Shown: piece after piece, positions 1 through 64,000 of the stretch
How positions within the stretch are numbered: position 1 is the first letter of the stretch
Layout of the letters: each line of letters begins with the position of its first letter
Assembly: GCA_945888325.1 (NCBI GenBank)
Contig: CAMDAC010000002.1
Location: forward strand, 1 to 64,000
Reading direction: 5' to 3'
Length of the DNA: 64,000 nucleotides
DNA from: Candidatus Sulfopaludibacter sp. SbA3
GTDB taxonomy: Bacteria; Pseudomonadota; Alphaproteobacteria; Caulobacterales; Hyphomonadaceae
Position numbers and translations under genes: made by a program
The notes under the pieces: generated by a model
The model's database searches: none
Seen by the model: only the letters and a program-made list of their open reading frames with translations
What the model was told of the DNA's origin: nothing

Positions 1-846
1 GTCGGTGCCCTTGCCGATTTCGACAACGCCGCCGGAGCGCTGGCATTGCACGTCCATCTCGGCCGAAGGCTCCGTGAACGGAAAGAAGTGCGGCCGGAAA
101 CGTGCCGTCACATTGTCGACCTCGAAGAAGGCCTTCACGAAATCGACGAGGCAACCTTTCAGGTGGCCCATGTGGATGCCTTCCTCGATGACGAGGCCTT
201 CCACCTGATGGAACATCGGCGTGTGGGTCGCGTCCCAGTCATTGCGGAACACGCGGCCCGGCACGAGGATTCGGATCGGCGGCTTCTCGCTCATCATGGT
301 GCGCACCTGAACCGGACTCGTATGGGTACGGAGCACTTTCGGCAGCGCGTTGTCGCCCGGCTTCAGGAAGAAGGTGTCATGCGTCTCGCGCGCCGGGTGG
401 CCTTCGGGGAAGTTCAGCGCCGTGAAGTTGTGCCAGTCGTCCTCGATGTCCGGGCCTTCGGCCACGCGGAAGCCCATGTCGCCGAAGATCGCGGCGATTT
501 CCTCGAACACCTGCATCACCGGATGCAGCGCCCCTTCCCCGGCCAGCGGGGCCGCAGGCAAGGTCAGGTCCACCTTCTCGCGCACCAGCTGGGCTTCCAG
601 CGCAACCGCTTCGAGGGCGCCCTTGCGCGCGCGCACGGCGTCTTCAATCCGCACCTTCAGCGCATTGAGCGCCGGGCCCTTTTCCTTGCGCTCTTCGGGC
701 GCCATCGCGCCGAGCGTGCCCATCAGGCCGGAGACCCGGCCCTTCTTGCCGAGTTCGGCGACGCGTACCGCGTCCAGGGCGTCAAGGCTGGCGGCGGCCT
801 GAACGGCGGCCAGCGCTTCCTGCTCGATGGATGTAATGTCGGACAA
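1..846 (-). CDS. pheS: Phenylalanine--tRNA ligase alpha subunit (3' end cut by window edge)
   Basis: Alpha subunit of the cytoplasmic alpha2beta2 enzyme that charges tRNA-Phe. The first 282 codons are present and the frame runs off the left edge, so the C-terminal catalytic end and presumably pheT lie outside. The N-terminal arm (about residues 1-90, charged and helical) is followed by the class II core. The motif 2 stretch [17 protein letters not shown] lies near residue 195, and IDYT-type aromatic recognition is not yet reached. The chosen start is TTG at 846, preceded by GGAAGGG about 8 nt upstream; no ATG fits the family N-terminus [12 protein letters not shown]. It is the last visible gene of the leftward infC/rpmI/rplT translation block, which is the usual order in proteobacteria. 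Confidence 0.96.
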
Positions 847-921
847 GTGAAGACCCTTCCGGAAAACCAGCGCGCTGTTTAGCGGCCTCTTGTGCCCGCG
901 CCAACCCGCTAGAATCGGGCT

Positions 922-1980
922 CTAGGCCGGCTCGTAATGGCGCAAGGCGGCAAAGAAAGTCTCAAAGTCCTTCCACCATGTGATGGCGTCGCGGTTTCCG
1001 TGGAGGTCATAACGGTCGAAATCGGTATAGCCGACCCGCGGGGCGCCGGGCTGGTTATAGTCCAGGAACAGGGTTTCCCGGTACCATTGGGCGAGCACGA
1101 TCATCGCCTTAGCGCCATCCGGGAACTGGGCGGCATCCTCGGGGCTGGCCGGATCGGCATAGTCGGTGACGGTGTCCCAGACGGTGCGCAGGCTCTCGGC
1201 CGGCACGAGGTCGTTATAGCCGCCGAAGGGCAGGATGACCTCGTCGTAGCGGGTCGGCGCGGCATGCCCCGGCAGCGGAATGCAGAGGCCTGCCACCGAG
1301 CCGCCATTCTGCTGGCGGTAGAGCGCGATCAGCAGGTCCGGCAGCGCCCGGCCGAGGCGTGCTTCGGCGCGGGTGATATCGTCCTCGCTGAGGCCTTCGG
1401 TGAGCGCCGAATAGGCGTCCGCCCAGGCCGCCGCCTCGTGCTCCGTGGCCGACACGGTGTCCGCCGGCGCGGTGAAGAAGGATTGCAGGGTTACCGGCTC
1501 CGGCAGGAGGCGGATGTCGTCCCCGGAACGCTCACCCGGCGCATTGTCCTTGCCGCTCATCCAGGCCGGAAAATAGCTTGAGGGCTTCCCTTCGATCCGG
1601 TCGACGTACACGCCGAGGATCGACGCAACCGCGCCGATCGCGAGCGGCCAGATCGCGTCTCCGGGCGCGAACGGCGCGGCATCTGCTTCGCCGCTGGTGA
1701 GCGCGTGGAGGCCGAAGCCGACGAGATACAGGACCGAGACGAGGACCAGCTGCACCGCAAAGTCGGCCGGAAGCTGCAGCCAGTAGCGTTTCAGCTTTCC
1801 GGAATTGCGCGCCACCCGCCACAGGCGCAGCTGGCCGAACAGGTAGGCGGCGGTGAACCCGGCGCCCAGAAACGGCAGGATCCACGGCGAGCGCTGCAGG
1901 AAACCGGCCGCGAGCACGAACACGACCAGGCTGACGCCCAGGCCGATCCGCAATGCTGCGCTCAGCTTCGATACGCCCAT
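922..1980 (-). CDS. Membrane protein with C-terminal SMI1/KNR4 domain
   Basis: 352 residues. The first ~175 hold four hydrophobic segments (around residues 9-28, 32-50, 70-95 and 108-128 by eye). The C-terminal ~170 look like a SMI1/KNR4 domain: an acidic DDITRAEARLGRALPDLL helix, then LYRQQNGGSV, matching the family pattern LG..LP..l..ly...NGG. SMI1/KNR4 proteins are often immunity or scaffold proteins; a multi-pass membrane version is less usual, so the role is unknown. A longer frame starts at 2112, but it would overlap the small basic gene and translate through the terminator. ATG 1980 with GGGAGG 9 nt upstream is preferred. That binding site lies inside the terminator hairpin of the upstream operon. 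pheS follows 75 nt downstream. Confidence 0.75.
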   Translation of the reverse strand: MGVSKLSAALRIGLGVSLVVFVLAAGFLQRSPWILPFLGAGFTAAYLFGQLRLWRVARNSGKLKRYWLQLPADFAVQLVLVSVLYLVGFGLHALTSGEADAAPFAPGDAIWPLAIGAVASILGVYVDRIEGKPSSYFPAWMSGKDNAPGERSGDDIRLLPEPVTLQSFFTAPADTVSATEHEAAAWADAYSALTEGLSEDDITRAEARLGRALPDLLIALYRQQNGGSVAGLCIPLPGHAAPTRYDEVILPFGGYNDLVPAESLRTVWDTVTDYADPASPEDAAQFPDGAKAMIVLAQWYRETLFLDYNQPGAPRVGYTDFDRYDLHGNRDAITWWKDFETFFAALRHYEPA

Positions 1981-1981
1981 G

Positions 1982-2020
1982 AAAAAAGCCTCCCGTGACA
2001 CGAGGGTCAGCGGGAGGCTT
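1982..2020 (-). terminator. Intrinsic terminator of the rpmI-rplT-small ORF operon
   Basis: A perfect 10-bp inverted repeat (AAGCCTCCCG at 1986-1995 and its complement at 2011-2020, 15-nt loop) is followed in the leftward direction by a run of six T (1987-1982). It lies 40 nt past the stop of the small basic gene. The 3' arm carries GGGAGG, which is also the apparent ribosome binding site of the SMI1-domain gene, whose ATG begins immediately after the T run. Confidence 0.85.
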
Positions 2021-2059
2021 AATTCAGTCGCTGGCGCAGGGCCAGACGGCGCGGGCAGA

Positions 2060-2221
2060 TTACGCGCGCGCGGCTTTCTTGCGGGCGTTGCGGGCTTTCT
2101 TGGTGTTGCCAAAAATGCCGATATTGGCGCGCTTGCTCAGGTTGGCGGTCCACTTGGAGTTCCGGCGCTTGACGCGCGGCTTCTTGCTCGGGTGGAGAAC
2201 GCTGCTGGGGGACTTGCTCAT
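2060..2221 (-). CDS. Small, very basic protein in the L35/L20 operon
   Basis: 53 residues, about 20 of them Lys or Arg, with KKPRVKRRNSKW near the N-terminus and KKARNARKKAARA at the C-terminus. The middle reads NLSKRANIGIFG. I do not recognise a named family. It starts 12 nt after the rplT stop, has AAGGA about 9 nt before the ATG, and is followed by the intrinsic terminator, so it is almost certainly the third gene of the rpmI-rplT transcript. Its composition and context suggest an RNA- or ribosome-binding protein; that is inference. It resembles ribosomal-type peptides in character, but I cannot match it to bL34, bL36 or bS21. Confidence 0.75.
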   Translation of the reverse strand: MSKSPSSVLHPSKKPRVKRRNSKWTANLSKRANIGIFGNTKKARNARKKAARA

Positions 2222-2233
2222 CTGTCGATTTCC

Positions 2234-2596
2234 TTAAGCGAGGGCGGATTTGGCTTGGGCGACAAGCGCGCCGAAAGCCTCGGGCTCGCGCACGGCGAGA
2301 TCGGCCATGACCTTGCGGTCAACTTCAATGCCGGCCTTGGTCAGACCATTGATGAAGCTGGAATAGGTCAGCTCTTCATCATGGATCCGGACGGCGGCGT
2401 TGATGCGCTGAATCCAGAGGGAGCGGAACTGGCGCTTTTTGACCTTGCGGCCAACGTAGGCGTATTCGCCGGCTTTCCAGACGGCGGCGACGGCGTTGGA
2501 GAAGGTATTCTTGCGGCGGTTGCGGAAGCCCTTGGCCTGCTTCAGGATCTTCTTGTGGCGGGCGTGGGCGGGTACTTTGGCGCGGGAACGGGGCAT
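2234..2596 (-). CDS. rplT: 50S ribosomal protein bL20
   Basis: 120 residues, standard length. bL20 binds 23S rRNA early in large-subunit assembly. The family N-terminus ([20 protein letters not shown], residues 10-29) and the central [20 protein letters not shown] stretch are clear, with AVREPEAF near the end. It lies 44 nt downstream of rpmI in the usual rpmI-rplT pair, with a small basic gene and then a terminator behind it. In enterobacteria L20 represses this operon through the leader mRNA. No such pseudoknot was identified here. Confidence 0.98.
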
Positions 2597-2640
2597 GGTT
2601 GCCTCCTGTCAATTCGTGTTCAAGATCAAGGGTTTGGAAG

Positions 2641-2841
2641 TTACAGGCCGTACGGCAGGTACTTCTTGACGCGGGCTTCGTCCGCCTTCGCGCCGACGGA
2701 CGTGCCGCGGTTCTGACGGATATATTTCGAGTTGTGGCTGATCAGGCGGTGGCGTTTGCCGGCCACACCATGCTTCAGCTTGCCTGTCGCGGTGATCTTG
2801 AACCGCTTTGCAGCGGCCTTCTTGGTCTTCATCTTCGGCAT
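2641..2841 (-). CDS. rpmI: 50S ribosomal protein bL35
   Basis: 66 residues, full length. The N-terminus MPKMKTKKAAAKRFK and the HNSKYIRQNRG motif are diagnostic for bL35. The ribosome binding site GAGGAG lies close upstream of the ATG. It is the first gene of the rpmI-rplT-small ORF transcript. The 269 nt between it and the end of the HWE kinase gene (2842-3110) hold no further gene that I can support and probably contain the operon promoter and leader. infC, which usually precedes rpmI, is displaced about 2.3 kb to the right. Confidence 0.98.
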   Translation of the reverse strand: MPKMKTKKAAAKRFKITATGKLKHGVAGKRHRLISHNSKYIRQNRGTSVGAKADEARVKKYLPYGL

Positions 2842-3110
2842 GTTTTTCTCCTCAAACTGTAGAGCTCACACCAGGTCTGGCGGCCCAAAATGCGCGTCCT
2901 GGGGGCAATGCCGTCGCCCCGGAGTCCGGCAAGAGGCGGCTTATGACGGAGGCGCGCGGCGGAATCAAGGGGGCGCGCGCGAACCTGCGCACAAGTTCCG
3001 CCCGGCGCCCGGCCCAGCCCCCACCCGGCCCCGTCCAGAAACCGTCCAGAAGTCCGGCCGAGATGTGTGGACGGTTTTCGCCCGGCAGGCGAGCCGCGAC
3101 CCTGCCGCCC

Positions 3111-4112
3111 TCAGACCTCGAGGCTTTTGCGGTCCATCTTGAGGGTGACGATGACGCCGTCTTGGGCCCAGTCGCAGGTGAGGGTGCCGCCGAGCTGGGC
3201 GGACATGGCGCGGTTGATCAGCTTGCTGCCGAAGCCGCCCTGCCCCGTGGGGCTTTCGACCGGCGGGCCGCCGCGTTCGGTCCAGACGACGACGACCTCG
3301 TCTTGATGGCTGGAGGAGGAGACGTCCAGCGTGCCCTCGCCGGTGGAGAGCGCGCCGTATTTCAGCGCGTTGGTGGCGAGTTCATGGATGACGAGCGCCA
3401 GCGTGGTGGCGGCGGCCTCCCCCACAGCCATGCGCGGAACGGAGACGCGGATGCGGCCGCTGAAGGCGCCGGGATCGTCATAGGGCGCGAGCAGGACCGA
3501 GATCAGGTCTCCGAGCAGCGCATCCTTCTTGCCCTCGCCCGGCAGCGGGCGGACGAGATCGTGCGCGCGGCCAAGCGCGGTGAGCCGGTTGGTCAGCTGG
3601 CGGGCCATGTCCTCGGTCGAGGAGGCAGAGCGTGAGGTGATCGTGGTGAGGCCGGAGGCGATGGCGAGCAGTTTCTTGACCCGTTGGCTCATCTCGCCGG
3701 CCAGCAGTTCGTTGCTTTCCTCGGCCTGCTTGCGGCCGGTGACATCGAGGAAGATGCCGAACATCGTGCGGTCCAGCATGCCTTCGTCTTCGCCCTGCCC
3801 CCGGGCCGAGACCCAGCGGACTTCCTCACCGATCATGATGCGGAAATCGATTTCGTACTGGCCCATGACCGCGCGGGTGGCGGCGAAGGCGGCGCGCACG
3901 CGGTCGCGGTCGGCCGGGTGGATATGGGCGGAGAGATCCTCGAAGGTGACTTCGGTCGTGTTCGGCACGCCCCAGAGATCATAGGAGCGCTGGTCGAGCC
4001 TCAACTGGTCGATATCGACATTCCAGGCCCAGAGCGCGACGCCGGCGCCTTCGACGGCCATCCGGAGGTGGCGTTCATGCCATACCGGCAGATACGACCT
4101 GGCAGGCGCCAT
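3111..4112 (-). CDS. PAS-HWE family kinase-like protein lacking the phosphoacceptor His
   Basis: 333 residues from ATG 4112 (GGAGA upstream). A PAS domain (about residues 10-130, with the PAC-like VSARGQGEDEG and GIFLDVTGRKQAEE) precedes a HWE/HisKA_2-type kinase module. The dimerisation helix reads AGEMSQRVKKLLAIASGL: where HWE kinases have E-L-x-H-R-V-K-N, residue 143 is Gln (codon CAA) and the following Asn is Lys. The ATPase part looks intact: N-box IHELATNALKYGALS, the W-x-E signature VWTERGGPPV, and GGFGSKLINRAM. No membrane segments, so it is cytoplasmic. No response regulator is adjacent. An upstream TTG at 4175 was rejected. It may sense through PAS and act by binding or trans-phosphorylation rather than autophosphorylation on this helix; that is inference. 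Confidence 0.85.
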   Translation of the reverse strand: MAPARSYLPVWHERHLRMAVEGAGVALWAWNVDIDQLRLDQRSYDLWGVPNTTEVTFEDLSAHIHPADRDRVRAAFAATRAVMGQYEIDFRIMIGEEVRWVSARGQGEDEGMLDRTMFGIFLDVTGRKQAEESNELLAGEMSQRVKKLLAIASGLTTITSRSASSTEDMARQLTNRLTALGRAHDLVRPLPGEGKKDALLGDLISVLLAPYDDPGAFSGRIRVSVPRMAVGEAAATTLALVIHELATNALKYGALSTGEGTLDVSSSSHQDEVVVVWTERGGPPVESPTGQGGFGSKLINRAMSAQLGGTLTCDWAQDGVIVTLKMDRKSLEV

Positions 4113-4360
4113 CGGGCAGTCTCCATCGGTCACATCATTTGCCGTGGCTGTTGTGAATAAGGACCCGTTTGTCAAAGCCCCAACTCAGTTGGTGCTTCCA
4201 GGCGCGCCGGGAAACCCCGCCAAGGCCGTGCGCCTCGCGTACTTTCCGAGGCTACCGGCGCCGCGCCGAGGGGCGCTGGTGCGCAGCGGGACCGGCGCGC
4301 GGCCCCCTCGGTTCCCTGCCCCCGCACGGACCCCGCCGCATGTGCTTAAAGGAGACAGAG

Positions 4361-5008
4361 ATGTCCAACGACCTGCAACTGAAGCAATCGGTTCTCGACG
4401 AACTGAACTGGGAGCCCAGCGTCAACTCGGCCCATATCGGCGTCACCGCCAGCGACGGCGTCATCACGTTGACTGGCAATGTCGGCTCCTATTCCGAAAA
4501 ACATGCCGCCGAAACCGCAGCGCTGCGCGTCAAGGATGTCAGGGGCGTCGCGGAAGAAATCGAGGTCAAACTTCCGTTCGACGTGAAGCACGGCGATGCG
4601 GAGATTACCGAAGCCGCGCTGCACCGCCTCGCCTGGGATACCTCGGTGCCCAAGGACGCCGTCAAGGTGACCGTCAATGACGGATGGATGACCCTGACCG
4701 GCGACGTCGGCTGGCACTTCCAGAAGGACGCCGCCGCCGACTCCGTGCGTTCACTCTGGGGCGTGACAGGCGTGTCGAACAATGTCGCGATCAAGCCGCG
4801 GCCGAACGCCGGCGACATCAAGGCAGACATCATGGGCGCGCTGACGCGGTCCTGGTTCAAGCCCGAGCATGTCGATGTCACCGCCGCGAACGGCAAGGTG
4901 ACGCTGACCGGCAAGGTGAACAACTGGTCCGAGCGGCAGATTGCCGGAAACACGGCCTGGGCTGCGCCGGGCGTCAGCTCGGTGATCAACAATATCCGGG
5001 TCAGCTAG
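4361..5008 (+). CDS. Triple BON-domain protein (OsmY-like)
   Basis: 215 residues made of three BON domains (about residues 5-70, 77-145 and 150-215). Each has the pattern I.V...dG.vtLtG.V....: VTASDGVITLTGNV, VTVNDGWMTLTGDV, VTAANGKVTLTGKV. BON domains bind phospholipid or envelope surfaces, and relatives such as OsmY are stress-induced. No signal peptide is visible, so its location is unclear. The ATG at 4361 has AGGAGA 6 nt upstream. The frame is open further upstream to 4169, but that extension is not family-like. It diverges from the HWE kinase across a 248-nt GC-rich region. A bidirectional terminator separates it from infC. Confidence 0.9.
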   Translation: MSNDLQLKQSVLDELNWEPSVNSAHIGVTASDGVITLTGNVGSYSEKHAAETAALRVKDVRGVAEEIEVKLPFDVKHGDAEITEAALHRLAWDTSVPKDAVKVTVNDGWMTLTGDVGWHFQKDAAADSVRSLWGVTGVSNNVAIKPRPNAGDIKADIMGALTRSWFKPEHVDVTAANGKVTLTGKVNNWSERQIAGNTAWAAPGVSSVINNIRVS

Positions 5009-5036
5009 GCCGGTGCCTGCGTTAGCCTGAAATGCG

Positions 5037-5068
5037 AAAAGCCCCGGCCGAAAGACCGGGGCTTTTTT
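5037..5068. terminator. Bidirectional intrinsic terminator between BON gene and infC
   Basis: A 9-bp perfect inverted repeat (AAGCCCCGG 5039-5047, CCGGGGCTT 5056-5064) with an 8-nt loop. Six T follow on the plus strand (5063-5068) and four A precede it, giving a short T run for the leftward direction. It sits between the convergent ends of the BON gene and infC, so it can serve both. Confidence 0.88.
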
Positions 5069-5093
5069 GCAGACAGGGTCCAGCGCAGCCGCT

Positions 5094-5636
5094 TCAGCGT
5101 GGGGCGAGGACCATGGTCATCTGCTTGCCTTCGAGCTTGGGCTCGAGCTCGACCTTAGCGGCTTCGGCGAAGTCCTGCTTCATCTTCTCGAGCAGTTCCA
5201 TGCCGAGATGCTGGTGGGCCATCTCGCGGCCGCGGAAGCGCAGGGTGATCTTCACCTTGTCGCCGTCCTCGAAGAAGCGGTGGATGGCGCGCGACTTCAC
5301 TTCGTAGTCGTGCGTGTCGATGTTCGGCCGGATCTTGATCTCTTTCAGCTCGGAGGATTTCTGCTTCTTCCGGGCGGCGGCCTTCTTCTTGCGCTCTTCA
5401 AAGCGCAGCTTGCCGTAATCGAGCAACTTGACGACCGGAACTTCCTGGTCGCCGGAAACTTCCACAAGGTCGAGCGAGGCTTCGCGGGCCGCGTCCAGCG
5501 CGGCAGCCAGCGGCATGACGCCCTGCTTCTCACCTTTTTCGTCGATCAGCAGCACGCGGGCGGCGCGGATCTCGTCATTGATACGTGGCCCGACCTGTTT
5601 TTTGACGGGCGCATCGGCTTCTGGTCTGCGAGCTAT
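5094..5636 (-). CDS. infC: Translation initiation factor IF-3 with ATA start codon
   Basis: 180 residues, the standard IF-3 length. IF-3 binds the 30S subunit and enforces fidelity of start-codon selection. The N-domain ([35 protein letters not shown]), lysine-rich linker and C-domain ([31 protein letters not shown]) are all clear. The frame stays open to 5906, but the family N-terminus (M-A-R-R-P) begins at an ATA codon at 5636-5634, with AAGGAG seven nt before it. No ATG, GTG or TTG lies near. Rare start codons in infC are the known device by which IF-3 represses its own translation. It ends against the bidirectional terminator. Confidence 0.93.
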
Positions 5637-5821
5637 TGGAAAACTCCTTCCGGGATTGTTGAACGAGGCGGGAATATGCCTGTGTTTGCGGGCATCTTCA
5701 AGGCGGGTTGCTCTGGCCCGGGGCGGGGAAAGACGCAACTGGCAAACTTCGCCGGGGCGCGTTGCCCTTGGGCGCATGATCCCGTTTAGTGGGGCGGAGA
5801 CTGTGCATCCGGGGGCCTGCC

Positions 5822-8320
5822 ATGAGATTTTTCGCGATTCTTGCCGCTTTGGCCGTTCTGGCGTGCGGGCCGGCGCTGGCCCAGGGGGACGCCAAGGCGA
5901 AGACACTGGAGGCGCGCGTGGCGGGGCTGGAGGCGAAGCCGGGCTTCCTAGACCTGTATGTCGACAAGGAGAGCGCGCAGGTGTTTGCCGCCCTGCCCGC
6001 CCCCGGGGCGGACGGCGTCAACGTGCGGTTCATCTATTCGACCGGGCTGACGGCGGGGCTGGGGTCGAACCCGGTCGGGCTGGACCGGGGGAGTGCGTCC
6101 TCGGGCGAGATCGTGCGGCTGCGGCAGATCGGCGGCAAGGTGGTGGCCGAGCAGGAGAACTGGCGCTACCGGGCGACGTCCGGCCGGGCGGCGGAGGCGA
6201 AATCCGTGCAGCAGAGCTTTGCGCCGTCGTTCCTCTGGTCGGGAGAGATTGCGGCGACGGCGGCGGACGGGCGGGTGCTGGTCGATCTGACGGGGTTCCT
6301 GACGCGGGACGCGGCGGACCTGGCGCCCGCGCTGGCGCACGGCGAGGGCGCGGGCGGCTACAGCCTGGCGGCGGACCGGTCGATGCCGGATCCGGCCAGC
6401 GTGCTGTCCTTTCCGGATAATGCGGAGATCGACGCGTTCCTGACGTTCGAGACCTCGAAGCCGAACGGCGAGACGCGGGCGGCGGCGGCGGACGCGCGGG
6501 CGGTGACGCTGGTGCTGCATCATTCCTTCGTGCGGCTGCCGGATGACGGGTATGCGCCGCGGGCATTTGATCAGCGTACGGCCAATATCGGGCTCGGCTT
6601 CCATGATTTTTCGGCGCCGCTGGGCGACCCGATCGTGACGCGCCTGTCGCAGCGCTTCCGGCTGGAGAAGACCGATCCTTCGGCGGCGGTCAGCCCGGTG
6701 AAGAAGCCGATCGTGTTCTATGTCGACAATGGCGCGCCGGCAGAGATCCGCGACGCGCTGATCGAAGGCGCGGGCTGGTGGGCGGCCGGGTTCGAGGCGG
6801 CGGGGTTCAAGGATGCCTACCGCGTGGAGGTCCTGCCGGAAGACGCGCATCCGCTGGACGTGCGCTACAACGTGATCAACTGGGTGCACCGGCAGACGCG
6901 GGGCTGGTCCTACGGGCAGAGCGTGACCGACCCGCGCACGGGCGAAATCCTGAAGGCGAACGTCATCCTCGGCTCGCAGCGCGTGCGCCAGGACCGGATG
7001 ATCTTCGAAGGGCTCGCCGGGGCGGCGAAGACGGGGACCGGCGCGGCGGATGATCCGATCGAGATATCGCTGGCGCGCATCCGGCAGCTGTCGGCGCACG
7101 AGGTGGGCCATACGCTGGGGATCGCGCACAATTTTGCCGCAAGCGGCAACGGGCGCGCCTCGGTGATGGACTATCCGGCGCCCTGGGTGAGGCCGGCGGC
7201 GGATGGGTCGCTGGATTTCTCGCAGGCCTACGGCGTCGGCCTCGGGGCCTGGGACCTGTTCACGATCAAATGGCTGTATACGGAGTTTCCGGAAGGCGGC
7301 GATGACCGTGCGGCGCTGGATGCGATGGTGGCGCAGGCTTACGGCTCGGGCCTCAGGTTCGTCTCGGACGATCATGCGCGCAGCGTGGAGACCGCGCACC
7401 CTTATGCCTCGGTGTGGGACAACGGGGCAGACCCGGTCGCCGCGCTGGACGAGGTGATGGCGGTGCGGCGAATTGCGCTGGACAATTTCGGGCCGGGCGC
7501 GCTGGCGGCGGGGCGGCCGACCTCCGACCTCAACGCGGTGATCGTGCCGATCTATCTCTATCACCGCTACCAGATCGAGGCGGCGGCGAAGTTCATCGGC
7601 GGGCTGGATTTCCGCTATGCCCTGACCGGGGATGGCGACGCGGCGGCGGCGCCGGTGCCTGCAGCCGAGCAACGGCGCGCGCTGGCCGCGCTGACGCGTA
7701 CGCTGGACCCGGCGGCGCTGGACCTGCCGGACGCGCTGCTCAACCAGCTGACGCCCGGCGATGTCGGTTATGCGGGCGGCGGCGAATTGCTGGAAGTGTT
7801 CCCGGGCCGGACGGGTCCGGTGTTTGACCTGGCGGGGGCGGCGGACATTGCGGCCGGGCTGACGCTGTCGGCGATCCTGGAGCCGTCACGGGCAGGCCGC
7901 GTGGCGGCGTACGAGCAACGCGTGCCGGGCGCGCTGAGCCTTCGCGCGATTCTCGACGAGATCGACGCGGCAGTGTTTGCGCCGGAGGCGGACGCAAGGC
8001 TCGCCCCGCTGGCGCGGGTGGTGCAGGCGCGGTTCGTATCCGAGCTGATGGCGCTGGCACGGGCGGAAGGGTCTACGGCGGAGGTCTCGGCGGTGGCGGA
8101 CGCGAAGCTGGCCGCGCTTAAGGAAGGCTTCGGCAAGAAGCGCAGAGGCCAGAGCGAGACAGACCGGGCGCACCTGGCGGCGCTGAGTGCGCGGATCACC
8201 CGGCATCTGGCGGGTGAGGAGGTGCAACTCGCGAAGCCCCTGCCCGCCCTGCTGGCGCCTCCCGGCCCGCCAATCGGCTCGATGGGGCAGACGGAGGAAT
8301 GCTGGAACTGCGGGAGCTAG
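5822..8320 (+). CDS. Secreted zinc-dependent metalloprotease (DUF4953/DUF5117-type)
   Basis: 832 residues with a signal peptide ([21 protein letters not shown]). The zinc site is [13 protein letters not shown] (His426, Glu427, His430 and His436), the extended HExxHxxGxxH motif of metzincins, followed about 15 residues later by a SVMDYP Met-turn. The architecture (N-terminal ~380-residue prodomain-like region, catalytic domain, long helical C-terminal region) is that of the bacterial zinc-dependent metalloproteases carrying DUF5117/DUF4953. Likely periplasmic or exported; the substrate is unknown. The mature C-terminus contains a CWNCGS tail. ATG 5822 is chosen because it begins the signal peptide; the frame is open to 5789. 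Divergent from infC across 185 nt. Confidence 0.9.
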
Positions 8321-8324
8321 GCTT

Positions 8325-8797
8325 TCAAGCGTCGGCAGACGCGCGCTCGAAATCCATGGTCCAGTTGGTGTCCCAGGTTTCGCCGCCATCAATGGACATG
8401 GCCTGCTCCCAGCGCGGTGTGGACGTGTCGGTCTTCAGCCAGAGAAAGCGGACATGGACGGGCCGGGCGCCGGACGTATCCACCGCCGTGAAAGTGCCGA
8501 CGCCGTACACGAAGCGTCCGATGACGGGTACATCCAGCGCGTGGGGATTGCGGTGATCGAGCCACCAGATGGCCCAGGTCTTCAGGGCAGGATCGAACGA
8601 CCGGATGGCGAGGCGCGGTAGGTGCCGGTCGAGATGTGAAGGATGTTGTCCTCGATGTTGCCCGAGCCGCCGAGGACCGGGCGCATGGTGCTGGTGCCGG
8701 TGAAGATTTCCAAGTCGGTTGAGCCGACGAGGCGTTCGCGCAGACGCCGGTGCGTGACGCGCCAGCTGCCAATCTGGAAATCAAAATCCTGCGACAC
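8325..8797 (-). pseudogene. DUF1579-like protein, disrupted by a single frameshift
   Basis: Two frames together make one plausible ~157-residue protein. The first, from GTG 8797, gives DFQIGSWRVTHRRL...NILHISTGTYR. The second continues LAIRSFDPALKTWAIWWLDH...GGETWDTNWTMDFE to the stop at 8325. The break is at about 8611-8617; restoring one missing base in the GCC-TCG region rejoins them into GTYRALAIRSFDP. As given, translation would stop after GTYRASPSGRSILP. Either a recent pseudogene or an assembly error. The start lies 9 nt after the GT9 stop, so it is the last gene of the glycosyltransferase operon. Function of the family is unknown. Confidence 0.7.
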
Positions 8798-8806
8798 GGG
8801 GCGTCT

Positions 8807-9841
8807 CTATTTCAGCACGCCGAGCGCGCGGACGGATTGCCAGACGTCGTCGACGGAGAGTTCCTGCAAGGTTGGCGCGGCGTTGACGATGACTGGTTTG
8901 GGGCCGCGCGGGGCGGAATGGTCGGGATCGCTTTCTGTGGTGGCGAAGAGGGCGATGCCGGGCGCGCCGGCGAGCGTGGCCATGTGCATCGGGCCGGTAT
9001 CGTTGCCGACGACGAAGACGGCGGTTTCGGCGAGCGTGACGATCTGGAAAAGGTCCGTACGCGTCACAAGGCTTTTCACGCGCGGCTCGCGCTTGACGAT
9101 TTCCTGGGCGATCTGGCCTTCGGCGGTGCCGCCGATGATCGCGGGCTGGATGCCGGCGTCGGCGATGCGTTTGGCGAGGGCGGCATAGTTCTCTACCGGC
9201 CAGCGCTTGGCCTCGCGGTGCTCCGAGGCGCCGGGGATCAGCAGCATGTAGGGCGGCGTCAGATTGAAGTAGGCGGGGTTCAGGCGCGGCGTGTTGCCGA
9301 GCTTGGGGCGCACCCAGCCGAGGTCCGGGAAGGGCGCGCTGCGTCCAAGCCAACGGCCGGAAGGCGCAACGCCCGCGACCTCAAGCTGTTCGGCCAGCCG
9401 GTCGATCGAATGCATGCCGCCGCGGGCCGGGTTGTCGTGAAAGAAGGCGGCCTTCTCGTGGTGGCCGGACCAGAGCGGCGGCTTGCCGCCGCGCTGCAGG
9501 GCGGTGAAGTAGTTCTTGGTGCGGCCGCTGGTCTGGAAGTCGTAGATGATGTCGTACTTCGCCTTGCGGATGCGCTGGATCAACGCGGCGGTTGGCTTCA
9601 GGCCCTCGGGGCGGCCGTCGGTCTCGACGGCGTCCACATACGGGCAGACCTTGGCGAAGTCCTCGAACGGCGGCGTCGTCAGCAGCGTGATACGGGCGGA
9701 GGGGTGGAACTCGCGAACCGCCCGCATGGCGCCCAACGCAAGCACAAAGTCTCCGAGGGCGCTGAGCTTGATGACCAGCACGTCCTTTGCCTTTGCGCCC
9801 GGGTTTGCCGGACTGGCGGTTTTGGCCCGCGCCGTGTTCAA
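8807..9841 (-). CDS. Glycosyltransferase family 9 (heptosyltransferase-like)
   Basis: 344 residues. Two Rossmann-like halves of the GT-B fold: the N-terminal VLVIKLSALGDFVLALGAMRA is the family signature, and the C-terminal half has LLIPGASEHREAKRWP and VGNDTGPMHMATLAGAP, matching the nucleotide-sugar binding (D-x-GP-x-H) region of ADP-heptose:LPS heptosyltransferases. Likely transfers a sugar to lipopolysaccharide core at the inner membrane; the donor is not certain. The start is TTG 9841, 14 nt after the upstream GT4 stop. An internal GTG at 9781 directly before VLVIK is an alternative, since residues 1-19 are Ala/Pro-rich and unlike the family. Confidence 0.9.
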   Translation of the reverse strand: MNTARAKTASPANPGAKAKDVLVIKLSALGDFVLALGAMRAVREFHPSARITLLTTPPFEDFAKVCPYVDAVETDGRPEGLKPTAALIQRIRKAKYDIIYDFQTSGRTKNYFTALQRGGKPPLWSGHHEKAAFFHDNPARGGMHSIDRLAEQLEVAGVAPSGRWLGRSAPFPDLGWVRPKLGNTPRLNPAYFNLTPPYMLLIPGASEHREAKRWPVENYAALAKRIADAGIQPAIIGGTAEGQIAQEIVKREPRVKSLVTRTDLFQIVTLAETAVFVVGNDTGPMHMATLAGAPGIALFATTESDPDHSAPRGPKPVIVNAAPTLQELSVDDVWQSVRALGVLK

Positions 9842-9855
9842 GTCCTCGAATTCCC

Positions 9856-11016
9856 CTACTCCAACAGGCGCTTATAGACGCTGAGCGTCGCCGCCTGAAG
9901 CCCTCTTTTCGAGAAGTGGCGGATGATGTGGTCCCGGCCCTGCCGTCCCATGGAGGCGCGCGAGGCCGGACCGACCGACAGCATGGCCCTTATCGCGCCT
10001 GCGAGGGCCGGCGCGCTGCCGGGTTCGGCGCGGGTGCCGGTTTCGTATTCGATGACCGTTTCGCGGGCGCCGCCATGGTCGGCCACGATCACCGGTCGGG
10101 CCATCGCGGAGGCTTCGGCAGCGACCCGGCCGAAGGCTTCGGGCCGTGTGGAGGGGGCCAGGACAAGTCCGGCGGCGAGGTAGGCGGCCGGCATGTCGGT
10201 GACGTGGGGCACGATCTGGGCCTGGCCGGTGAGGCCGAGGCGGGTGATCTGATGTTCGAGGTCGGAGACGTAGCTGTCGCGGCCCTGGGCGTCTCCGGCA
10301 AGGACGAGCATGAGACCGGCGCGCTCTTCCGGCGCCAGGAGGCCGAGGGCTTCGAGGGCGAGGCCCTGCCCTTTCCAGCTGGTCAGGCGGCCCGGCAGCA
10401 GAAGCACGAGGCGGGTGTCGCCTTCGAGGCCCCAGGCCTTGCGCAGGGCCTCGACCCGGGCCGGGGCGACGGCGGCGGGATCAAACGCATCGAGATCCAC
10501 CCCGCGTGGGATGGTGACGATGCGGGCGGGATCAATCCCGTGCACTTCGGCGATATGGGCGGCGATCCATTCGGAATTGGCGATGACCAGATCGCCCTTC
10601 GCCATGACGGAATTGTAAGCCCGCTTGAGGCCCGACGTGCCGGAATAGGCGCCGTGATAGGTGGTGACGAAGGGCACGCCTTCGGCTTTGGCCGCCGCCC
10701 AGGCGCTCCAGGCCGGGGCACGGGAGCGGGCGTGGACGAGGTCGACTTTCTGCTCGCGGATGATCTGGCGCAGCCGGCCTTCGTTGACCTTGATCGTGAC
10801 CGGGTTGCGGCTGTTGGCATCCATGCGGATGAGTTCGCCGCCAAGGCGGGCGAATTCTTCCTCGAGGCGGCCGCCCTTGCTGGCGAGCAGCGCGCGGCCG
10901 CCAGCTTCGACAATGGCTTCGGTGACTTCGAGGACCGTGCGCTCCACGCCGCCGGCCGACAGCTCCGGCGCGACCTGCAGGATCGTCTTCCCCTTCAGTT
11001 CTGGTAACTCGCCCAA
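9856..11016 (-). CDS. Glycosyltransferase family 4
   Basis: 386 residues from TTG 11016. GT-B enzyme: the N-terminal ILQVAPELSAGGVERTVLEV holds the GG-V-E motif of GT4. The C-terminal domain has LLPGRLTSWKGQGLALEAL and the E-x7-E region RPEAFGRVAAEASAMARPVIV. Probably acts on lipopolysaccharide or another envelope glycan together with the adjacent GT9. The frame extends to a TTG at 11079 that would overlap the start of the divergent hydrolase gene, so the later start is preferred; no strong ribosome binding site marks either. First gene of the leftward GT4-GT9-DUF1579 operon. Confidence 0.88.
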   Translation of the reverse strand: MGELPELKGKTILQVAPELSAGGVERTVLEVTEAIVEAGGRALLASKGGRLEEEFARLGGELIRMDANSRNPVTIKVNEGRLRQIIREQKVDLVHARSRAPAWSAWAAAKAEGVPFVTTYHGAYSGTSGLKRAYNSVMAKGDLVIANSEWIAAHIAEVHGIDPARIVTIPRGVDLDAFDPAAVAPARVEALRKAWGLEGDTRLVLLLPGRLTSWKGQGLALEALGLLAPEERAGLMLVLAGDAQGRDSYVSDLEHQITRLGLTGQAQIVPHVTDMPAAYLAAGLVLAPSTRPEAFGRVAAEASAMARPVIVADHGGARETVIEYETGTRAEPGSAPALAGAIRAMLSVGPASRASMGRQGRDHIIRHFSKRGLQAATLSVYKRLLE

Positions 11017-11072
11017 TACGCGGCCCGCCCTACTCGCTTGACAGGCGAGAGAGATGGCGGAAGGCAACCTAC

Positions 11073-11831
11073 ATGACAACGGAATCTTTCACTTCCCCCG
11101 AGGGACGCCGGATCGCGTTCCGCCGCGCCGCTGCGCCGGCGGGCGGGGTGACGTTCGTGTGGCTGTGCGGGTTCAAGTCCGACATGAGCGGCGGCAAGGC
11201 GCAGGCGGTGGAGGCCTGGGCGCGGGAGGCCGGGCACGGTACGCTGCTGTTCGATTATTCCGGACACGGGCAATCGGGCGGCGCCTTCGAGGACGGCACG
11301 ATCAGCGCCTGGCGCGCCGACGCGCTGGCGGCCATTGATGCGCAGACGGAGGGCCCGCTGGTGCTGGTCGGCTCCAGCATGGGCGGCTGGATGGCGCTGC
11401 TGGCGGCGATGGCGCGGCCGGAGCGGGTGCGGGGACTGATGCTGATTGCGCCGGCGCCGGACTTTACCGAAACGCTGATGTGGCCGGAGTTTTCCCCGGA
11501 GCAACAGGCGGAGATTCTGGACCAAGGCTTCACGCTGCGGCCGTCGGGCTATGGCGCGCCGTATCCGATCACGCGGGCGCTGATCGAGGATGGGCGGCAA
11601 TGGTCGATCCTGGATGCGCCGATTGCGTTCGAGGGGCCGGTGCGTATCCTGCAGGGCATGCAGGACCCGGACGTGCCCTGGGGCCATGCGCTGGCGCTGG
11701 CGGCGAGCCTGACTTCGCTGGACGTGGTGCTGACGCTGATCAAGGACGGCGAGCACCGGCTTTCGCGGGAAGCGGATATTGCGCGGCTGCTGGCGGCCTG
11801 CGGCGAACTGGCTGGGCGGGCGGGCGGATGA
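11073..11831 (+). CDS. Alpha/beta hydrolase
   Basis: 252 residues, cytoplasmic. The nucleophile elbow is GSSMGG (around residues 97-102), the oxyanion region is VWLCGFKSDMSG, the likely acid Asp lies in GMQDPDVPW, and the catalytic His in DGEHRLS. The pattern resembles the ABHD10-like serine esterases rather than lipases or epoxide hydrolases; the substrate is unknown. Divergent from the GT4 gene; the FkbM methyltransferase follows 65 nt downstream on the same strand. Confidence 0.88.
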   Translation: MTTESFTSPEGRRIAFRRAAAPAGGVTFVWLCGFKSDMSGGKAQAVEAWAREAGHGTLLFDYSGHGQSGGAFEDGTISAWRADALAAIDAQTEGPLVLVGSSMGGWMALLAAMARPERVRGLMLIAPAPDFTETLMWPEFSPEQQAEILDQGFTLRPSGYGAPYPITRALIEDGRQWSILDAPIAFEGPVRILQGMQDPDVPWGHALALAASLTSLDVVLTLIKDGEHRLSREADIARLLAACGELAGRAGG

Positions 11832-11896
11832 ACATGCCGGTTGCATTTCGGCAACGGCTGAGGGAGGAGTTCGCGGCTTTCTAAGGATTACCCGGC

Positions 11897-12658
11897 ATGC
11901 TTGGCACAGGCGACACGATCGTCATCGGCGGACGCAAGACGGCTGCCGAGAAACTGTTCAAGGCGATTGTCCTGCCGGTGAAGGCGCTGATGAATGGCAA
12001 CCAGGCCGAGCTAGGCATGCTGCAGTCGCTGATTCCCGCGGGCAGCACGACGATCGATGTAGGCGCCAATGTCGGCGACTTCACGCGGCGGCTGCACGAG
12101 TTGTCGAAGGGCGGGCTGGTGATTGCGTTCGAGCCGCAGACGATGCCCCGGACGGTGCTGAGCGTGACGGCGTATGTGCGGCGCAAGGCCAACATCATGC
12201 TGTTTCCGTTTGCGCTGGGCGCGCCGAAGGCGGGGGCTGACCGGCTGGTCGAACTGAAGGTGCCGATCAAGTCCAAGAGCAAGGTCGGCAGCGGGCTCGC
12301 CCATATCGGCGACGAGACCGACCTTGCGACGCGGTTCAAGATCCAGCGGGAACTGGTGCCGCTGTTCTCGCTGGACGAGATCATGGCGCATATCGATTGC
12401 CCGCCGGTTTCGCTGATCAAGATCGATGTGGAGGGCGGCGAGCTGGACGTGCTGCGCGGCGCGACCGAGACGCTGCGGAAGCACCGGCCGGCGATCGTGT
12501 GCGAGATCGACAACCGCGAGGGCCGCTTCGGGATCGGCAAGGAGGAGCTGACGGAGTTTCTCAAAGGCCTCGGCTATGTGCCGCGCCGGATCACGGATTT
12601 TGCCGAGCTTCCCTGGACTGCACTCGACCTGAATACCGTCTTTACACTGAATACCTGA
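11897..12658 (+). CDS. FkbM family methyltransferase
   Basis: 253 residues. SAM-binding motif I is IDVGANVGDFT (about residues 53-63), followed by IAFEPQ, and the family signature IKIDVEGGELDVLRG lies near residue 175. FkbM enzymes O-methylate sugars or secondary metabolites; beside two glycosyltransferases an envelope glycan is the likely target, by inference. ATG 11897 lies 65 nt after the hydrolase stop. The gene ends 8 nt from the end of the convergent PP2C-like gene. Confidence 0.9.
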   Translation: MLGTGDTIVIGGRKTAAEKLFKAIVLPVKALMNGNQAELGMLQSLIPAGSTTIDVGANVGDFTRRLHELSKGGLVIAFEPQTMPRTVLSVTAYVRRKANIMLFPFALGAPKAGADRLVELKVPIKSKSKVGSGLAHIGDETDLATRFKIQRELVPLFSLDEIMAHIDCPPVSLIKIDVEGGELDVLRGATETLRKHRPAIVCEIDNREGRFGIGKEELTEFLKGLGYVPRRITDFAELPWTALDLNTVFTLNT

Positions 12659-12666
12659 CGCGGACG

Positions 12667-13485
12667 CTACGTGCGCAGCAAGATGGCCGCGGCATCGTCG
12701 CGGTTCTTGAGGCGGACACTGTGCGGGGCTGTCTCGTGTTGGCGCAAGGTGTTGATCGAGGCGGCGAGGCCGTCCCTGATCACGCGGGTGAGGAGGCTGG
12801 ACGGCGTGTCGAGGGCGTAGGGCTCGACGAAGCGGAAAAAGCCGTCGGTCATCAGCAGCACAGTCGTGCCGGGCGGCAAGGTGAGGCGCAGCGTGCTGAG
12901 ATGCGCAGCGGCGGCCGGATAAAGCGTGATCAGGCCGCGCTCCGGAGCATTGGCTCCGCGGCGCTGGGCCTGCAGGATGGCCCATCTCTCCGCTTGCGAC
13001 AGGGAGAGCATGCGCGCGGTATCGTGCGTTTCGGCATCGGCCTTCTCCTGCGTGCCGATCAGCCGGGCCTCGCCCGTACCGCTGCCGGCGATGGCAAAGC
13101 AATCGCCCGCCCAGACGAATTCGCAGGCGTCCCCATCGCGGCGCAGCCACATGGCGGAGGCGACCGGCATCGCTTCACCGGGCAGGCTGCCCAGAGCGAC
13201 CTGTGACGTGCGCTCCGCCTCGGCGCGGACATCTGTCAGTACACGGTCGAAATAGGCGCAGGCGCCTTCGCCGGCCCCGGGGCCGGACATCAGGCGCGCC
13301 GAGACGGTTTCAGCGAGCCATGCGGCGCCGCTTTCGGCGTTCGGGAAGGGTTTGAGGTCCGTGGCATCTGTGGCCCCGTCAATGACCCAGGCCCGGCCGC
13401 CGGCGGCGTCGAAGCCGTACCGGTCATCGCCAGACTTGCCGGGCGTGCCGGGGTCGTTGACGCTGTCGAGAATCTCGATGCCCAT
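12667..13485 (-). CDS. PP2C-type (PPM) protein phosphatase
   Basis: 272 residues. Visible PPM-fold elements: GKSGDDRYGF and AWVIDGATD near the N-terminus (metal-binding Asp residues), FVWAGDCFAI in the middle, LLMTDGFFRFVE toward the C-terminus, and a final NRDDAAAI. These are the four Asp-containing positions of serine/threonine phosphatases of the PPM family. No membrane segment. No partner kinase is adjacent. The last gene of the long leftward run that begins with rpmH, 19 nt after the DUF4287 gene. Confidence 0.82.
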   Translation of the reverse strand: MGIEILDSVNDPGTPGKSGDDRYGFDAAGGRAWVIDGATDATDLKPFPNAESGAAWLAETVSARLMSGPGAGEGACAYFDRVLTDVRAEAERTSQVALGSLPGEAMPVASAMWLRRDGDACEFVWAGDCFAIAGSGTGEARLIGTQEKADAETHDTARMLSLSQAERWAILQAQRRGANAPERGLITLYPAAAAHLSTLRLTLPPGTTVLLMTDGFFRFVEPYALDTPSSLLTRVIRDGLAASINTLRQHETAPHSVRLKNRDDAAAILLRT

Positions 13486-13504
13486 CGCAGAGCCCCCGCC
13501 CCTC

Positions 13505-13729
13505 TCAGCCCTTGCTGGCCGCCTTGACGTGGGCGACGATGGCGTTGGCGTGGCCGTGGCCGAGCTTGTGCTCGTTCTTCAGCCAGTTGACGATCTCGGC
13601 ATGTTTCGCGCCCTTACGGGCGGCGACGAGGTCGAACCAGTGGCTCATCTTCTTGCCATAGGTCTTCTCGATCGACGGGAAGTAGGATGCGGGACCCTTG
13701 ATGGGTTCGGATGTCGGATCGTCGGCCAT
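13505..13729 (-). CDS. DUF4287 domain protein
   Basis: 74 residues, nearly all one DUF4287 domain: YFPSIEKTYGKKMSHWFDLVA, then HAEIVNWLKNEHKLGHGHANAIVAH. Function of the family is not established. The start is ATG 13729 with GGAGG 5 nt upstream; an ATG 12 nt earlier overlaps that ribosome binding site and is less likely. It lies between dapD and the PP2C-like gene on the same strand. Confidence 0.85.
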   Translation of the reverse strand: MADDPTSEPIKGPASYFPSIEKTYGKKMSHWFDLVAARKGAKHAEIVNWLKNEHKLGHGHANAIVAHVKAASKG

Positions 13730-13749
13730 GAAAGCCTCCATTGGGGTAA

Positions 13750-13769
13750 GGCCGCTGACATCAGCGGCC
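13750..13769. repeat. GC-rich hairpin downstream of dapD
   Basis: A 9-bp perfect inverted repeat (GGCCGCTGA and TCAGCGGCC) with a 2-nt centre, 16 nt past the dapD stop. It lacks a T run in the leftward direction, so it is at best a weak terminator or an mRNA-stabilising hairpin. Confidence 0.5.
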
Positions 13770-13784
13770 GCATTTCGTCTGCGT

Positions 13785-14612
13785 CTAGTCGCGCAGCAGT
13801 TCGTTGACCGCGGTTTTCTCGCGGGTCTTCGCGTCGACCGTTTTCACGATCACGGCGCAGGCGAGCGAAGGGCCACCCTTGGGATCGGGCAGCGTGCCGG
13901 GCACGATGACCGAGAAAGGCGGGACGTGGCCGTAGATGATCTCGCCGGTCTGGCGGTTCACGATCTTGGTGGACTGGGTGATGAAGACGCCCATGGCGAG
14001 GACCGAGCCTTCGCCGACGACGACGCCCTCGACGACTTCGGAGCGGGCGCCGATGAAGCAGTTGTCCTCGATGATGGTGGGGTTGGCCTGCAGGGGCTCA
14101 AGCACGCCGCCGATGCCGGTGCCGGCGGAGATGTGGCAGTTCTTGCCGACCTGCGCGCAGGAGCCGACCGAGGCCCAGGTGTCGATCATCGTGCCTTCAC
14201 CGACATGGGCGCCGATATTGACATAGGACGGCATCAGCACGGCGTTCTTCGCGATGTAGGCGCCGCGGCGCACGGCGCACGGCGGCACGGCGCGGAAGCC
14301 GGCTTCCTTGAATTCCTTCGCGCCCCAGCCTTCGAACTTCGACGGCACCTTGTCCCACCAGTTGCCGCCGCCGGGCGTGCCGGAGATCGCGCCGTTGGCG
14401 TTGAGACGGAACGAGAGCAGCACGGATTTCTTGAGCCATTGGTGCACCGTCCAGAGGCCGTTGGCCTCTTTCGTGGCGACGCGGGCCTCGCCGGAATCGA
14501 GCAGGCTGATGGCGGCCTCGACGGCGTCGCGCACTTCGCCGGTGGTCTCGGTGGACAGCGTGTCACGGGCCTCCCAGGCGGCATCGATCACACGGGCAAG
14601 GGCTTCAGGCAT
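13785..14612 (-). CDS. dapD: Tetrahydrodipicolinate N-succinyltransferase
   Basis: 275 residues, standard length. Transfers succinyl from succinyl-CoA to tetrahydrodipicolinate in the succinylase branch of lysine and meso-diaminopimelate synthesis. The N-terminal helical domain precedes the left-handed beta-helix, seen as hexapeptide repeats ([55 protein letters not shown]). The start lies 4 nt after the HAD phosphatase stop, so the two are probably translationally coupled. Confidence 0.97.
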
Positions 14613-14616
14613 GGGC

Positions 14617-15363
14617 TCAGTCTTTCAGTTTGTCAGTCAGGCGCGGAACAGCCTGGTCAAGGAAGCCCGCGAGGTCGCCGGTGATGTAGTCGATGTGCCC
14701 GTTCCCGTCACCCCCGAACACATCCCCTGCTCCGGCCGGGCGCGCTTCGATGGGTTCGTGGCTCCAGTCCTTGGCGGATTGAACGAGCACGGTCGTGAAG
14801 CCCAAGGATTTAGCGGGCAGCAGATTGCGGGCAAGATCCTCGAAGAAGGCGGCGCCTTGCGGCTCGACCTTGTGGATGCGGCAGAACGATTGGTAGGCGG
14901 GCAGATGGGGCTTCGGCGTGTAGGCGCTTTCCTCGATGCCGAAGCTGTCATTGAAGAGGTGCGCGAGCCCCATCTTCTCGATGACGCGCTCGGCATGGCG
15001 GCGGGGTCCGTTGGTGTAGATGAACCTGCGCCCGGGCAGTGCGGCGATGGCGGCGCGCAGGTGCGGCAGGTCCGGCAGCGGCGAGAGGTCGATCTCGTGC
15101 ACGTAGTGCAGGAACTCAGCGGGATCGAGGCCGTGCTCGGCCATCAGTCCGGAGAGCGTCGTGCCATAGGTCGCGTAATAATGTTTCTGGAGCTTGCGGG
15201 CCTCAGGGCGCTCGAGGCCGGTGAGGCGCGCGACGAAATCGGTCATCCGCGTGTCGATTTCGGCGAAGAGATCGCACTCGGCCGGATAGAGCGTATTGTC
15301 GAGGTCGAACACCCAATCGGTGACGTGTTCCAGCTTCGGCGCAGGCGGCGGGTTAATCGTCAT
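14617..15363 (-). CDS. HAD hydrolase, pyrimidine 5'-nucleotidase-like
   Basis: 248 residues. HAD motif [10 protein letters not shown] (the catalytic DxD) near residue 19, motif II FIYTNG, motif III Lys in YTPKPH, and motif [15 protein letters not shown]. Family members dephosphorylate pyrimidine nucleotides or related phosphates; the exact substrate is unknown. ATG 15363 overlaps the last codons of the DUF1036 gene by 11 nt. A longer open frame to 15684 is a shadow. Sits immediately before dapD, an arrangement common in alphaproteobacteria. Confidence 0.88.
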
Positions 15364-16390
15364 CCTGCTTCGCATCGGTGAAATCGCGTTCGAAGAATTC
15401 GAACACCAGCTTGCGCTCGGTCGGCGCCGGCGTGCGCGCGAAGAGGGCCTTGCGGTAGGAGCCGTCCTCGCAGTTTTCACGGCCGGAAATGGCGAACTTG
15501 GCACGGCCGACACAGAAGGCTTCGGACGCGCGCGACAAGGTGCGCAGGCCGGTCGGCTCTTCCATTTCGGCATAGACAAAGTGTTCCGAGCCGCGCAGCG
15601 GACGGTCGACGACGCGGGCGCAGCCACCGGCTTCGATGCGCCACCAGCCGCGGCTTTCCCAGCCTTCGGTGGCGCGGCGGGCAATCGCGCTCCAGATGCG
15701 GTTTTTGGTGCGGTTGCAGAGCGTGAAGCCGACGGCGCGGCTGCGCTCCTCGGCGGCCTGTTCGAGAAAGTCGATCAGGTCCGCATCGGACGTGTCGGCC
15801 GGCAGGCCTTTGACCTTCAGGAAGTCGTTTATGGCGGCGCGGGTGCGCCCGCCGATGAAGCCGTCTATATTGCCGGAGACGATGCCGGCCTCGTCCAGCA
15901 GGCGCTGCAGGCCGGCATTGCGGGCGTTGTCGAGCGTCCAGTTCTCGATTTCGGTGAAGTTGTTGGTCCATTTGTCGGCGCGGGCGATATTGATCGGGCG
16001 GAAACCCTGGGACTCGAGGCCCATGGCGGCACAATCGGGCGGGCTTTCCAGCGAGAAGCCGCCGGTCGGGTCGACGCAGAGTTCGTGGCGCCCGCCCCAT
16101 TCACGCCCGCCTCCCTGGTGGGCGGTGGAGCCGCGGCCATAGAGATAGTGGGTGCCAGGCGTCAGCGGGCCGGGCAGCGCGGTCTTGCAGGTGCCGGGGG
16201 GAAGCTTGGTCCAGCCATCGACCGACACGCCGGTGCCCTGGGTGCGGCCGACTGCGGCCTCGATGATGTAGCTGGTGCGGTTGCACAACTCCCAGCCGTC
16301 GCCAGCCTGCGCACGCGCCGGCAGGGCCAGCGCCGTGACGGCGGCAATCGCCAGCGCGGCGATCCTAAGAAACAAGCGTTCCAGCGCCAT
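15353..16390 (-). CDS. Secreted DUF1036 protein with central peptidoglycan-binding-like domain
   Basis: 345 residues with signal peptide ([21 protein letters not shown]). Two DUF1036 copies (about residues 30-130 and 220-320, each starting around LCNRT and containing paired Cys) flank a segment [20 protein letters not shown]...AINDFLK, which matches the PG_binding_1 pattern (IDG..G..T..AI..F). This suggests a periplasmic envelope protein. ATG 16390 lies inside the last codons of argB, a 26-nt overlap. Six or more Cys are present, so disulfides are likely. The biochemical role of DUF1036 is not known. Confidence 0.82.
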
Positions 16391-17261
16391 GTTCGGTGAA
16401 AAGCTCCATGAGCAGGGCGTGCGGCGCACGTCCATCGAGGATGACTGCCGCCCCGACGCCATGAATCACGGAATGTGCTGCCGTTTCAAGTTTTGGAATC
16501 ATGCCGCCAGCAGCTGTGCCATCGGCGATCAGGCCCGGAATGTCCTTGACCTTGATTTCACGGATAAGATTCTTCTGCTTGTCGAGGACGCCGGCGACAT
16601 CCGTCAGCAGTAGCAGGCGGCTGGCGCCGAGGGCGGCTGCCACGGCGCCGGCGGCGGTGTCGGCATTGATGTTGTAACGGGCGCCGTCCTCGCCGATTCC
16701 GACAGGGGCGACAACCGGGATCAGGTCGTCATCGGCGTCGCGCAGGGCCTTGAGCACGGCGATATCGACATGTTCGGGCTCGCCGACATAGCCGAGGTCA
16801 ACGATGCTCTCGATATTGCTGTCGGGATCCTTGGTCGTCTTGGTGGCCTTGCGGGCGCGGATCAGGTTGCCGTCGGCGCCGGAGAGGCCGACCGCCTTGC
16901 CGCCGGCGGCGTTGATGGCGCGCACGATGGATTTGTTGATCGGGCCGGAGAGGACCATCTCGACGACTTCCATGGTCGCGTCATCGGTGACGCGCAGGCC
17001 GTCCTTGAACTCGGACTTGATGGCGAGCTTGTCCAGCATCGCGCCGATCTGTGGGCCGCCGCCGTGCACAACGACGGGATGGATGCCGAGCAGTTTCAGC
17101 AGGACCACATCGCGGGCGAAGGCCTTGGCGAGTTCGGGGTCGACCATGGCATGGCCGCCATACTTGATGACGATGGTCTGGTTGTCATAACGCTGCAGGT
17201 AAGGCAGCGCTTCGGACAGGGTGCGGGCCGTCAGCAGGGCCTGAGTCTGGGCGTCGGTCAT
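16365..17261 (-). CDS. argB: Acetylglutamate kinase
   Basis: 298 residues. Phosphorylates N-acetylglutamate, the second step of arginine synthesis, in the cytoplasm. The N-terminal nucleotide-binding glycine motif (VIKYGGHAM), the substrate loop [11 protein letters not shown], and [17 protein letters not shown] with the DVAGVLD strand are all in place. The N-terminal helix [18 protein letters not shown] is of the arginine-sensitive hexameric type, suggesting feedback inhibition. Located between engB/GNAT and dapD, the typical alphaproteobacterial context. Confidence 0.97.
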
Positions 17262-17306
17262 GGACCGGGTGTCTAGAGCGTTTCGCGGCCCCCGCGCAAT
17301 GCCCGA

Positions 17307-17768
17307 TCAGCCGAGCGGAAGGCACATGAACACGCTGTGCGGGTCCTCGGTGTAGTCACCGAAAGGCCCGCAATAATCGAAGCCGTAGGCCTCATACAGA
17401 CGCCGGGCGGGGATGAAGGCATCCATCGAACCGGTTTCCAGGTAGAGGGCCGAATAGTTGCGGCGGCGGGCTTCGGCGAGGATGTGTTCGAGCATCCGGC
17501 GGCCGAGACCCCTGCCCCGCAGGACTTCGCGGGTGTGCATGGACTTGATCTCACCGGTGCCATTGCCAAGGTCCTTCAGGGCGCCGCAGCCGAGCAGGGC
17601 GCCCTCTTCCCAAAGGCTCCAGACACTTACCGAAGGCTGGCGCAAACCGTCGATGGGGAGGAAATGGCAGCTCTCGGAGGGAGAGGCGGCGAGCATCGTG
17701 CCGGCGTGTATGGCGATCAGTTCGGCAATTTCCGGACCGGTCAGGTCATCGGGTCTTATCTGGATCAT
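17307..17768 (-). CDS. GNAT family N-acetyltransferase
   Basis: 153 residues, a single GNAT domain. The acetyl-CoA pyrophosphate loop is REVLRGRGLGRRML (R/Q-x-x-G-x-G/A), preceded by the strand GEIKSMHT and followed by ALYLETGSMDAFIPARRLYEAYGF. Closest in character to the YjdJ/putative small-molecule acetyltransferases with the ETGS..F.pA..LY...GF tail. The substrate is unknown. Lies between engB and argB on the same strand, 24 nt after engB. Confidence 0.9.
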   Translation of the reverse strand: MIQIRPDDLTGPEIAELIAIHAGTMLAASPSESCHFLPIDGLRQPSVSVWSLWEEGALLGCGALKDLGNGTGEIKSMHTREVLRGRGLGRRMLEHILAEARRRNYSALYLETGSMDAFIPARRLYEAYGFDYCGPFGDYTEDPHSVFMCLPLG

Positions 17769-17792
17769 GGCGCGGTTCCTCCCGCGCCCGTT

Positions 17793-18440
17793 CTAGGTAG
17801 GTGGCAGGAAGGCGGCAATCTCGGCGCGAAGCTCGGCGATGCCCCAGCCCTTCTCTGATGAAGTTTGCAGCACGACCGGGTGGGCGGCGCCGCGTTTCTT
17901 GAGCTTCGCTGCGACCTCCGCAGCGGTCTTCTCGACTTCGGGCTTCGGAACCTTGTCCACCTTGGTCAGGATGATCTGGTAGTTGACGGCGGCCCCGTCC
18001 AGCAGGTCCATGATCTCGGTGTCGGTATCCATCAGGCCGCGGCGGGAATCGACCAGCAGGAAGACCCGGCGCAGGCTCGGGCGTCCTCGCAGGTAGGCGC
18101 GGATGAGCTTGGTCCAGGCGGCGACCTGGGTTTTCGAGACCTGCGCGTAGCCGAAGCCCGGCAGGTCGACGAGGAAGAGGCGGCCTTCGCCGATGTCGAA
18201 ATAGTTGAGCTCGCGGGTGCGGCCCGGCTCGGTCGAGGCGCGGGCGAGCTTGGCGCGGCCGGCGAGGGCGTTGATCAGGCTGGACTTGCCGACATTCGAG
18301 CGGCCGGCAAAGCAGACTTCGAGACGATCCGCAGGCGGAAGACCTGCAAGGTCAACCACGCCCATGACGAATTCGGCGCTGCCTGAAAAGAGCAGGCGGC
18401 CGGCTTCGATCTGGTCGTCGGAGAAGGAGGGCGTGTCCAA
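17793..18440 (-). CDS. engB: Ribosome biogenesis GTPase YihA/YsxC (EngB)
   Basis: 215 residues. Essential TRAFAC GTPase for late 50S assembly. P-loop GRSNVGKSS at residues 46-54, G3 DLPGFG, G4 TKVD and the family KMLRLL-type region replaced by AYLRGRPSLRRVFLLVDSR. The start codon is TTG at 18440, directly abutting the TAG stop of yidC with no intervening base and no clear ribosome binding site, so it is probably translated by coupling to yidC. Confidence 0.95.
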   Translation of the reverse strand: MDTPSFSDDQIEAGRLLFSGSAEFVMGVVDLAGLPPADRLEVCFAGRSNVGKSSLINALAGRAKLARASTEPGRTRELNYFDIGEGRLFLVDLPGFGYAQVSKTQVAAWTKLIRAYLRGRPSLRRVFLLVDSRRGLMDTDTEIMDLLDGAAVNYQIILTKVDKVPKPEVEKTAAEVAAKLKKRGAAHPVVLQTSSEKGWGIAELRAEIAAFLPPT

Positions 18441-20267
18441 CTACTTGGCCGGCGCCTTGCGCTGCCCGATGTATTTGGCAACGAACTTGCCCACTTCGGT
18501 CTCGGCGCCGTTCATCCGCATGATGGTGTATTGCTGGATGAAGGTGAGCACGTTCGACCAGACCCAGTAGAGCACGAGACCGGCGGCAAATCCTCCGAAC
18601 ACGAACATGAAGACCAGCGGTAGCGCCATGATGATGCGGGCCTGCATCTTGTCAGGCGGCGGCGGCGACAGCGATTGCAGGACAGCCATGGTGGCGCCGT
18701 AGAGGATGGGCAGGATGCCAATGCCGATGATGATGCCGATAACCGGGACGGCCTTAATGTCGGCCGCGTCCCAGAAGGACAAGAGGCCGAACAGGTTGCC
18801 GATGGCCGTGGGATCGGGGGCCGAGAGGTCCTTCATGTACCAGAAGGGCTCGTGGCGCATGTCGAGGGTAACGTAGAGCGTCTTGTAGAGCGCGTAGAAG
18901 ATCGGGATCGTCACGAGGATGGGCAGGCAGCCGCCGATCGGGTTGGCGCCGGTTTCCTTGTAGAGCTTCATCATCTCCTGCTGCTTGCGCTGCGGATCGG
19001 CGGCGAAGCGTTCGTTGATGTCCTTCATCGGCTCCTGAAGCTTCTTGAGCTTGGCCATGGACTTGAAGCTGGCATTGTAGAGCGGGACGAGCGGCAGCTT
19101 GACGAGAACGGTGAAGGCCAGGATCGCCCAGCCGAACGAGCCGACATGACCGTGCAGCCAGTGCAGGACATAGAAGAACGGCTTGGTCAGGAAGAAGGCC
19201 CAGCCCCAGTCGATGGCATCGACAAGTTGCGGAATGCCCTGGTTCTGTTCGTAGTCGCGCAGGATCTCGAATTTCTTGGCGCCGGCGAAGATGCGGTTAT
19301 CGACCGTGACGCTGGCGCCGGGGGCGAGGTCAATGGCGGTGCCTTCGGTGCGCACTTCAAGCGGGCCGCCGCGGGCCAGGCTCGCGCGGTTGACGGAGGC
19401 GGTGAAGGCGGCGTCCTGCGCGGGGACGAGCGCGCTCATCCAGTATTTGTCGCTGAGGCCCCACCAGCCACCGGTGGTGGTGGTGAAGTTGCCGTCAGCC
19501 GATTCCCCGTCGATCTTCTTGGACTCGACCAGCGGCTTGTACTTCTTGAGACGGAGCGTGCCGTCCATCACACCCATCAGGCCCATATGGGCGAGGCCGT
19601 TGGCCTCTGCTGCCACGCCGGGCTCGGTCGCATTGAGGAAACTCTTGTAGTCACCCTGCCGCTCGATCGAGCCGATCGGACGCAGGCTCTTGGCGGCGTC
19701 TGATGTGTTGGTGACGGTGTCGCTGAAGGTGAAGAGGTAATTCTCGTCAACGGATACGACGCGGTCGATCGTAACGCCCGGCGCCTCGAGCCGGAGGGTG
19801 ACCGGCGTGGTGGAACTGAGGGTGCCTTCCCCGACCTGCGTCCAGGGCGAGTTGCGCCCGGCGACCAAGGTGTTGCCGTCAGCCCAGTAATAGGTCGAGA
19901 AATATCCGAACTCGGATTCTTCAGGCCGCAGCAGGCGGATTTCTTCGGTCTTCGCGACCGTGACGAAGTGCTGCTTCAGCTGGAGATCATCGAGGCGGGC
20001 GCCGGCCAGGCGGATCGACCCGTCGATGGAGGCGGCGTCCAGCTTGACGCGCGGCGCTGCGGCGAGGGCCTCCGGGATCGGCTTCGGACCGGCTGCGACT
20101 TCGGCGGCGGTATCGACGGAAGCGGTCTGCTGCTGCGCCGCTTCGATCGCCTGCTGGGCCTGGTAGCGCTTCTGGGCCGGCTCCATGACGAATATCTGAT
20201 AGAGAAAGACGAACGCGATCATCGCCGCCATGGCGAGCAGGAAATTGCGCTGTTCTTCTTTTTCCAT
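18441..20267 (-). CDS. yidC: Membrane protein insertase YidC
   Basis: 608 residues, the Gram-negative form. N-terminal anchor helix (NFLLAMAAMIAFVFLYQIFVM), large periplasmic P1 beta-domain (about residues 60-360), then the conserved five-helix insertase core: DWGWAFFLTKPFFYVLHWLHG, the NPIGGCLPILVTIPIFYALY helix with the KYKE-like LYKETGANP, and the basic C-terminus YIGQRKAPAK. Inserts and folds inner-membrane proteins with or without SecYEG. Part of the conserved rpmH-rnpA-yidC-engB order; yidD is absent. Confidence 0.97.
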   Translation of the reverse strand: MEKEEQRNFLLAMAAMIAFVFLYQIFVMEPAQKRYQAQQAIEAAQQQTASVDTAAEVAAGPKPIPEALAAAPRVKLDAASIDGSIRLAGARLDDLQLKQHFVTVAKTEEIRLLRPEESEFGYFSTYYWADGNTLVAGRNSPWTQVGEGTLSSTTPVTLRLEAPGVTIDRVVSVDENYLFTFSDTVTNTSDAAKSLRPIGSIERQGDYKSFLNATEPGVAAEANGLAHMGLMGVMDGTLRLKKYKPLVESKKIDGESADGNFTTTTGGWWGLSDKYWMSALVPAQDAAFTASVNRASLARGGPLEVRTEGTAIDLAPGASVTVDNRIFAGAKKFEILRDYEQNQGIPQLVDAIDWGWAFFLTKPFFYVLHWLHGHVGSFGWAILAFTVLVKLPLVPLYNASFKSMAKLKKLQEPMKDINERFAADPQRKQQEMMKLYKETGANPIGGCLPILVTIPIFYALYKTLYVTLDMRHEPFWYMKDLSAPDPTAIGNLFGLLSFWDAADIKAVPVIGIIIGIGILPILYGATMAVLQSLSPPPPDKMQARIIMALPLVFMFVFGGFAAGLVLYWVWSNVLTFIQQYTIMRMNGAETEVGKFVAKYIGQRKAPAK

Positions 20268-20321
20268 GAGGGTAGTTCCGGTTGTCTGTGGAGTGTGCGC
20301 CGGTTGCAGGCGCAGGGGGCA

Positions 20322-20690
20322 TCAAATGCGGGCGAGGCTTATCAGCGCGCTTTCCATATCGTCAAGCAATCGGGACCAGCCAACTTCGAGCGTCGCCTCG
20401 CGGGCGATGAACACATAGTCCCAACCCGGACGGCCATGGCGCGCCAGCAGCCGCCGGGACGCCTCGCGCAGGCGGCGTTTGGCCCGGTTGCGCTGGACGG
20501 CGCCGCCGATCTTTTTTGTCGCGGTGAAGCCTTCGCCGATCTCGGGGCCGGGCGCCTCGCCAGCCCGCGCCCTGGCCTGGACAACCAAGGATTTGCGCCG
20601 CTCGGTGATACCGTCACGCGCAAACGTGAATTCGCGCCGCTTCTTGAGGCGGCGCGTTTCCGGGATTTCTGGGTTTTCGGGGCCGGACAT
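20322..20690 (-). CDS. rnpA: Ribonuclease P protein component
   Basis: 122 residues. Protein subunit of RNase P, which assists the catalytic RNA in 5' maturation of tRNA. The RNR motif VQRNRAKRRLREASR is present near residue 75, with the N-terminal RRLKKRREFTFAR strand. Both match the family. Lies between rpmH (46 nt away) and yidC (54 nt away) as in most bacteria. Confidence 0.95.
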   Translation of the reverse strand: MSGPENPEIPETRRLKKRREFTFARDGITERRKSLVVQARARAGEAPGPEIGEGFTATKKIGGAVQRNRAKRRLREASRRLLARHGRPGWDYVFIAREATLEVGWSRLLDDMESALISLARI

Positions 20691-20736
20691 GATCGGCCTC
20701 CCGGTCGGCAGGCCGGTCAGGCCCGCTGGGGAAGGA

Positions 20737-20871
20737 TCAGGCGGTCAGGGTCTTGCGGCCCTTGGCGCGGCGGCGTGCCAGCACCTTGCGGCCACTCTTG
20801 GTGCCCATGCGCTCACGGAAACCATGGGTGCGCTTGCGGCGGAGGTTGCTCGGCTGGAAAGTGCGTTTCAT
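20737..20871 (-). CDS. rpmH: 50S ribosomal protein bL34
   Basis: 44 residues: [20 protein letters not shown], then [19 protein letters not shown], the full canonical bL34. The frame is open to 20952, but the family start is ATG 20871. First gene of the leftward rpmH-rnpA-yidC-engB run; the promoter should lie in 20872-21052, shared with the divergent DUF547 gene. Confidence 0.98.
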
Positions 20872-21052
20872 GGGACTGCTCTGAGGCTTGGAACTTGGAA
20901 AACGGGGGCAATACAGGCGGGCGGAGGTATGGTCAAGACGAAACCGGTGCAAAAATTCGCCTCACGGGCCGGGTAAATCACCGCCTCGTGAGATGCAGGG
21001 CCGGCAAGCGGCGGCTATGGCAGCTGCATTCCCCCTAAACCGGAGTATCCGT

Positions 21053-21865
21053 ATGCGCGCTGTTGCCCTGAGCCTTGTTGCCCTTGCGGCGTGCCTTTTC
21101 CCGGCAGCCGGATTGGCGGATACCGCGCCCAAGCCCCAAGCGGAGACCCAAGTGCCTGCCGAACATGACGACTGGACCCGCCTCCTCAAAACATATGTCA
21201 AAGCCAGTTCCGACGGGATCACGCGCGTGGATTATGCCGGGCTGGCGGCCTCGCAGAAGGACCGCGCTGCGCTGGACGCCTATATCGAGCGGTTCGCTGA
21301 CGCAGACCTTTCGGCGAAAACCGATGCGAACTTCGCGGCCTGGGCGAACCTCTACAACGCTGTCACCGTGCGCCACATCGTGGAGCGCTATCCGGTGAAG
21401 TCGATCAAGGATGGTTACCTGACGGGCCCCTGGAAAGAGGTGAAGGTGCTGGCGGGGGGCCGCGATGTGTCGCTGGACGCCATCGAGCACAAGATCCTTC
21501 GCAAGACCTGGGGCACGCCCGAGGTGCACTACGCGATCAACTGCGCGTCGTACAGCTGCCCCAACCTTCCCGCCAAGGCCTGGGAGGCGGCGAGCCTGAA
21601 GAAGGATCTGGGCGCTGCCGCGCGCGCTTATGTGAACCATCCGCGCGGCGTGACGGTGACGACCCGGGGGCTCAATGTATCGGAGATCTACAACTGGTTC
21701 GAAGCCGACTTCGGCGGCTCGAAAGACAAGGCCGTCGCGCACCTGCTCCTATATGCCGAGCCGGAGCTTGCCGCGAAAATCCGCGCCAATCCGAAAATCG
21801 TGCGCTACCAGTATGACTGGTCGCTAAACGATGCGGCGAAACTGAAGAAGACCGTGAAACAATGA
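21053..21865 (+). CDS. Exported DUF547 protein
   Basis: 270 residues with signal peptide (MRAVALSLVALAACLFPAAGLA). DUF547 core: DYAGLAASQKDRAALDAYIE, FAAWANLYNAVTVRHIVERYP, HYAINCASYSCPNLP with two conserved Cys, and NVSEIYNWFEADFGG. Family function is unknown; the WxNxYNxxT and C-x3-C-P positions are invariant-looking. First gene of an operon with a TVP38 membrane protein (ATGA overlap) and a flavoprotein disulfide reductase, which suggests an envelope redox role, by inference. Confidence 0.9.
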   Translation: MRAVALSLVALAACLFPAAGLADTAPKPQAETQVPAEHDDWTRLLKTYVKASSDGITRVDYAGLAASQKDRAALDAYIERFADADLSAKTDANFAAWANLYNAVTVRHIVERYPVKSIKDGYLTGPWKEVKVLAGGRDVSLDAIEHKILRKTWGTPEVHYAINCASYSCPNLPAKAWEAASLKKDLGAAARAYVNHPRGVTVTTRGLNVSEIYNWFEADFGGSKDKAVAHLLLYAEPELAAKIRANPKIVRYQYDWSLNDAAKLKKTVKQ

Positions 21866-22575
21866 CGTCCAAACCCACCGCTCTCTGGATAAGGCTCTGG
21901 CCGGTCTACGTGATCCTCCTTGGTCTCGGACTCGCGTTGTCGCAGGGATGGCATGAGTACCTGACGCTGAACGCGCTGTCGGCCAATGCGGTGTCGCTCG
22001 ACGCGATGGTGAAGGAGAATTTCCTGATCGTGTTTGCCGCCTACATCCTGATCTATGCGGCGGCGACCACTTTCATGGTTCCGGGCAGCGCGCTGACCAT
22101 TGCCGGCGGGTTCCTGTTCGGACTGGTCATCGGGACGCCCGCGACCGTGATCGGGGCGACGATCGGGGCGTCGATCCTTTTCTTTGCGTCGAAGACCTCG
22201 ATCGGCGCGGTCCTTCGGGATGTGGCCGGACCCTTCATCGAGAAGATGCGCGCAGGTTTTGCGGAAAACCCGGTCTCCTACATGTTCGCCTTGCGCCTCA
22301 TCCCGATCTTCCCGTTTGCCGCGGTCAACATCGCCCCGGGCCTGCTCGGTGCGAAATACCGGGACTATCTGCTGACCACGTTCTTCGGCATCATACCGGG
22401 CACACTCGCCTACACCTGGATCGGCGCGGCGGTGAAAGGCACCCTGCTGGAAGGCGGCACGCCGGATATCGGCTCGCTGGCCGCAAACTTTGTGCCGGCC
22501 TTCATTGCATTGGGTCTCGTCTCGCTGCTGCCGGTTGCCTACAAGAAACTCTTTTCGAAGAAGGTTCCTGCGTGA
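21862..22575 (+). CDS. TVP38/TMEM64 (VTT domain) membrane protein
   Basis: 237 residues, with five to six hydrophobic segments. The VTT/DedA signature is visible as FMVPGSALTIAGGFLFG..GTPATVIGATIGASILF and RLIPIFPFAAVNIAPGLLG. DedA-superfamily proteins are implicated in lipid transport or membrane homeostasis at the inner membrane. Its ATG overlaps the DUF547 stop by 4 nt, and its stop overlaps the start of the flavoprotein. TVP38 genes are often found beside or fused to such disulfide oxidoreductases. Confidence 0.92.
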   Translation: MTSKPTALWIRLWPVYVILLGLGLALSQGWHEYLTLNALSANAVSLDAMVKENFLIVFAAYILIYAAATTFMVPGSALTIAGGFLFGLVIGTPATVIGATIGASILFFASKTSIGAVLRDVAGPFIEKMRAGFAENPVSYMFALRLIPIFPFAAVNIAPGLLGAKYRDYLLTTFFGIIPGTLAYTWIGAAVKGTLLEGGTPDIGSLAANFVPAFIALGLVSLLPVAYKKLFSKKVPA

Positions 22576-24008
22576 TGGCGGATGTCCGTACCCTGAAGGC
22601 TGATCTGTGCGTCATCGGGGCGGGCTCGGGCGGGCTGTCTGCGGCGGCGGGCGCGGCGATGCTCGGCCTCAAGGTCGTGTTGTTCGAGAAGCACGAGATG
22701 GGCGGGGACTGCCTGAACTATGGCTGCGTGCCGTCCAAGGCGCTGCTCTCCTGCGCCAAGGCGGCGCATGCGCCGAGCGAGGCGGCTAAGTATGGTGTGA
22801 CGCTGGCGCCGGCAACCGTCGACTGGAACGACGTCAAGGCGCACATCCGCAAGACGATCGAGACGATTGCGCCGGTCGACAGCCAGGAGCGGTTCGAGGG
22901 GCTTGGCTGCACGGTGATCCGCGAAGCGGCGCGGTTCGAGGACCGCGATACGGTCGTGTCGGAGAGCGCGCGCGTGAAGGCCCGGCGGATTATTGTGGCG
23001 ACGGGCAGCCGCGCCTTCATTCCGCCGATCCCCGGGCTTGCAGAGCTGCCCTATCTCACCAACGAAACCATCTTCTCCCTGCCGGAGTTTCCGCAGCACC
23101 TCGTCGTGCTCGGCGGCGGGCCCATCGGGCTGGAACTGGCGCAGGCCTTCGTGCGCCTCGGCGCGAAGGTCACCGTGCTTGAAATGGGCCGCGCGCTCGC
23201 CCGCGCGGATGAAGGGCATGCCAAGCTGGCCGTGAAGACCCTGCGCGGCGAAGGCGTCACCCTTCTCGAAGGGCACAAGGTTACAAGGGTATCCGGTGAT
23301 CCGGGCCGTGTCACGGTGCATGCCGAAGGACCAGGCGGCGAGACAGCCATACAGGGCTCCCACATTCTCGTAGCGCTGGGCCGCCGTGCGGTGCTGGACG
23401 GACTGGACCTCGACAAGGGCGGCGTGGACCACACGCCGGCGGGCCTCACGGTCAGCGAGACGCTCCGATCGAAGAGCAATCCGCGCGTCTGGGCGCTGGG
23501 CGACGCGGCCGGGCGTGAACAATTCACGCATGTCGCGGGCTGGCACGCTTCGGTTTTCATCCGCCGCGCCTTCTTCAAGCAGGGCAGCACCGCGGCGAGC
23601 CTGCCGGTGCCGGCGGTGACCTATACCTCGCCGGAGATTGCGCAGATCGGGTTGACCGAAGCAGCCGCGCGCAAGAAGTTCGGAGATGGCGTGAAGACGT
23701 CGGCCTTCCCGTTCCATGACAATGACCGCGCCATCGCCGAGGGCCGCACGCTGGGCGAGGCCAAGCTGGTGCTGCACAAGGGCAAGCTGGTCGGCGCTTC
23801 GATTGCGGGGGATGGCGCCGGCGATATCCTGCAGCTCGTCTCGGTGGCCATGTCGAACGGCCTGAAGCTGACCGCGCTGACGAACTTCATCTCGCCCTAT
23901 CCGACCCGCGCGGAAGCGGTGAAGCGCGCCGCCTCGGCCTATTTCACGCCGAGTGTTTTCGGCAAACCGGCCCGCACGCTGGTCGGGCTGCTGCAACGGA
24001 TTCCCTGA
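22572..24008 (+). CDS. FAD-dependent pyridine nucleotide-disulfide oxidoreductase (MerA/Lpd-like)
   Basis: 478 residues. FAD-binding GAGSGGLSAAAGAAMLG, redox-active disulfide GGDCLNYGCVPSKALL (Cys-x4-Cys), NAD(P)H-binding VVLGGGPIGLELAQAF, second FAD motif ALGDAAG, and dimerisation domain. The usual C-terminal HPT/HPS catalytic His-Glu pair is replaced by SPYPTRAEAVKRAA, as in the TVP38-linked subfamily. No N-terminal HMA domain and no C-terminal vicinal Cys, so not a true mercuric reductase. Start GTG 22572 or ATG 22575; both overlap the TVP38 stop. The substrate is unknown. Confidence 0.9.
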   Translation: MMADVRTLKADLCVIGAGSGGLSAAAGAAMLGLKVVLFEKHEMGGDCLNYGCVPSKALLSCAKAAHAPSEAAKYGVTLAPATVDWNDVKAHIRKTIETIAPVDSQERFEGLGCTVIREAARFEDRDTVVSESARVKARRIIVATGSRAFIPPIPGLAELPYLTNETIFSLPEFPQHLVVLGGGPIGLELAQAFVRLGAKVTVLEMGRALARADEGHAKLAVKTLRGEGVTLLEGHKVTRVSGDPGRVTVHAEGPGGETAIQGSHILVALGRRAVLDGLDLDKGGVDHTPAGLTVSETLRSKSNPRVWALGDAAGREQFTHVAGWHASVFIRRAFFKQGSTAASLPVPAVTYTSPEIAQIGLTEAAARKKFGDGVKTSAFPFHDNDRAIAEGRTLGEAKLVLHKGKLVGASIAGDGAGDILQLVSVAMSNGLKLTALTNFISPYPTRAEAVKRAASAYFTPSVFGKPARTLVGLLQRIP

Positions 24009-24053
24009 CCGGCCCCGTTCCCCTACCCGCCGATTTCGCCTAAGCCTCGGCGC

Positions 24054-25475
24054 GTGACCGCGCCCCCGCCCGCCCCCCTACCGACGCCGCCGCAAGGCCT
24101 GCGGCGGTTTGCCGACAGTCTGGCGGCGCGCCTGTTTGCGCTGACGCTCGGGGCGATCCTGTTCACCGAATTCCTGATCTTCATTCCGTCTGTCAGCACC
24201 CTGCGCACGCAATGGCTCGAGGAACGCGTGGCGGCGGCGCGGATCGCCGCGCTGGCGCTGGACGCCGCGCCGATGCGGGAAGTGTCGGACGAGCTGTCCG
24301 AGAGCCTGCTGATAAAGGCCGAGGTGCTGGCGGTCGCCGAGATCGAAGACGAGATGCACATCCAGCTTCTCGCGCCGCGCGTGGCAATTGACGGACCCAT
24401 GCGCCTTGTCGACCTCCGGGGCTCGACCGCCATGGGACGCTCCTTCGCCGCACTGAGGGAGTACCTGGCCCCGGAGGGTGAAATCCTGATCGTGGTCGCC
24501 GAAGGCTCCGCCGAAGGCCGGGTGCTCGAAATCCTGTTGCCGCAAGCGCCGCTGAAGGCGGGCCTGATCCAGTTTGCCTGGCGGATCGCAGGCCTGTCGC
24601 TTATCATCGCGCTGGTCGCCGCTGTGCTGATCTATGCCGTTCTGGACATGTTTGTTGTTCGGCCGATCAAGCGGGTGACGATCAGCGTGGAACAGTTCAG
24701 CCGCGATCCGGGCAGCTGGACACGGCGGCTGTCGCCGACGCCCCGGCGGGACGAGATCGGCCGTGCACAGAATGCTTTGTCGGGTATGGAAGAAGCGGTC
24801 GCGGATGCCTTCCGGCAGCGCGCCCACCTTGCCGAGCTTGGCAGCGCGGTGGCCAAGATCAACCACGACCTTCGCAACTCGCTGGCTTCGGCGCAGCTGG
24901 TCTCCGACGTGCTGGCGAAATCCGATGATCCGCGCGTGAAGCGGGCGGCGCCGCGCCTGGAGCGTGCGTTGGAACGCGCAATCGAGCTGGCGACGGCCAC
25001 GCTGGACTATGGCAAGGCGGCGCCCCGCCCCCCCAAGCTGCAACCCGTCAGCCTGAGGATGGTGCTGACGGAAGCGGCGGATGAGGCGTTGAACGGCGCT
25101 GCAACGCAGCTCGACATTCAAGTGCCTGCGAGCTTCGTCTTCACGAGCGATCCGGACCATCTGCACCGGATTGCCTCCAACCTGCTGCGCAACGCGGCTG
25201 ACGCCATGGCGCAGGCCGCTACCGCGTTGCCGCACATCCGCATTGCGCTTGAACAGGGCGCGCTGGTGTTCCGGGACAACGGACCCGGACTTCCCGAGAA
25301 AGCCAGGGCGAACCTCTTCAAACCTTTTGCCGGCTCGACGCGCGCAAACGGCACCGGTCTCGGGCTCGTGATTGCGCATGAGCTGGCCAGCGCGCTGGGC
25401 GGCGAACTGACGCTTATGGAGACCGGCGAAACAGGATCAGCCTTCCGCCTGGCTTTGCCCGGCCTGCCGGCATGA
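24054..25475 (+). CDS. Sensor histidine kinase (HAMP, HisKA, HATPase)
   Basis: 473 residues. Two membrane segments (around 26-45 and 180-203) bracket a ~130-residue periplasmic sensor. HAMP follows (VVRPIKRVTISVEQF), then the H-box KINHDLRNSLASAQL (His271), N-box NLLRNAADAM, G1 FRDNGPGLP and G2 GTGLGLVIAHELASALGG. The receiver partner is not adjacent. The start is GTG 24054, 45 nt after the flavoprotein stop; residues 2-16 are Pro-rich. Its stop overlaps the RluA-type gene by 4 nt. Confidence 0.93.
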   Translation: MTAPPPAPLPTPPQGLRRFADSLAARLFALTLGAILFTEFLIFIPSVSTLRTQWLEERVAAARIAALALDAAPMREVSDELSESLLIKAEVLAVAEIEDEMHIQLLAPRVAIDGPMRLVDLRGSTAMGRSFAALREYLAPEGEILIVVAEGSAEGRVLEILLPQAPLKAGLIQFAWRIAGLSLIIALVAAVLIYAVLDMFVVRPIKRVTISVEQFSRDPGSWTRRLSPTPRRDEIGRAQNALSGMEEAVADAFRQRAHLAELGSAVAKINHDLRNSLASAQLVSDVLAKSDDPRVKRAAPRLERALERAIELATATLDYGKAAPRPPKLQPVSLRMVLTEAADEALNGAATQLDIQVPASFVFTSDPDHLHRIASNLLRNAADAMAQAATALPHIRIALEQGALVFRDNGPGLPEKARANLFKPFAGSTRANGTGLGLVIAHELASALGGELTLMETGETGSAFRLALPGLPA

Positions 25476-26119
25476 TGGCCTACGCCCCGCCGCAGGCGAA
25501 GCTCGAAGTCGTCTTCGCGGATGACTTTCTGGTCGTGATCGACAAGCCATCGGGCCTTCTGTCCGTGCCCGGACGAGGTGATGACAAGGCCGATTGCGCC
25601 TGGTCGCGCGTTCAGATCTCCTTTCCGGACGCCTTGACCGTACACAGGCTGGACATGGCCACCAGCGGCCTGCTGCTGTTTGCGCGCAGCAAGGAGATGC
25701 AGCGCGCGCTCTCCGGCCAGTTCGCACGCGGCGAGGTCTCGAAGGGCTATATTGCAGACGTCTGGGGTGTGCCGGAGGCCGCTTCGGGCGAGATCAACCT
25801 GCCGCTGATCACGGACTGGCCGCGTCGGCCCTTGCAGAAGGTGGACTGGGAACTGGGAAAGCCAAGCTGCACTCGGTACGACACTATGTCCGTATACGGA
25901 TCGTCTGCGCGTCTTGCCCTGAAGCCGTTGACAGGGCGGTCTCACCAGTTGCGCGTCCATCTCGCGGAAATCGGACATCCGATCCTTGGCGATGAGTTCT
26001 ATGCGCATCCGGCTGCGCTGGGTGCACGCGACCGGCTGTCGCTGCATGCAGCGTCGATCCGTTTCGCACACCCGGCATCAGGCGCTCAGGTGTCCCTGTC
26101 ATTGCCCTGCCCGTTCTGA
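25472..26119 (+). CDS. RluA-type RNA pseudouridine synthase
   Basis: 215 residues, one catalytic domain without an S4 domain. The signature HRLDMATSGLLLFARS contains the catalytic Asp. LKPLTGRSHQLRVHLAEIGHPILGD is the conserved RNA-binding/catalytic tail. Short RluA (dual 23S rRNA U746 / tRNA U32) is the closest match by length and motif; specificity cannot be read from sequence. ATGA overlap with the kinase gene. Last gene of the operon starting at DUF547. Confidence 0.9.
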   Translation: MMAYAPPQAKLEVVFADDFLVVIDKPSGLLSVPGRGDDKADCAWSRVQISFPDALTVHRLDMATSGLLLFARSKEMQRALSGQFARGEVSKGYIADVWGVPEAASGEINLPLITDWPRRPLQKVDWELGKPSCTRYDTMSVYGSSARLALKPLTGRSHQLRVHLAEIGHPILGDEFYAHPAALGARDRLSLHAASIRFAHPASGAQVSLSLPCPF

Positions 26120-26125
26120 AAAGCG

Positions 26126-26154
26126 TTGACACAGCCTCTCCGGGCATATATTGA
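26126..26154 (+). promoter_or_regulatory. Strong sigma70-type promoter
   Basis: A perfect -35 hexamer TTGACA (26126-26131) is followed by TATATT (26147-26152, 15-nt spacer) or TATTGA (26149-26154, 17-nt spacer). It lies 36-64 nt upstream of the ATG at 26190 and directly after the pseudouridine synthase stop. The stretch after it is AT-rich with repeated ATAAC units, unlike the surrounding DNA. Confidence 0.7.
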
Positions 26155-26189
26155 ATAACGATAACAACTATCTGGCTCTGGAGGCAAGA

Positions 26190-26621
26190 ATGCACGCTGA
26201 ACTTGTCCGGGTCGCCCTCCATGAAGTGGACATCAAGATCGTTGCCGGCGCGCGTATGCATGTGCTGCAATGGCGTCACAACCTGCTTTGGGATGAGGTC
26301 TTGCTGGACGGGAAACGGCAGGCATCCAGTCATGGGCTGTTCAACCGGGAGAAGGTGTACGGGCTGGTGTTCGGCCGTGACGCTGACGGGCGCGGAGGCG
26401 ACCAGGTCATGCTGATCCTTGATCCCGGATATGGCGCCTATGATTACACACACAACGGCCAGAAGCTGAAGGGCGTGCGGCTGGAAAGCGTGGAGGGAAC
26501 GCTGGTGTCCTACGGATCGCTCGATCCAAAGGCACTGGAAAAGCCAGCGACCTTTGCCGACTGGATGAAGAAATCCATGGGCATGGATTGGGGCGCCGAT
26601 CCTACACGCCGCCCCAATTGA
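26190..26621 (+). CDS. Unrecognised beta-rich small protein (possible FAIM-like fold)
   Basis: 143 residues from ATG 26190, with GGAGG 5 nt upstream; the frame opens at 26151. Not recognised with confidence. Features: VLQWRHNLLWDEVLLDGKRQ, YGLVFGRD...QVMLILDPG, YDYTHNGQKLKG, and a WMKKSMGMDWG tail. The order of a W..LL.VDGK-like strand pair and a final Y-x-Y-T-x-N-G-x-x-L hairpin recalls the FAIM (Fas apoptotic inhibitory molecule) fold; this is a weak resemblance by eye. No signal peptide or membrane segment. It has its own strong promoter and stands alone: its end lies 6 nt from the convergent carboxypeptidase gene. Confidence 0.75.
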   Translation: MHAELVRVALHEVDIKIVAGARMHVLQWRHNLLWDEVLLDGKRQASSHGLFNREKVYGLVFGRDADGRGGDQVMLILDPGYGAYDYTHNGQKLKGVRLESVEGTLVSYGSLDPKALEKPATFADWMKKSMGMDWGADPTRRPN

Positions 26622-26627
26622 CCGCTC

Positions 26628-28043
26628 CTAGTTGGCAGCGGCAATTTCAAGCAGCAACGCATCGATTACAGGGACAACCGGATCGGACTCGGCAGGGCGG
26701 TCGTTGGCGATGACCGAGAAGACCAGCGTCTCCCCGCTGGCGGCAATCAGGAATCCGGAGAGCGCGTTGACGCCCTGGACGGTGCCAGTCTTCGCGAAGA
26801 TGCGACCCTCAAGGGCAGTGCCCCGGAACCGGCGTGCGAGTGATCCTGTCTTTCCGCCAATCGGCAACGTGTCGCGGAACGCGTCGCCCCAAGGCTGCGC
26901 AGCGGTCCAGGCCAGGAAGCGCACCGTCGCTTGCGGCGTAACGCGGTTGTAGGGTGACAGGCCCGAGCCATCGAACAGCTCGATCTCGGCCCGTCCGATG
27001 CCCGATTGATCCAACAACGTATGGACGGCGTCCAGACCGTCTTCGGCGCCTGCCCCGCCCGCCGCCCGCGCGATGTGGCGCAGCAGCACTTCGGCCGAGA
27101 GGTTGTCGCTGTCTTCGGACACGTTGATGACGCTTTGCAGCAGCGGCGGCGCGGCCAGGCGGGCGATCTCCTCGCCCGCCCGTGTTTCGTTCCGTGGGCG
27201 GACTTTTGCGGCGCCTTCGACGACGATGCCGCGGGCCGCAAGCAGACGGACAAGCCGCTCGGCGGCGGTTTGCGCGGCGTCCGGAACGCTGAGGAAATAG
27301 TTTCGTGCCGCCGCGTCGGCCGGCAGGGTGCCCGAGAGGATGACATCCTCCGATCCAGGCCAGCGCAGGACGCTGAGCAGGTTCTCGCTGCCCAGCGGAC
27401 CGGTGACCGCTTCATTGCGAACCTGCATCATGTCGTCACCCGGCGCCCAGGCGGCCATGACGGGGGCGCCTTCGGCGGTATCCGGCCCGACGCGCAGCGC
27501 GGCGGCGTTGCCGTTCACCGTCAACGCCGAGACCGGCGCGCCGAAATAGAAGGGAAGATTGTTCCAGCTCCATCCCATGCCCCAAGGCTCATACGGGAAG
27601 AGCGTATCGTCGCCGTACACATCGGCGATGCGCGTGATGCCGCGCGCCGCCACCGCGTCGGCCAGTTCGTGCAGGCAGTTCGTCACGCAATTGGCGGCGT
27701 CGCGCAGGGTCGGATCGCCGGCGCCCACGATGACGAGGGACGGCGGCGCGCCGTTCTCGCCGGGTACGAGTTGCAGGGACGTGCCAAGTGCCAGATCCGG
27801 CTGGTCGATCCCTTTCAGGTAATGGAAGCTCGCGGCGGCCGTGAAGAGCTTGGTGTTCGAGGCGGGAATGAACCGCTGACCGGCCTTGTCTGCGAACACC
27901 GTTTCGCCGCTGAGGGTTGCGACCATCACGCCGAGGCGCACGCCTTCGGCCGGAATGGTGATAGCCGGTTCGAGCGCAGGTTGAGGCTGCGTGGCACAGC
28001 TTGTGGCCAGCAGGGCGAGCGCAAGGGCGGCTTTCCGGATCAT
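26628..28043 (-). CDS. dacB: D-alanyl-D-alanine carboxypeptidase/endopeptidase (PBP4, S13)
   Basis: 471 residues. Peptidase S13 acting on peptidoglycan in the periplasm. Nucleophile motif SNTK (Ser62), S-D-N in SEDSDNLSAEVLLR, and KTG in FAKTGTVQG are all present. The N-terminus MIRKAALALALLATSC is lipoprotein-like (Cys16), so it may be membrane-anchored. A ~100-residue insertion between the first two motifs (domain II/III) is as expected for PBP4. ATG 28043 has AAGGA about 9 nt upstream. Starts 25 nt after the hrpB stop, probably the same transcript. Confidence 0.93.
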   Translation of the reverse strand: MIRKAALALALLATSCATQPQPALEPAITIPAEGVRLGVMVATLSGETVFADKAGQRFIPASNTKLFTAAASFHYLKGIDQPDLALGTSLQLVPGENGAPPSLVIVGAGDPTLRDAANCVTNCLHELADAVAARGITRIADVYGDDTLFPYEPWGMGWSWNNLPFYFGAPVSALTVNGNAAALRVGPDTAEGAPVMAAWAPGDDMMQVRNEAVTGPLGSENLLSVLRWPGSEDVILSGTLPADAAARNYFLSVPDAAQTAAERLVRLLAARGIVVEGAAKVRPRNETRAGEEIARLAAPPLLQSVINVSEDSDNLSAEVLLRHIARAAGGAGAEDGLDAVHTLLDQSGIGRAEIELFDGSGLSPYNRVTPQATVRFLAWTAAQPWGDAFRDTLPIGGKTGSLARRFRGTALEGRIFAKTGTVQGVNALSGFLIAASGETLVFSVIANDRPAESDPVVPVIDALLLEIAAAN

Positions 28044-28068
28044 CGCGTCTTGTTCCTTCTCCGCCGGC

Positions 28069-30513
28069 TCAGGTGAGCCGTTTCTTGGTACGCCCCTCAT
28101 GAGCGCGTGCGTTTGCCGGGTCTTCCGGCCAGTCATGCTTGGGATAGCGCCCGCGCATGTCCTTGGCCATGTCCTTGTAACCGGCGCCCCAGAAGCGCGC
28201 GAGGTCCTGCGTGGTGGCCACCGGCTTCATGCCCGGAGACAGGAGTTCCACCGTGACCGGCACGCGTCCGGCCGCCATCTTCGGATGCTCGGTGAGGCCG
28301 TAGAAGGCCTGCGCCCGCGCCGAAACGAGAGGCGAGCGTGGATCGAGCCAGTCGACGCGGACCTCCTGGCCGGAGGGCAGATCCAGCGTCAGCGGCGCCT
28401 GTTGGCGCAGCGCGTCCTGAACTTTCCAGTCAAACGACTGGACCAGCGCGTCGCGCACTTCATGCGGCGCCGGAACCGACGCGCCCTTGCGGCGCAGCAG
28501 CGGGTGAAGCCAGTCGCGCACCGACTCCACCAGTGCGCCGGTGTCCCGCACGGGCGCTTCCAGAAGGGACGCTGTCTCGAGGACCCGCAGACGGTGCAGC
28601 GTCTCCTCGACCACCTCTGCGGCGCCGAGCGCTTCGAATCCGCCCGCCTGCACGGCCTCCAGCATCGCGCGGGCCGCGGCGTCCGCCGAAGGCTTCGGAA
28701 GCGGCGCTTCGCTCAGCACAATCGCGCCCATTGCTTTCACCCGCCGCGCGGTGAACCGACCGGTCTTTGGATCAAAGGTGGCGCGGTCTTCCGTGACCAC
28801 CTTCTGGCTCGCCAGTGCTTCGGCTTCTGTGAGCGGCAGGGCGAGCGTGATCCGGGGCTCGCGGGCGGCACCGCCGAGATCGGTGACCACCAGCCACTCG
28901 GATTTCGCCAGACCGTCCGTTGGCGGAAGGTTTGCGGCGCGCCCGGATGCCAGCAGATAGGATCCGTCCGATCCGGGCCGCCTGCGCGCGACTTGGTCCG
29001 GCCAGGCGGAAGCCAGCAGGCGCGCAAGTTCGCCGCCCGGCTTTGCGCCGCCGCCCCAGCTTGCGGCCTGCGCCTTGAGGCTGCGGGCGCGGGGACTGCC
29101 ATCATTGCGGAAACGCTGCAGCCGGTCGCGCAGGTCAGCGGACTCGCCGCCGATACCGCGCTCGCCGGCCAGGGCGGCGACTTCAGCGGCCAGCGCCTTC
29201 TCCGCCGGGCCAGGCGCGGCCGCGATCAGCGCCGCGAGCCTCGGCGCCATCGGCAGGCGCGCCATCTCGCGGCCCTTGGGCGTCAGGGCGCCCGTCTCGC
29301 CCAGCGCGCCAAGGGCGAGGAGTTGCGCCTCGGCGGCGCGGTACTTGCCGGCGGGAGGCGCATCCAGCCAGGTCAGCTTCGCGGGATCGCGCTCGCCCCA
29401 TTCGGCGAGCGCCAGGACGAGGCCTGAGAGGTCGCTAGACAGGATTTCCGGCGTGGCCGCCGCGATCAGGCCGCGCGTGGCCGCCTCGTCCCAGAGGCGG
29501 TAGCAGATGCCCGGCGCGGTGCGCCCGGCCCTGCCCCGGCGCTGGTCGACCGAGGCGCGCGAGGCCCGAACGGTGCTGAGCCGGGTGCCGAGGCCGCCGG
29601 CTTCATCTTCGGCGACCCGGGCGAGGCCGGAATCGATGACGATGCGCACGCCTTCGATGGTCAGCGCGCTTTCGGCCAGATCGGTCGCGAGCACGACCTT
29701 GCGTTTGCCGCTCGGCGCGGGCGAGACTGCCGCGTCCTGCTCCGCCGGAGACAGCGCGCCGAACAGCGGCGCGATGAGGATGTCCGGCCCGAGACCGGCG
29801 AGCGCCTCAGCCGTGCGGTGGATTTCGCGCGCGCCCGGGAGAAAGGCGAGCACCGAGCCCTGCTCCTCGCGCAGCGCCTGGCGGATCGCCTTCGGCATCC
29901 GGTCTTCGATCCGGTCCTCGGAGCGGCCGAGATAGCGCGTCTCAACCGGGTGCTGCCGCCCGGCACTTTCGATCACCGGCGCGGCAATGGCTTTCGACAC
30001 GGCCGCTATGTCCAGCGTGGCCGACATGATCAGCAGGCGGAGGTCTTCGCGCAGCGCGCCCTGTGCCTCCAGCGCGAGGGCGAGGCCGAGATCGGAATTC
30101 AGGCGCCGTTCGTGGAATTCGTCGAACAGCACCGCGCCGACATCCTTCATCTCGGGATCGTTCAGGATGCGCCGCGTGAACAGGCCGTCGGTGATTACCT
30201 CAATCCGCGTGGCGACCGAGACTTTCCGGTCCACCCGCGTGGTGAGACCCACCGTCTGGCCGAGCCGTTCTCCGAGGGTCGAGGCCATGCGCTCCGCGGC
30301 CATCCGCGCCGCGATCCGGCGCGGCTCCAGCATCAGGATGCGGCCGCGGATAACAGCGTCGCCGCCGAGCAGGCCCGCCAGCGCGAGCGGCACGCGCGTC
30401 GTTTTTCCAGCGCCCGGCGGCGCGGCGAGGACGAGCCGGTTGCCAGCCGCAAGCGCGCGGAGAATCTCCGGCAACACGTCGTCTATCGGCAAGGGATCCT
30501 GCGCAGTGATCAT
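28069..30513 (-). CDS. hrpB: ATP-dependent helicase HrpB
   Basis: 814 residues. DExH-box helicase of the HrpA/HrpB group: Walker A PPGAGKTT (residues 32-39), motif II DEFH in VLFDEFHERRL, motif III SATL, motif VI QRRGRAGR. A HrpB-specific C-terminal domain follows. Role in RNA metabolism is inferred from the family; no defined substrate. ATG 30513 is preferred over upstream in-frame codons, which lie in the divergent promoter region. Confidence 0.95.
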   Translation of the reverse strand: MITAQDPLPIDDVLPEILRALAAGNRLVLAAPPGAGKTTRVPLALAGLLGGDAVIRGRILMLEPRRIAARMAAERMASTLGERLGQTVGLTTRVDRKVSVATRIEVITDGLFTRRILNDPEMKDVGAVLFDEFHERRLNSDLGLALALEAQGALREDLRLLIMSATLDIAAVSKAIAAPVIESAGRQHPVETRYLGRSEDRIEDRMPKAIRQALREEQGSVLAFLPGAREIHRTAEALAGLGPDILIAPLFGALSPAEQDAAVSPAPSGKRKVVLATDLAESALTIEGVRIVIDSGLARVAEDEAGGLGTRLSTVRASRASVDQRRGRAGRTAPGICYRLWDEAATRGLIAAATPEILSSDLSGLVLALAEWGERDPAKLTWLDAPPAGKYRAAEAQLLALGALGETGALTPKGREMARLPMAPRLAALIAAAPGPAEKALAAEVAALAGERGIGGESADLRDRLQRFRNDGSPRARSLKAQAASWGGGAKPGGELARLLASAWPDQVARRRPGSDGSYLLASGRAANLPPTDGLAKSEWLVVTDLGGAAREPRITLALPLTEAEALASQKVVTEDRATFDPKTGRFTARRVKAMGAIVLSEAPLPKPSADAAARAMLEAVQAGGFEALGAAEVVEETLHRLRVLETASLLEAPVRDTGALVESVRDWLHPLLRRKGASVPAPHEVRDALVQSFDWKVQDALRQQAPLTLDLPSGQEVRVDWLDPRSPLVSARAQAFYGLTEHPKMAAGRVPVTVELLSPGMKPVATTQDLARFWGAGYKDMAKDMRGRYPKHDWPEDPANARAHEGRTKKRLT

Positions 30514-30626
30514 CGCCCACGGAATAGGGTGCCGGGAGCGCATCTGGCAAGCATCGCGCCGCAAAGGTTGTTTTCCGGGGTCCCTGCCCCTACCCTCCTT
30601 TCCTTGGCGGAACAAAGAGGCGGCGG

Positions 30627-31940
30627 ATGAAGGCTTGGTTTGAAATCGATCTGTGGAAGCGGGTGATCCTCGGTCTCCTCATCGGCGCCGCCATCGGGCT
30701 TGGTCTTCGCTATGGGGCCGGTCCGGAACAGGCATCTGCGATCGTCACCACCTGGTTCAAACCTGTCGGGGATGCCTTCATCAGCCTGATCCAGATGCTG
30801 GTCGTGCCGCTGATCTTCACAACCCTGGTATCCGGCATTCTGGCAATGGGAGACCCCAAGCGTCTCGGCAGCCTGGGGGGACGCGCCCTCGGCATGTACA
30901 TGGTCACGACGGTCATCGCGGTCTGCTTCGGCCTGGCGATGGGCACGATCATCCAGCCGGGCGCCGGTTTTGATCTCTCGGCCGTTTCAACCGCCGACAT
31001 GGACCAGGCGCGTGAGCGGCTCGCCGCCAATCCGGCCCCTGGCGGCGTGGTGGAGCAGATCATCCGTACGCTGCTGTCCATCATTCCGACCAATCCGATT
31101 GATGCAATGGCCAAGGGCGATGTGCTCGCCATCATCTTTTTCGCGATCATGGTCGGCGTGGCAACCCTGATGGCAGGCGAGGCGGGCGGACCGGTTGCGC
31201 GCGTCATGAACAGCGCTGCAGAGGTCATGATGAAGCTGACCGTCATCATCATGGAAGTGGCGCCGATCGGCGTGCTCGCGCTGATGGCGTGGGTGCTAGG
31301 GACGCGGGGGCTCGTCGTGCTCGAAGTGCTGGGCAAGATGACGCTGGCGCACTATCTCGCCTGCACGCTGCACATGCTGTTCACCTACGGCTTCATCGTC
31401 AAGGTGATACTCCGCCTGCCGCTTATCCCCTTCATCCGAGGCGTTGCCGATCCGCAGGCGGTGGCGTTTTCAACGTCTTCGTCCAATGCCACGCTACCGG
31501 TCACCATGACGGCGGCCAACAAGAATCTCGGGATCGGCAAACCGATTGCCTCCTCGGTGCTGCCACTCGGCGCCACGATCAACATGTACGGGACCGCGCT
31601 GTATCAGGGCCTCATCGCACTGTTCGCCGCGCAGGCGCTCGGCTTCAACATGACGCCCGACATGTATTTCACGATCATCCTGATGGCGGCCCTGGTCTCC
31701 ATCGGCACGGCCGGCATTCCGTCGGTCAGCCTGTTCCTGGCGGCGACGACCCTCAGCGTGATCGGCGTAACGGCCGAGAACACCATTCTCATCATTGCGA
31801 TCCTGTTCCCGTTTGACCGGATCCTCGACATGATGCGCACGGTGACCAACGTGACGGGCGATCGCGCGGTGGCAACCGCTGTCGCCAAGTGGGAAGGCGA
31901 ATTTGACGAAGGGGTCTACCTCGCCCGCGATCCGGCCTGA
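30627..31940 (+). CDS. Dicarboxylate/amino acid:cation symporter (DAACS family)
   Basis: 437 residues, eight transmembrane helices plus two hairpin loops. The serine-rich hairpin FSTSSSNATLPVTM and the TINMYGTALYQG motif (NMDGT-like, with Asp replaced by Tyr) mark the glutamate/dicarboxylate transporter family. Imports C4-dicarboxylates or acidic amino acids with Na+ or H+. The Tyr in place of Asp in NMDGT is a departure that may alter ion coupling. Divergent from hrpB over 113 nt; ends 7 nt from the end of divL. Confidence 0.92.
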   Translation: MKAWFEIDLWKRVILGLLIGAAIGLGLRYGAGPEQASAIVTTWFKPVGDAFISLIQMLVVPLIFTTLVSGILAMGDPKRLGSLGGRALGMYMVTTVIAVCFGLAMGTIIQPGAGFDLSAVSTADMDQARERLAANPAPGGVVEQIIRTLLSIIPTNPIDAMAKGDVLAIIFFAIMVGVATLMAGEAGGPVARVMNSAAEVMMKLTVIIMEVAPIGVLALMAWVLGTRGLVVLEVLGKMTLAHYLACTLHMLFTYGFIVKVILRLPLIPFIRGVADPQAVAFSTSSSNATLPVTMTAANKNLGIGKPIASSVLPLGATINMYGTALYQGLIALFAAQALGFNMTPDMYFTIILMAALVSIGTAGIPSVSLFLAATTLSVIGVTAENTILIIAILFPFDRILDMMRTVTNVTGDRAVATAVAKWEGEFDEGVYLARDPA

Positions 31941-31947
31941 TAAAAGC

Positions 31948-34389
31948 CTAGAGCGACGCACCTTCCGGATGATGGACAACGCTCTGCGCAGTGATCGAGA
32001 CCTGCGCCGGCAGCCAGCACATCACTTCCAGCCCGCCGCCATCGACGGGCTTCATGCCGACCGTGCCGCCATGCAGATGGATGAAGTGTTTTACCAGCGC
32101 GAGGCCGAGCCCGGCGCCGCGCTGATCGCCTGACACGAAACTGTCGAAGCTGGTCGCCCGCTTGTCGGCTTCGAGGCCGATGCCGTTGTCCCGTACACTG
32201 AGCATCACCATGTCGCCGGCGCGCTGCGCAGCCACAACGACCTCTCCGCCTGCTTCCGTGAAGCGGAGCGAGTTCGAGACCAGATTGAACAACACCTGCT
32301 TGATGCGCCGGGCATCGCCGCGGATCGTGCCCAGCTTGCCGGTGATTTCCGAGCGCACGGTGACTTCTGTGTCCTCGGCTTTTGAGACGACCATCTCGAT
32401 CCCTTCGGCAATAAGGTCCTCAAGGTTGACCGTGTCGATGTCGAGATCCATGCGGCCCGCTTCGATCAAGGCCAGATCGAGGATGTTCTCGATCAGCTTG
32501 TTGAGATGATCGGAGGCCGAGAGAATGGCGCGGACGTGATCGGTCTGGCGCTCGGTCAGCGCGCCGTTGCGCTGGGTTTCCAGCAGTTCGGCATAGCCGA
32601 AGATGGTCGTCAGCGGCGAGCGCAGCTGATAGCTGACGTTGCGCACGAATTCGGTCTTCAGCCGGTCGGCGGCCTCGAAGGCTTCGGCACGGTCACGCAG
32701 GGCCGACTCGACGCGGCGGGTGGCGGTTACGTCCGCGAAGGCGATCAGCGTGTTGCCGTCCGGCAGCGGGTTGGTGATGTAGGTGAGCAGCGAGCCGTCC
32801 GAGCGGCGCATCTCGCCGGTGGTGGCCTGACGCGAGCTGGCAGACGGATCAGTGATGTGCACCTTGATGGCGTCCCAGATGTCCGCATCGTGGAACAGCG
32901 GCACGCAGCCTTTGACCACGTCGTCATAGTCGGGCGTGTCCTTGAGCAGATCCGCCGGCAGGTCCCAGACCCGTTCGAACGCGCGGTTGTGCAACTTGAG
33001 CCGGCCGTCGCTGCCGAACACGGTGACCGCCTCGTGCAGGTTGTCGAGGGTGGAGCGCTGCGTCTTGATCAGTGCATTGAAGCGCGTCTGCAGGTCCAGC
33101 TGGACGGTGATGTCCTTGAATAGCAGCAACAGGCCGCCCATCGGGTGACGCTGGCGGGTGACCGACAGCGCGCGCCCGTCCGGGAGAGACCACTTGTCCT
33201 CTTTCACGCCGTCGAGGTCGAGATAGTAGGAAATCTCCTCGGCGCGCCATTCGGCATAGTTCGGACGGCCGGGAATCTTGCGGCGCTCGCGCAGCCGGTC
33301 GAGCAGCTGGCCATGGTTCGGCCGGTCGAGGAGGAAGGCCTCTTCAAGGTCCCACATGTCGCGGAAAGCCTTGTTGTAGAAGGTCAGCTTGCGCTCGGCG
33401 CTGAAGATGGCGACGGCGTCGGCCACATGGTTCAGCGTTTCATCATGGGCGCGAACGTGGCGGTTCAGTTCTTCGCGCGCGTTCTCCTGCATCGTGACGT
33501 CAAAAGCCATCGCCCCTGCACCGCCGGACAGTGGGAATGTCAGTACACGCATCGACCGGCGATCGCCCTTGACCACGATATGGCGCGTCTCGTCATGCTC
33601 CTGGCCGTCGGAAATCGTCTTGCGGGCCTGCTCGGCCACCGCCTGATCGAGCGTCGTCTGCTCCTCCAGGAGCCGGTCTAAGCTGGAGACGTCGACGGCG
33701 GCGAGATAGGCGGGGTTTGCCCATTGCAGGCGGCCCATGCCGGACACGCGCCAGGCCGGGAACGGCGCCTTGCGCAGCATGTCCAGGAAGGCGGTCGGAT
33801 CGCGGGCGATCACCTGGCGCGCTTCCTCGAATTTTCCGCGGGCGGAGCTTTCTTCAAGACCCTTGATCGTGGCGTCGGTGACCCACACGACGGCGCGCGC
33901 GCCGGCCGTGCGGCCATCCGCTTCCAGGAAGCGTCCCGAAGGGCCGATGATGGTCAGCGAGAACGGATTTCCCTGCTCGCGCAGTTCGCGCAGCCTGATG
34001 CGCAGCGTCGTGTCCTGTCCCGCCGAGTCGCGCGCTTCCAGATCGGCAATGCCTTCCACGATCCGGACAGTCGGATTGTCGGATATGGCGGCGTCCGTGA
34101 AACTCAGCAGGCCTGCCAGCGCCACCGACGAGCCGAACACGTCCGGCGGGGTGATTTCGTCGCCTTCGACTTCCAGCGCCTCGCCCTGCCAGACCAGGAT
34201 CACGCCCGGATGGGCACCTAACACAGATTTAAGGGCAGCGTTTTCGGTTTCCCGGTCGCCGGCCAGATCGCGGTAGCGTTTGGCAGCGCCGCGCGCGCCG
34301 TCTGAAACCCGCAAGGCCCAGAGCAGCGCGCCAAGGGCCAGCATTGCGGTACCAACCGCCATGATGATGGGCACTTGTTCTGCGTTCAT
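31948..34389 (-). CDS. divL: Cell-cycle pseudo-histidine kinase DivL
   Basis: 813 residues. One N-terminal membrane segment (residues 7-27), three to four PAS-like domains (about 50-560), then a kinase module. The H-box reads EFVRNVSYQLRSPLTTIFGY: Tyr587 stands where kinases have His, the hallmark of alphaproteobacterial DivL. The N-box (LFNLVSNSLRFTEAGG), VRDNGIGL and GAGLGLALVKHF are present. In Caulobacter DivL binds phosphorylated DivK and controls the CckA-CtrA pathway at the new pole. A consensus CtrA box lies 92 nt upstream of its ATG, suggesting feedback. Neighbours differ from the Caulobacter locus. Confidence 0.9.
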   Translation of the reverse strand: MNAEQVPIIMAVGTAMLALGALLWALRVSDGARGAAKRYRDLAGDRETENAALKSVLGAHPGVILVWQGEALEVEGDEITPPDVFGSSVALAGLLSFTDAAISDNPTVRIVEGIADLEARDSAGQDTTLRIRLRELREQGNPFSLTIIGPSGRFLEADGRTAGARAVVWVTDATIKGLEESSARGKFEEARQVIARDPTAFLDMLRKAPFPAWRVSGMGRLQWANPAYLAAVDVSSLDRLLEEQTTLDQAVAEQARKTISDGQEHDETRHIVVKGDRRSMRVLTFPLSGGAGAMAFDVTMQENAREELNRHVRAHDETLNHVADAVAIFSAERKLTFYNKAFRDMWDLEEAFLLDRPNHGQLLDRLRERRKIPGRPNYAEWRAEEISYYLDLDGVKEDKWSLPDGRALSVTRQRHPMGGLLLLFKDITVQLDLQTRFNALIKTQRSTLDNLHEAVTVFGSDGRLKLHNRAFERVWDLPADLLKDTPDYDDVVKGCVPLFHDADIWDAIKVHITDPSASSRQATTGEMRRSDGSLLTYITNPLPDGNTLIAFADVTATRRVESALRDRAEAFEAADRLKTEFVRNVSYQLRSPLTTIFGYAELLETQRNGALTERQTDHVRAILSASDHLNKLIENILDLALIEAGRMDLDIDTVNLEDLIAEGIEMVVSKAEDTEVTVRSEITGKLGTIRGDARRIKQVLFNLVSNSLRFTEAGGEVVVAAQRAGDMVMLSVRDNGIGLEADKRATSFDSFVSGDQRGAGLGLALVKHFIHLHGGTVGMKPVDGGGLEVMCWLPAQVSITAQSVVHHPEGASL

Positions 34390-34479
34390 CGGATGGTCGC
34401 CTTTCCAAGCGCGGCATCTCGCGCCTGCCGGGGCGCGACTCTGGCAAGTTTATACTGGTTAACGATTGGCCCCGCGAGC

Positions 34480-34495
34480 GTTAAGGCAGGGTTAA
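34480..34495 (-). promoter_or_regulatory. CtrA binding box upstream of divL
   Basis: Read on the minus strand, this is TTAACCCTGCCTTAAC, a perfect TTAA-N7-TTAAC CtrA consensus pointing at divL (start 34389). An additional TTAAC half-site lies nearby at 34459-34463. It sits between divL and the divergent EF-hand gene, so it could control either. Confidence 0.7.
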
Positions 34496-34606
34496 TTCTC
34501 GGCCTGCGAAGCATGTCCGGACAGCGCCCCCGTGCTGTAACCGGCTGTTGCATAAACAGCACACCTGCCTAGGGTAACCATGGGCAAGCCTGAGGAGGCA
34601 CCGATC

Positions 34607-35164
34607 ATGCGCCGCACCCTGCCATCCATTCTTCTGGCTGCCGTCCTGCTGGCCGCCCTCCCGGTCAACGCCCAGGCGGAAGATGACGGGGACGACCTCG
34701 TGCGCCTTCCCGGCCAGGGGCTGGTGAAGCCGGATACCGGGCCGGCCCAGCGCAATCTCGGACGCCTGGTCCCCGGCGGCGGCCTGTTTGCCAGCTTTGA
34801 TGCCAATGGCGATGGCCGCATTTCCGCGGACGAACTGGCCGAAGGCACCCGCGCCGCTTTCCTGCTCGCCGATGCGAACGGCGACGGCGAGCTGGTTGCC
34901 CTCGAGCAGCAGGACTGGGCCGCCAGCCTGCCGACCCGGGACGATACCTTGTCCAATCCCGTCCGGTTTGATCCGAACCTCGACCGGATCGTGACGTTCG
35001 ACGAGTTCCAGGCCGTCATCGCGCAGCTCGCAACCAACTATCAGGACGGCAACGGAGTGATCGAGCTTGCCAAGCTGTCGGCGCCCGATCCCAAGCCGGA
35101 GCGGCCGGACCGCCGCCCGCCCGGCGGGCCGACGCCGGACCGGATCGGCGCCAGCAACAACTGA
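34607..35164 (+). CDS. Exported EF-hand protein
   Basis: 185 residues with signal peptide (SILLAAVLLAALPVNAQA). Two canonical EF-hand loops, DANGDGRISADE and DANGDGELVALE, and a third degenerate loop DPNLDRIVTFDE in which the invariant Gly6 is missing. A DGNGVIEL remnant follows. The tail is Pro/Arg-rich. Probably a periplasmic calcium-binding protein; partner unknown. ATG 34607 has GAGGAG about 8 nt upstream. Divergent from divL and 66 nt ahead of murB. Confidence 0.85.
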   Translation: MRRTLPSILLAAVLLAALPVNAQAEDDGDDLVRLPGQGLVKPDTGPAQRNLGRLVPGGGLFASFDANGDGRISADELAEGTRAAFLLADANGDGELVALEQQDWAASLPTRDDTLSNPVRFDPNLDRIVTFDEFQAVIAQLATNYQDGNGVIELAKLSAPDPKPERPDRRPPGGPTPDRIGASNN

Positions 35165-35230
35165 GGCCTCCTTCGCCGCACGCGCCTGCCGCTTGACACC
35201 GCCGCTGCGGCGGGTGACCCGCTATCGTCC

Positions 35231-36163
35231 ATGACCCTACCTTCCCTTCCGCCAGCGCGCGGCAAACTGATCGAGGGTGCCGCGCTCGCGCCCTACACCT
35301 GGTTTCGCGTGGGCGGCCCGGCCGACGTCCTGTTCCTTCCCGAAGACGAGACGGATCTTGCCGGCTTCCTCGGCGCGCTGGATCCGGCCGTTCCCGTGAC
35401 CGCGCTGGGGGTTGGCTCAAACCTGATCGTACGCGACGGCGGCATTCCAGGAGTTGTGATCCGCCTGATGGGCCGCGCCTGGGGCGAGGTGATGAAAACC
35501 GGCGAACTGGAACTGACGGCTGGGGCCGGCGCGCTCGACCTCGCGGTCGCGAAAGCGGCCGCAAAGCACGGCATGACCGGCCTCGAATTCCTGTCCGGCA
35601 TACCGGGTTCGCTGGGCGGCGCCACGCGGACCAATGCGGGCTGCTATGGGCGCGAGCTGAAGGACGTGCTGATCCGGCTCGAAGGGGTCACCCGCGCAGG
35701 AGAGCGGCGCGTTTTCGGCGAGGGGCATGCGCCTGTGCATTTCAGCTATCGCCATACCGATCTGCCGGAGGACTTCATCGTGACCCGCCTCGTGCTTCGC
35801 GGCGCGGGTATGGGCGACGCGGGCGAGATCGCGGCTTCCATCGAGACGCTTCAGGCCCGCCGCGCCGAGACCCAGCCGATCCGCGAGAAAACTTCCGGTT
35901 CGACCTTCGCCAACCCCGATCCGCCGGGCACGCCGGACCAGCGCTCTGCCTGGAAGCTGATCGACGCCGCCGGATGCCGCGGCCTGAAGGTCGGTGGCGC
36001 GCAGGTCTCGCCGATGCACTGCAATTTCCTGATCAACACGGGCGAGGCCACCGCCGCTGATCTCGAAGCGCTCGGCGAACTGGTGCGCGCCCGCGTGCTG
36101 GAGACGTCCGGTGTCAGCCTGCGCTGGGAAGTGCGCCGGATCGGCCGCCTGCAGACGGCCTAG
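35231..36163 (+). CDS. murB: UDP-N-acetylenolpyruvoylglucosamine reductase
   Basis: 310 residues. NADPH/FAD enzyme that makes UDP-MurNAc for peptidoglycan. FAD-binding [35 protein letters not shown] with the catalytic Ser/Arg region, and [10 protein letters not shown] near the C-terminal proton-donor region (type I MurB). The murC gene that usually precedes it is absent; an EF-hand gene is there instead. Its TAG stop overlaps, by 3 bases on the opposite strand, the stop of the TonB-dependent receptor. Confidence 0.96.
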
Positions 36164-38226
36164 AATTTCCCTTTCAGCTCGATCGTGAAGATCGGACCGA
36201 ACGCGCGCGCGTATTCTTCCGAGCGCACCACCGCGCCGTTCCGGTCGGGCGCGTAGACTTCCCGCCAGAACGTATCGCGCTGGTTGAACAGGTTGCCCAG
36301 CGCGACGGTGCCCGTCATGCCGGCAATGTCCTTGTGTTCGAGATAGACCATAGAAAAGGCGGGGGTATTTCCTTCAAGCGCGATCTGGTTGAGCTGGTAG
36401 GATGGCTCGGATTTGAAACCTTCGACAATCGTGCCCCAGGCCCAATCCGTACCCGGAACATCCTGGCGGAGTTCCATTTTCCATTCCCAGATCAGATGGG
36501 AGTTGATCGAGCGGCGCTCACCCGTCAACGGGTCATCGACTTCCGTATCATAGTAGCGGCCATTAAAGGTCAGTTCGGCGCCCTTGAAGCCAATCTCTTC
36601 AAGCTTGAGTGTCGAATCCGTCTCGATCGCGAACAGTTTTCCGCTGTCGATGTTGCCGGGACCCGCGCCCGTGCCGATGGGCACCTGGTCGATGACATCT
36701 TCAAGCTCCACGAAAATGAGCCGCACGGTCGAGGCGCCCCAGGCCTTGAAATCTTTCTGGGCTTCAAGGTTCAGCCGCCAGGACTGGTTGGGGACGATCT
36801 CGGGGTTTCCATCGACGCCGTTTTCCTGCTCGAGATTGACTGAAGAAATGAAGTCGAAAAAGTTCAGCTGGCCGACCCGCCGCTCAACCTTGGTGACCAG
36901 CTTCAGCGTATCGCTCTGCTGCCAGGACAGGCTGGCGGACCCTTTGGGGCGCATGAACGTGCGCTTGTTCTCGGCGTCGCCGGTCTGGGACAATTCCGAA
37001 TACTCAGCCCCCGCTGACACCTGCAGGTCGAGTTTCGGACCAAGCTTTCGCCCATGCGTGAGGATCACTTCGCCGCGGCGCTCCTCGACCCGCGAGTTGG
37101 CAAGGTCGAGCGGAATTTCCGTGAGCGGACCACCGCCGACGGCTTCCATCAGAGTGCTTTCAGCTTCGAGGAAATTGAAGGCGCCTTCGGCTGAAATCTG
37201 CCAGTCGCGGCCCTCCCCTGTCTGCAAGGCGTACTCGCTGCGGAGAATGTACTCGCCTTCATCAATTGTCTGCTCGAAGCGCTGGTCGAACTGGTTGCTT
37301 CCGTCGATGTTTGCCGTCTGGAAAACATCGACGAACGGACTGTGCTCGTGGCGCGCGAGGCTGATGAACTTGAGGCGCCCCGGGCCGGCGGCAAATTCGA
37401 TGTCGCCGCCGATCTCGCCGTTCCATTCGTCTTCGGAGCCGAAAAAGACCCGCCGGCCGTCAGGGCCCCCGACGGGAAAGGTCTTGGAGACCTGTTTCTG
37501 GTTGCCTTCGTACAACTCCCCGCTGGCGTTGAGGTTCGCGACGGTGCCGCTCGCCGGCTTCCAGGCAAGTGATCCGGATACGGACACATTGTCCTCGATC
37601 GACGTGAAATCCTCATCGCGCCGTTCGATCAGCATCCCTGTGCCGTCCCAGATGTTGCGCCATCCAGCATTTGCACCGCGTCCCGGCTCGCTGCCCGCTT
37701 CGAACGTCCAGCTCAGGGCGCCCTCGGCGCCGGACAGCGTCACGTTCATTTCGTCAAAGGTCGGCGGGAGGTTTTCGCGGATGCGCCATTTGTAGCGCCA
37801 GGTGCCATCGATCGTCCCCTTGCCGTCGGTCACGACGTTGACGACCTTGCCGGAGAGGCCTGCAATGTCCGTCTGGGCGCCGTCGAGAACTTCGATCCGC
37901 ACGACCCGCGCCGCAGCGATTCGGCCCAGCGCCGCCTCGGCGCCGTTTGATTTTGCCGAGACCCGCTGCCCGTCGATCAACACATTGCCGCGCGCCTGGC
38001 CGAAGCCGCGATTGCCGCTGTCATCGCTGAGAATGGAAAAGCCAGGCACACGGCTCACCATGTCGAGGGCGTTCTGCGGGCTGAACTGGGCGAAATCGGC
38101 GGGGGTGAATGCGGTACGATTCGTTTCGCTTGCCGGGGGTGCGGCTTCCGTTTCGGCGATAGCTGCAGGATGGCCGGCCAGAATGATCGTCGCGGCGGTC
38201 CCGAACAGGATCCGGTGCAGCAGCAT
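36160..38226 (-). CDS. TonB-dependent outer-membrane receptor
   Basis: 688 residues from ATG 38226 (GGGGAG 7-8 nt upstream). Signal peptide [19 protein letters not shown], plug domain (about residues 45-160: [44 protein letters not shown]), then a long series of alternating beta-strands ending in aromatic IELKGKF, typical of outer-membrane barrels. Ligand unknown; no classic TonB box is obvious. It lies in opposite orientation between murB and ddl, and carries a palindromic operator upstream. Confidence 0.9.
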
Positions 38227-38318
38227 GTCAGTATCTCCCCTTGGGCGCACATCGAGGCTCTCGCGGAGTCGCCCGGGGTGTTTGCCGTTTCTCGTTATCG
38301 ATTTGTTGCTTATCAATA

Positions 38319-38338
38319 TTGACTACCTATGTAGTCAA
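38319..38338 (-). promoter_or_regulatory. Palindromic operator upstream of the TonB receptor
   Basis: TTGACTAC-CTAT-GTAGTCAA: a perfect 8-bp palindrome with a 4-nt centre, 93 nt upstream of the receptor ATG. The leftward half contains TTGACT, a fair -35 hexamer. GACTAC-N4-GTAGTC resembles BlaI/MecI-type operators (TACA-N2-TGTA core, imperfect here); this assignment is inference. The region is AT-richer than its surroundings. Confidence 0.65.
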
Positions 38339-38484
38339 CCCCCTTTCGCGCGGCACGAGATAATTTTTCTGTAATTCGCCGGAATCTTGCCAGACAGAAG
38401 CCCTGCCCTCCTCTTTAAGCTGGTGTTCACCGCAGCGATCCATGACGGACGCGGCGAATGAAGCGCGTCTCAGAAGGAGCAGGC

Positions 38485-39393
38485 ATGAAACGGGTGGCGG
38501 TTATTTATGGCGGCTGGTCTTCGGAACGCCCCGTGTCCCTTTCCTCCGGCCGGCAGATGGCGGAGGCCGCGCGAAAGGCCGGCTACGACGTGATTGAAAT
38601 CGACGCGACGCGTGAGCTGGCCCGGCAGCTGACCGAAGCCAGGCCGGATGCCGTACTGAACGGCCTGCATGGTCCCTGGGGCGAAGACGGCTCTGTGCAG
38701 GGCCTGCTGGAAGTCATGGGTCTGCCCTATTCCCATTCCGGCGTGCTCGCCTCGGCCCTCGCCATGGACAAGCTGAAATCCAAGGCCGTGTACAAGCAGG
38801 CCGGCCTCGACGTCGCCCAGGACCGCCGCGTGACGCGCGCCGAGGCCGCCGCCGCCCACGCGCTGAAACCGCCTTACGTGATCAAGCCGGTCAACGAAGG
38901 CTCCAGCTTCGGTGTACTGATCGTGCGCGAGGGCACGAACGGCCCGCCGCAGGAACTGACTGGGCCGAACTGGCGCTACGGCGATTATCTGATGGCGGAG
39001 GAATACATCCCCGGCCGCGAGCTGACCGTCGCTGTGCTGGGTGACCGAGCACTCGCGGTGACCGAGATCACGACCTTAAGAGACTATTACGATTTTGATG
39101 CAAAATACGCGGCTGGTGGATCGCAGCATGTGATCCCTGCGGACCTGCCCGCGCATGTGACCAAAGCAGCGATGGATGCATCGCTCACGGCTCACCTCGC
39201 TCTGGGATGCCGCGGGGCGACGCGCTCGGACTTCCGATACGATGAGAAGAAGGACCGCCTCGTGATCCTCGAAACCAACACCCAGCCCGGCATGACGCCG
39301 ACCTCGCTCGTTCCCGAGCAGGCCGCGCATATGGGCATGAGTTTCGTGGACCTCGTCGCCTGGATGATCGAGGACGCCTCATGCCAAAGATAG
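38485..39393 (+). CDS. ddl: D-alanine--D-alanine ligase
   Basis: 302 residues. ATP-grasp enzyme of peptidoglycan synthesis. N-terminal [38 protein letters not shown]-binding [25 protein letters not shown], and metal-binding [16 protein letters not shown] 38485 follows AAGGAG by 6 nt; an earlier ATG at 38458 encodes a short MKRV-repeated extension and is less likely. Overlaps ftsQ by 13 nt. Confidence 0.96.
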
Positions 39394-40253
39394 AGCGTAA
39401 CCAGACCGTGCCTTCGGGCCGCCGCCGTCCGGCGACGATCATCGACGAGACGACGGGCGAGGAAGTCCGCGTCTCCTCGATCGTTTTCGGCGTCGTGATG
39501 CTGGTCGCAATCCTTGTGGCCACCGCTGCTTGGATGGGCGGATCGATGTCCCAGATCGGCGCCCGGTTCGGCGGCTTCATGGACGACACCTCGCGTCTAG
39601 TCGGCATCGACGTGAAGGATGTGTCGGTTCTCGGCCTCGAAGATAATCCGGCGCTTGCCGACGAAGTGCGCGCCGCCGCGATGATTGAGCCCGGCGAGAA
39701 CATGTTCCGCGCCGATCCGCACCTGATCAAGAGCCGCGTCGAAAGCACCAGCAAGGTGCTCAACGTGCGCGTCCACCGCCTGTGGCCCGGCCAGATCGTC
39801 ATCCTCGCTGACGCTGCTGATCCGGTGGCGCTCTGGCATGATGGCCGCCAGTGGCAGGTCGTCGACGGCCTTGGCCGCCTGCTGCCGGGCGCCCGCGCTG
39901 AAGACCACCCGGGCCTCCTGCGCCTCGCTGGCCAGGGCGCCCCCGAAGCCGCCCCGCAGCTCGCCTCCGCGCTGGCCTCGGCGCCGGACATCAATGGCCG
40001 CGTTGCGGTCGCCACCCGGATCGGCACGCGCCGCTGGGACATGCGCTTCATCAACGGCGTTACCGTCCGCCTGCCGGAAGACCCGGGCCTTGAGCCCGCC
40101 ATCCAGCGGCTGGCGAAACTGCAAGTGCGCACCGCGCTCACCCAGCGCCCGCTGGAAATGATCGACCTGCGCAGCCAGGGCCGCGTCTATCTCCGCCTGG
40201 CCCAATCCGCTGTTGAACCCGCCCCTGCGCGCGAGGTCGCCGAGAAAACCTGA
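39381..40253 (+). CDS. ftsQ: Cell division protein FtsQ
   Basis: 290 residues. Bitopic inner-membrane divisome protein: cytoplasmic basic N-terminus, one membrane helix (around residues 36-55), a POTRA domain ([22 protein letters not shown] region, about residues 78-150) and the FtsQ beta-domain ([27 protein letters not shown]). Starts inside the end of ddl and its stop shares one base with the ftsA start, so these genes are tightly coupled. Confidence 0.95.
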
Positions 40254-41563
40254 TGTCCGAACTCTCTTCCAAGCGCCTCGCCCGCCTCAACGGCCGCTCC
40301 AGCGGCACGGTCGCCGCGCTGGACATCGGCTGCTCGAAAACCACCTGCCTGATAGCTCGTCCGGATACGGACAATCCACGCCGGATGACCATCCTCGGCG
40401 CGGGACGTCAGCAGACGCGCGGATTCGCCGGTGGCACGATCACCGACATGGAGGGGCTTGAACGCTCCATCCGTCTTGCGGTCGAAGATGCGGAACGCGA
40501 AGCAGGCGAGCCGATCTCGGAAGTCATCCTCGGCATCACGGGCCCGAAACTCACCTCGCGTCTGATCACCGCTAGCCTCGATATCGGCGACCGCGTGGTC
40601 ACCGCCAAGGATGTGCGCCGCCTTCATAGCCAGGCTCTGACGCGCGCCGCCCAGTCCCCCGCTCACCGCCAGGAGGACATCCTCTCCGCCTGGCCGGTCG
40701 TCTATACCATCGACAAGGTGGCTGGCCGCGTGCGCCAGCCCGTCGGCATGATCGCCGGTACGCTGACGGTCAAAATGTCGATCGTCTCTGCCCCGCGCGC
40801 CATTGTGAAGAACCTCGTCGAGTGCGTCGGCCGCGCCCATCTCGGTGTGCGCCAACTGGTCCCCTCGGCCATTGCCAGCGGGGCGGGAACCCTGATCGAG
40901 GACGAGATCGAGAATGGCGCGGTCTGCATCGATCTCGGCTCCGGCGTCACCGCCGTCTCGGTCTACCTGCATGGCTCGCCTGCCTGGCTGGGCCTTGTGC
41001 CGGTCGGCGGCGCGCACGTGACCGCCGATATTGCGCAAGGCATCGGCACGACCTTTGCCGCCGCTGAGCGCCTGAAGAGCGTCTATGGCACTGCCGATCT
41101 CGAAGGCCCCGGCCTTGCCGAACGCATCGAGGCCCCGCGCCTCGGCGATGACGGCCGCTTGCATGCGTCCCGGCTGGAGCGCGCCGAACTCGCGCGCATC
41201 ATTGCGCCGCGGATCGAAGAGATTTTCGAGATGACGCTGGACCTACTTGCGCGGAGCGATGTGAAATCGGTCCTGCCGCAGCGCGTGGTACTCACGGGCG
41301 GCGCGAGCCAGCTGCCCGGCGTGCGGGAAGTCGCCAGCCGCATCCTCAAGACTCCAATCCGCCTCGGCCGTCCGGTCCTTGCCGAAACTTTAGGCGAGCA
41401 ACTGGCCACGCCTGCTTTTTCAACGGCGTCCGGCCTGCTACTTTATCCCGAGTTGGGGTTCACAGACGCTGCGCGGGCTGGCGTATCGCCATTGGAAACT
41501 GAGGCGGAGGGCGGCTCGGGAAAACTCAAGAGTGTGCTCTACTGGCTGAAAGAAAATTTCTGA
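40253..41563 (+). CDS. ftsA: Cell division protein FtsA
   Basis: 436 residues. Actin-like protein that tethers FtsZ to the membrane. Phosphate-1 motif ALDIGCSKTTCLIA, the 1C domain (SEVILGITGPKLTS), phosphate-2 CIDLGSGVTAVSVY, and adenosine motif VVLTGGASQLPGVRE. The C-terminal amphipathic peptide (LKSVLYWLKENF) is present. One-base overlap with ftsQ (TGATG). Confidence 0.96.
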   Translation: MSELSSKRLARLNGRSSGTVAALDIGCSKTTCLIARPDTDNPRRMTILGAGRQQTRGFAGGTITDMEGLERSIRLAVEDAEREAGEPISEVILGITGPKLTSRLITASLDIGDRVVTAKDVRRLHSQALTRAAQSPAHRQEDILSAWPVVYTIDKVAGRVRQPVGMIAGTLTVKMSIVSAPRAIVKNLVECVGRAHLGVRQLVPSAIASGAGTLIEDEIENGAVCIDLGSGVTAVSVYLHGSPAWLGLVPVGGAHVTADIAQGIGTTFAAAERLKSVYGTADLEGPGLAERIEAPRLGDDGRLHASRLERAELARIIAPRIEEIFEMTLDLLARSDVKSVLPQRVVLTGGASQLPGVREVASRILKTPIRLGRPVLAETLGEQLATPAFSTASGLLLYPELGFTDAARAGVSPLETEAEGGSGKLKSVLYWLKENF

Positions 41564-41579
41564 CGCCAACAGCGTTCAC

Positions 41580-41595
41580 TTAAGCGTTTTTTAGC
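41580..41595 (+). promoter_or_regulatory. CtrA-like half-consensus box upstream of ftsZ
   Basis: TTAA-GCGTTTT-TTAGC, one mismatch to the TTAA-N7-TTAAC CtrA consensus, centred about 70 nt upstream of the ftsZ ATG in the 95-nt ftsA-ftsZ gap. In Caulobacter CtrA represses ftsZ; a matching role here is inference. Confidence 0.4.
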
Positions 41596-41658
41596 GGCAG
41601 GCGCGCATTCTGCCCGCTCAAGCCAGCCCCGGCCGACGCAGACGCAGATTGAGGCGCA

Positions 41659-43092
41659 ATGACCCAGGAACTTAAGCCGCGGATCCTCGTTTTTGGCGTG
41701 GGCGGAGCCGGCGGCAACGCGATCAACAACATGATCGAGGCAAACCTCCAGGGCGTCGAGTTCATCGTGGCCAATACCGACGCGCAGGCCCTGTCGCGTT
41801 CGCGCGCTGAAAACACGCTGCAGCTTGGCCTCGGCACCACCTCCGGTCTCGGCGCCGGCGCGCGCCCCGAGGTTGGTGCGAAAGCAGCTGAAGAATCCCT
41901 CGATGATATCCGCGCCCGTCTCGAAGGCGCCCACATGGTGTTCATCGCCGCCGGCATGGGCGGTGGCACCGGCACCGGCGCAGCCCCGATCATCGCCCGC
42001 GCAGCGCAAGACATGGGCATCCTGACGATTGCCGTTGTCACCAAGCCGTTTGGCTTCGAAGGCGCGCACCGCATGCGCCTCGCCGAAGAGGGCCTCGCCA
42101 AGATTCGTGGCCATGTCGACACGATGATCGTCGTGCCGAACCAGAACCTGTTCCGCATCGCCAACGACAAGACGACTTTCGCCGACGCGTTCCGCATGGC
42201 GGACGACGTACTATATTCGGGCGTGCGCGGCATCACCGACCTGATCGTCATGCCCGGCCTGATCAACCTCGACTTTGCCGATGTCAGCGCCATCATGCGC
42301 GGCATGGGCACCGCCCTGATGGGCATGGGCGAGGCGACCGGTGAGGCCCGGGCCCTCGAGGCCGCCAAACGCGCCATCGACAATCCGCTGCTCGACGATG
42401 TCACCATCAAGGGCGCCAAGGGCGTGCTGGTGCACATCACCGGCGGCTATGACATGACCCTGTTCGAACTGGACGAGGCGGCCAACGAAATCCGCCGCGA
42501 AGTCGACCCTAACGCGAACATCATCCTCGGCTCGGCGTTCGACGCGAGCCTCGAAGGCCGCATTCGCGTCTCCGTGGTCGCCGCCGGTCTCGACGCCGCG
42601 ACGCGCCGCCTGCCTGCTGCGCAGCCGATCGCCCCGCGCACGCTGGGTGCGTCCCCTGTTGCCGCCGCCCCCACCGCCGATGACGAAGCCCACGCCCTGG
42701 AAGACGAAGCCATGGCGGACGAGGACGCGGAGATGCTGGCCGCGGCCCCGGCTTACGACCCGGATGCAGACGACCGCCCGAAGATCGTGGCGCCGCCCCG
42801 CGTGGCCGTCACGCCGGCCGCTCCGGCGGCCGGAATCTTCTCCGAGCGTACGGACGCCCCTGCCCCCGAGAGGCCCGTCCGTGAGGGCGCAGCGCCGTCC
42901 TCCGGCTTCGCGAACCTGTTCGGCTGGCGCCGCCCGGCGCCCCAAGGCCAGAATGATTCCGTCCCCGAACCGCGCGGCGCCGCTGCCAGCCCTCAGATCA
43001 TCTCGTCGCCGGACGACCATCCCGAACCGGCGGCCTTCGATGACGCCGATCTGGAGATTCCTGCCTTCCTGCGGCGTTCTGCCAATCATTGA
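41659..43092 (+). CDS. ftsZ: Cell division protein FtsZ
   Basis: 477 residues. Tubulin-like GTPase forming the Z ring. GTP-binding [13 protein letters not shown], the tubulin signature GGGTGTG at residues 101-107, NLDFADV (T7 loop region), then a ~150-residue Ala/Pro/acidic linker (residues ~320-465), and the conserved C-terminal peptide [12 protein letters not shown] that binds FtsA. The long linker is typical of alphaproteobacteria. A CtrA-like box precedes it. Confidence 0.98.
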
Positions 43093-43276
43093 GCGCGTGT
43101 GTGGCCTTCGGGCGACACATTTCCTGCAGGTTAAAGTCGTTGTTTTTCAACGCTTTATAGCGCGCCCAACCGCCAAACTGTAACAAGCCGAAACATCGCG
43201 TGTTTTGAGTGCAGCGGGCCGGCAGGCCATCTAGTGCGTCATGGTTATGCGTTCCGGGCTGAAGGCTGAAACACAC

Positions 43277-44188
43277 ATGGCGCACGCGCGGCAGACAACG
43301 ATTTCGCGCAAGGTCAGCTGCGCCGGGATAGGTGTGCACTCTGGTGCGCGCGCCCGCCTTACGCTGCTTCCCGCAGCGACCAATACCGGTATCCGCTTCG
43401 TCCGCATCGACGCTCCGGAGGGCGCCGGCGAAATTCAGGCCCACGCCGACGCGGTCTCCGACACCCAGCTCGGCACCACGCTGTCGAACGCGCATGGGGT
43501 CTCTGTCGCTGTGGTCGAGCACCTGCTTGCCGCCATTGCCGGGGTCGGGATCGACAACCTGCGCATCGAAATCGACGGCCCCGAAGTGCCGATCATGGAT
43601 GGCTCATCCTCCGTGTTCTACGAACTTCTGATGCTGGCCGGCCAGAAAGCGCAAGGCGCGGCCCGCCAGCGCATCCGCATTCTCGAAACCATCGAAGTGC
43701 GCGAAGGCCCGAAACGCGCCACGCTGTCGCCTTCGAACGGCGACGTGCTGACGCTGCGCGCCCGTATCGAGTATGACGACCAGCACATTGGCGTGCAGCA
43801 GATGGCGATGAAGCTCGCCCCCGGCATGTTCGCCCGCGACCTTGCCTTCGCCCGCACCTATGGCTTTGCCCGCGATGTCGAAATGCTGCGCTCGATGGGC
43901 CTCGCCCGGGGCGGCTCGCTCGAGAACGCGGTGGTGATCGGCGAAGACGGCGTGATGAACCCGGAAGGCCTGCGCATCGAGGACGAGTTCGTGCGCCACA
44001 AGATGCTGGACGCCGTCGGCGACCTGATGCTCGCCGGCGCTCCGATCGCGGGAGATTATGACGCGGTACAGCCCGGCCATGGCCTCAACAACAAGCTTGT
44101 CCGCAAGCTGCTCGCCACGCCGTCCGCCTGGTGCTGGGAAGAGGCCGGCACGCAAGCTGTCCGTGAAGACGTCCGCGCAGCAGTCTGA
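43277..44188 (+). CDS. lpxC: UDP-3-O-acyl-N-acetylglucosamine deacetylase
   Basis: 303 residues from ATG 43277; the frame opens at 43241. Zinc amidase for the committed step of lipid A synthesis. Zinc ligands: His82 in VVEHLLAAIAG, and His241 and Asp245 in FVRHKMLDAVGD. The catalytic His lies in QPGHGLNNKL. N-terminal TTISRKVSCAGIGVHSG matches the family. It ends the divisome/envelope block; the XRE regulator follows on the opposite strand. Confidence 0.95.
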   Translation: MAHARQTTISRKVSCAGIGVHSGARARLTLLPAATNTGIRFVRIDAPEGAGEIQAHADAVSDTQLGTTLSNAHGVSVAVVEHLLAAIAGVGIDNLRIEIDGPEVPIMDGSSSVFYELLMLAGQKAQGAARQRIRILETIEVREGPKRATLSPSNGDVLTLRARIEYDDQHIGVQQMAMKLAPGMFARDLAFARTYGFARDVEMLRSMGLARGGSLENAVVIGEDGVMNPEGLRIEDEFVRHKMLDAVGDLMLAGAPIAGDYDAVQPGHGLNNKLVRKLLATPSAWCWEEAGTQAVREDVRAAV

Positions 44189-44213
44189 ATTGTCTTGATC
44201 GCCGGAAGGGCGC

Positions 44214-44654
44214 TCAGCCCATCAGGCTTTGGCTGTCGCCGGACAGATCATCCGGCAGCCCTTCTTCATCACCCCGACCGGCGAGTGACCGGACAAGCGC
44301 CATCAGATGGGTGCGTACGCGCTCATCCTCGATGCGGGAAAAGTTGCGGACAAGGTCGATGACCGCGCGCGACGACCCGCCGGCGGATTCGGTTTTCTCA
44401 GCCGCGCCGAAGAACCAGCCCGGCTGCACCTCCAGCACTTCCGCGATCTGAGCCAAGCGGCCGGCGCTGACCCGGTTTGCACCGGTCTCGTATTTCTGGA
44501 TCTGCTGGTAGGAAATACCGAGCGCGTCTGCCAACTGGTCCTGTGTCAGGCCAAGCAGGATCCGGCGGCGGCGCATGCGCTCACCGACCTGGCGGTCCAC
44601 TGTGTTGGCATCGCTCAGTTTGCGGCTGGTCATGACTTCACTCTTCTCGTCCAT
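44214..44654 (-). CDS. XRE family transcriptional regulator
   Basis: 146 residues. An XRE helix-turn-helix (residues 22-78): VGERMRRRRILLGLTQDQLA..LGISYQQIQKYETGANRVSAGRL, the alphaproteobacterial-type single-HTH with a C-terminal ~65-residue acidic effector region. Regulated genes unknown; autoregulation is suggested by an inverted repeat in the divergent gap to bamD. ATG 44654 or 44633 (MTSRKLSD) could be the start; neither has a strong ribosome binding site. Confidence 0.9.
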   Translation of the reverse strand: MDEKSEVMTSRKLSDANTVDRQVGERMRRRRILLGLTQDQLADALGISYQQIQKYETGANRVSAGRLAQIAEVLEVQPGWFFGAAEKTESAGGSSRAVIDLVRNFSRIEDERVRTHLMALVRSLAGRGDEEGLPDDLSGDSQSLMG

Positions 44655-44727
44655 TTGCCCGGATCAGGGAATGCGTGTCCCGGCTCCTGTCAATCAGAGG
44701 CTGACATCAGCATAAAACACGTAGGGC

Positions 44728-44753
44728 GATTGTGGCACCTGGCAAGCACAATC
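44728..44753. promoter_or_regulatory. Inverted repeat in the XRE-bamD gap (operator candidate)
   Basis: GATTGTG (44728-44734) and CACAATC (44747-44753), perfect 7-bp arms spaced by 12 nt, so arm centres lie about two helical turns apart. 75 nt upstream of the XRE ATG and 130 nt upstream of bamD. Spacing suits an XRE dimer; unproven. Confidence 0.45.
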
Positions 44754-44794
44754 TTCGTATTTGGGTAATTTGGCCACATCCTGCCTCGCAAACC

Positions 44795-44820
44795 CTGCCT
44801 TTCAGGCCTTGGAAAGGCAG
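44795..44820. repeat. Hairpin upstream of bamD
   Basis: CTGCCTTTC (44795-44803) and GAAAGGCAG (44812-44820), perfect 9-bp arms with an 8-nt loop, ending 63 nt before the bamD ATG. No T run, so an intrinsic terminator is unlikely. It probably forms a hairpin in the bamD 5' leader or is a second operator. Confidence 0.5.
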
Positions 44821-44882
44821 GCGCATTCGCGCTAAGCAAACAGGGTAAACCGCACAAAGTCGCAGATACAGGCCGCCCCCCC

Positions 44883-45716
44883 ATGTCCAGACTGACACCC
44901 CTCCCCTTGGCGATTGCTGCCTGCGCGCTGGTGCTTGGCGCCTGCCAGTCCACACGGCGCAACACGGAACTCGCCTATGTCGAGCGCCCCGTCGAACAAC
45001 TCTACAACCAGGCCGCCGCGGAACTCGATTCCCGCGACTATCAGAATGCCATCCTGCTGTTCGAGGAAGTCGAGCGCCAGCACCCCTATTCCGAGTGGGC
45101 CCGCAAATCGATGGTGATGTCGGCCTACGCCTCCTACAAGACGCGCGACTACACGACCGCACTCGCCGCAGCCGAACGCTACCTTGCCCTGCACCCGGGC
45201 GGCTCGGAAGCCGAATATGCCTATTACCTGACGGCGCTTTGCCATTTCGACCAGATCGTCGATGTCGGCCGCGACCAGGCGATCACCGAACGCGCCCGCA
45301 CGGCGCTGAACGACATCATCCGCCGTTTCCCGGAAAGCGAGTATGCCAAGGATGCCCGCGTCAAGCTCGACATGGTCAACGACCAGCTCGCGGGCAAGGA
45401 AATGACGGTCGGGCGTTGGTACCTGCGTTCGAACCAAACCCTTTCGGCCGTCAACCGGTTCCGCAACGTGGTGGAAAACTTCCAGACCACCAACCACGCA
45501 CCCGAAGCGCTGCACCGCCTCGTCGAGGCCTACCTGACGCTCGGCCTCAAGGACCAGGCGCTCGCGGCTGGCGCGACGCTCGGCTACAACTATCCGGACA
45601 GCGACTGGTACAAGATGAGCTACCGCCTGCTGACCAACGAAGGCGTTGACCTCGAAGCGATCAGCGCCTCCGAGCGCCGCACGCTTCTGCAGCGGCTCAT
45701 CCCCGGCGGCAAGTAG
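44883..45716 (+). CDS. bamD: Outer membrane assembly lipoprotein BamD
   Basis: 277 residues. Essential lipoprotein of the BAM complex. Lipobox LVLGAC (Cys21), then five TPR-like repeats: EQLYNQAAAELDSRDYQNAILLFEEVERQHPYSEWA, YTTALAAAERYLALHPGG, and the RARTALNDIIRRFPESEYAKDA repeat (shown here only as landmarks). The LDMVNDQLAGKEM...YLRSNQTLSAVNRF region is characteristic of BamD. Downstream, ligA converges on it with a 23-nt gap. Confidence 0.95.
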   Translation: MSRLTPLPLAIAACALVLGACQSTRRNTELAYVERPVEQLYNQAAAELDSRDYQNAILLFEEVERQHPYSEWARKSMVMSAYASYKTRDYTTALAAAERYLALHPGGSEAEYAYYLTALCHFDQIVDVGRDQAITERARTALNDIIRRFPESEYAKDARVKLDMVNDQLAGKEMTVGRWYLRSNQTLSAVNRFRNVVENFQTTNHAPEALHRLVEAYLTLGLKDQALAAGATLGYNYPDSDWYKMSYRLLTNEGVDLEAISASERRTLLQRLIPGGK

Positions 45717-45739
45717 TCCGCTCCCGGAGCATCTGGGCG

Positions 45740-49524
<3,785 letters not shown>

Positions 49525-49635
49525 GCGGGGCGTTTTATCACAGGAACAAAAGCGGAACAAATGGAATCTTGCTTGCCACCTGCAACGCGTTGCTTTCTTC
49601 TGTCGCCAGCGCGGATTGCGGCCAGGGGAGACGGG

Positions 49636-50349
49636 GTGGACGCAGCCAGAATCCTGATCACCGGACTTCGCTGGGCCGCCCTCGCGCTCATCGCCGCGTT
49701 GATCTGCGCCTTCTGGTATCTGGGCGCGGCCTGGCTGTCGGGCGCGTTGCAGCTTTCCGGCCGGACGGCGCATCTGCCACCCGCCAAGCCCGCCGCCTAT
49801 CTCTGCGAGGCCGCCTTCCATACCGACATCGCCCTGCCGCTCGACGGCGAAGTGATCAACTGGCGCAAGGAATTCCGCGGCCTGATCCCGGAGTACCTGC
49901 CCCGCGACACCTATCTCCTGTTCGGCTGGGGCGACTCGGTCTTCTTCACGAAAGTTCTGTACCCGGAGGACCTGACCCCCTCCCGCGCCCTCACAGCCCT
50001 CGCCGGCATGAACCCGGTCGCGATGCGCATCGTGCCGGTCTACGGATCGGATGTTCGCAGCGTCTGCAAGCCCCTGCGCGGCGGGCAAGGCACGAAAGCG
50101 GTGCTCATCGACGAAATCCTGAAGAGCCTGAAAAAGGATGCCGACGGCGCCTACCGGCCGATCGAGACGAGCGTGCCCGGCGAGCTGCTGCTCTCCGCCA
50201 GAGGCCGCTACAGCCCTTTCAACACCTGCAACCAGTGGACCGCCACCGCACTCGGCAAGGCCGGCCTGCCGCGCGCCGCCTTTGCGCCCTTCGCCTGGAG
50301 CGTGACGGAGCCGCTGGACCGAATGGAAGAAAACGACAAGGATGGCTGA
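49636..50349 (+). CDS. DUF2459 membrane-associated protein
   Basis: 237 residues. One N-terminal membrane helix (WAALALIAALICAFWYLGAAWL), then the DUF2459 core: FHTDIALPLDGEVINWRKEF, YLLFGWGDSVFFTKV, and the C-terminal YSPFNTCNQWTATAL, whose His/Cys/Asn-type residues look catalytic. Function not established. GTG 49636 with AGGGGAGA 6 nt upstream; no ATG fits. Its end overlaps the fucosidase start by 8 nt. First gene of a four-gene rightward operon. Confidence 0.85.
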   Translation: MDAARILITGLRWAALALIAALICAFWYLGAAWLSGALQLSGRTAHLPPAKPAAYLCEAAFHTDIALPLDGEVINWRKEFRGLIPEYLPRDTYLLFGWGDSVFFTKVLYPEDLTPSRALTALAGMNPVAMRIVPVYGSDVRSVCKPLRGGQGTKAVLIDEILKSLKKDADGAYRPIETSVPGELLLSARGRYSPFNTCNQWTATALGKAGLPRAAFAPFAWSVTEPLDRMEENDKDG

Positions 50350-51466
50350 CAGCGAAACGCGCCCCTGCCCTGAATGGTATGCTAAGCCGCAGCTCGGCAT
50401 CTTCATCCATTGGGGCATCTTCACGATCCCCGCATGGGCCCCGCGCGGGCGCGCCATCCATGACCTGATCGGCGACGACTATGACATGAGCGCCGTGCTG
50501 ACCCCGTACTCGGAATGGTACGAGAATGCGATGCGCGTCGAAGGCAGCCCCACGCGCGCGCGGCACAAACAGCTCTACGGCGACAAACCGTTCACGGACT
50601 TCCGGCCGGAATTCGATGCCGCCTCCCAGAGTTTCGACGCAGAGGCCTGGGCGGATTTCTTCGTGGCTTGCGGCGCGACCTATGTCGTGTTCGTCACCAA
50701 GCATCATGACGGCTACTGCCTCTGGCCGACCGATGTGCCCAATCCCCATCGTCCCGGCTGGAACACGACCCGCGATTTCACCGGCGAACTCGCTGACGCT
50801 GTCCGCGCGCGCGGCCTTCGGTTCGGCGTCTATTATTCCGGCGGCCTCGACTGGACCTTTCGCAACACACCGATCGCCAACATCGGCGCCATGTTCGCCT
50901 GTGTGCCAACGGAGCAGGACTACCGCGACTATGCCCTGGCGCAGGCCAAGGAACTGATCGACCGCTACAAACCGTCCGTCTTCTGGAACGACATCTGCTG
51001 GCCGGACGTGGACGGCGTGATCGCGCTCCATGACTACTACTACGCCGCCGTGCCGGACGGCGTGACCAACGACCGCTGGCTCGCCGCCACCGACTTCTTC
51101 AACTCATTGCGCGAGCCCGAATCCCGCGCCAGTTTCAATGCCATGCTGAAGGCGCGCACCGCCGGCGGAAAGCAGGAAGAGACCCCCGCCCCGTTCGGCG
51201 ATTTCCGCTGCGTCGAATTCGGCCTCGGCGCCATTCCGAAGACGCAGAAGTGGGAGTCCTGCCGCGGCCTCGGTCTCGGCTTCGGCTACAATACCGACGA
51301 GCTTCCGGAAGATTTTCTGGATGCGCAGGGGTTGATTGATCTTTACACGGACGTCACCACCAAGCGCGGCAACCTGCTGATCAATATAGGCCCCCGCGCC
51401 GATGGCTCGATCCCTGAGCTCCAGTCCGCGCCGCTGCTTGCCCTCGGCAAAATCCTCGGGCGATGA
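50342..51466 (+). CDS. Alpha-L-fucosidase-like glycoside hydrolase (GH29)
   Basis: 374 residues. GH29 catalytic domain: LGIFIHWGIFTIPAWAP, ATYVVFVTKHHDGYCLWP with the conserved HHDG, and VFWNDICWP, whose Asp is the expected nucleophile. NLLINIGPRADGSI closes the barrel. There is no signal peptide, so it acts in the cytoplasm, unlike most secreted fucosidases. The usual C-terminal beta-sandwich domain is missing. Overlaps DUF2459 by 8 nt and the zinc-ribbon gene by 4 nt. Confidence 0.88.
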   Translation: MADSETRPCPEWYAKPQLGIFIHWGIFTIPAWAPRGRAIHDLIGDDYDMSAVLTPYSEWYENAMRVEGSPTRARHKQLYGDKPFTDFRPEFDAASQSFDAEAWADFFVACGATYVVFVTKHHDGYCLWPTDVPNPHRPGWNTTRDFTGELADAVRARGLRFGVYYSGGLDWTFRNTPIANIGAMFACVPTEQDYRDYALAQAKELIDRYKPSVFWNDICWPDVDGVIALHDYYYAAVPDGVTNDRWLAATDFFNSLREPESRASFNAMLKARTAGGKQEETPAPFGDFRCVEFGLGAIPKTQKWESCRGLGLGFGYNTDELPEDFLDAQGLIDLYTDVTTKRGNLLINIGPRADGSIPELQSAPLLALGKILGR

Positions 51467-51696
51467 CCCGCCTCCAGAAACTCCTGCTCGCCTTCCTGCC
51501 AGCGCACCGCCGCGCCGACGCCGAGGCAGAATCGCGCCAATGGAAAATCATCTGCGCCGCCTGCGGCCACGCAACCTCCATCTGGGACATGGGCGGTGTC
51601 CGCTATGGCACTTCGGGGAAATCGCTCACCTGGGGCCGCTGCAAGGCTTGCGGAAAGCGCGGCAGGCACACCGTCCGGAAAGACACCGGCAACTGA
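51463..51696 (+). CDS. Small zinc-ribbon protein
   Basis: 77 residues. Two CxxC pairs (CAAC at 31-34, CKAC at 60-63) separated by ~26 residues form a probable zinc ribbon; the N-terminus is a short amphipathic LQKLLLAFLPAHRR helix. Not recognised as a named family. ATGA overlap with the GH29 gene and 10 nt before the SDR gene, so translationally linked to both. Confidence 0.75.
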   Translation: MTRLQKLLLAFLPAHRRADAEAESRQWKIICAACGHATSIWDMGGVRYGTSGKSLTWGRCKACGKRGRHTVRKDTGN

Positions 51697-51706
51697 AAGA
51701 CACGCC

Positions 51707-52489
51707 ATGATCGACTATGCCAACAAGACAGTCCTCGTCACCGGCGGCGCCTCCGGCATCGGCAAGGCGCTCGCCGAGGCCTTCGTGGCGCGCGGCGCCG
51801 AGGTCATCATCGCCGACCGGCAGGCCGAGGCTGCCGAGGCCGTCGCTGCCAGCCTGAACGGCCTCGCCATTGCCTGCGACCTGTCGGACCCGGCCGCGCC
51901 GGCGGCGCTCCTTGAACGCGCTTTTGCATGGCGGGGCCGGCTCGATCTGGTCTGCGCCAACGCGGGTTATGGCCGCAACAAGCGGATCATCAAGGACCCC
52001 TTCGACGAGGCGGCGATGAACATGTTCGCGGTAAATCTCTTTGCGCCGTTGCGCCTGGCGCAGGCCTACGCTGCCGCGCTCACCGCCGCTGGCCAGAGAG
52101 GCCGGTTGATGATCACCGGTTCGGAAAACTCCCTCAGCCTGCCGGGCGGCGTGCGGCGCAACGGCCTGGCCGCCTACGGGGCCACCAAGCACGGCGTGCT
52201 GATCATGGCCGAGTGGTTGCACGAGGAACTGCGCGGCGAGACGATGGACGTCCACATCCTCCTGCCGGGCGGTGTCTACACGCCGCTGATCGCAAAGCAC
52301 ATCCCGGACCCGAAGGACCTGCCCCCCGAGATGCACATCATCCTGCCGGAGCGCTGCGCCGAGATCGCCCTGAAGGGCATGGACCTCGGCCTGTTCTACA
52401 TCCCGACGCACGCCCATATCGCCGACGATATGCGCCCACGCACGGACGGTGTGGCAGATGCCCTCAAGGCGCTTGGCCTCGCGCCCTAG
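51707..52489 (+). CDS. Short-chain dehydrogenase/reductase
   Basis: 260 residues. Classical SDR: cofactor motif TGGASGIGKAL (residues ~12-22), NAGYG, catalytic Ser in MITGSENSLSL, and YGATKHG with the active-site Tyr and Lys. The ADR following strand 2 suggests NAD(H). Substrate unknown. ATG 51707; the frame opens at 51596. Last gene of the DUF2459-GH29-ribbon-SDR operon. Its stop shares three bases with the stop of the convergent cold-shock-like gene. Confidence 0.9.
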   Translation: MIDYANKTVLVTGGASGIGKALAEAFVARGAEVIIADRQAEAAEAVAASLNGLAIACDLSDPAAPAALLERAFAWRGRLDLVCANAGYGRNKRIIKDPFDEAAMNMFAVNLFAPLRLAQAYAAALTAAGQRGRLMITGSENSLSLPGGVRRNGLAAYGATKHGVLIMAEWLHEELRGETMDVHILLPGGVYTPLIAKHIPDPKDLPPEMHIILPERCAEIALKGMDLGLFYIPTHAHIADDMRPRTDGVADALKALGLAP

Positions 52490-52956
52490 CCAGCCCGCTT
52501 GGTCTCCGGAATCCGCTCGACCACCACTGCCACCGGCTTGCGGCGCGCGCCATGCCGGCCCTTGAAGCGGACTGGCTCGCCCACGCGCGGCGCGCGTTTG
52601 AAGTCGGCCGCCTGGAAGCGGACGTGTCCTTTGACCCGGTCGCAGCGGATGTAGCCGAAGTCGCGCTGGCGGTCATAGTGGATCACGTTGCCGGAGACCC
52701 ATTCCTCCGGATCCAGATCCGGCGCCGCGCCGGCTGCCACTTTCGCCTGCGGTTTGCCGGCGGTCGGCTGGCCCGCGACCGGTTTGGACGCCGCCGCCTT
52801 CGGCGCGCGTTTCTTGCCGAACGCCGCCAGCATCATCACGACCGGCACGACGAAGCAGACGACGACCACGCCAGCCAGCACCGCCAGCTTCGCGCCATCG
52901 CCCCAGTCCGCCGGAAACAGATCCAGTGCCCGGCCAAGCATCGTTTCAAGTTCCAA
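52486..52956 (-). CDS. Membrane-anchored cold-shock-like domain protein
   Basis: 156 residues. N-terminal membrane helix (LAVLAGVVVVCFVVPVVMMLAA), an Ala/Lys/Pro linker (KKRAPKAAASKPVAGQPTAG), then a C-terminal OB/CSD-like domain: GNVIHYDRQRDFGYIRCD, KGHVRFQAADFKRAP, GEPVRFK. This pattern (G-x-V...GFGYI...VRF) matches a cold-shock domain fused to a membrane anchor. TTG 52956 has GGGAGG 5 nt upstream; ATG 52941 is the alternative. RNA binding is inferred from the fold. Confidence 0.8.
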   Translation of the reverse strand: MELETMLGRALDLFPADWGDGAKLAVLAGVVVVCFVVPVVMMLAAFGKKRAPKAAASKPVAGQPTAGKPQAKVAAGAAPDLDPEEWVSGNVIHYDRQRDFGYIRCDRVKGHVRFQAADFKRAPRVGEPVRFKGRHGARRKPVAVVVERIPETKRAG

Positions 52957-53050
52957 GAAAGCCTCCCTCAAAGCTGCCTTTGCTTAGGAGACTCGCGCCC
53001 GGCCACCTAGCCTGCCGCGCGCATCTGCCTTGGGGAAATCAGCCACTGCC

Positions 53051-54862
53051 TTAAATTCGGGCACACGCCGCCTTGAGCCAGTCCTTGACCTCGCCTTCGA
53101 GCTTGCGGTTCAGCAATTTCCAGACGCGCTTGTGGTAGTCGTTGACATAGGCCCGCTCCTCTTTCGAGAGCAGTTTCACGTCGATCAACCGCCGCGCCAG
53201 CGGCGCGAAGGTGAGGCATTCGAAGCCCAGCATCGGGATTTCGCCGCCGGGAATGTCGGCGGCCGGTGTCACGTATTGCAGGTTCTCGATCCGGATGCCG
53301 TACTCGCCCGCCTTGTAGAAGCCCGGCTCGTTGGAGACGATCATGCCCGGCATCAGCGGCACCGCGTTCCACACTTTCGCGATTCTGTGCGGGCCTTCGT
53401 GCACGCCGAGATACACGCCTACGCCGTGGCCCGTGCCATGCTGGTAATCCAGCCCCGCCTGATACAGTGCATGGCGCGCGAGGATATCGAGATGCGTGCC
53501 GGTCGTGCCCGCGGGGAAGCGGACGGCGGCCAGCGCGATATGCCCCTTCAGCACCAGCGTATAATGCCGGATCATGTCCTTCGAAGGCTCTCCGATCGGC
53601 ACCGTGCGCGTCACGTCGGTCGTCCCGTCGAGATACTGCCCGCCGCTATCGATCAGGAACAGCGAGCCGCGCGCCAGTTTCCGGTTGGACGCCGTCGAGA
53701 CGCGATAGTGCGGCAGCGCGCCGTTCGGCCCTGCCCCGGAGATCGACGGGAAGGAGAGGTCATTCAGGTTGCCGAGGTCCTCGCGGAAGGCCTCGAGCTT
53801 CATCACCGTATCGATCTCGGTGACCTCGCCCGACTGCGCCTCGGTATCCAGCCAGTGCAGGAAACGCGTCAGCGCCACGCCGTCGCGCGCATGTGCCGCC
53901 GTCGTGCCCTTGATCTCCGCCGCGTTCTTGCACGCGCGCGGCAGCGCCACGGGATCCCGCTGACGCAGGATTTTCGCGCCCGAAGATGCGAGCCGGTCAA
54001 AGAACCAGGCCGACGCCACATCGGGGTCGAGGCTCACCGTCTTTCCCGAAAGCGACGACAACCCGTCCTCCAGCTGCGACAGCGGCCGCAGGGTGACTGT
54101 ATTGCCAAGATGCCGGCGCAGCGCGCCGTCGGTCTTCGCCTCGTCGATGAAAAGTTCTGCCGAACCATCCGCATACAGAATGGCACGGCCCAGCGGCAGC
54201 GGCGTGCAGCTTACGTCCCCGCCCCGGATGTTGAAGGCCCAGGCGAGCGAGGCCGGCGAAGTCAGCACCGCCGCGTCCGCGCCGTCCTTTGCCAGCTGCA
54301 CGCCCACAGCTTCCAGCTTGTCGGTGTGCGCAGCGCCCGCATGTTTCACGGCGTGCGGCACGACCTTTTCCATCGGCTGCGGCGGGCGGCCCTTCCAGGC
54401 CTTGTCGATCGGGTTCTCGGTCACCGCGACCAGAACGCAGCCAGACTTGGCCGCCGCCACGCCCAGCGCCGCCACATCGTTCGGACTCATCAGGCGCGGA
54501 TCATAGCCGACGCGCTTGCCCATCAGGTTCTGCTTCGCCAGCCATCCAAACGCGCCGGGATCAGGAATCCCTTCGACGTCTACCAGTGCCGCATCGGTCT
54601 GGTCCGCCGCCTGCAGCGTGTAGCGCCCGTCGGCAAACAGCACCGCCTTGTCGGTGAACACGAAGGCCGCGCCGAACGAGCCGGTAAACCCGGTCGCCCA
54701 GGCGAGGCGCTCGTTGGCGTCCGGCAGGTACTCGTTCTGGTATTCGTCGTCATGCGGCACGTAGAGGCCATCCAGGCCTTGCGCGGCGAGTTCACGGCGG
54801 AGGAGCGGAAGATGGGTCCGACCGTCTTGCGGCCCACCCTTGATGTCGAATGTCTGTCTCAT
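53051..54862 (-). CDS. pepP: Xaa-Pro aminopeptidase (M24B)
   Basis: 603 residues, the long three-domain form. Two creatinase-like N-terminal domains (residues 1-305) and a pita-bread catalytic domain with metal ligands in DSGGQYLDGTTDVTRT (two Asp), GTGHGVG (His), SNEPGFY (Glu) and FECLTF (Glu). Removes an N-terminal residue before proline; cytoplasmic. ATG 54862; no gene on the same strand is close, so probably monocistronic. Gene symbol is by family, not orthology to E. coli PepP. Confidence 0.93.
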   Translation of the reverse strand: MRQTFDIKGGPQDGRTHLPLLRRELAAQGLDGLYVPHDDEYQNEYLPDANERLAWATGFTGSFGAAFVFTDKAVLFADGRYTLQAADQTDAALVDVEGIPDPGAFGWLAKQNLMGKRVGYDPRLMSPNDVAALGVAAAKSGCVLVAVTENPIDKAWKGRPPQPMEKVVPHAVKHAGAAHTDKLEAVGVQLAKDGADAAVLTSPASLAWAFNIRGGDVSCTPLPLGRAILYADGSAELFIDEAKTDGALRRHLGNTVTLRPLSQLEDGLSSLSGKTVSLDPDVASAWFFDRLASSGAKILRQRDPVALPRACKNAAEIKGTTAAHARDGVALTRFLHWLDTEAQSGEVTEIDTVMKLEAFREDLGNLNDLSFPSISGAGPNGALPHYRVSTASNRKLARGSLFLIDSGGQYLDGTTDVTRTVPIGEPSKDMIRHYTLVLKGHIALAAVRFPAGTTGTHLDILARHALYQAGLDYQHGTGHGVGVYLGVHEGPHRIAKVWNAVPLMPGMIVSNEPGFYKAGEYGIRIENLQYVTPAADIPGGEIPMLGFECLTFAPLARRLIDVKLLSKEERAYVNDYHKRVWKLLNRKLEGEVKDWLKAACARI

Positions 54863-55027
54863 GCCCCTCTCTTAACGCGCTGCGGCGCTGCCGGAAAGCA
54901 AGTGAGCTATGCAATGTTTCATGGCAAATCCCCGTCTGCCATACTGTTTTGTTTACGCGCCACCCTATATAGGGGGCACACGGATTAATGCTGCACCGCA
55001 GCAATTCAAGGTAAACAAGGTATTAAC

Positions 55028-55201
55028 ATGAAATTCGACTTCAGCATCCGCCCCGCCGCCGAAATCCCGGCGCGTGAAGCGCTTCGCCCGGTCCCTGCCA
55101 CTGAAGGGGCGGCTTCGCCCGTCGCTCAAGGCGCACCGGTTTCGGAAATCAGCTTGCTGGCCCGCCGCCAGTCCCGCCTCGCCCGCCGCGCCACGCGGTA
55201 A
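55028..55201 (+). CDS. Small hypothetical protein with basic C-terminus
   Basis: 57 residues: MKFDFSIRPAAEIPAREALR at the N-terminus and LLARRQSRLARRATR at the C-terminus. Not recognised. AAGG lies 8 nt before the ATG, and a TATATA sequence (54966-54971, in a CCCTATATAGGG palindrome) is about 60 nt upstream, a possible promoter or operator. If it is not real, 54863-55331 would be a 469-nt stretch without genes. The 130 nt after it are C-rich, with a weak CCCTCCC/GGGAGGG hairpin at 55306-55330. Confidence 0.5.
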   Translation: MKFDFSIRPAAEIPAREALRPVPATEGAASPVAQGAPVSEISLLARRQSRLARRATR

Positions 55202-55331
55202 GCCTTCCACTCGCTGTCCCGGAGCGTCCGGGCCAGCCACCTGCATCGCAGACCGGCGCGCCTCCCCCTCCCACCGCACCGGTACGATCCCCTCGCCGCC
55301 CATCCCCCTCCCGGGATGCGGCGGGGAGGGT

Positions 55332-56189
55332 TTACCCCTTCTTCGCGAACACCAGCGTCGACCAGCCGTCGCGCTTGATCTTGCGCTGGAACAGCATGCC
55401 GTGCCCCTCGAACGCCGCGCGGACAGGGCCTGCCTGATGGTGAAGAAGGCCTGAGAGAATGATCGCCGCGCCCGGCGCCGACAGGCGCTGGATTTCCGGC
55501 GCGAGGCCGATCAGCGGCTTCATGAGGATGTTCGCGAACACCGTGTCGTACGGCCCGAGACGTCGCATGTTCGGCGTGTTCGCGCCGCGCACATGGTGAA
55601 CGAAAAACCGGCTCACCTTGTTCTTGCGCGCGTTCTCCCGCGCGACGAACACCGAGTCCCGGTCGATGTCGCTGCCTGTTGCCAGCTCCGCGCCCACCTT
55701 AAGCGCCGCAATCGCCAGCACGCCCGATCCGGTGCCGAGATCCAGCACCCGGCCGACCTTGCGCCGGCGCCGCACGTCCGCCAGCGCCAGCAGGCAGCCG
55801 AGCGTCGTGCCATGATGTCCGGTGCCGAACGCGGGGCCGGCCTCGATCAGCACGGCAGTTTTTCCCGGTGAGGTCGCGGCCAGCGCATGGCTGCCGACGA
55901 CGACAAACCGGCCGGCATTCACCGGCGGCAGGCCCTCCAGCGACAGGGTCACCCAGTCGCGCTCGACGATCTCCTCGATCCGCGCGGTCAGCTCCGGCAC
56001 GGTCTCCTCGATCAGCGCGACGCACGCCTCGGCGTCCTCCAGCGTTTCGGCGAACGCATCAAGGCGCCAGGCGCCGCGCGAATCTTCCTTCGCATCCACG
56101 GCGCCGGCCGGTGACGGGTCGGCCCAGGCGAGGGCTTCCCAGGCGGTTTCAATCGGCCCGCGCGGGCCCTTTGCGGTGATCTGATACAT
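55332..56189 (-). CDS. prmA: Ribosomal protein L11 methyltransferase
   Basis: 285 residues. SAM-dependent methyltransferase that modifies bL11/uL11. N-terminal substrate-recognition region, then AFGTGHHGTTLGC, motif I VLDLGTGSGVLAIAA, GSDIDRDSV and the (D/N)PPY-like FANILMKPL catalytic motif. The start MYQITAKGPR at ATG 56189 is preferred to the open frame upstream to 56237. 128-nt gap to the divergent PRC-barrel gene. Confidence 0.93.
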   Translation of the reverse strand: MYQITAKGPRGPIETAWEALAWADPSPAGAVDAKEDSRGAWRLDAFAETLEDAEACVALIEETVPELTARIEEIVERDWVTLSLEGLPPVNAGRFVVVGSHALAATSPGKTAVLIEAGPAFGTGHHGTTLGCLLALADVRRRRKVGRVLDLGTGSGVLAIAALKVGAELATGSDIDRDSVFVARENARKNKVSRFFVHHVRGANTPNMRRLGPYDTVFANILMKPLIGLAPEIQRLSAPGAAIILSGLLHHQAGPVRAAFEGHGMLFQRKIKRDGWSTLVFAKKG

Positions 56190-56317
56190 GGCGCGGGGCG
56201 TTAGCAGGGCAGCGCCCGTAAGGAAAGGGCGCGGCAAAACTGAAGCAGAATTAACGCAACCCCTGCGCGCCTGCGGCGTTGCTTGTGTATCTGTAACTCA
56301 AGCATCGGAGAAATCTC

Positions 56318-56683
56318 ATGGTCACCCAAACCGGACACACCACCGCCATCCGCGCCAGCCGCACGATCGGCACCAGCGTGTACAACACGCAGGGCGAGAA
56401 GATCGGCAAGGTCGAAGACATCGTGCTGAACAAGACGGACAACTCGATCATGTTTGCGGTCGTCGGCTTCGGCGGCTTTCTCGGCATGGGCGAGAAGTAT
56501 CACCCGGTCCCCTGGTCGGCGCTCGACTATAGCAACGACCGCGATGGCTATGTTGTTCCCTACACCAAGGAACAGCTGCAAGCGGCTCCGGCCGACGACA
56601 TCCAGGAACTGACCCGCAATGACGGTCAGGCCACCCGGGATTCGACCTACAAATACTACAAGGTCGCGCCTTACTGGATGTAA
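56318..56683 (+). CDS. PRC-barrel domain protein
   Basis: 121 residues. A single PRC-barrel: RASRTIGTSVYNTQGEKIGKVEDIVLNK, FAVVGFGGFLGMGEKYHPVPW. Cytoplasmic; role unknown, commonly stress-related or linked to membrane processes. Tail is Tyr/Lys-rich. ATG 56318 follows GGAGAAATC. Intrinsic terminator 23 nt downstream. Confidence 0.92.
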   Translation: MVTQTGHTTAIRASRTIGTSVYNTQGEKIGKVEDIVLNKTDNSIMFAVVGFGGFLGMGEKYHPVPWSALDYSNDRDGYVVPYTKEQLQAAPADDIQELTRNDGQATRDSTYKYYKVAPYWM

Positions 56684-56705
56684 TGTCCAATCAAGGCCTG
56701 CGCGG

Positions 56706-56736
56706 AAGGCGGGAGCTCCCAGGGCTCCCGCCTTTT
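56706..56736 (+). terminator. Intrinsic terminator after the PRC-barrel gene
   Basis: 11-bp inverted repeat AAGGCGGGAGC (56706-56716) / GCTCCCGCCTT (56724-56734) with a 7-nt loop and a short TTTT run (56733-56736). Between the convergent PRC-barrel and Rieske genes; the leftward direction has only two T. Confidence 0.82.
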
Positions 56737-56750
56737 CGTTGTCCGGTGAC

Positions 56751-57782
56751 CTAACCCGGATACCCGGTTTCATGCCGCAGCCGAGCCTGGAACCATGCGA
56801 CCGCCCCTTCATGCCGGGGCGACAAGGGCCCGGCCTTGTAAACGCCGCCCGTGATGTTCCGGTGCACGATCTCGCACATCTCGAGATCCTCCGCCGTCAC
56901 CGCATCGGACAGTTTCAGCATGTCTTCGAGCTCTGCGCCGCGCGCCGGATCGAAGAAGTAGAGATAGTCGAGCCGCGTCTCTTCCGGCCCCACCGGCGAG
57001 ATGCGCTCCATCATCACGCCGTGCTCGTAGACATTGATGCCGAGCCACGGCCAGGCCCAGGCCCAGTAGCCCGAATACACATTGTCCGCCTTGCGGGACG
57101 GCGCCCGGTGCACGGCGATCTCGCCTTCCATGTGCACCGTGTATTTCGCCGAATCGATCTCCGCATCGAGCCCCGGATGGATCAGCGGGACGTGGTAGCC
57201 CTCGAGGTAGTTCTCGACATAAGCCTTCCAGTCACACCGAATCGTATGTGAACGCCGCAGCGCGAAGGGCTGAACCGTTTCATCCGTCCACGATGCATCG
57301 ACCGGTGCCATCATCTGCGCAATAGGCGGCGCAGCCTCGCTGAGCGTGACGAACAGGAATCCCCGCCAGATCTCCATCCGCACCGGCGTCAGCCCATGCT
57401 CGCGCGGATCAAACCCTTCCGCCGCGCCGAAATCCCGCGCCGATTGCAACCGCCCTTCGAACGTGAACCGCCAGCCATGATAGGCGCAGGTGATCGCCCC
57501 GTCGCAATGCCCGTCCGGCGTGGTCGCCAGCGGCCCTGCCCGGTGCGGGCACACGTTGTGGAACGCGCGCACCGCGCCGTCCTTGCCGCGCACCGCCAGC
57601 ACGGAACGCCCGGCAATGTCGTCGGTCAGGAAATCGCCGGCCGCCTTCAGCATGTTCTCATGCCCGATCAGCCGCCAGGCCTTGGCGAATATCGTCTCCC
57701 GCTCCAGCGCAAAGATCTCCACCCGCCCATAGAGCGATGGCTCCAGCGCCCGCACCGGCGGCTTGCCCGGCCCGTCCGCCAT
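56751..57782 (-). CDS. Rieske non-heme iron oxygenase, alpha subunit
   Basis: 343 residues. Rieske [2Fe-2S] ligands CPHRAGPL and CAYHGWRF (C-x-H...C-x2-H), then the catalytic domain with the mononuclear iron facial triad in ENYLEGYHVPLIHPGLD (two His) and a downstream acidic residue. Hydroxylates an aromatic or related substrate with an external ferredoxin and reductase, which are not adjacent. Starts one base into the DUF1330 stop. Confidence 0.92.
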   Translation of the reverse strand: MADGPGKPPVRALEPSLYGRVEIFALERETIFAKAWRLIGHENMLKAAGDFLTDDIAGRSVLAVRGKDGAVRAFHNVCPHRAGPLATTPDGHCDGAITCAYHGWRFTFEGRLQSARDFGAAEGFDPREHGLTPVRMEIWRGFLFVTLSEAAPPIAQMMAPVDASWTDETVQPFALRRSHTIRCDWKAYVENYLEGYHVPLIHPGLDAEIDSAKYTVHMEGEIAVHRAPSRKADNVYSGYWAWAWPWLGINVYEHGVMMERISPVGPEETRLDYLYFFDPARGAELEDMLKLSDAVTAEDLEMCEIVHRNITGGVYKAGPLSPRHEGAVAWFQARLRHETGYPG

Positions 57783-58159
57783 CAGGGCACCACGCCCTCG
57801 ACGACCATCAGCCGCGACACGGTGTTGTCCGTCCGCAGATGAATGATCGCTGCGTATTCAGGCGATTCCAGGAACGCCTTGGCCGCGTCGAAACTGGGAT
57901 ATTCAAGGATCACCACACGTCCCTGCGGCGGCGCGCCTTCGCGGCCTTCAGCCTTGCCGCCCCTTACCAGATATCTTCCGCCTGCCGCGGCCACCATTGG
58001 CGCAACGGCGGCCTTGTAGCCTTCGTAGGCTTCCGGGTTGGTGACGTCGATTTCGACGATGACATAGCCCTTGGGCGGTGTCGCTGCTTCCGGCGCCGGC
58101 GCGGTGGCGCAGCCAGTTGCCAGAACAAACGCCGCGATCGCGGCCAATCCTGCTTTCAT
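57782..58159 (-). CDS. DUF1330 lipoprotein
   Basis: 125 residues. Lipoprotein signal LAAIAAFVLATGC, then a dimeric ferredoxin-like DUF1330 domain: KGYVIVEIDVTNPEAYEGYKA, GRYLVRGG, GRVVILEYPSFDAAKAF. DUF1330 usually lacks a signal, so an exported copy is notable. Translationally coupled (1-nt overlap) to the Rieske oxygenase. Confidence 0.88.
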   Translation of the reverse strand: MKAGLAAIAAFVLATGCATAPAPEAATPPKGYVIVEIDVTNPEAYEGYKAAVAPMVAAAGGRYLVRGGKAEGREGAPPQGRVVILEYPSFDAAKAFLESPEYAAIIHLRTDNTVSRLMVVEGVVP

Positions 58160-58317
58160 GATCTTGTCCTCCCTGCCCGCAAACAGGCCCCATTCCGGCC
58201 TCCGGCGCAATTGGCCAGAGGGCCCGCGTGCCGATTTTTCAGGGTCAGGCCTTTAAATGGCTGACAAAAAGGACTATCTGTTTATCGATAAGAACGAGGA
58301 GCCCCACCGGGACCGCC

Positions 58318-58602
58318 ATGTATACGACCGAAGACCAGATCCTGATCGAAAGCCGCGTTGCGAACGAGAAAAAGAGCGCAGGCGCTGCCTATTTCCTCTG
58401 GTTCTTCCTCGGTTTCGTCTCGGCGCACCGCTTTTATTTGGGCAAACCGGTCACAGCCATTCTGCAAATCCTCTCATATTTTATCGTTATCGGCTTCGTC
58501 TGGTGGCTCGTGGACCTTTTCCTGATCCCCGGCATCATCCGCGACAAGATGGATGAAACCCGCGGCCGCATGACCCGGGAGATGCGCCGTTACGCGTACT
58601 GA
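58318..58602 (+). CDS. TM2 domain protein
   Basis: 94 residues. TM2 domain with two membrane helices: AAYFLWFFLGFVSAHRFYLGKP..AILQILSYFIVIGFVWWLVDLFLIPG. The motif GxxxAHRFYLG is diagnostic. Small membrane protein of unknown role. ATG 58318; the frame opens at 58228. 29 nt before the DinB gene. Confidence 0.9.
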   Translation: MYTTEDQILIESRVANEKKSAGAAYFLWFFLGFVSAHRFYLGKPVTAILQILSYFIVIGFVWWLVDLFLIPGIIRDKMDETRGRMTREMRRYAY

Positions 58603-58631
58603 TCCGGACCGCAAGCAAGGCAGGAGTGCGC

Positions 58632-59150
58632 ATGATATCTCCCGACCATGTCCGCCTCATGGCGCGCTACAATGCCTGGCAGAACAGGAACCTCTATGAC
58701 GCGGCGACCACGCTGGACGATGTCGCCCGCCGGCTCGACCGGGGCGCCTTCTTCAAGTCGATCCACGGCACGCTTTGCCACATCCTCTGGGCCGACCAGA
58801 TCTGGATGAGCCGGCTCGCCGCCTCGCCGAAGCCGGCCGTTCCCCAGTCTGAATCGTCCAGCATGATTGCGGATTGGACCACCCTGAAAAATGAACGCAC
58901 TGACTTCGACGCCTTCATCGTCGGTTGGGCCGATGCGCTCTCGGCAGACGCCCTGCGCGGGCCGCTCCACTGGTATTCCGGCGCGATGAAAGCCGACGTT
59001 TCAATGCCGCTCTGGGTCTGCGTCACCCACCTGTTCAACCACCAGACCCATCATCGCGGTCAGGCGCATGCTCTGCTGACCGCGGCCGGTGCGTGCCCGG
59101 ACGATACTGACCTTTTCATGATGCCGGAGGCGATGAACGCCTCCGCATGA
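58632..59150 (+). CDS. DinB-like damage-inducible four-helix protein
   Basis: 172 residues. Four-helix bundle with metal-binding His residues: SIHGTLCHILWADQIWMSRL and HLFNHQTHHRGQAHALLTAAG, typical of DinB/YfiT thiol S-transferases. Ligase of bacillithiol/mycothiol is not expected here; function unknown. ATG 58632 (GTG 58626 also in frame) follows GGAG by 5 nt. Confidence 0.9.
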   Translation: MISPDHVRLMARYNAWQNRNLYDAATTLDDVARRLDRGAFFKSIHGTLCHILWADQIWMSRLAASPKPAVPQSESSSMIADWTTLKNERTDFDAFIVGWADALSADALRGPLHWYSGAMKADVSMPLWVCVTHLFNHQTHHRGQAHALLTAAGACPDDTDLFMMPEAMNASA

Positions 59151-59192
59151 GCTTCGCCTGAAAGTCTTGCGCCGCGTTCAGTCTACACGTGC

Positions 59193-59228
59193 TTGACTAT
59201 ATATTTCTACGATAATAGAAATATTTCT
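59193..59228 (+). promoter_or_regulatory. Promoter and palindromic operator of the VOC-ArsR-SRPBCC operon
   Basis: TTGACT (-35, 59193-59198) with a 17-nt spacer to TAGAAA (-10-like, 59216-59221). Overlapping it, ATATTTCTA (59201-59209) and TAGAAATAT (59216-59224) form a perfect 9-bp inverted repeat with a 6-nt centre, and AGAAATATTTCT (59217-59228) is a second palindrome sharing a half-site. Three ATTTCT half-sites in all. The region is strikingly AT-rich. The likely ligand is the ArsR protein encoded two genes on. Confidence 0.75.
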
Positions 59229-59249
59229 GTCTACCGAAAGGAATATCCG

Positions 59250-59723
59250 ATGTCAGAATTTGACCGCCCCAAGGGCCTTGCCAGCGCGCTGTGCTATGTC
59301 GATCCGAATGCGGCTTTCCTCTGGCTGGAAGAGGCGTTCGGGTTTGAGCCCTACATGGTGCTGCTCGACGAGAATGACAAAATCGCCCATTCGGAAATGT
59401 CGTTCGGGACCGGCTTCATCATGGTCGGCAGCGAATGGTCCGCAGATCACAAGAGCCCCCGGAATCTCGGGGGCAAGAACACGCAGACGGTTCACGTTCA
59501 GCTCGGCAAAGGCGAGGACATTGACGCCCATTGCGCCCGTGCCCGCAAGGCCGGGGCCGAGATCCTGCAGGAGCCGGACACCCAGTTCTACGGCGACCGC
59601 ACCTACCGCGCCCGCGATCCCGAAGGCCATATCTGGACCTTCGGCGTCACCGTCATGGACATTTCCTCCGCCGACTGGGACAAGGCCTCCGGCGGATCCC
59701 TCCGTACACAGACGCGCCTGTGA
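59250..59723 (+). CDS. VOC family (glyoxalase/PhnB-like) protein
   Basis: 157 residues, two betaalphabetabetabeta units: SALCYVDPNAAFLWLEEAFGFEP...HSEMSFGTGFIMVG and VHVQLGKGEDIDAHCARARKAGAEIL...YGDRTYRARDPEGHIWTFG. Matches the PhnB/YcgJ-type glyoxalase/bleomycin-resistance fold; activity unknown. ATG 59250 follows AAGGA by 7 nt. First gene of an operon controlled by the palindromic operator. Confidence 0.9.
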   Translation: MSEFDRPKGLASALCYVDPNAAFLWLEEAFGFEPYMVLLDENDKIAHSEMSFGTGFIMVGSEWSADHKSPRNLGGKNTQTVHVQLGKGEDIDAHCARARKAGAEILQEPDTQFYGDRTYRARDPEGHIWTFGVTVMDISSADWDKASGGSLRTQTRL

Positions 59724-60055
59724 AGGCCCGCCCGAATCTTGACGCCGCGCTGACCGCTCTCGCTGATCCCGACCGGCGGCGGGCCATCGAACTCCTCGGC
59801 AAGGCGCCGCGCCGGGCGGGCGAGCTCGCTGAGGCCCTCGGCCTGCCCGCCCCCGCCATGAGCCGCCACCTGCGTATCCTGAAGCAGGGCGGACTCGTCG
59901 AGGAGACGCATCCCGAATTCGATGCGCGGGTGCGCATCTATACGCTCAAGGAGGGCGGCATGGCCGATCTCAAACTCTGGCTGGCCGAAACCGAAAAGGT
60001 CTGGGCTGCGCAGCTGACCTCCTTCAAGGCGCACATGGAGAAGAAGCGCCCGTGA
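59720..60055 (+). CDS. ArsR family transcriptional regulator
   Basis: 111 residues. Winged helix: LTALADPDRRRAIELLGKAPRRAGELAEALGLPAPAMSRHLRILKQGGLVEE. No CxCxxC metal site is visible, so it probably does not sense As/Cd in the usual way; SRPBCC-linked ArsR regulators respond to unknown signals. GTG 59720, 4-nt overlap with the VOC gene. Confidence 0.9.
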   Translation: MKARPNLDAALTALADPDRRRAIELLGKAPRRAGELAEALGLPAPAMSRHLRILKQGGLVEETHPEFDARVRIYTLKEGGMADLKLWLAETEKVWAAQLTSFKAHMEKKRP

Positions 60056-60516
60056 GCGCTGTCCTTGTCGCCGTCCGCGTTCCCGCCACGCCGGAAGACG
60101 CCTTCGATGCGTTTACGGATGATATCGGCCTCTGGTGGCGCCCCAGCGCCCTGTTCCAGCTGACCCCGCGCGGCGACGGGACGCTGAGCTTCGAGAACCG
60201 CGAGCGCCTGATCACCACGCTTGCGAATGGCAAGGTGTTCGAAATCGGCCGCGTCACCGCCTGGGAGCGCGGCGCCCGCCTCGCCTTCACCTGGCGACAG
60301 GCGACCTTCACGCCGGATCAAATCACTTCCGTCGAAGTCACCTTTCAGGCTGTGGGCGAAGACACCCGCGTCACCGTCACCCATCGCGGCTGGGATACTA
60401 TTCCGCAGGCGCATGTCGCCCGCCACGGCTTCCCGCTTCAGGCGACGCAAGGCCACCTCGCCAATGCCTGGCGCGCCGGTCTCGCGGCACTGGCTGCGCG
60501 GCTCACACCTCGATGA
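60052..60516 (+). CDS. SRPBCC (AHSA1-like) domain protein
   Basis: 154 residues. Bet v 1-like fold of the AHSA1 group: VRVPATPEDAFDAFTDDIGLWWRP, KVFEIGRVTAWERGARLAFTWR, VEVTFQAVGEDTRVTVTHRGWD. Often found beside ArsR regulators. GTG 60052, 4-nt overlap with the regulator gene. Its 3' end overlaps the convergent OsmC gene by 14 nt. Confidence 0.88.
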   Translation: MSAVLVAVRVPATPEDAFDAFTDDIGLWWRPSALFQLTPRGDGTLSFENRERLITTLANGKVFEIGRVTAWERGARLAFTWRQATFTPDQITSVEVTFQAVGEDTRVTVTHRGWDTIPQAHVARHGFPLQATQGHLANAWRAGLAALAARLTPR

Positions 60517-60970
60517 AGCGCGGCGCGTAGGAAACCGGGAAGTTCACCGACCGCGCGATGAAACAGACCTTGTGGATCTGGTGGTGAATATCCTCGGCCT
60601 TCACAAGGTCCGCCCCGCGCGCCACCTTGATCACGGGCCTGAGTGTCGCCGAAAGAAAACGCCCCGCGCCGCCCGGCCCCGCCTCTCCCACGCCGACAGG
60701 CTCGTCCCGGTAGTCATGCACCACGATGCCCGCATCGCTGGCATAGTGCAGGTACCAGAGCATGTGACACGCCGAGAGCGAGGACAGCAGCATGTCCTCC
60801 GGATTGGGGCGCGACGGGTCGCCGCCAAGCAGCGGATCATTCGAGCACGCGATCACCGGCTTGCCGGGCGTCTCCACCTGCCAGGTCCGGTCATAGGCCT
60901 TGTAGTGCGCCGTGCCCTCGCCCCGGTTTCCGGTCCAGGCGACCGTGGCTGTATAGTCATGCGTTTTCAT
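60503..60970 (-). CDS. OsmC/Ohr family peroxiredoxin
   Basis: 155 residues. Two redox-active Cys of the family: NPEDMLLSSLSACHM (first) and HKVCFIARSVNFPV (second). Reduces organic or osmotic-stress peroxides with a dihydrolipoyl-type reductant. N-terminal MKTHDYTATVAWTGNRG. Start ATG 60970 overlaps the GFA gene stop by 4 nt. Confidence 0.92.
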   Translation of the reverse strand: MKTHDYTATVAWTGNRGEGTAHYKAYDRTWQVETPGKPVIACSNDPLLGGDPSRPNPEDMLLSSLSACHMLWYLHYASDAGIVVHDYRDEPVGVGEAGPGGAGRFLSATLRPVIKVARGADLVKAEDIHHQIHKVCFIARSVNFPVSYAPRFIEV

Positions 60971-61479
60971 GTGGGGTCTCCTTCGGCGCCTGCCGGATAA
61001 ATCTCGCTGAACCGCACCCACAGCGCGGGCCGCGTCGTCTGGAAGCTTTCCACCACCAGCGCGTCCTCCGCCGCCACCGCGTCGGCGGCTGCAAACTCAG
61101 TCCAGATATGCGAGGTCGCAATCGCCCAGGTGCTGTCGTCCAGCGTGCCCGCGCAGAGGATGACAAGGTCCGGTGCCACTTCGGGCAGGTGCCACATCCG
61201 CGTGCCGCACGCCGCGCAGCGTTCGATGTTGATCCCGTTTCCGCTGCCGCCCGTCCGCCGGAACGTGTCACGGGCGCCGCCGCTGATCTCCAGCGCGTCT
61301 TTCGCCACGTGCAGGAACAGGCCGAACGGTCCGCCCGAGAGGCGCTTGCAATCATCGCAATGGCAGGCGTTCACAGCCTTGGGCTTCGCCGTCACGGCGT
61401 AGCGCACGGCGCCGCAATGGCACCCGCCCTGTATCGGCAGCTTCGGCAAGGGCGGGCGGGTGACGGCGATGCGTTGCAT
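60967..61479 (-). CDS. GFA family (glutathione-dependent formaldehyde-activating-like) protein
   Basis: 170 residues. GFA zinc-binding Cys: GGCHCGAVRYAV, CHCDDCKRLSGG and CAACGTRMWH. Named after glutathione-dependent formaldehyde-activating enzyme (Gfa), though many members have unproven activity. ATG 61479; followed by the OsmC gene in the same operon. Confidence 0.92.
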   Translation of the reverse strand: MQRIAVTRPPLPKLPIQGGCHCGAVRYAVTAKPKAVNACHCDDCKRLSGGPFGLFLHVAKDALEISGGARDTFRRTGGSGNGINIERCAACGTRMWHLPEVAPDLVILCAGTLDDSTWAIATSHIWTEFAAADAVAAEDALVVESFQTTRPALWVRFSEIYPAGAEGDPT

Positions 61480-61588
61480 GCCCCGCCTTCTGCCCGCTCT
61501 TCCGTAGACGCACAACCGGCAAACCCGCATGCCTCAATTGTGCCGGCATGCGGCGTGACCTTCGCAATCTGCGGAGCCGGGAGTGCCC

Positions 61589-62323
61589 ATGAGATACCAG
61601 AGCAATCCCTGCCGTCTACCGAAGCTCTGGGACCTCGTATACGGTTGCCTCGAACGCTGTGGAGAATTGCCCTCCGAACGGGTGATCTCGAATACGCGCC
61701 ATCTCATTCACGAGATCGCGGGCATCGGCGCCGACTGGAAACAGGCAGTTTGTTATCTCTACGTCACACCCGACAACACCGCCGGGTTCCTCAAGGAGTG
61801 GAGCGACGGAGAGATTTTTCTGCTGTGGCATGGCCACATACTGGCGTCTTGTCCTGGCGGCGAACCGACGCCGGACGTGATGGATCTGATGAAACGGCGT
61901 TACGGCTATGAATCTCCACTCGCCACGACCCGCCTGAATTGTGCCGTGATCGTCAGTCACCGTGTTAGCGTCACATCTCCGGACGCACGCTCCATGGATC
62001 AACCTGAAGCCCAATCCCATGCCGCCCGTTTCGCCAAGCATAAATCCGATACGCCGTCCAAACCCCGCAGCCATGCCGACCAGCTGATCGCCCGCAACGG
62101 TCATCAGGTCCACATGCTGAAAGCCAAGGACACGACCGGACGCTGGGCCTGTTATTTCGTGTATGTCGAGCCCGTCAGGGAGGCGGCTTTTCTAGCCGCC
62201 ATCAAGGGCGACGGCATCATTGAACTCGACGGCTATGGACGCGTCATAGCCTTCTCCTATGGCGAGGAGCCGACCGATGAAATTCGCCGTTTCCTCAAGA
62301 AACAATACGGCTTTGACGTCTGA
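61589..62323 (+). CDS. Unrecognised protein with a duplicated ~65-residue domain
   Basis: 244 residues from ATG 61589 (GGGAG 7 nt upstream); the frame opens at 61583. Two similar units: about residues 45-107 (WKQAVCYLYVTPDNTAGFLK, then EIFLLWHGHILASCPGGEPT, ending KRRYGYES), and about 182-244 (WACYFVYVEPVREAAFLAAI, then IIELDGYGRVIAFSYGEEPT, ending KKQYGFDV). Between them lies a low-complexity stretch, including MDQPEAQSHAARFAKHKSD, that could be read-through of a former intergenic region. No signal peptide or membrane helix. Neither unit is recognised. Probably a fusion of tandem duplicated genes. Confidence 0.8.
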   Translation: MRYQSNPCRLPKLWDLVYGCLERCGELPSERVISNTRHLIHEIAGIGADWKQAVCYLYVTPDNTAGFLKEWSDGEIFLLWHGHILASCPGGEPTPDVMDLMKRRYGYESPLATTRLNCAVIVSHRVSVTSPDARSMDQPEAQSHAARFAKHKSDTPSKPRSHADQLIARNGHQVHMLKAKDTTGRWACYFVYVEPVREAAFLAAIKGDGIIELDGYGRVIAFSYGEEPTDEIRRFLKKQYGFDV

Positions 62324-62368
62324 CGCCGCGTCCTTGACGCCCCTGCCTGCCTCGCCGAAGGTCTGAAC

Positions 62369-63295
62369 ATGAAACGCGCCCTTGCCCTGACTGCTCTCGC
62401 CCTCGCTGCCTGTACCAGCGTGCCCGCCTCAATCGCCGAGGCGCCTGCAGCGCCGGCCGGCGAAGCCGCTCCCGCCTGGCGCCCGGTCGATCCGGACAAC
62501 CTGATCATAATGGAAGTGCCGACCGGCACGGTCGCCATCGAACTTTTCCCCGAGGCTGCCCCGGCGCATGTCGCGCGCCTGCGCGAGCTCCTCGCCGAAG
62601 GCTTCTATGACGGCGAATTCTTCTACCGCGTCATCGACGGCCATGTCGCGCAGGCCGGCCGCGAATTCGCGATGGCCTCGAAGGCCTGGACGCCAGTGCC
62701 CTTCGAAGCCGAACGGGCCGTCTCCGCCGAAGGCTTCACGCCGCTCGGCAGCGCGGACCTGTTCGCGCCGGAGGCTGGCCACCGTGCCGGCTTTGCCCTG
62801 GGCCGCGACGGCGGGCAGGAATGGCTGATGAATTGCCCCGGCGCCCTCGGCATGGCGCGCGACGATGCGCCGGAGACCGGCAACACCGAAATTTACATCC
62901 CGCTCCAGCCGCGCCGGTACCTCGACCGGAACTATACGATCTTCGGCCGCGTCATCGCCGGCATGGAACATGTCCACCGCCTGCCCCGCGTCGATCCGTT
63001 CACGGAAGAAGAGATGAACGCGCTGTTCGGCGAGGATGAACCCCTCGCCCAGCAGATGGCGCAATACCGCCGCTCGAAGAACGAGTACAATATCATCACC
63101 TCCGCAAAGCTCGCCTCTGCGATTCCCGAGGCCGAGCGCCCGGCCTACGAAGTGATGGACACTGCCTCGGCCGACTGGGCCGCCCTCAAGGAGTCCAAGC
63201 GCGACTATTCCGCGATTCCCGCCTTCATCGCCCCGCCGGTCAACAAGCTCGACATCTGCTCGCTGCCGGTTCCGGCGAGAAAAGTCGGCGAGTAA
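62369..63295 (+). CDS. Peptidyl-prolyl cis-trans isomerase (cyclophilin type), lipoprotein
   Basis: 308 residues. Lipoprotein signal LALTALALAAC (Cys15), Ala/Pro linker, then a cyclophilin domain: VPTGTVAIELFPEAAPAHVARL, FYDGEFFYRVIDGHVAQAG, GFALGRDGGQEWLMNCPGALGMARDD, with IFGRVIAGMEHVHRL at the end. A ~100-residue C-terminal extension (ending KLDICSLPVPARKVGE) is extra to the core. Probably a periplasmic folding helper at the envelope. Confidence 0.9.
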   Translation: MKRALALTALALAACTSVPASIAEAPAAPAGEAAPAWRPVDPDNLIIMEVPTGTVAIELFPEAAPAHVARLRELLAEGFYDGEFFYRVIDGHVAQAGREFAMASKAWTPVPFEAERAVSAEGFTPLGSADLFAPEAGHRAGFALGRDGGQEWLMNCPGALGMARDDAPETGNTEIYIPLQPRRYLDRNYTIFGRVIAGMEHVHRLPRVDPFTEEEMNALFGEDEPLAQQMAQYRRSKNEYNIITSAKLASAIPEAERPAYEVMDTASADWAALKESKRDYSAIPAFIAPPVNKLDICSLPVPARKVGE

Positions 63296-63471
63296 CGCAC
63301 CTCCTCCAACCTTACGCATTTATAATCTGCCCCATTTCCTACAGGATTCAGGGAGTTAGCCCTGTCTGCCGCGCGCCTGCGCGCAAAGCCGCGAGCGCCC
63401 GCCTTGCCAGTTTCAAGGCGCCATAGTTTCGTCAGATTTCGGCGAGGCGGAAGGCTGCGGGGCAAGTGACA

Positions 63472-64000
63472 ATGGCGTTCGAAGGCAAGGCACAGGTCGC
63501 GGAGAAGCCCGCGGAATTTGAAGCGCGTCAGACCGGGCGGCGCTGTTTCGTCATCCTGCCCTATGCGGCGCCGAGCACGCCGAACGGGCCGGTGATCGAC
63601 TTCGACGCGGTGTTCCACGAGATCATCCAGCCGGTCGCCGAGGACCTGGACCTCGACTGCATCCGCTCCGACCGGGTCAGCCGGTCCGGCCTGATCCACC
63701 GCGAAATGGTCGAGAACATCATCGATTCCGATGTCGTCATCGCCGACATCTCGCTCGGCTCACCCGACATCTTCTTCGAGCTCGGCATCCGCCAGGCCGC
63801 GCGGCGCGCCGGCACGGTCGTCATGTGCCACTCCGGCACCGGCGAGGATTTCAACATCACCGGCGTGCGCGCGCTCGACTATGAGCTGCCGCCCGAAGGC
63901 GCGCCTGCGCGGGCGCAGATCCTTGCCGATTGCCGCGCCCTGCTGCGCACCCACATCAAGAACAGCCTCGACAACCGGGCGACGGATTCGATCGTCCACT
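63472..64000 (+). CDS. TIR-like/nucleoside-deoxyribosyltransferase-like domain protein (3' end cut)
   Basis: 176 codons visible and open to the right edge. Rossmann-like domain: RRCFVILPYAAPSTPNG, VIDFDAVFHEIIQPVAED, SGLIHREMVENIIDSDVVIADIS, then LGSPDIFFELGIRQAARRAGT. The D-I-S..S-P-D-I-F-F-E-L-G motif matches the NAD/nucleoside-processing superfamily that includes TIR-like domains and nucleoside 2-deoxyribosyltransferases; proteins of this kind often carry a TRAF-binding/TPR extension. The true function and C-terminus are outside the window. ATG 63472 lacks a strong ribosome binding site; a perfect TATAAT (63321-63326) sits in the 176-nt gap upstream. Confidence 0.8.
   Translation, partial: MAFEGKAQVAEKPAEFEARQTGRRCFVILPYAAPSTPNGPVIDFDAVFHEIIQPVAEDLDLDCIRSDRVSRSGLIHREMVENIIDSDVVIADISLGSPDIFFELGIRQAARRAGTVVMCHSGTGEDFNITGVRALDYELPPEGAPARAQILADCRALLRTHIKNSLDNRATDSIVH

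Follow-up and report, generated by a model that had tools for sequence, protein, structure and literature searches.

Introduction

Fused tandem gene duplicates are characterized by a repeat unit, an in-frame junction and relatives that carry the gene as a single copy. All three features are common to an open reading frame (ORF) encoding 244 residues in the stretch of DNA analysed here, which spans 64 kb and is referred to as the window. Compared with fused tandem duplicates in general, this ORF differs in two respects: its junction retains spacer with a 10-base core, and divergence has brought one half down to 28% identity.

Clusters like that of RcGTA, the gene transfer agent (GTA) of Rhodobacter capsulatus, are known in Alphaproteobacteria (PMC6821227), and the sections of this source available to us contain no mention of the domain that makes up the ORF. 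In family f202 of another alphaproteobacterial order, genes for this domain sit in head clusters that encode capsid, portal, prohead protease and terminase; the one cluster tested resembles that of RcGTA. The window gene, in contrast, lies elsewhere, flanked by GFA and peptidyl-prolyl isomerase (PPIase) genes, in a genome without a capsid or portal match. A third comparison is provided by the effector-associated domains (EADs) of bacterial conflict systems, for which Pfam holds models. The domain is likewise small, is predicted to be alpha plus beta, and sometimes ends large multi-domain proteins; unlike an EAD, it matched no EAD model and occurs as a single copy in the matching cyanobacterial genomes.

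Results and Discussion

Two copies of one domain in a single reading frame

The ORF is real and runs on the plus strand from an ATG at 61589 (with an alternative GTG at 61583) to a stop codon ending at 62323. Regulated read-through or an unusual genetic code was dropped as an explanation of the ORF, the frame being open under table 11. The features of the locus are as follows.

60967..61530, minus strand: GFA family gene (PF04828), upstream flank
61531..61588, plus strand: spacer before copy 1, with the core AATTGTGCCG at 61536 and a ribosome-binding-like GGGAG
61589..62323, plus strand: fused ORF, 244 residues, two copies of one domain with translated spacer between them
61589..61921, plus strand: copy 1 (diverged), domain part about 61673–61912, from BLASTP, the predicted order H-E-E-H-E-H and neutral simulation
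61913..61993, plus strand: linker of 27 codons, resembling an intergenic spacer, with the core AATTGTGCCG at 61937
61994..62323, plus strand: copy 2 (canonical), equivalent of the gene that G001 and G010 carry once (65–67% identity), domain part about 62075–62317
62369..63295, plus strand: cyclophilin-type PPIase gene (PF00160), downstream flank

The neighbouring genes typed here encode GFA, OsmC, glyoxalase and PPIase proteins. The downstream PPIase gene has a match in 38 of the 42 genomes of the genus. A further ORF, cut by the window end (63466–64000), presumably resembles nucleoside 2-deoxyribosyltransferases or TIR-like proteins.

A preliminary description of this ORF had proposed two units of about 65 residues that share a set of sequence motifs. 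These motifs are present, and the existence of two copies of a shared domain between 61589 and 62323 is borne out by BLASTP: residues 29–108 in copy 1 align with residues 163–243 in copy 2 at 28% identity over 81 residues (E 1e-11, single comparison). The proposed size needs correction, since the alignable stretch comprises about 80 residues. When copy 1 was compared with 15 other rows of the family, 11 matched at E < 2e-5, led by the gene of G010 (7.0e-13), the domain of the cyanobacterium G650 (9.0e-13) and the gene of G001 (9.9e-13; all E-values for the 16-row set). Matches to the Runella protein (0.32), G453a, G453c (0.012) and G261d were weak or absent, two of the 15 rows remaining unmatched. 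Given the similarity of copy 1 to both copy 2 and the family rows, the repeat is real. The domain of copy 1 contains only one gap, of a single codon; the N-terminal likeness of copy 1 is weak.

AlphaFold2 models predict the same order of helices and strands for the domain of both copies, H-E-E-H-E-H, with pLDDT values of 74.0 and 73.4. Both models were built from the same six aligned rows and are not independent. The predicted elements of copy 2 are H27–34, E39–45, E51–58, H60–70, E82–89 and H95–105; those of copy 1 are H30–35, E40–46, E52–59, H61–72, E82–89 and H95–105, preceded by an extra low-confidence helix at 13–20.

The linker resembles the spacer in front of single-copy relatives

Two genomes of the same genus, G001 and G010, contain a single gene of 111 residues at this site, flanked by the same GFA-type and cyclophilin-type PPIase genes. 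Its start codon corresponds to the in-frame ATG at 61994 to which the preliminary description had drawn attention. In these relatives, the spacer before the single gene starts with CCTCAATTG(T/C)GCCGG. The same motif stands before copy 1 in the window and again, as CCTGAATTGTGCCG, within the linker, where 14 of 15 bases are identical to the upstream spacer. Matches as good were reached by 1 of 2000 dinucleotide shuffles when the linker was compared with its own upstream spacer, by 1 of 2000 with the spacer of G010 and by 0 of 2000 with that of G001. The 10-base core occurs at the two listed positions and nowhere else on either strand of the window. Read from the sequences, the distance from the core to the ATG is 53 bases for copy 1, 57 for copy 2 and 56 in G010. 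The starts of the two copies are 405 bp apart, a multiple of three. These observations agree with the earlier suggestion that the link between the units is translated spacer, and the check proposed with it, a search for single-copy relatives and for a likeness of the linker to their intergenic spacer, gave the predicted result.

Other relatives differ. G022 contains a broken copy of the gene with an in-frame stop, and G030 contains one diverged copy. In G039, the nearest relative by PPIase sequence (96%), the two flanking genes adjoin with no domain gene between them. Overall, the domain is matched in 5 of the 42 genus genomes and in 5 of 150 relatives, the window genome being included in both counts. 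Relatives with the same full-length fusion and a conserved linker had been named as an observation that would speak against a fusion event; no second fused example was found among the 150 relatives or the 42 genus genomes, with five matching genomes in each set. In the window genome itself, the only matches to the domain are the two halves of the ORF. Elsewhere, G692 carries two unfused family genes in tandem, 28 bp apart (L101:1989-2703), and a pair of neighbouring matches in G707 has a similar layout.

A fused tandem duplication in ORF 61589–62323, as first suggested from the raw sequence, is well supported because the units are related, the corresponding site in two relatives is occupied by a single copy, and the linker contains the spacer core a second time. 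The gene could have arisen by tandem duplication of a unit of about 400 bp consisting of spacer and gene. Loss of the stop codon of copy 1 would then have joined the two frames, with the 405 bp offset keeping the second copy in frame. What the window presents, on this account, is a fusion with its seam still legible as translated spacer between two copies.

Ancestry of the two copies

In a tree of 59 domain rows, copy 2 forms a clade with the genes of G001 and G010 (96/94). This clade nests inside family f202 of the order to which G261 belongs (hereafter the home order), where it joins three f202 sequences with support of 98/86. The grouping of copy 2 with members of f202 is thus supported, and each half of the ORF matches members of the family from other taxa. 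The nesting of the copy 2 clade within another order suggests that the domain gene entered the Hyphomonas group by lateral transfer.

The position of copy 1 is less straightforward. It joins the diverged gene of G030, with support of 94/83 in the 59-row tree and 85/84 in the 16-row set. Copy 1 may be a young duplicate with a fast clock, or it may descend from an older, G030-like paralogue that once stood in tandem with the copy 2 gene, in which case the ORF would be a fusion of old paralogues and contain no fresh duplicate. The low identity between copies 1 and 2, compared with the 65–67% that copy 2 shares with G001 and G010, is consistent with such a history. The join with G030, however, unites two long branches, and the tree program flags it as possibly false; with the 59 rows, a topology that holds copy 1 together with copy 2, G001 and G010 cannot be rejected (p-AU 0.195). 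In the 16-row set, copy 1 also scores above the level of G030 in matches to G010 and G001. The repeated spacer argues in the same direction, but the same trace would be expected if spacer and gene had been duplicated long ago. On balance, we regard the older paralogue as somewhat unlikely. Like the tree, a comparison of the DNA sequences counts against our preferred account, since it places copy 1 closer to G010, whose score was equalled by 1 of 1000 shuffles, than to copy 2, for which the figure is 25 of 1000.

Constraint on copy 1 and the site of translation initiation

If the ORF is a fused tandem duplication, copy 1 could still be a decaying duplicate whose frame is open by chance, with copy 2 alone functioning as a protein translated from ATG 61994. 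Several observations are compatible with this scenario. Codon usage per codon is poor in copy 1 (-0.088; 0.038 for its domain part alone; 0.072 for copy 2): the value for copy 1 lies below the 5th percentile of real in-frame genes (0.038), and both copies fall within the range of antisense frames (median -0.141, 95th percentile 0.12). Changes on the copy 1 branch are distributed nearly evenly over the three codon positions, at an estimated 38:35:41 per 100 codons with saturating third positions. The gene is missing from the site in G039 and broken in G022, and the start at 61994 is conserved. Finally, the frame upstream of the single gene of G010 is open too (270 codons are listed from a GTG), so a stop-free spacer alone is nothing unusual at this site.

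The protein sequence of copy 1 speaks against decay. In a neutral simulation with the same number of base changes, which is lenient in that the model contains no indels, 333 of 4000 runs stayed free of stop codons at the observed divergence. None of the 4000 reached the observed similarity at the protein level (BLOSUM score 144, neutral mean 23.9). The short N-terminal part of copy 1 taken alone is indistinguishable from neutral (791 of 4000 runs). The single 1-codon gap in the domain likewise counts against a decaying duplicate. Our reading is that copy 1 is constrained, but loosely.

The ribosome-binding sites point the same way. Calculated duplex energies between the Shine-Dalgarno region and the 16S end are -6.9 at 61589 and -3.2 at 61994, compared with -6.6 and -6.4 for the single-gene starts of G001 and G010; for random stretches of the window, the 5%, 25% and 50% points are -7.7, -5.3 and -3.1. 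These values are modest evidence that the second start has decayed. Because the site at 61589 is stronger, this position is most likely the translation start. A promoter scan of 61300–62500 returned no promoter-like site and does not decide the choice of start. In view of these data, we consider it clearly unlikely that copy 1 is a decaying passenger of copy 2.

An unnamed domain family

The domain had been described as belonging to no recognised family, and this holds for curated collections: Pfam, NCBIfam, PHROGs, PADLOC and the PDB sequence search contained nothing above the curated cut-off, so that we treat the family as unnamed. An SPK match to copy 2 stayed below the cut-off of 22.1 bits (19.9 bits, E 0.00085) and was treated as chance, as were sub-threshold matches of LicD and cholinephosphotransferase models to the Runella protein and PHROG matches at E 0.05–0.1. 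Foldseek searches of the PDB gave no convincing structural relative (best E 0.61 for copy 2 and 0.87 for copy 1). The same applies to viral structures (best E 0.021 at a TM of 0.29) and to a second fold comparison (best Z 2.8). No relative was found in a phage collection queried with the Calothrix protein, nor in IMG/VR queried with the Nostoc domain alone, a query that finds close relatives only. A plasmid search returned two records with the domain. A literature search by context terms, which was not exhaustive, found no paper on it.

The domain is not rare, and it is common in another alphaproteobacterial order. In the home order, 84 of 131 genomes carry the domain according to profile A5, in which G261 and G453 are represented. 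With profile A3, the frequencies are 3 of 385 genomes in the class of the window genome (own genome included), 2 of 148 in the order of Calothrix and 2 of 292 in its phylum. The A5 search used a stricter E limit than the A3 searches of the class and the Calothrix order. The contrast is rough, because the profiles differ. Genomes of the home order measure 0.9–3.3 Mb. Those of family f193 are near-complete at 0.9–1.6 Mb and mostly contain one domain match each; by eye, four of the five f193 loci that were read lie near a miaA-like gene. Together, these features suggest that the home order may be Rickettsiales, broadly defined.

The domain gene is a frequent neighbour of capsid genes

Several genomes of family f202 have the domain gene in a neighbourhood that includes genes for terminase, portal, prohead protease and an HK97 capsid protein. 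In the three sister sequences of the copy 2 clade (L112–L114), the domain gene and the terminase gene are oriented divergently, with about 30–50 bp between them. Capsid genes were searched in 41 selected genomes, comprising 40 of the 84 domain-bearing genomes of the home order and the window genome, and were present in 34. Among the domain matches listed, at least 22 of these 34 genomes have a domain gene no more than 2.5 kb from a capsid gene, and these 22 come from five families; uniform placement around one capsid gene in 2 Mb would produce 0.27 of 34 by chance. Excluding the seven genomes whose neighbourhoods had been read beforehand leaves at least 16 of 27 near a capsid gene, again among the matches listed. 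The 12 of 34 genomes that, by the same matches, have no domain gene near the capsid gene are all three from f193, all five from f196, one from f200, two from f179 and one from f202; in some of them, the two genes are on separate contigs. In G720 (L102, L103), the domain is matched 26 times in one genome, and two of these matches flank the capsid gene.

The relationship of these clusters to RcGTA rests on the one cluster tested, that of G756. The best solved relative of its capsid protein is Rcc01687 of RcGTA (1.9e-77; next best 4.3e-46), and that of its portal protein is Rcc01684 of RcGTA (3.7e-96; next best 1.7e-14). To our knowledge, no RcGTA protein belongs to the domain family, and the PDB sequence search with the domain profile returned none. 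A role in conjugation was set aside in favour of the frequent capsid neighbourhood. It had been considered in view of a VirB8-type neighbour at L027 and of a plasmid of Runella (Bacteroidota), on which the domain gene stands beside a gene for a conjugative coupling protein; both types of neighbour were seen at single family genes, and a frequency is known for the capsid neighbourhood alone.

Proposed role of the window protein

We propose that the protein originally served an RcGTA-like particle as an accessory, where it may have bound a head or packaging protein or controlled particle production. The gene would have reached the Hyphomonas group laterally and then been lost or broken in several lineages of this group. 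The window genome, which is 99.94% complete, contains no match to capsid or portal families, and neither do G039, G022 and G030. G010 has capsid and portal matches and G001 (84% complete) a capsid match only, on contigs other than that of the domain gene. The idea that the genus retained capsid and domain together is not supported, capsid matches occurring in 2 of 5 domain-bearing genomes compared with 21 of 37 others. In the window host, the gene may survive as a fused two-domain binding protein in which copy 2 keeps the canonical surface, while copy 1, less strongly constrained, would have drifted and might serve as its partner within the molecule. The fused protein thus has the look of a descendant that has been orphaned and is under loose constraint; its function is inferred.

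As a whole, we consider it probable that the window gene encodes a tandem-duplicated and fused GTA-accessory domain that was laterally acquired and survives as an orphaned two-domain binding protein. A broader proposal is possible, and we hold it tentatively, with somewhat less than even confidence: the domain may be a widespread, unrecognised accessory of RcGTA-like GTAs that repeatedly escaped, that duplicates, fuses and decays in hosts without particles, and that has also joined large cyanobacterial proteins. The window gene would then be a fused and partly re-purposed escapee. What makes the family worth attention is that an unnamed domain lies near the capsid gene far more often than expected by chance in one alphaproteobacterial order, with up to 26 matches per genome. 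If it proved to be a particle component or regulator, it would offer a handle on how GTAs are built and controlled outside Rhodobacter, and on how their parts spread.

The domain at the end of large proteins

The large proteins take several forms. On a Nostoc plasmid, the domain forms the C-terminus of a protein of 1050 residues with sub-threshold HTH and NTPase matches. Another protein, of 1102 residues, starts with a SAV_2336-type part, matches HEAT and ends in the domain. In G650, the domain ends a protein of 687 residues (L111:2937-5000), the counterpart of which in Calothrix (43% identity, 2e-160) has a HEAT match and is encoded by a separate gene adjoining the domain gene (the pair at L014:1122-3252); in this organism, the domain occurs alone, as a protein of 84 residues. 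Under the broader proposal above, the large cyanobacterial proteins would have captured the domain, perhaps to sense phage-like particles or to act as a decoy for them.

These architectures, in which "STAND" is an interpretation of the Nostoc protein, and the presence of a caspase-family gene some 2 kb away from the Runella plasmid gene would also fit an EAD-like adaptor of STAND/HEAT conflict systems, with the window protein as a stray adaptor, a reading that we judge very unlikely: adaptors of this kind are found repeatedly within one genome, on core as well as effector proteins (PMC7159879), whereas each matching cyanobacterial genome contains one match, the window genome has no second copy on an effector outside the two halves of the one ORF, the domain matches neither PADLOC nor, above the cut-off, Pfam, and the typed neighbours of the window gene are the GFA, OsmC, glyoxalase and PPIase genes.

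Besides G650, a second cyanobacterium (L104) has a longer fusion. Long N-terminal tails preceding the domain (L096, L097, L098, L105, L107, L109 and others) contain a motif like S/G-F-A-x-R/K-F/Y, which was chosen after the tails had been seen. It occurs 13 times, spread over 11 of 15 tails, whereas shuffled tails contain it 0.16 times on average. Its equivalents are SYAARF in the G001 and G010 genes and SHAARF in copy 2 (61994–62040 of the window).
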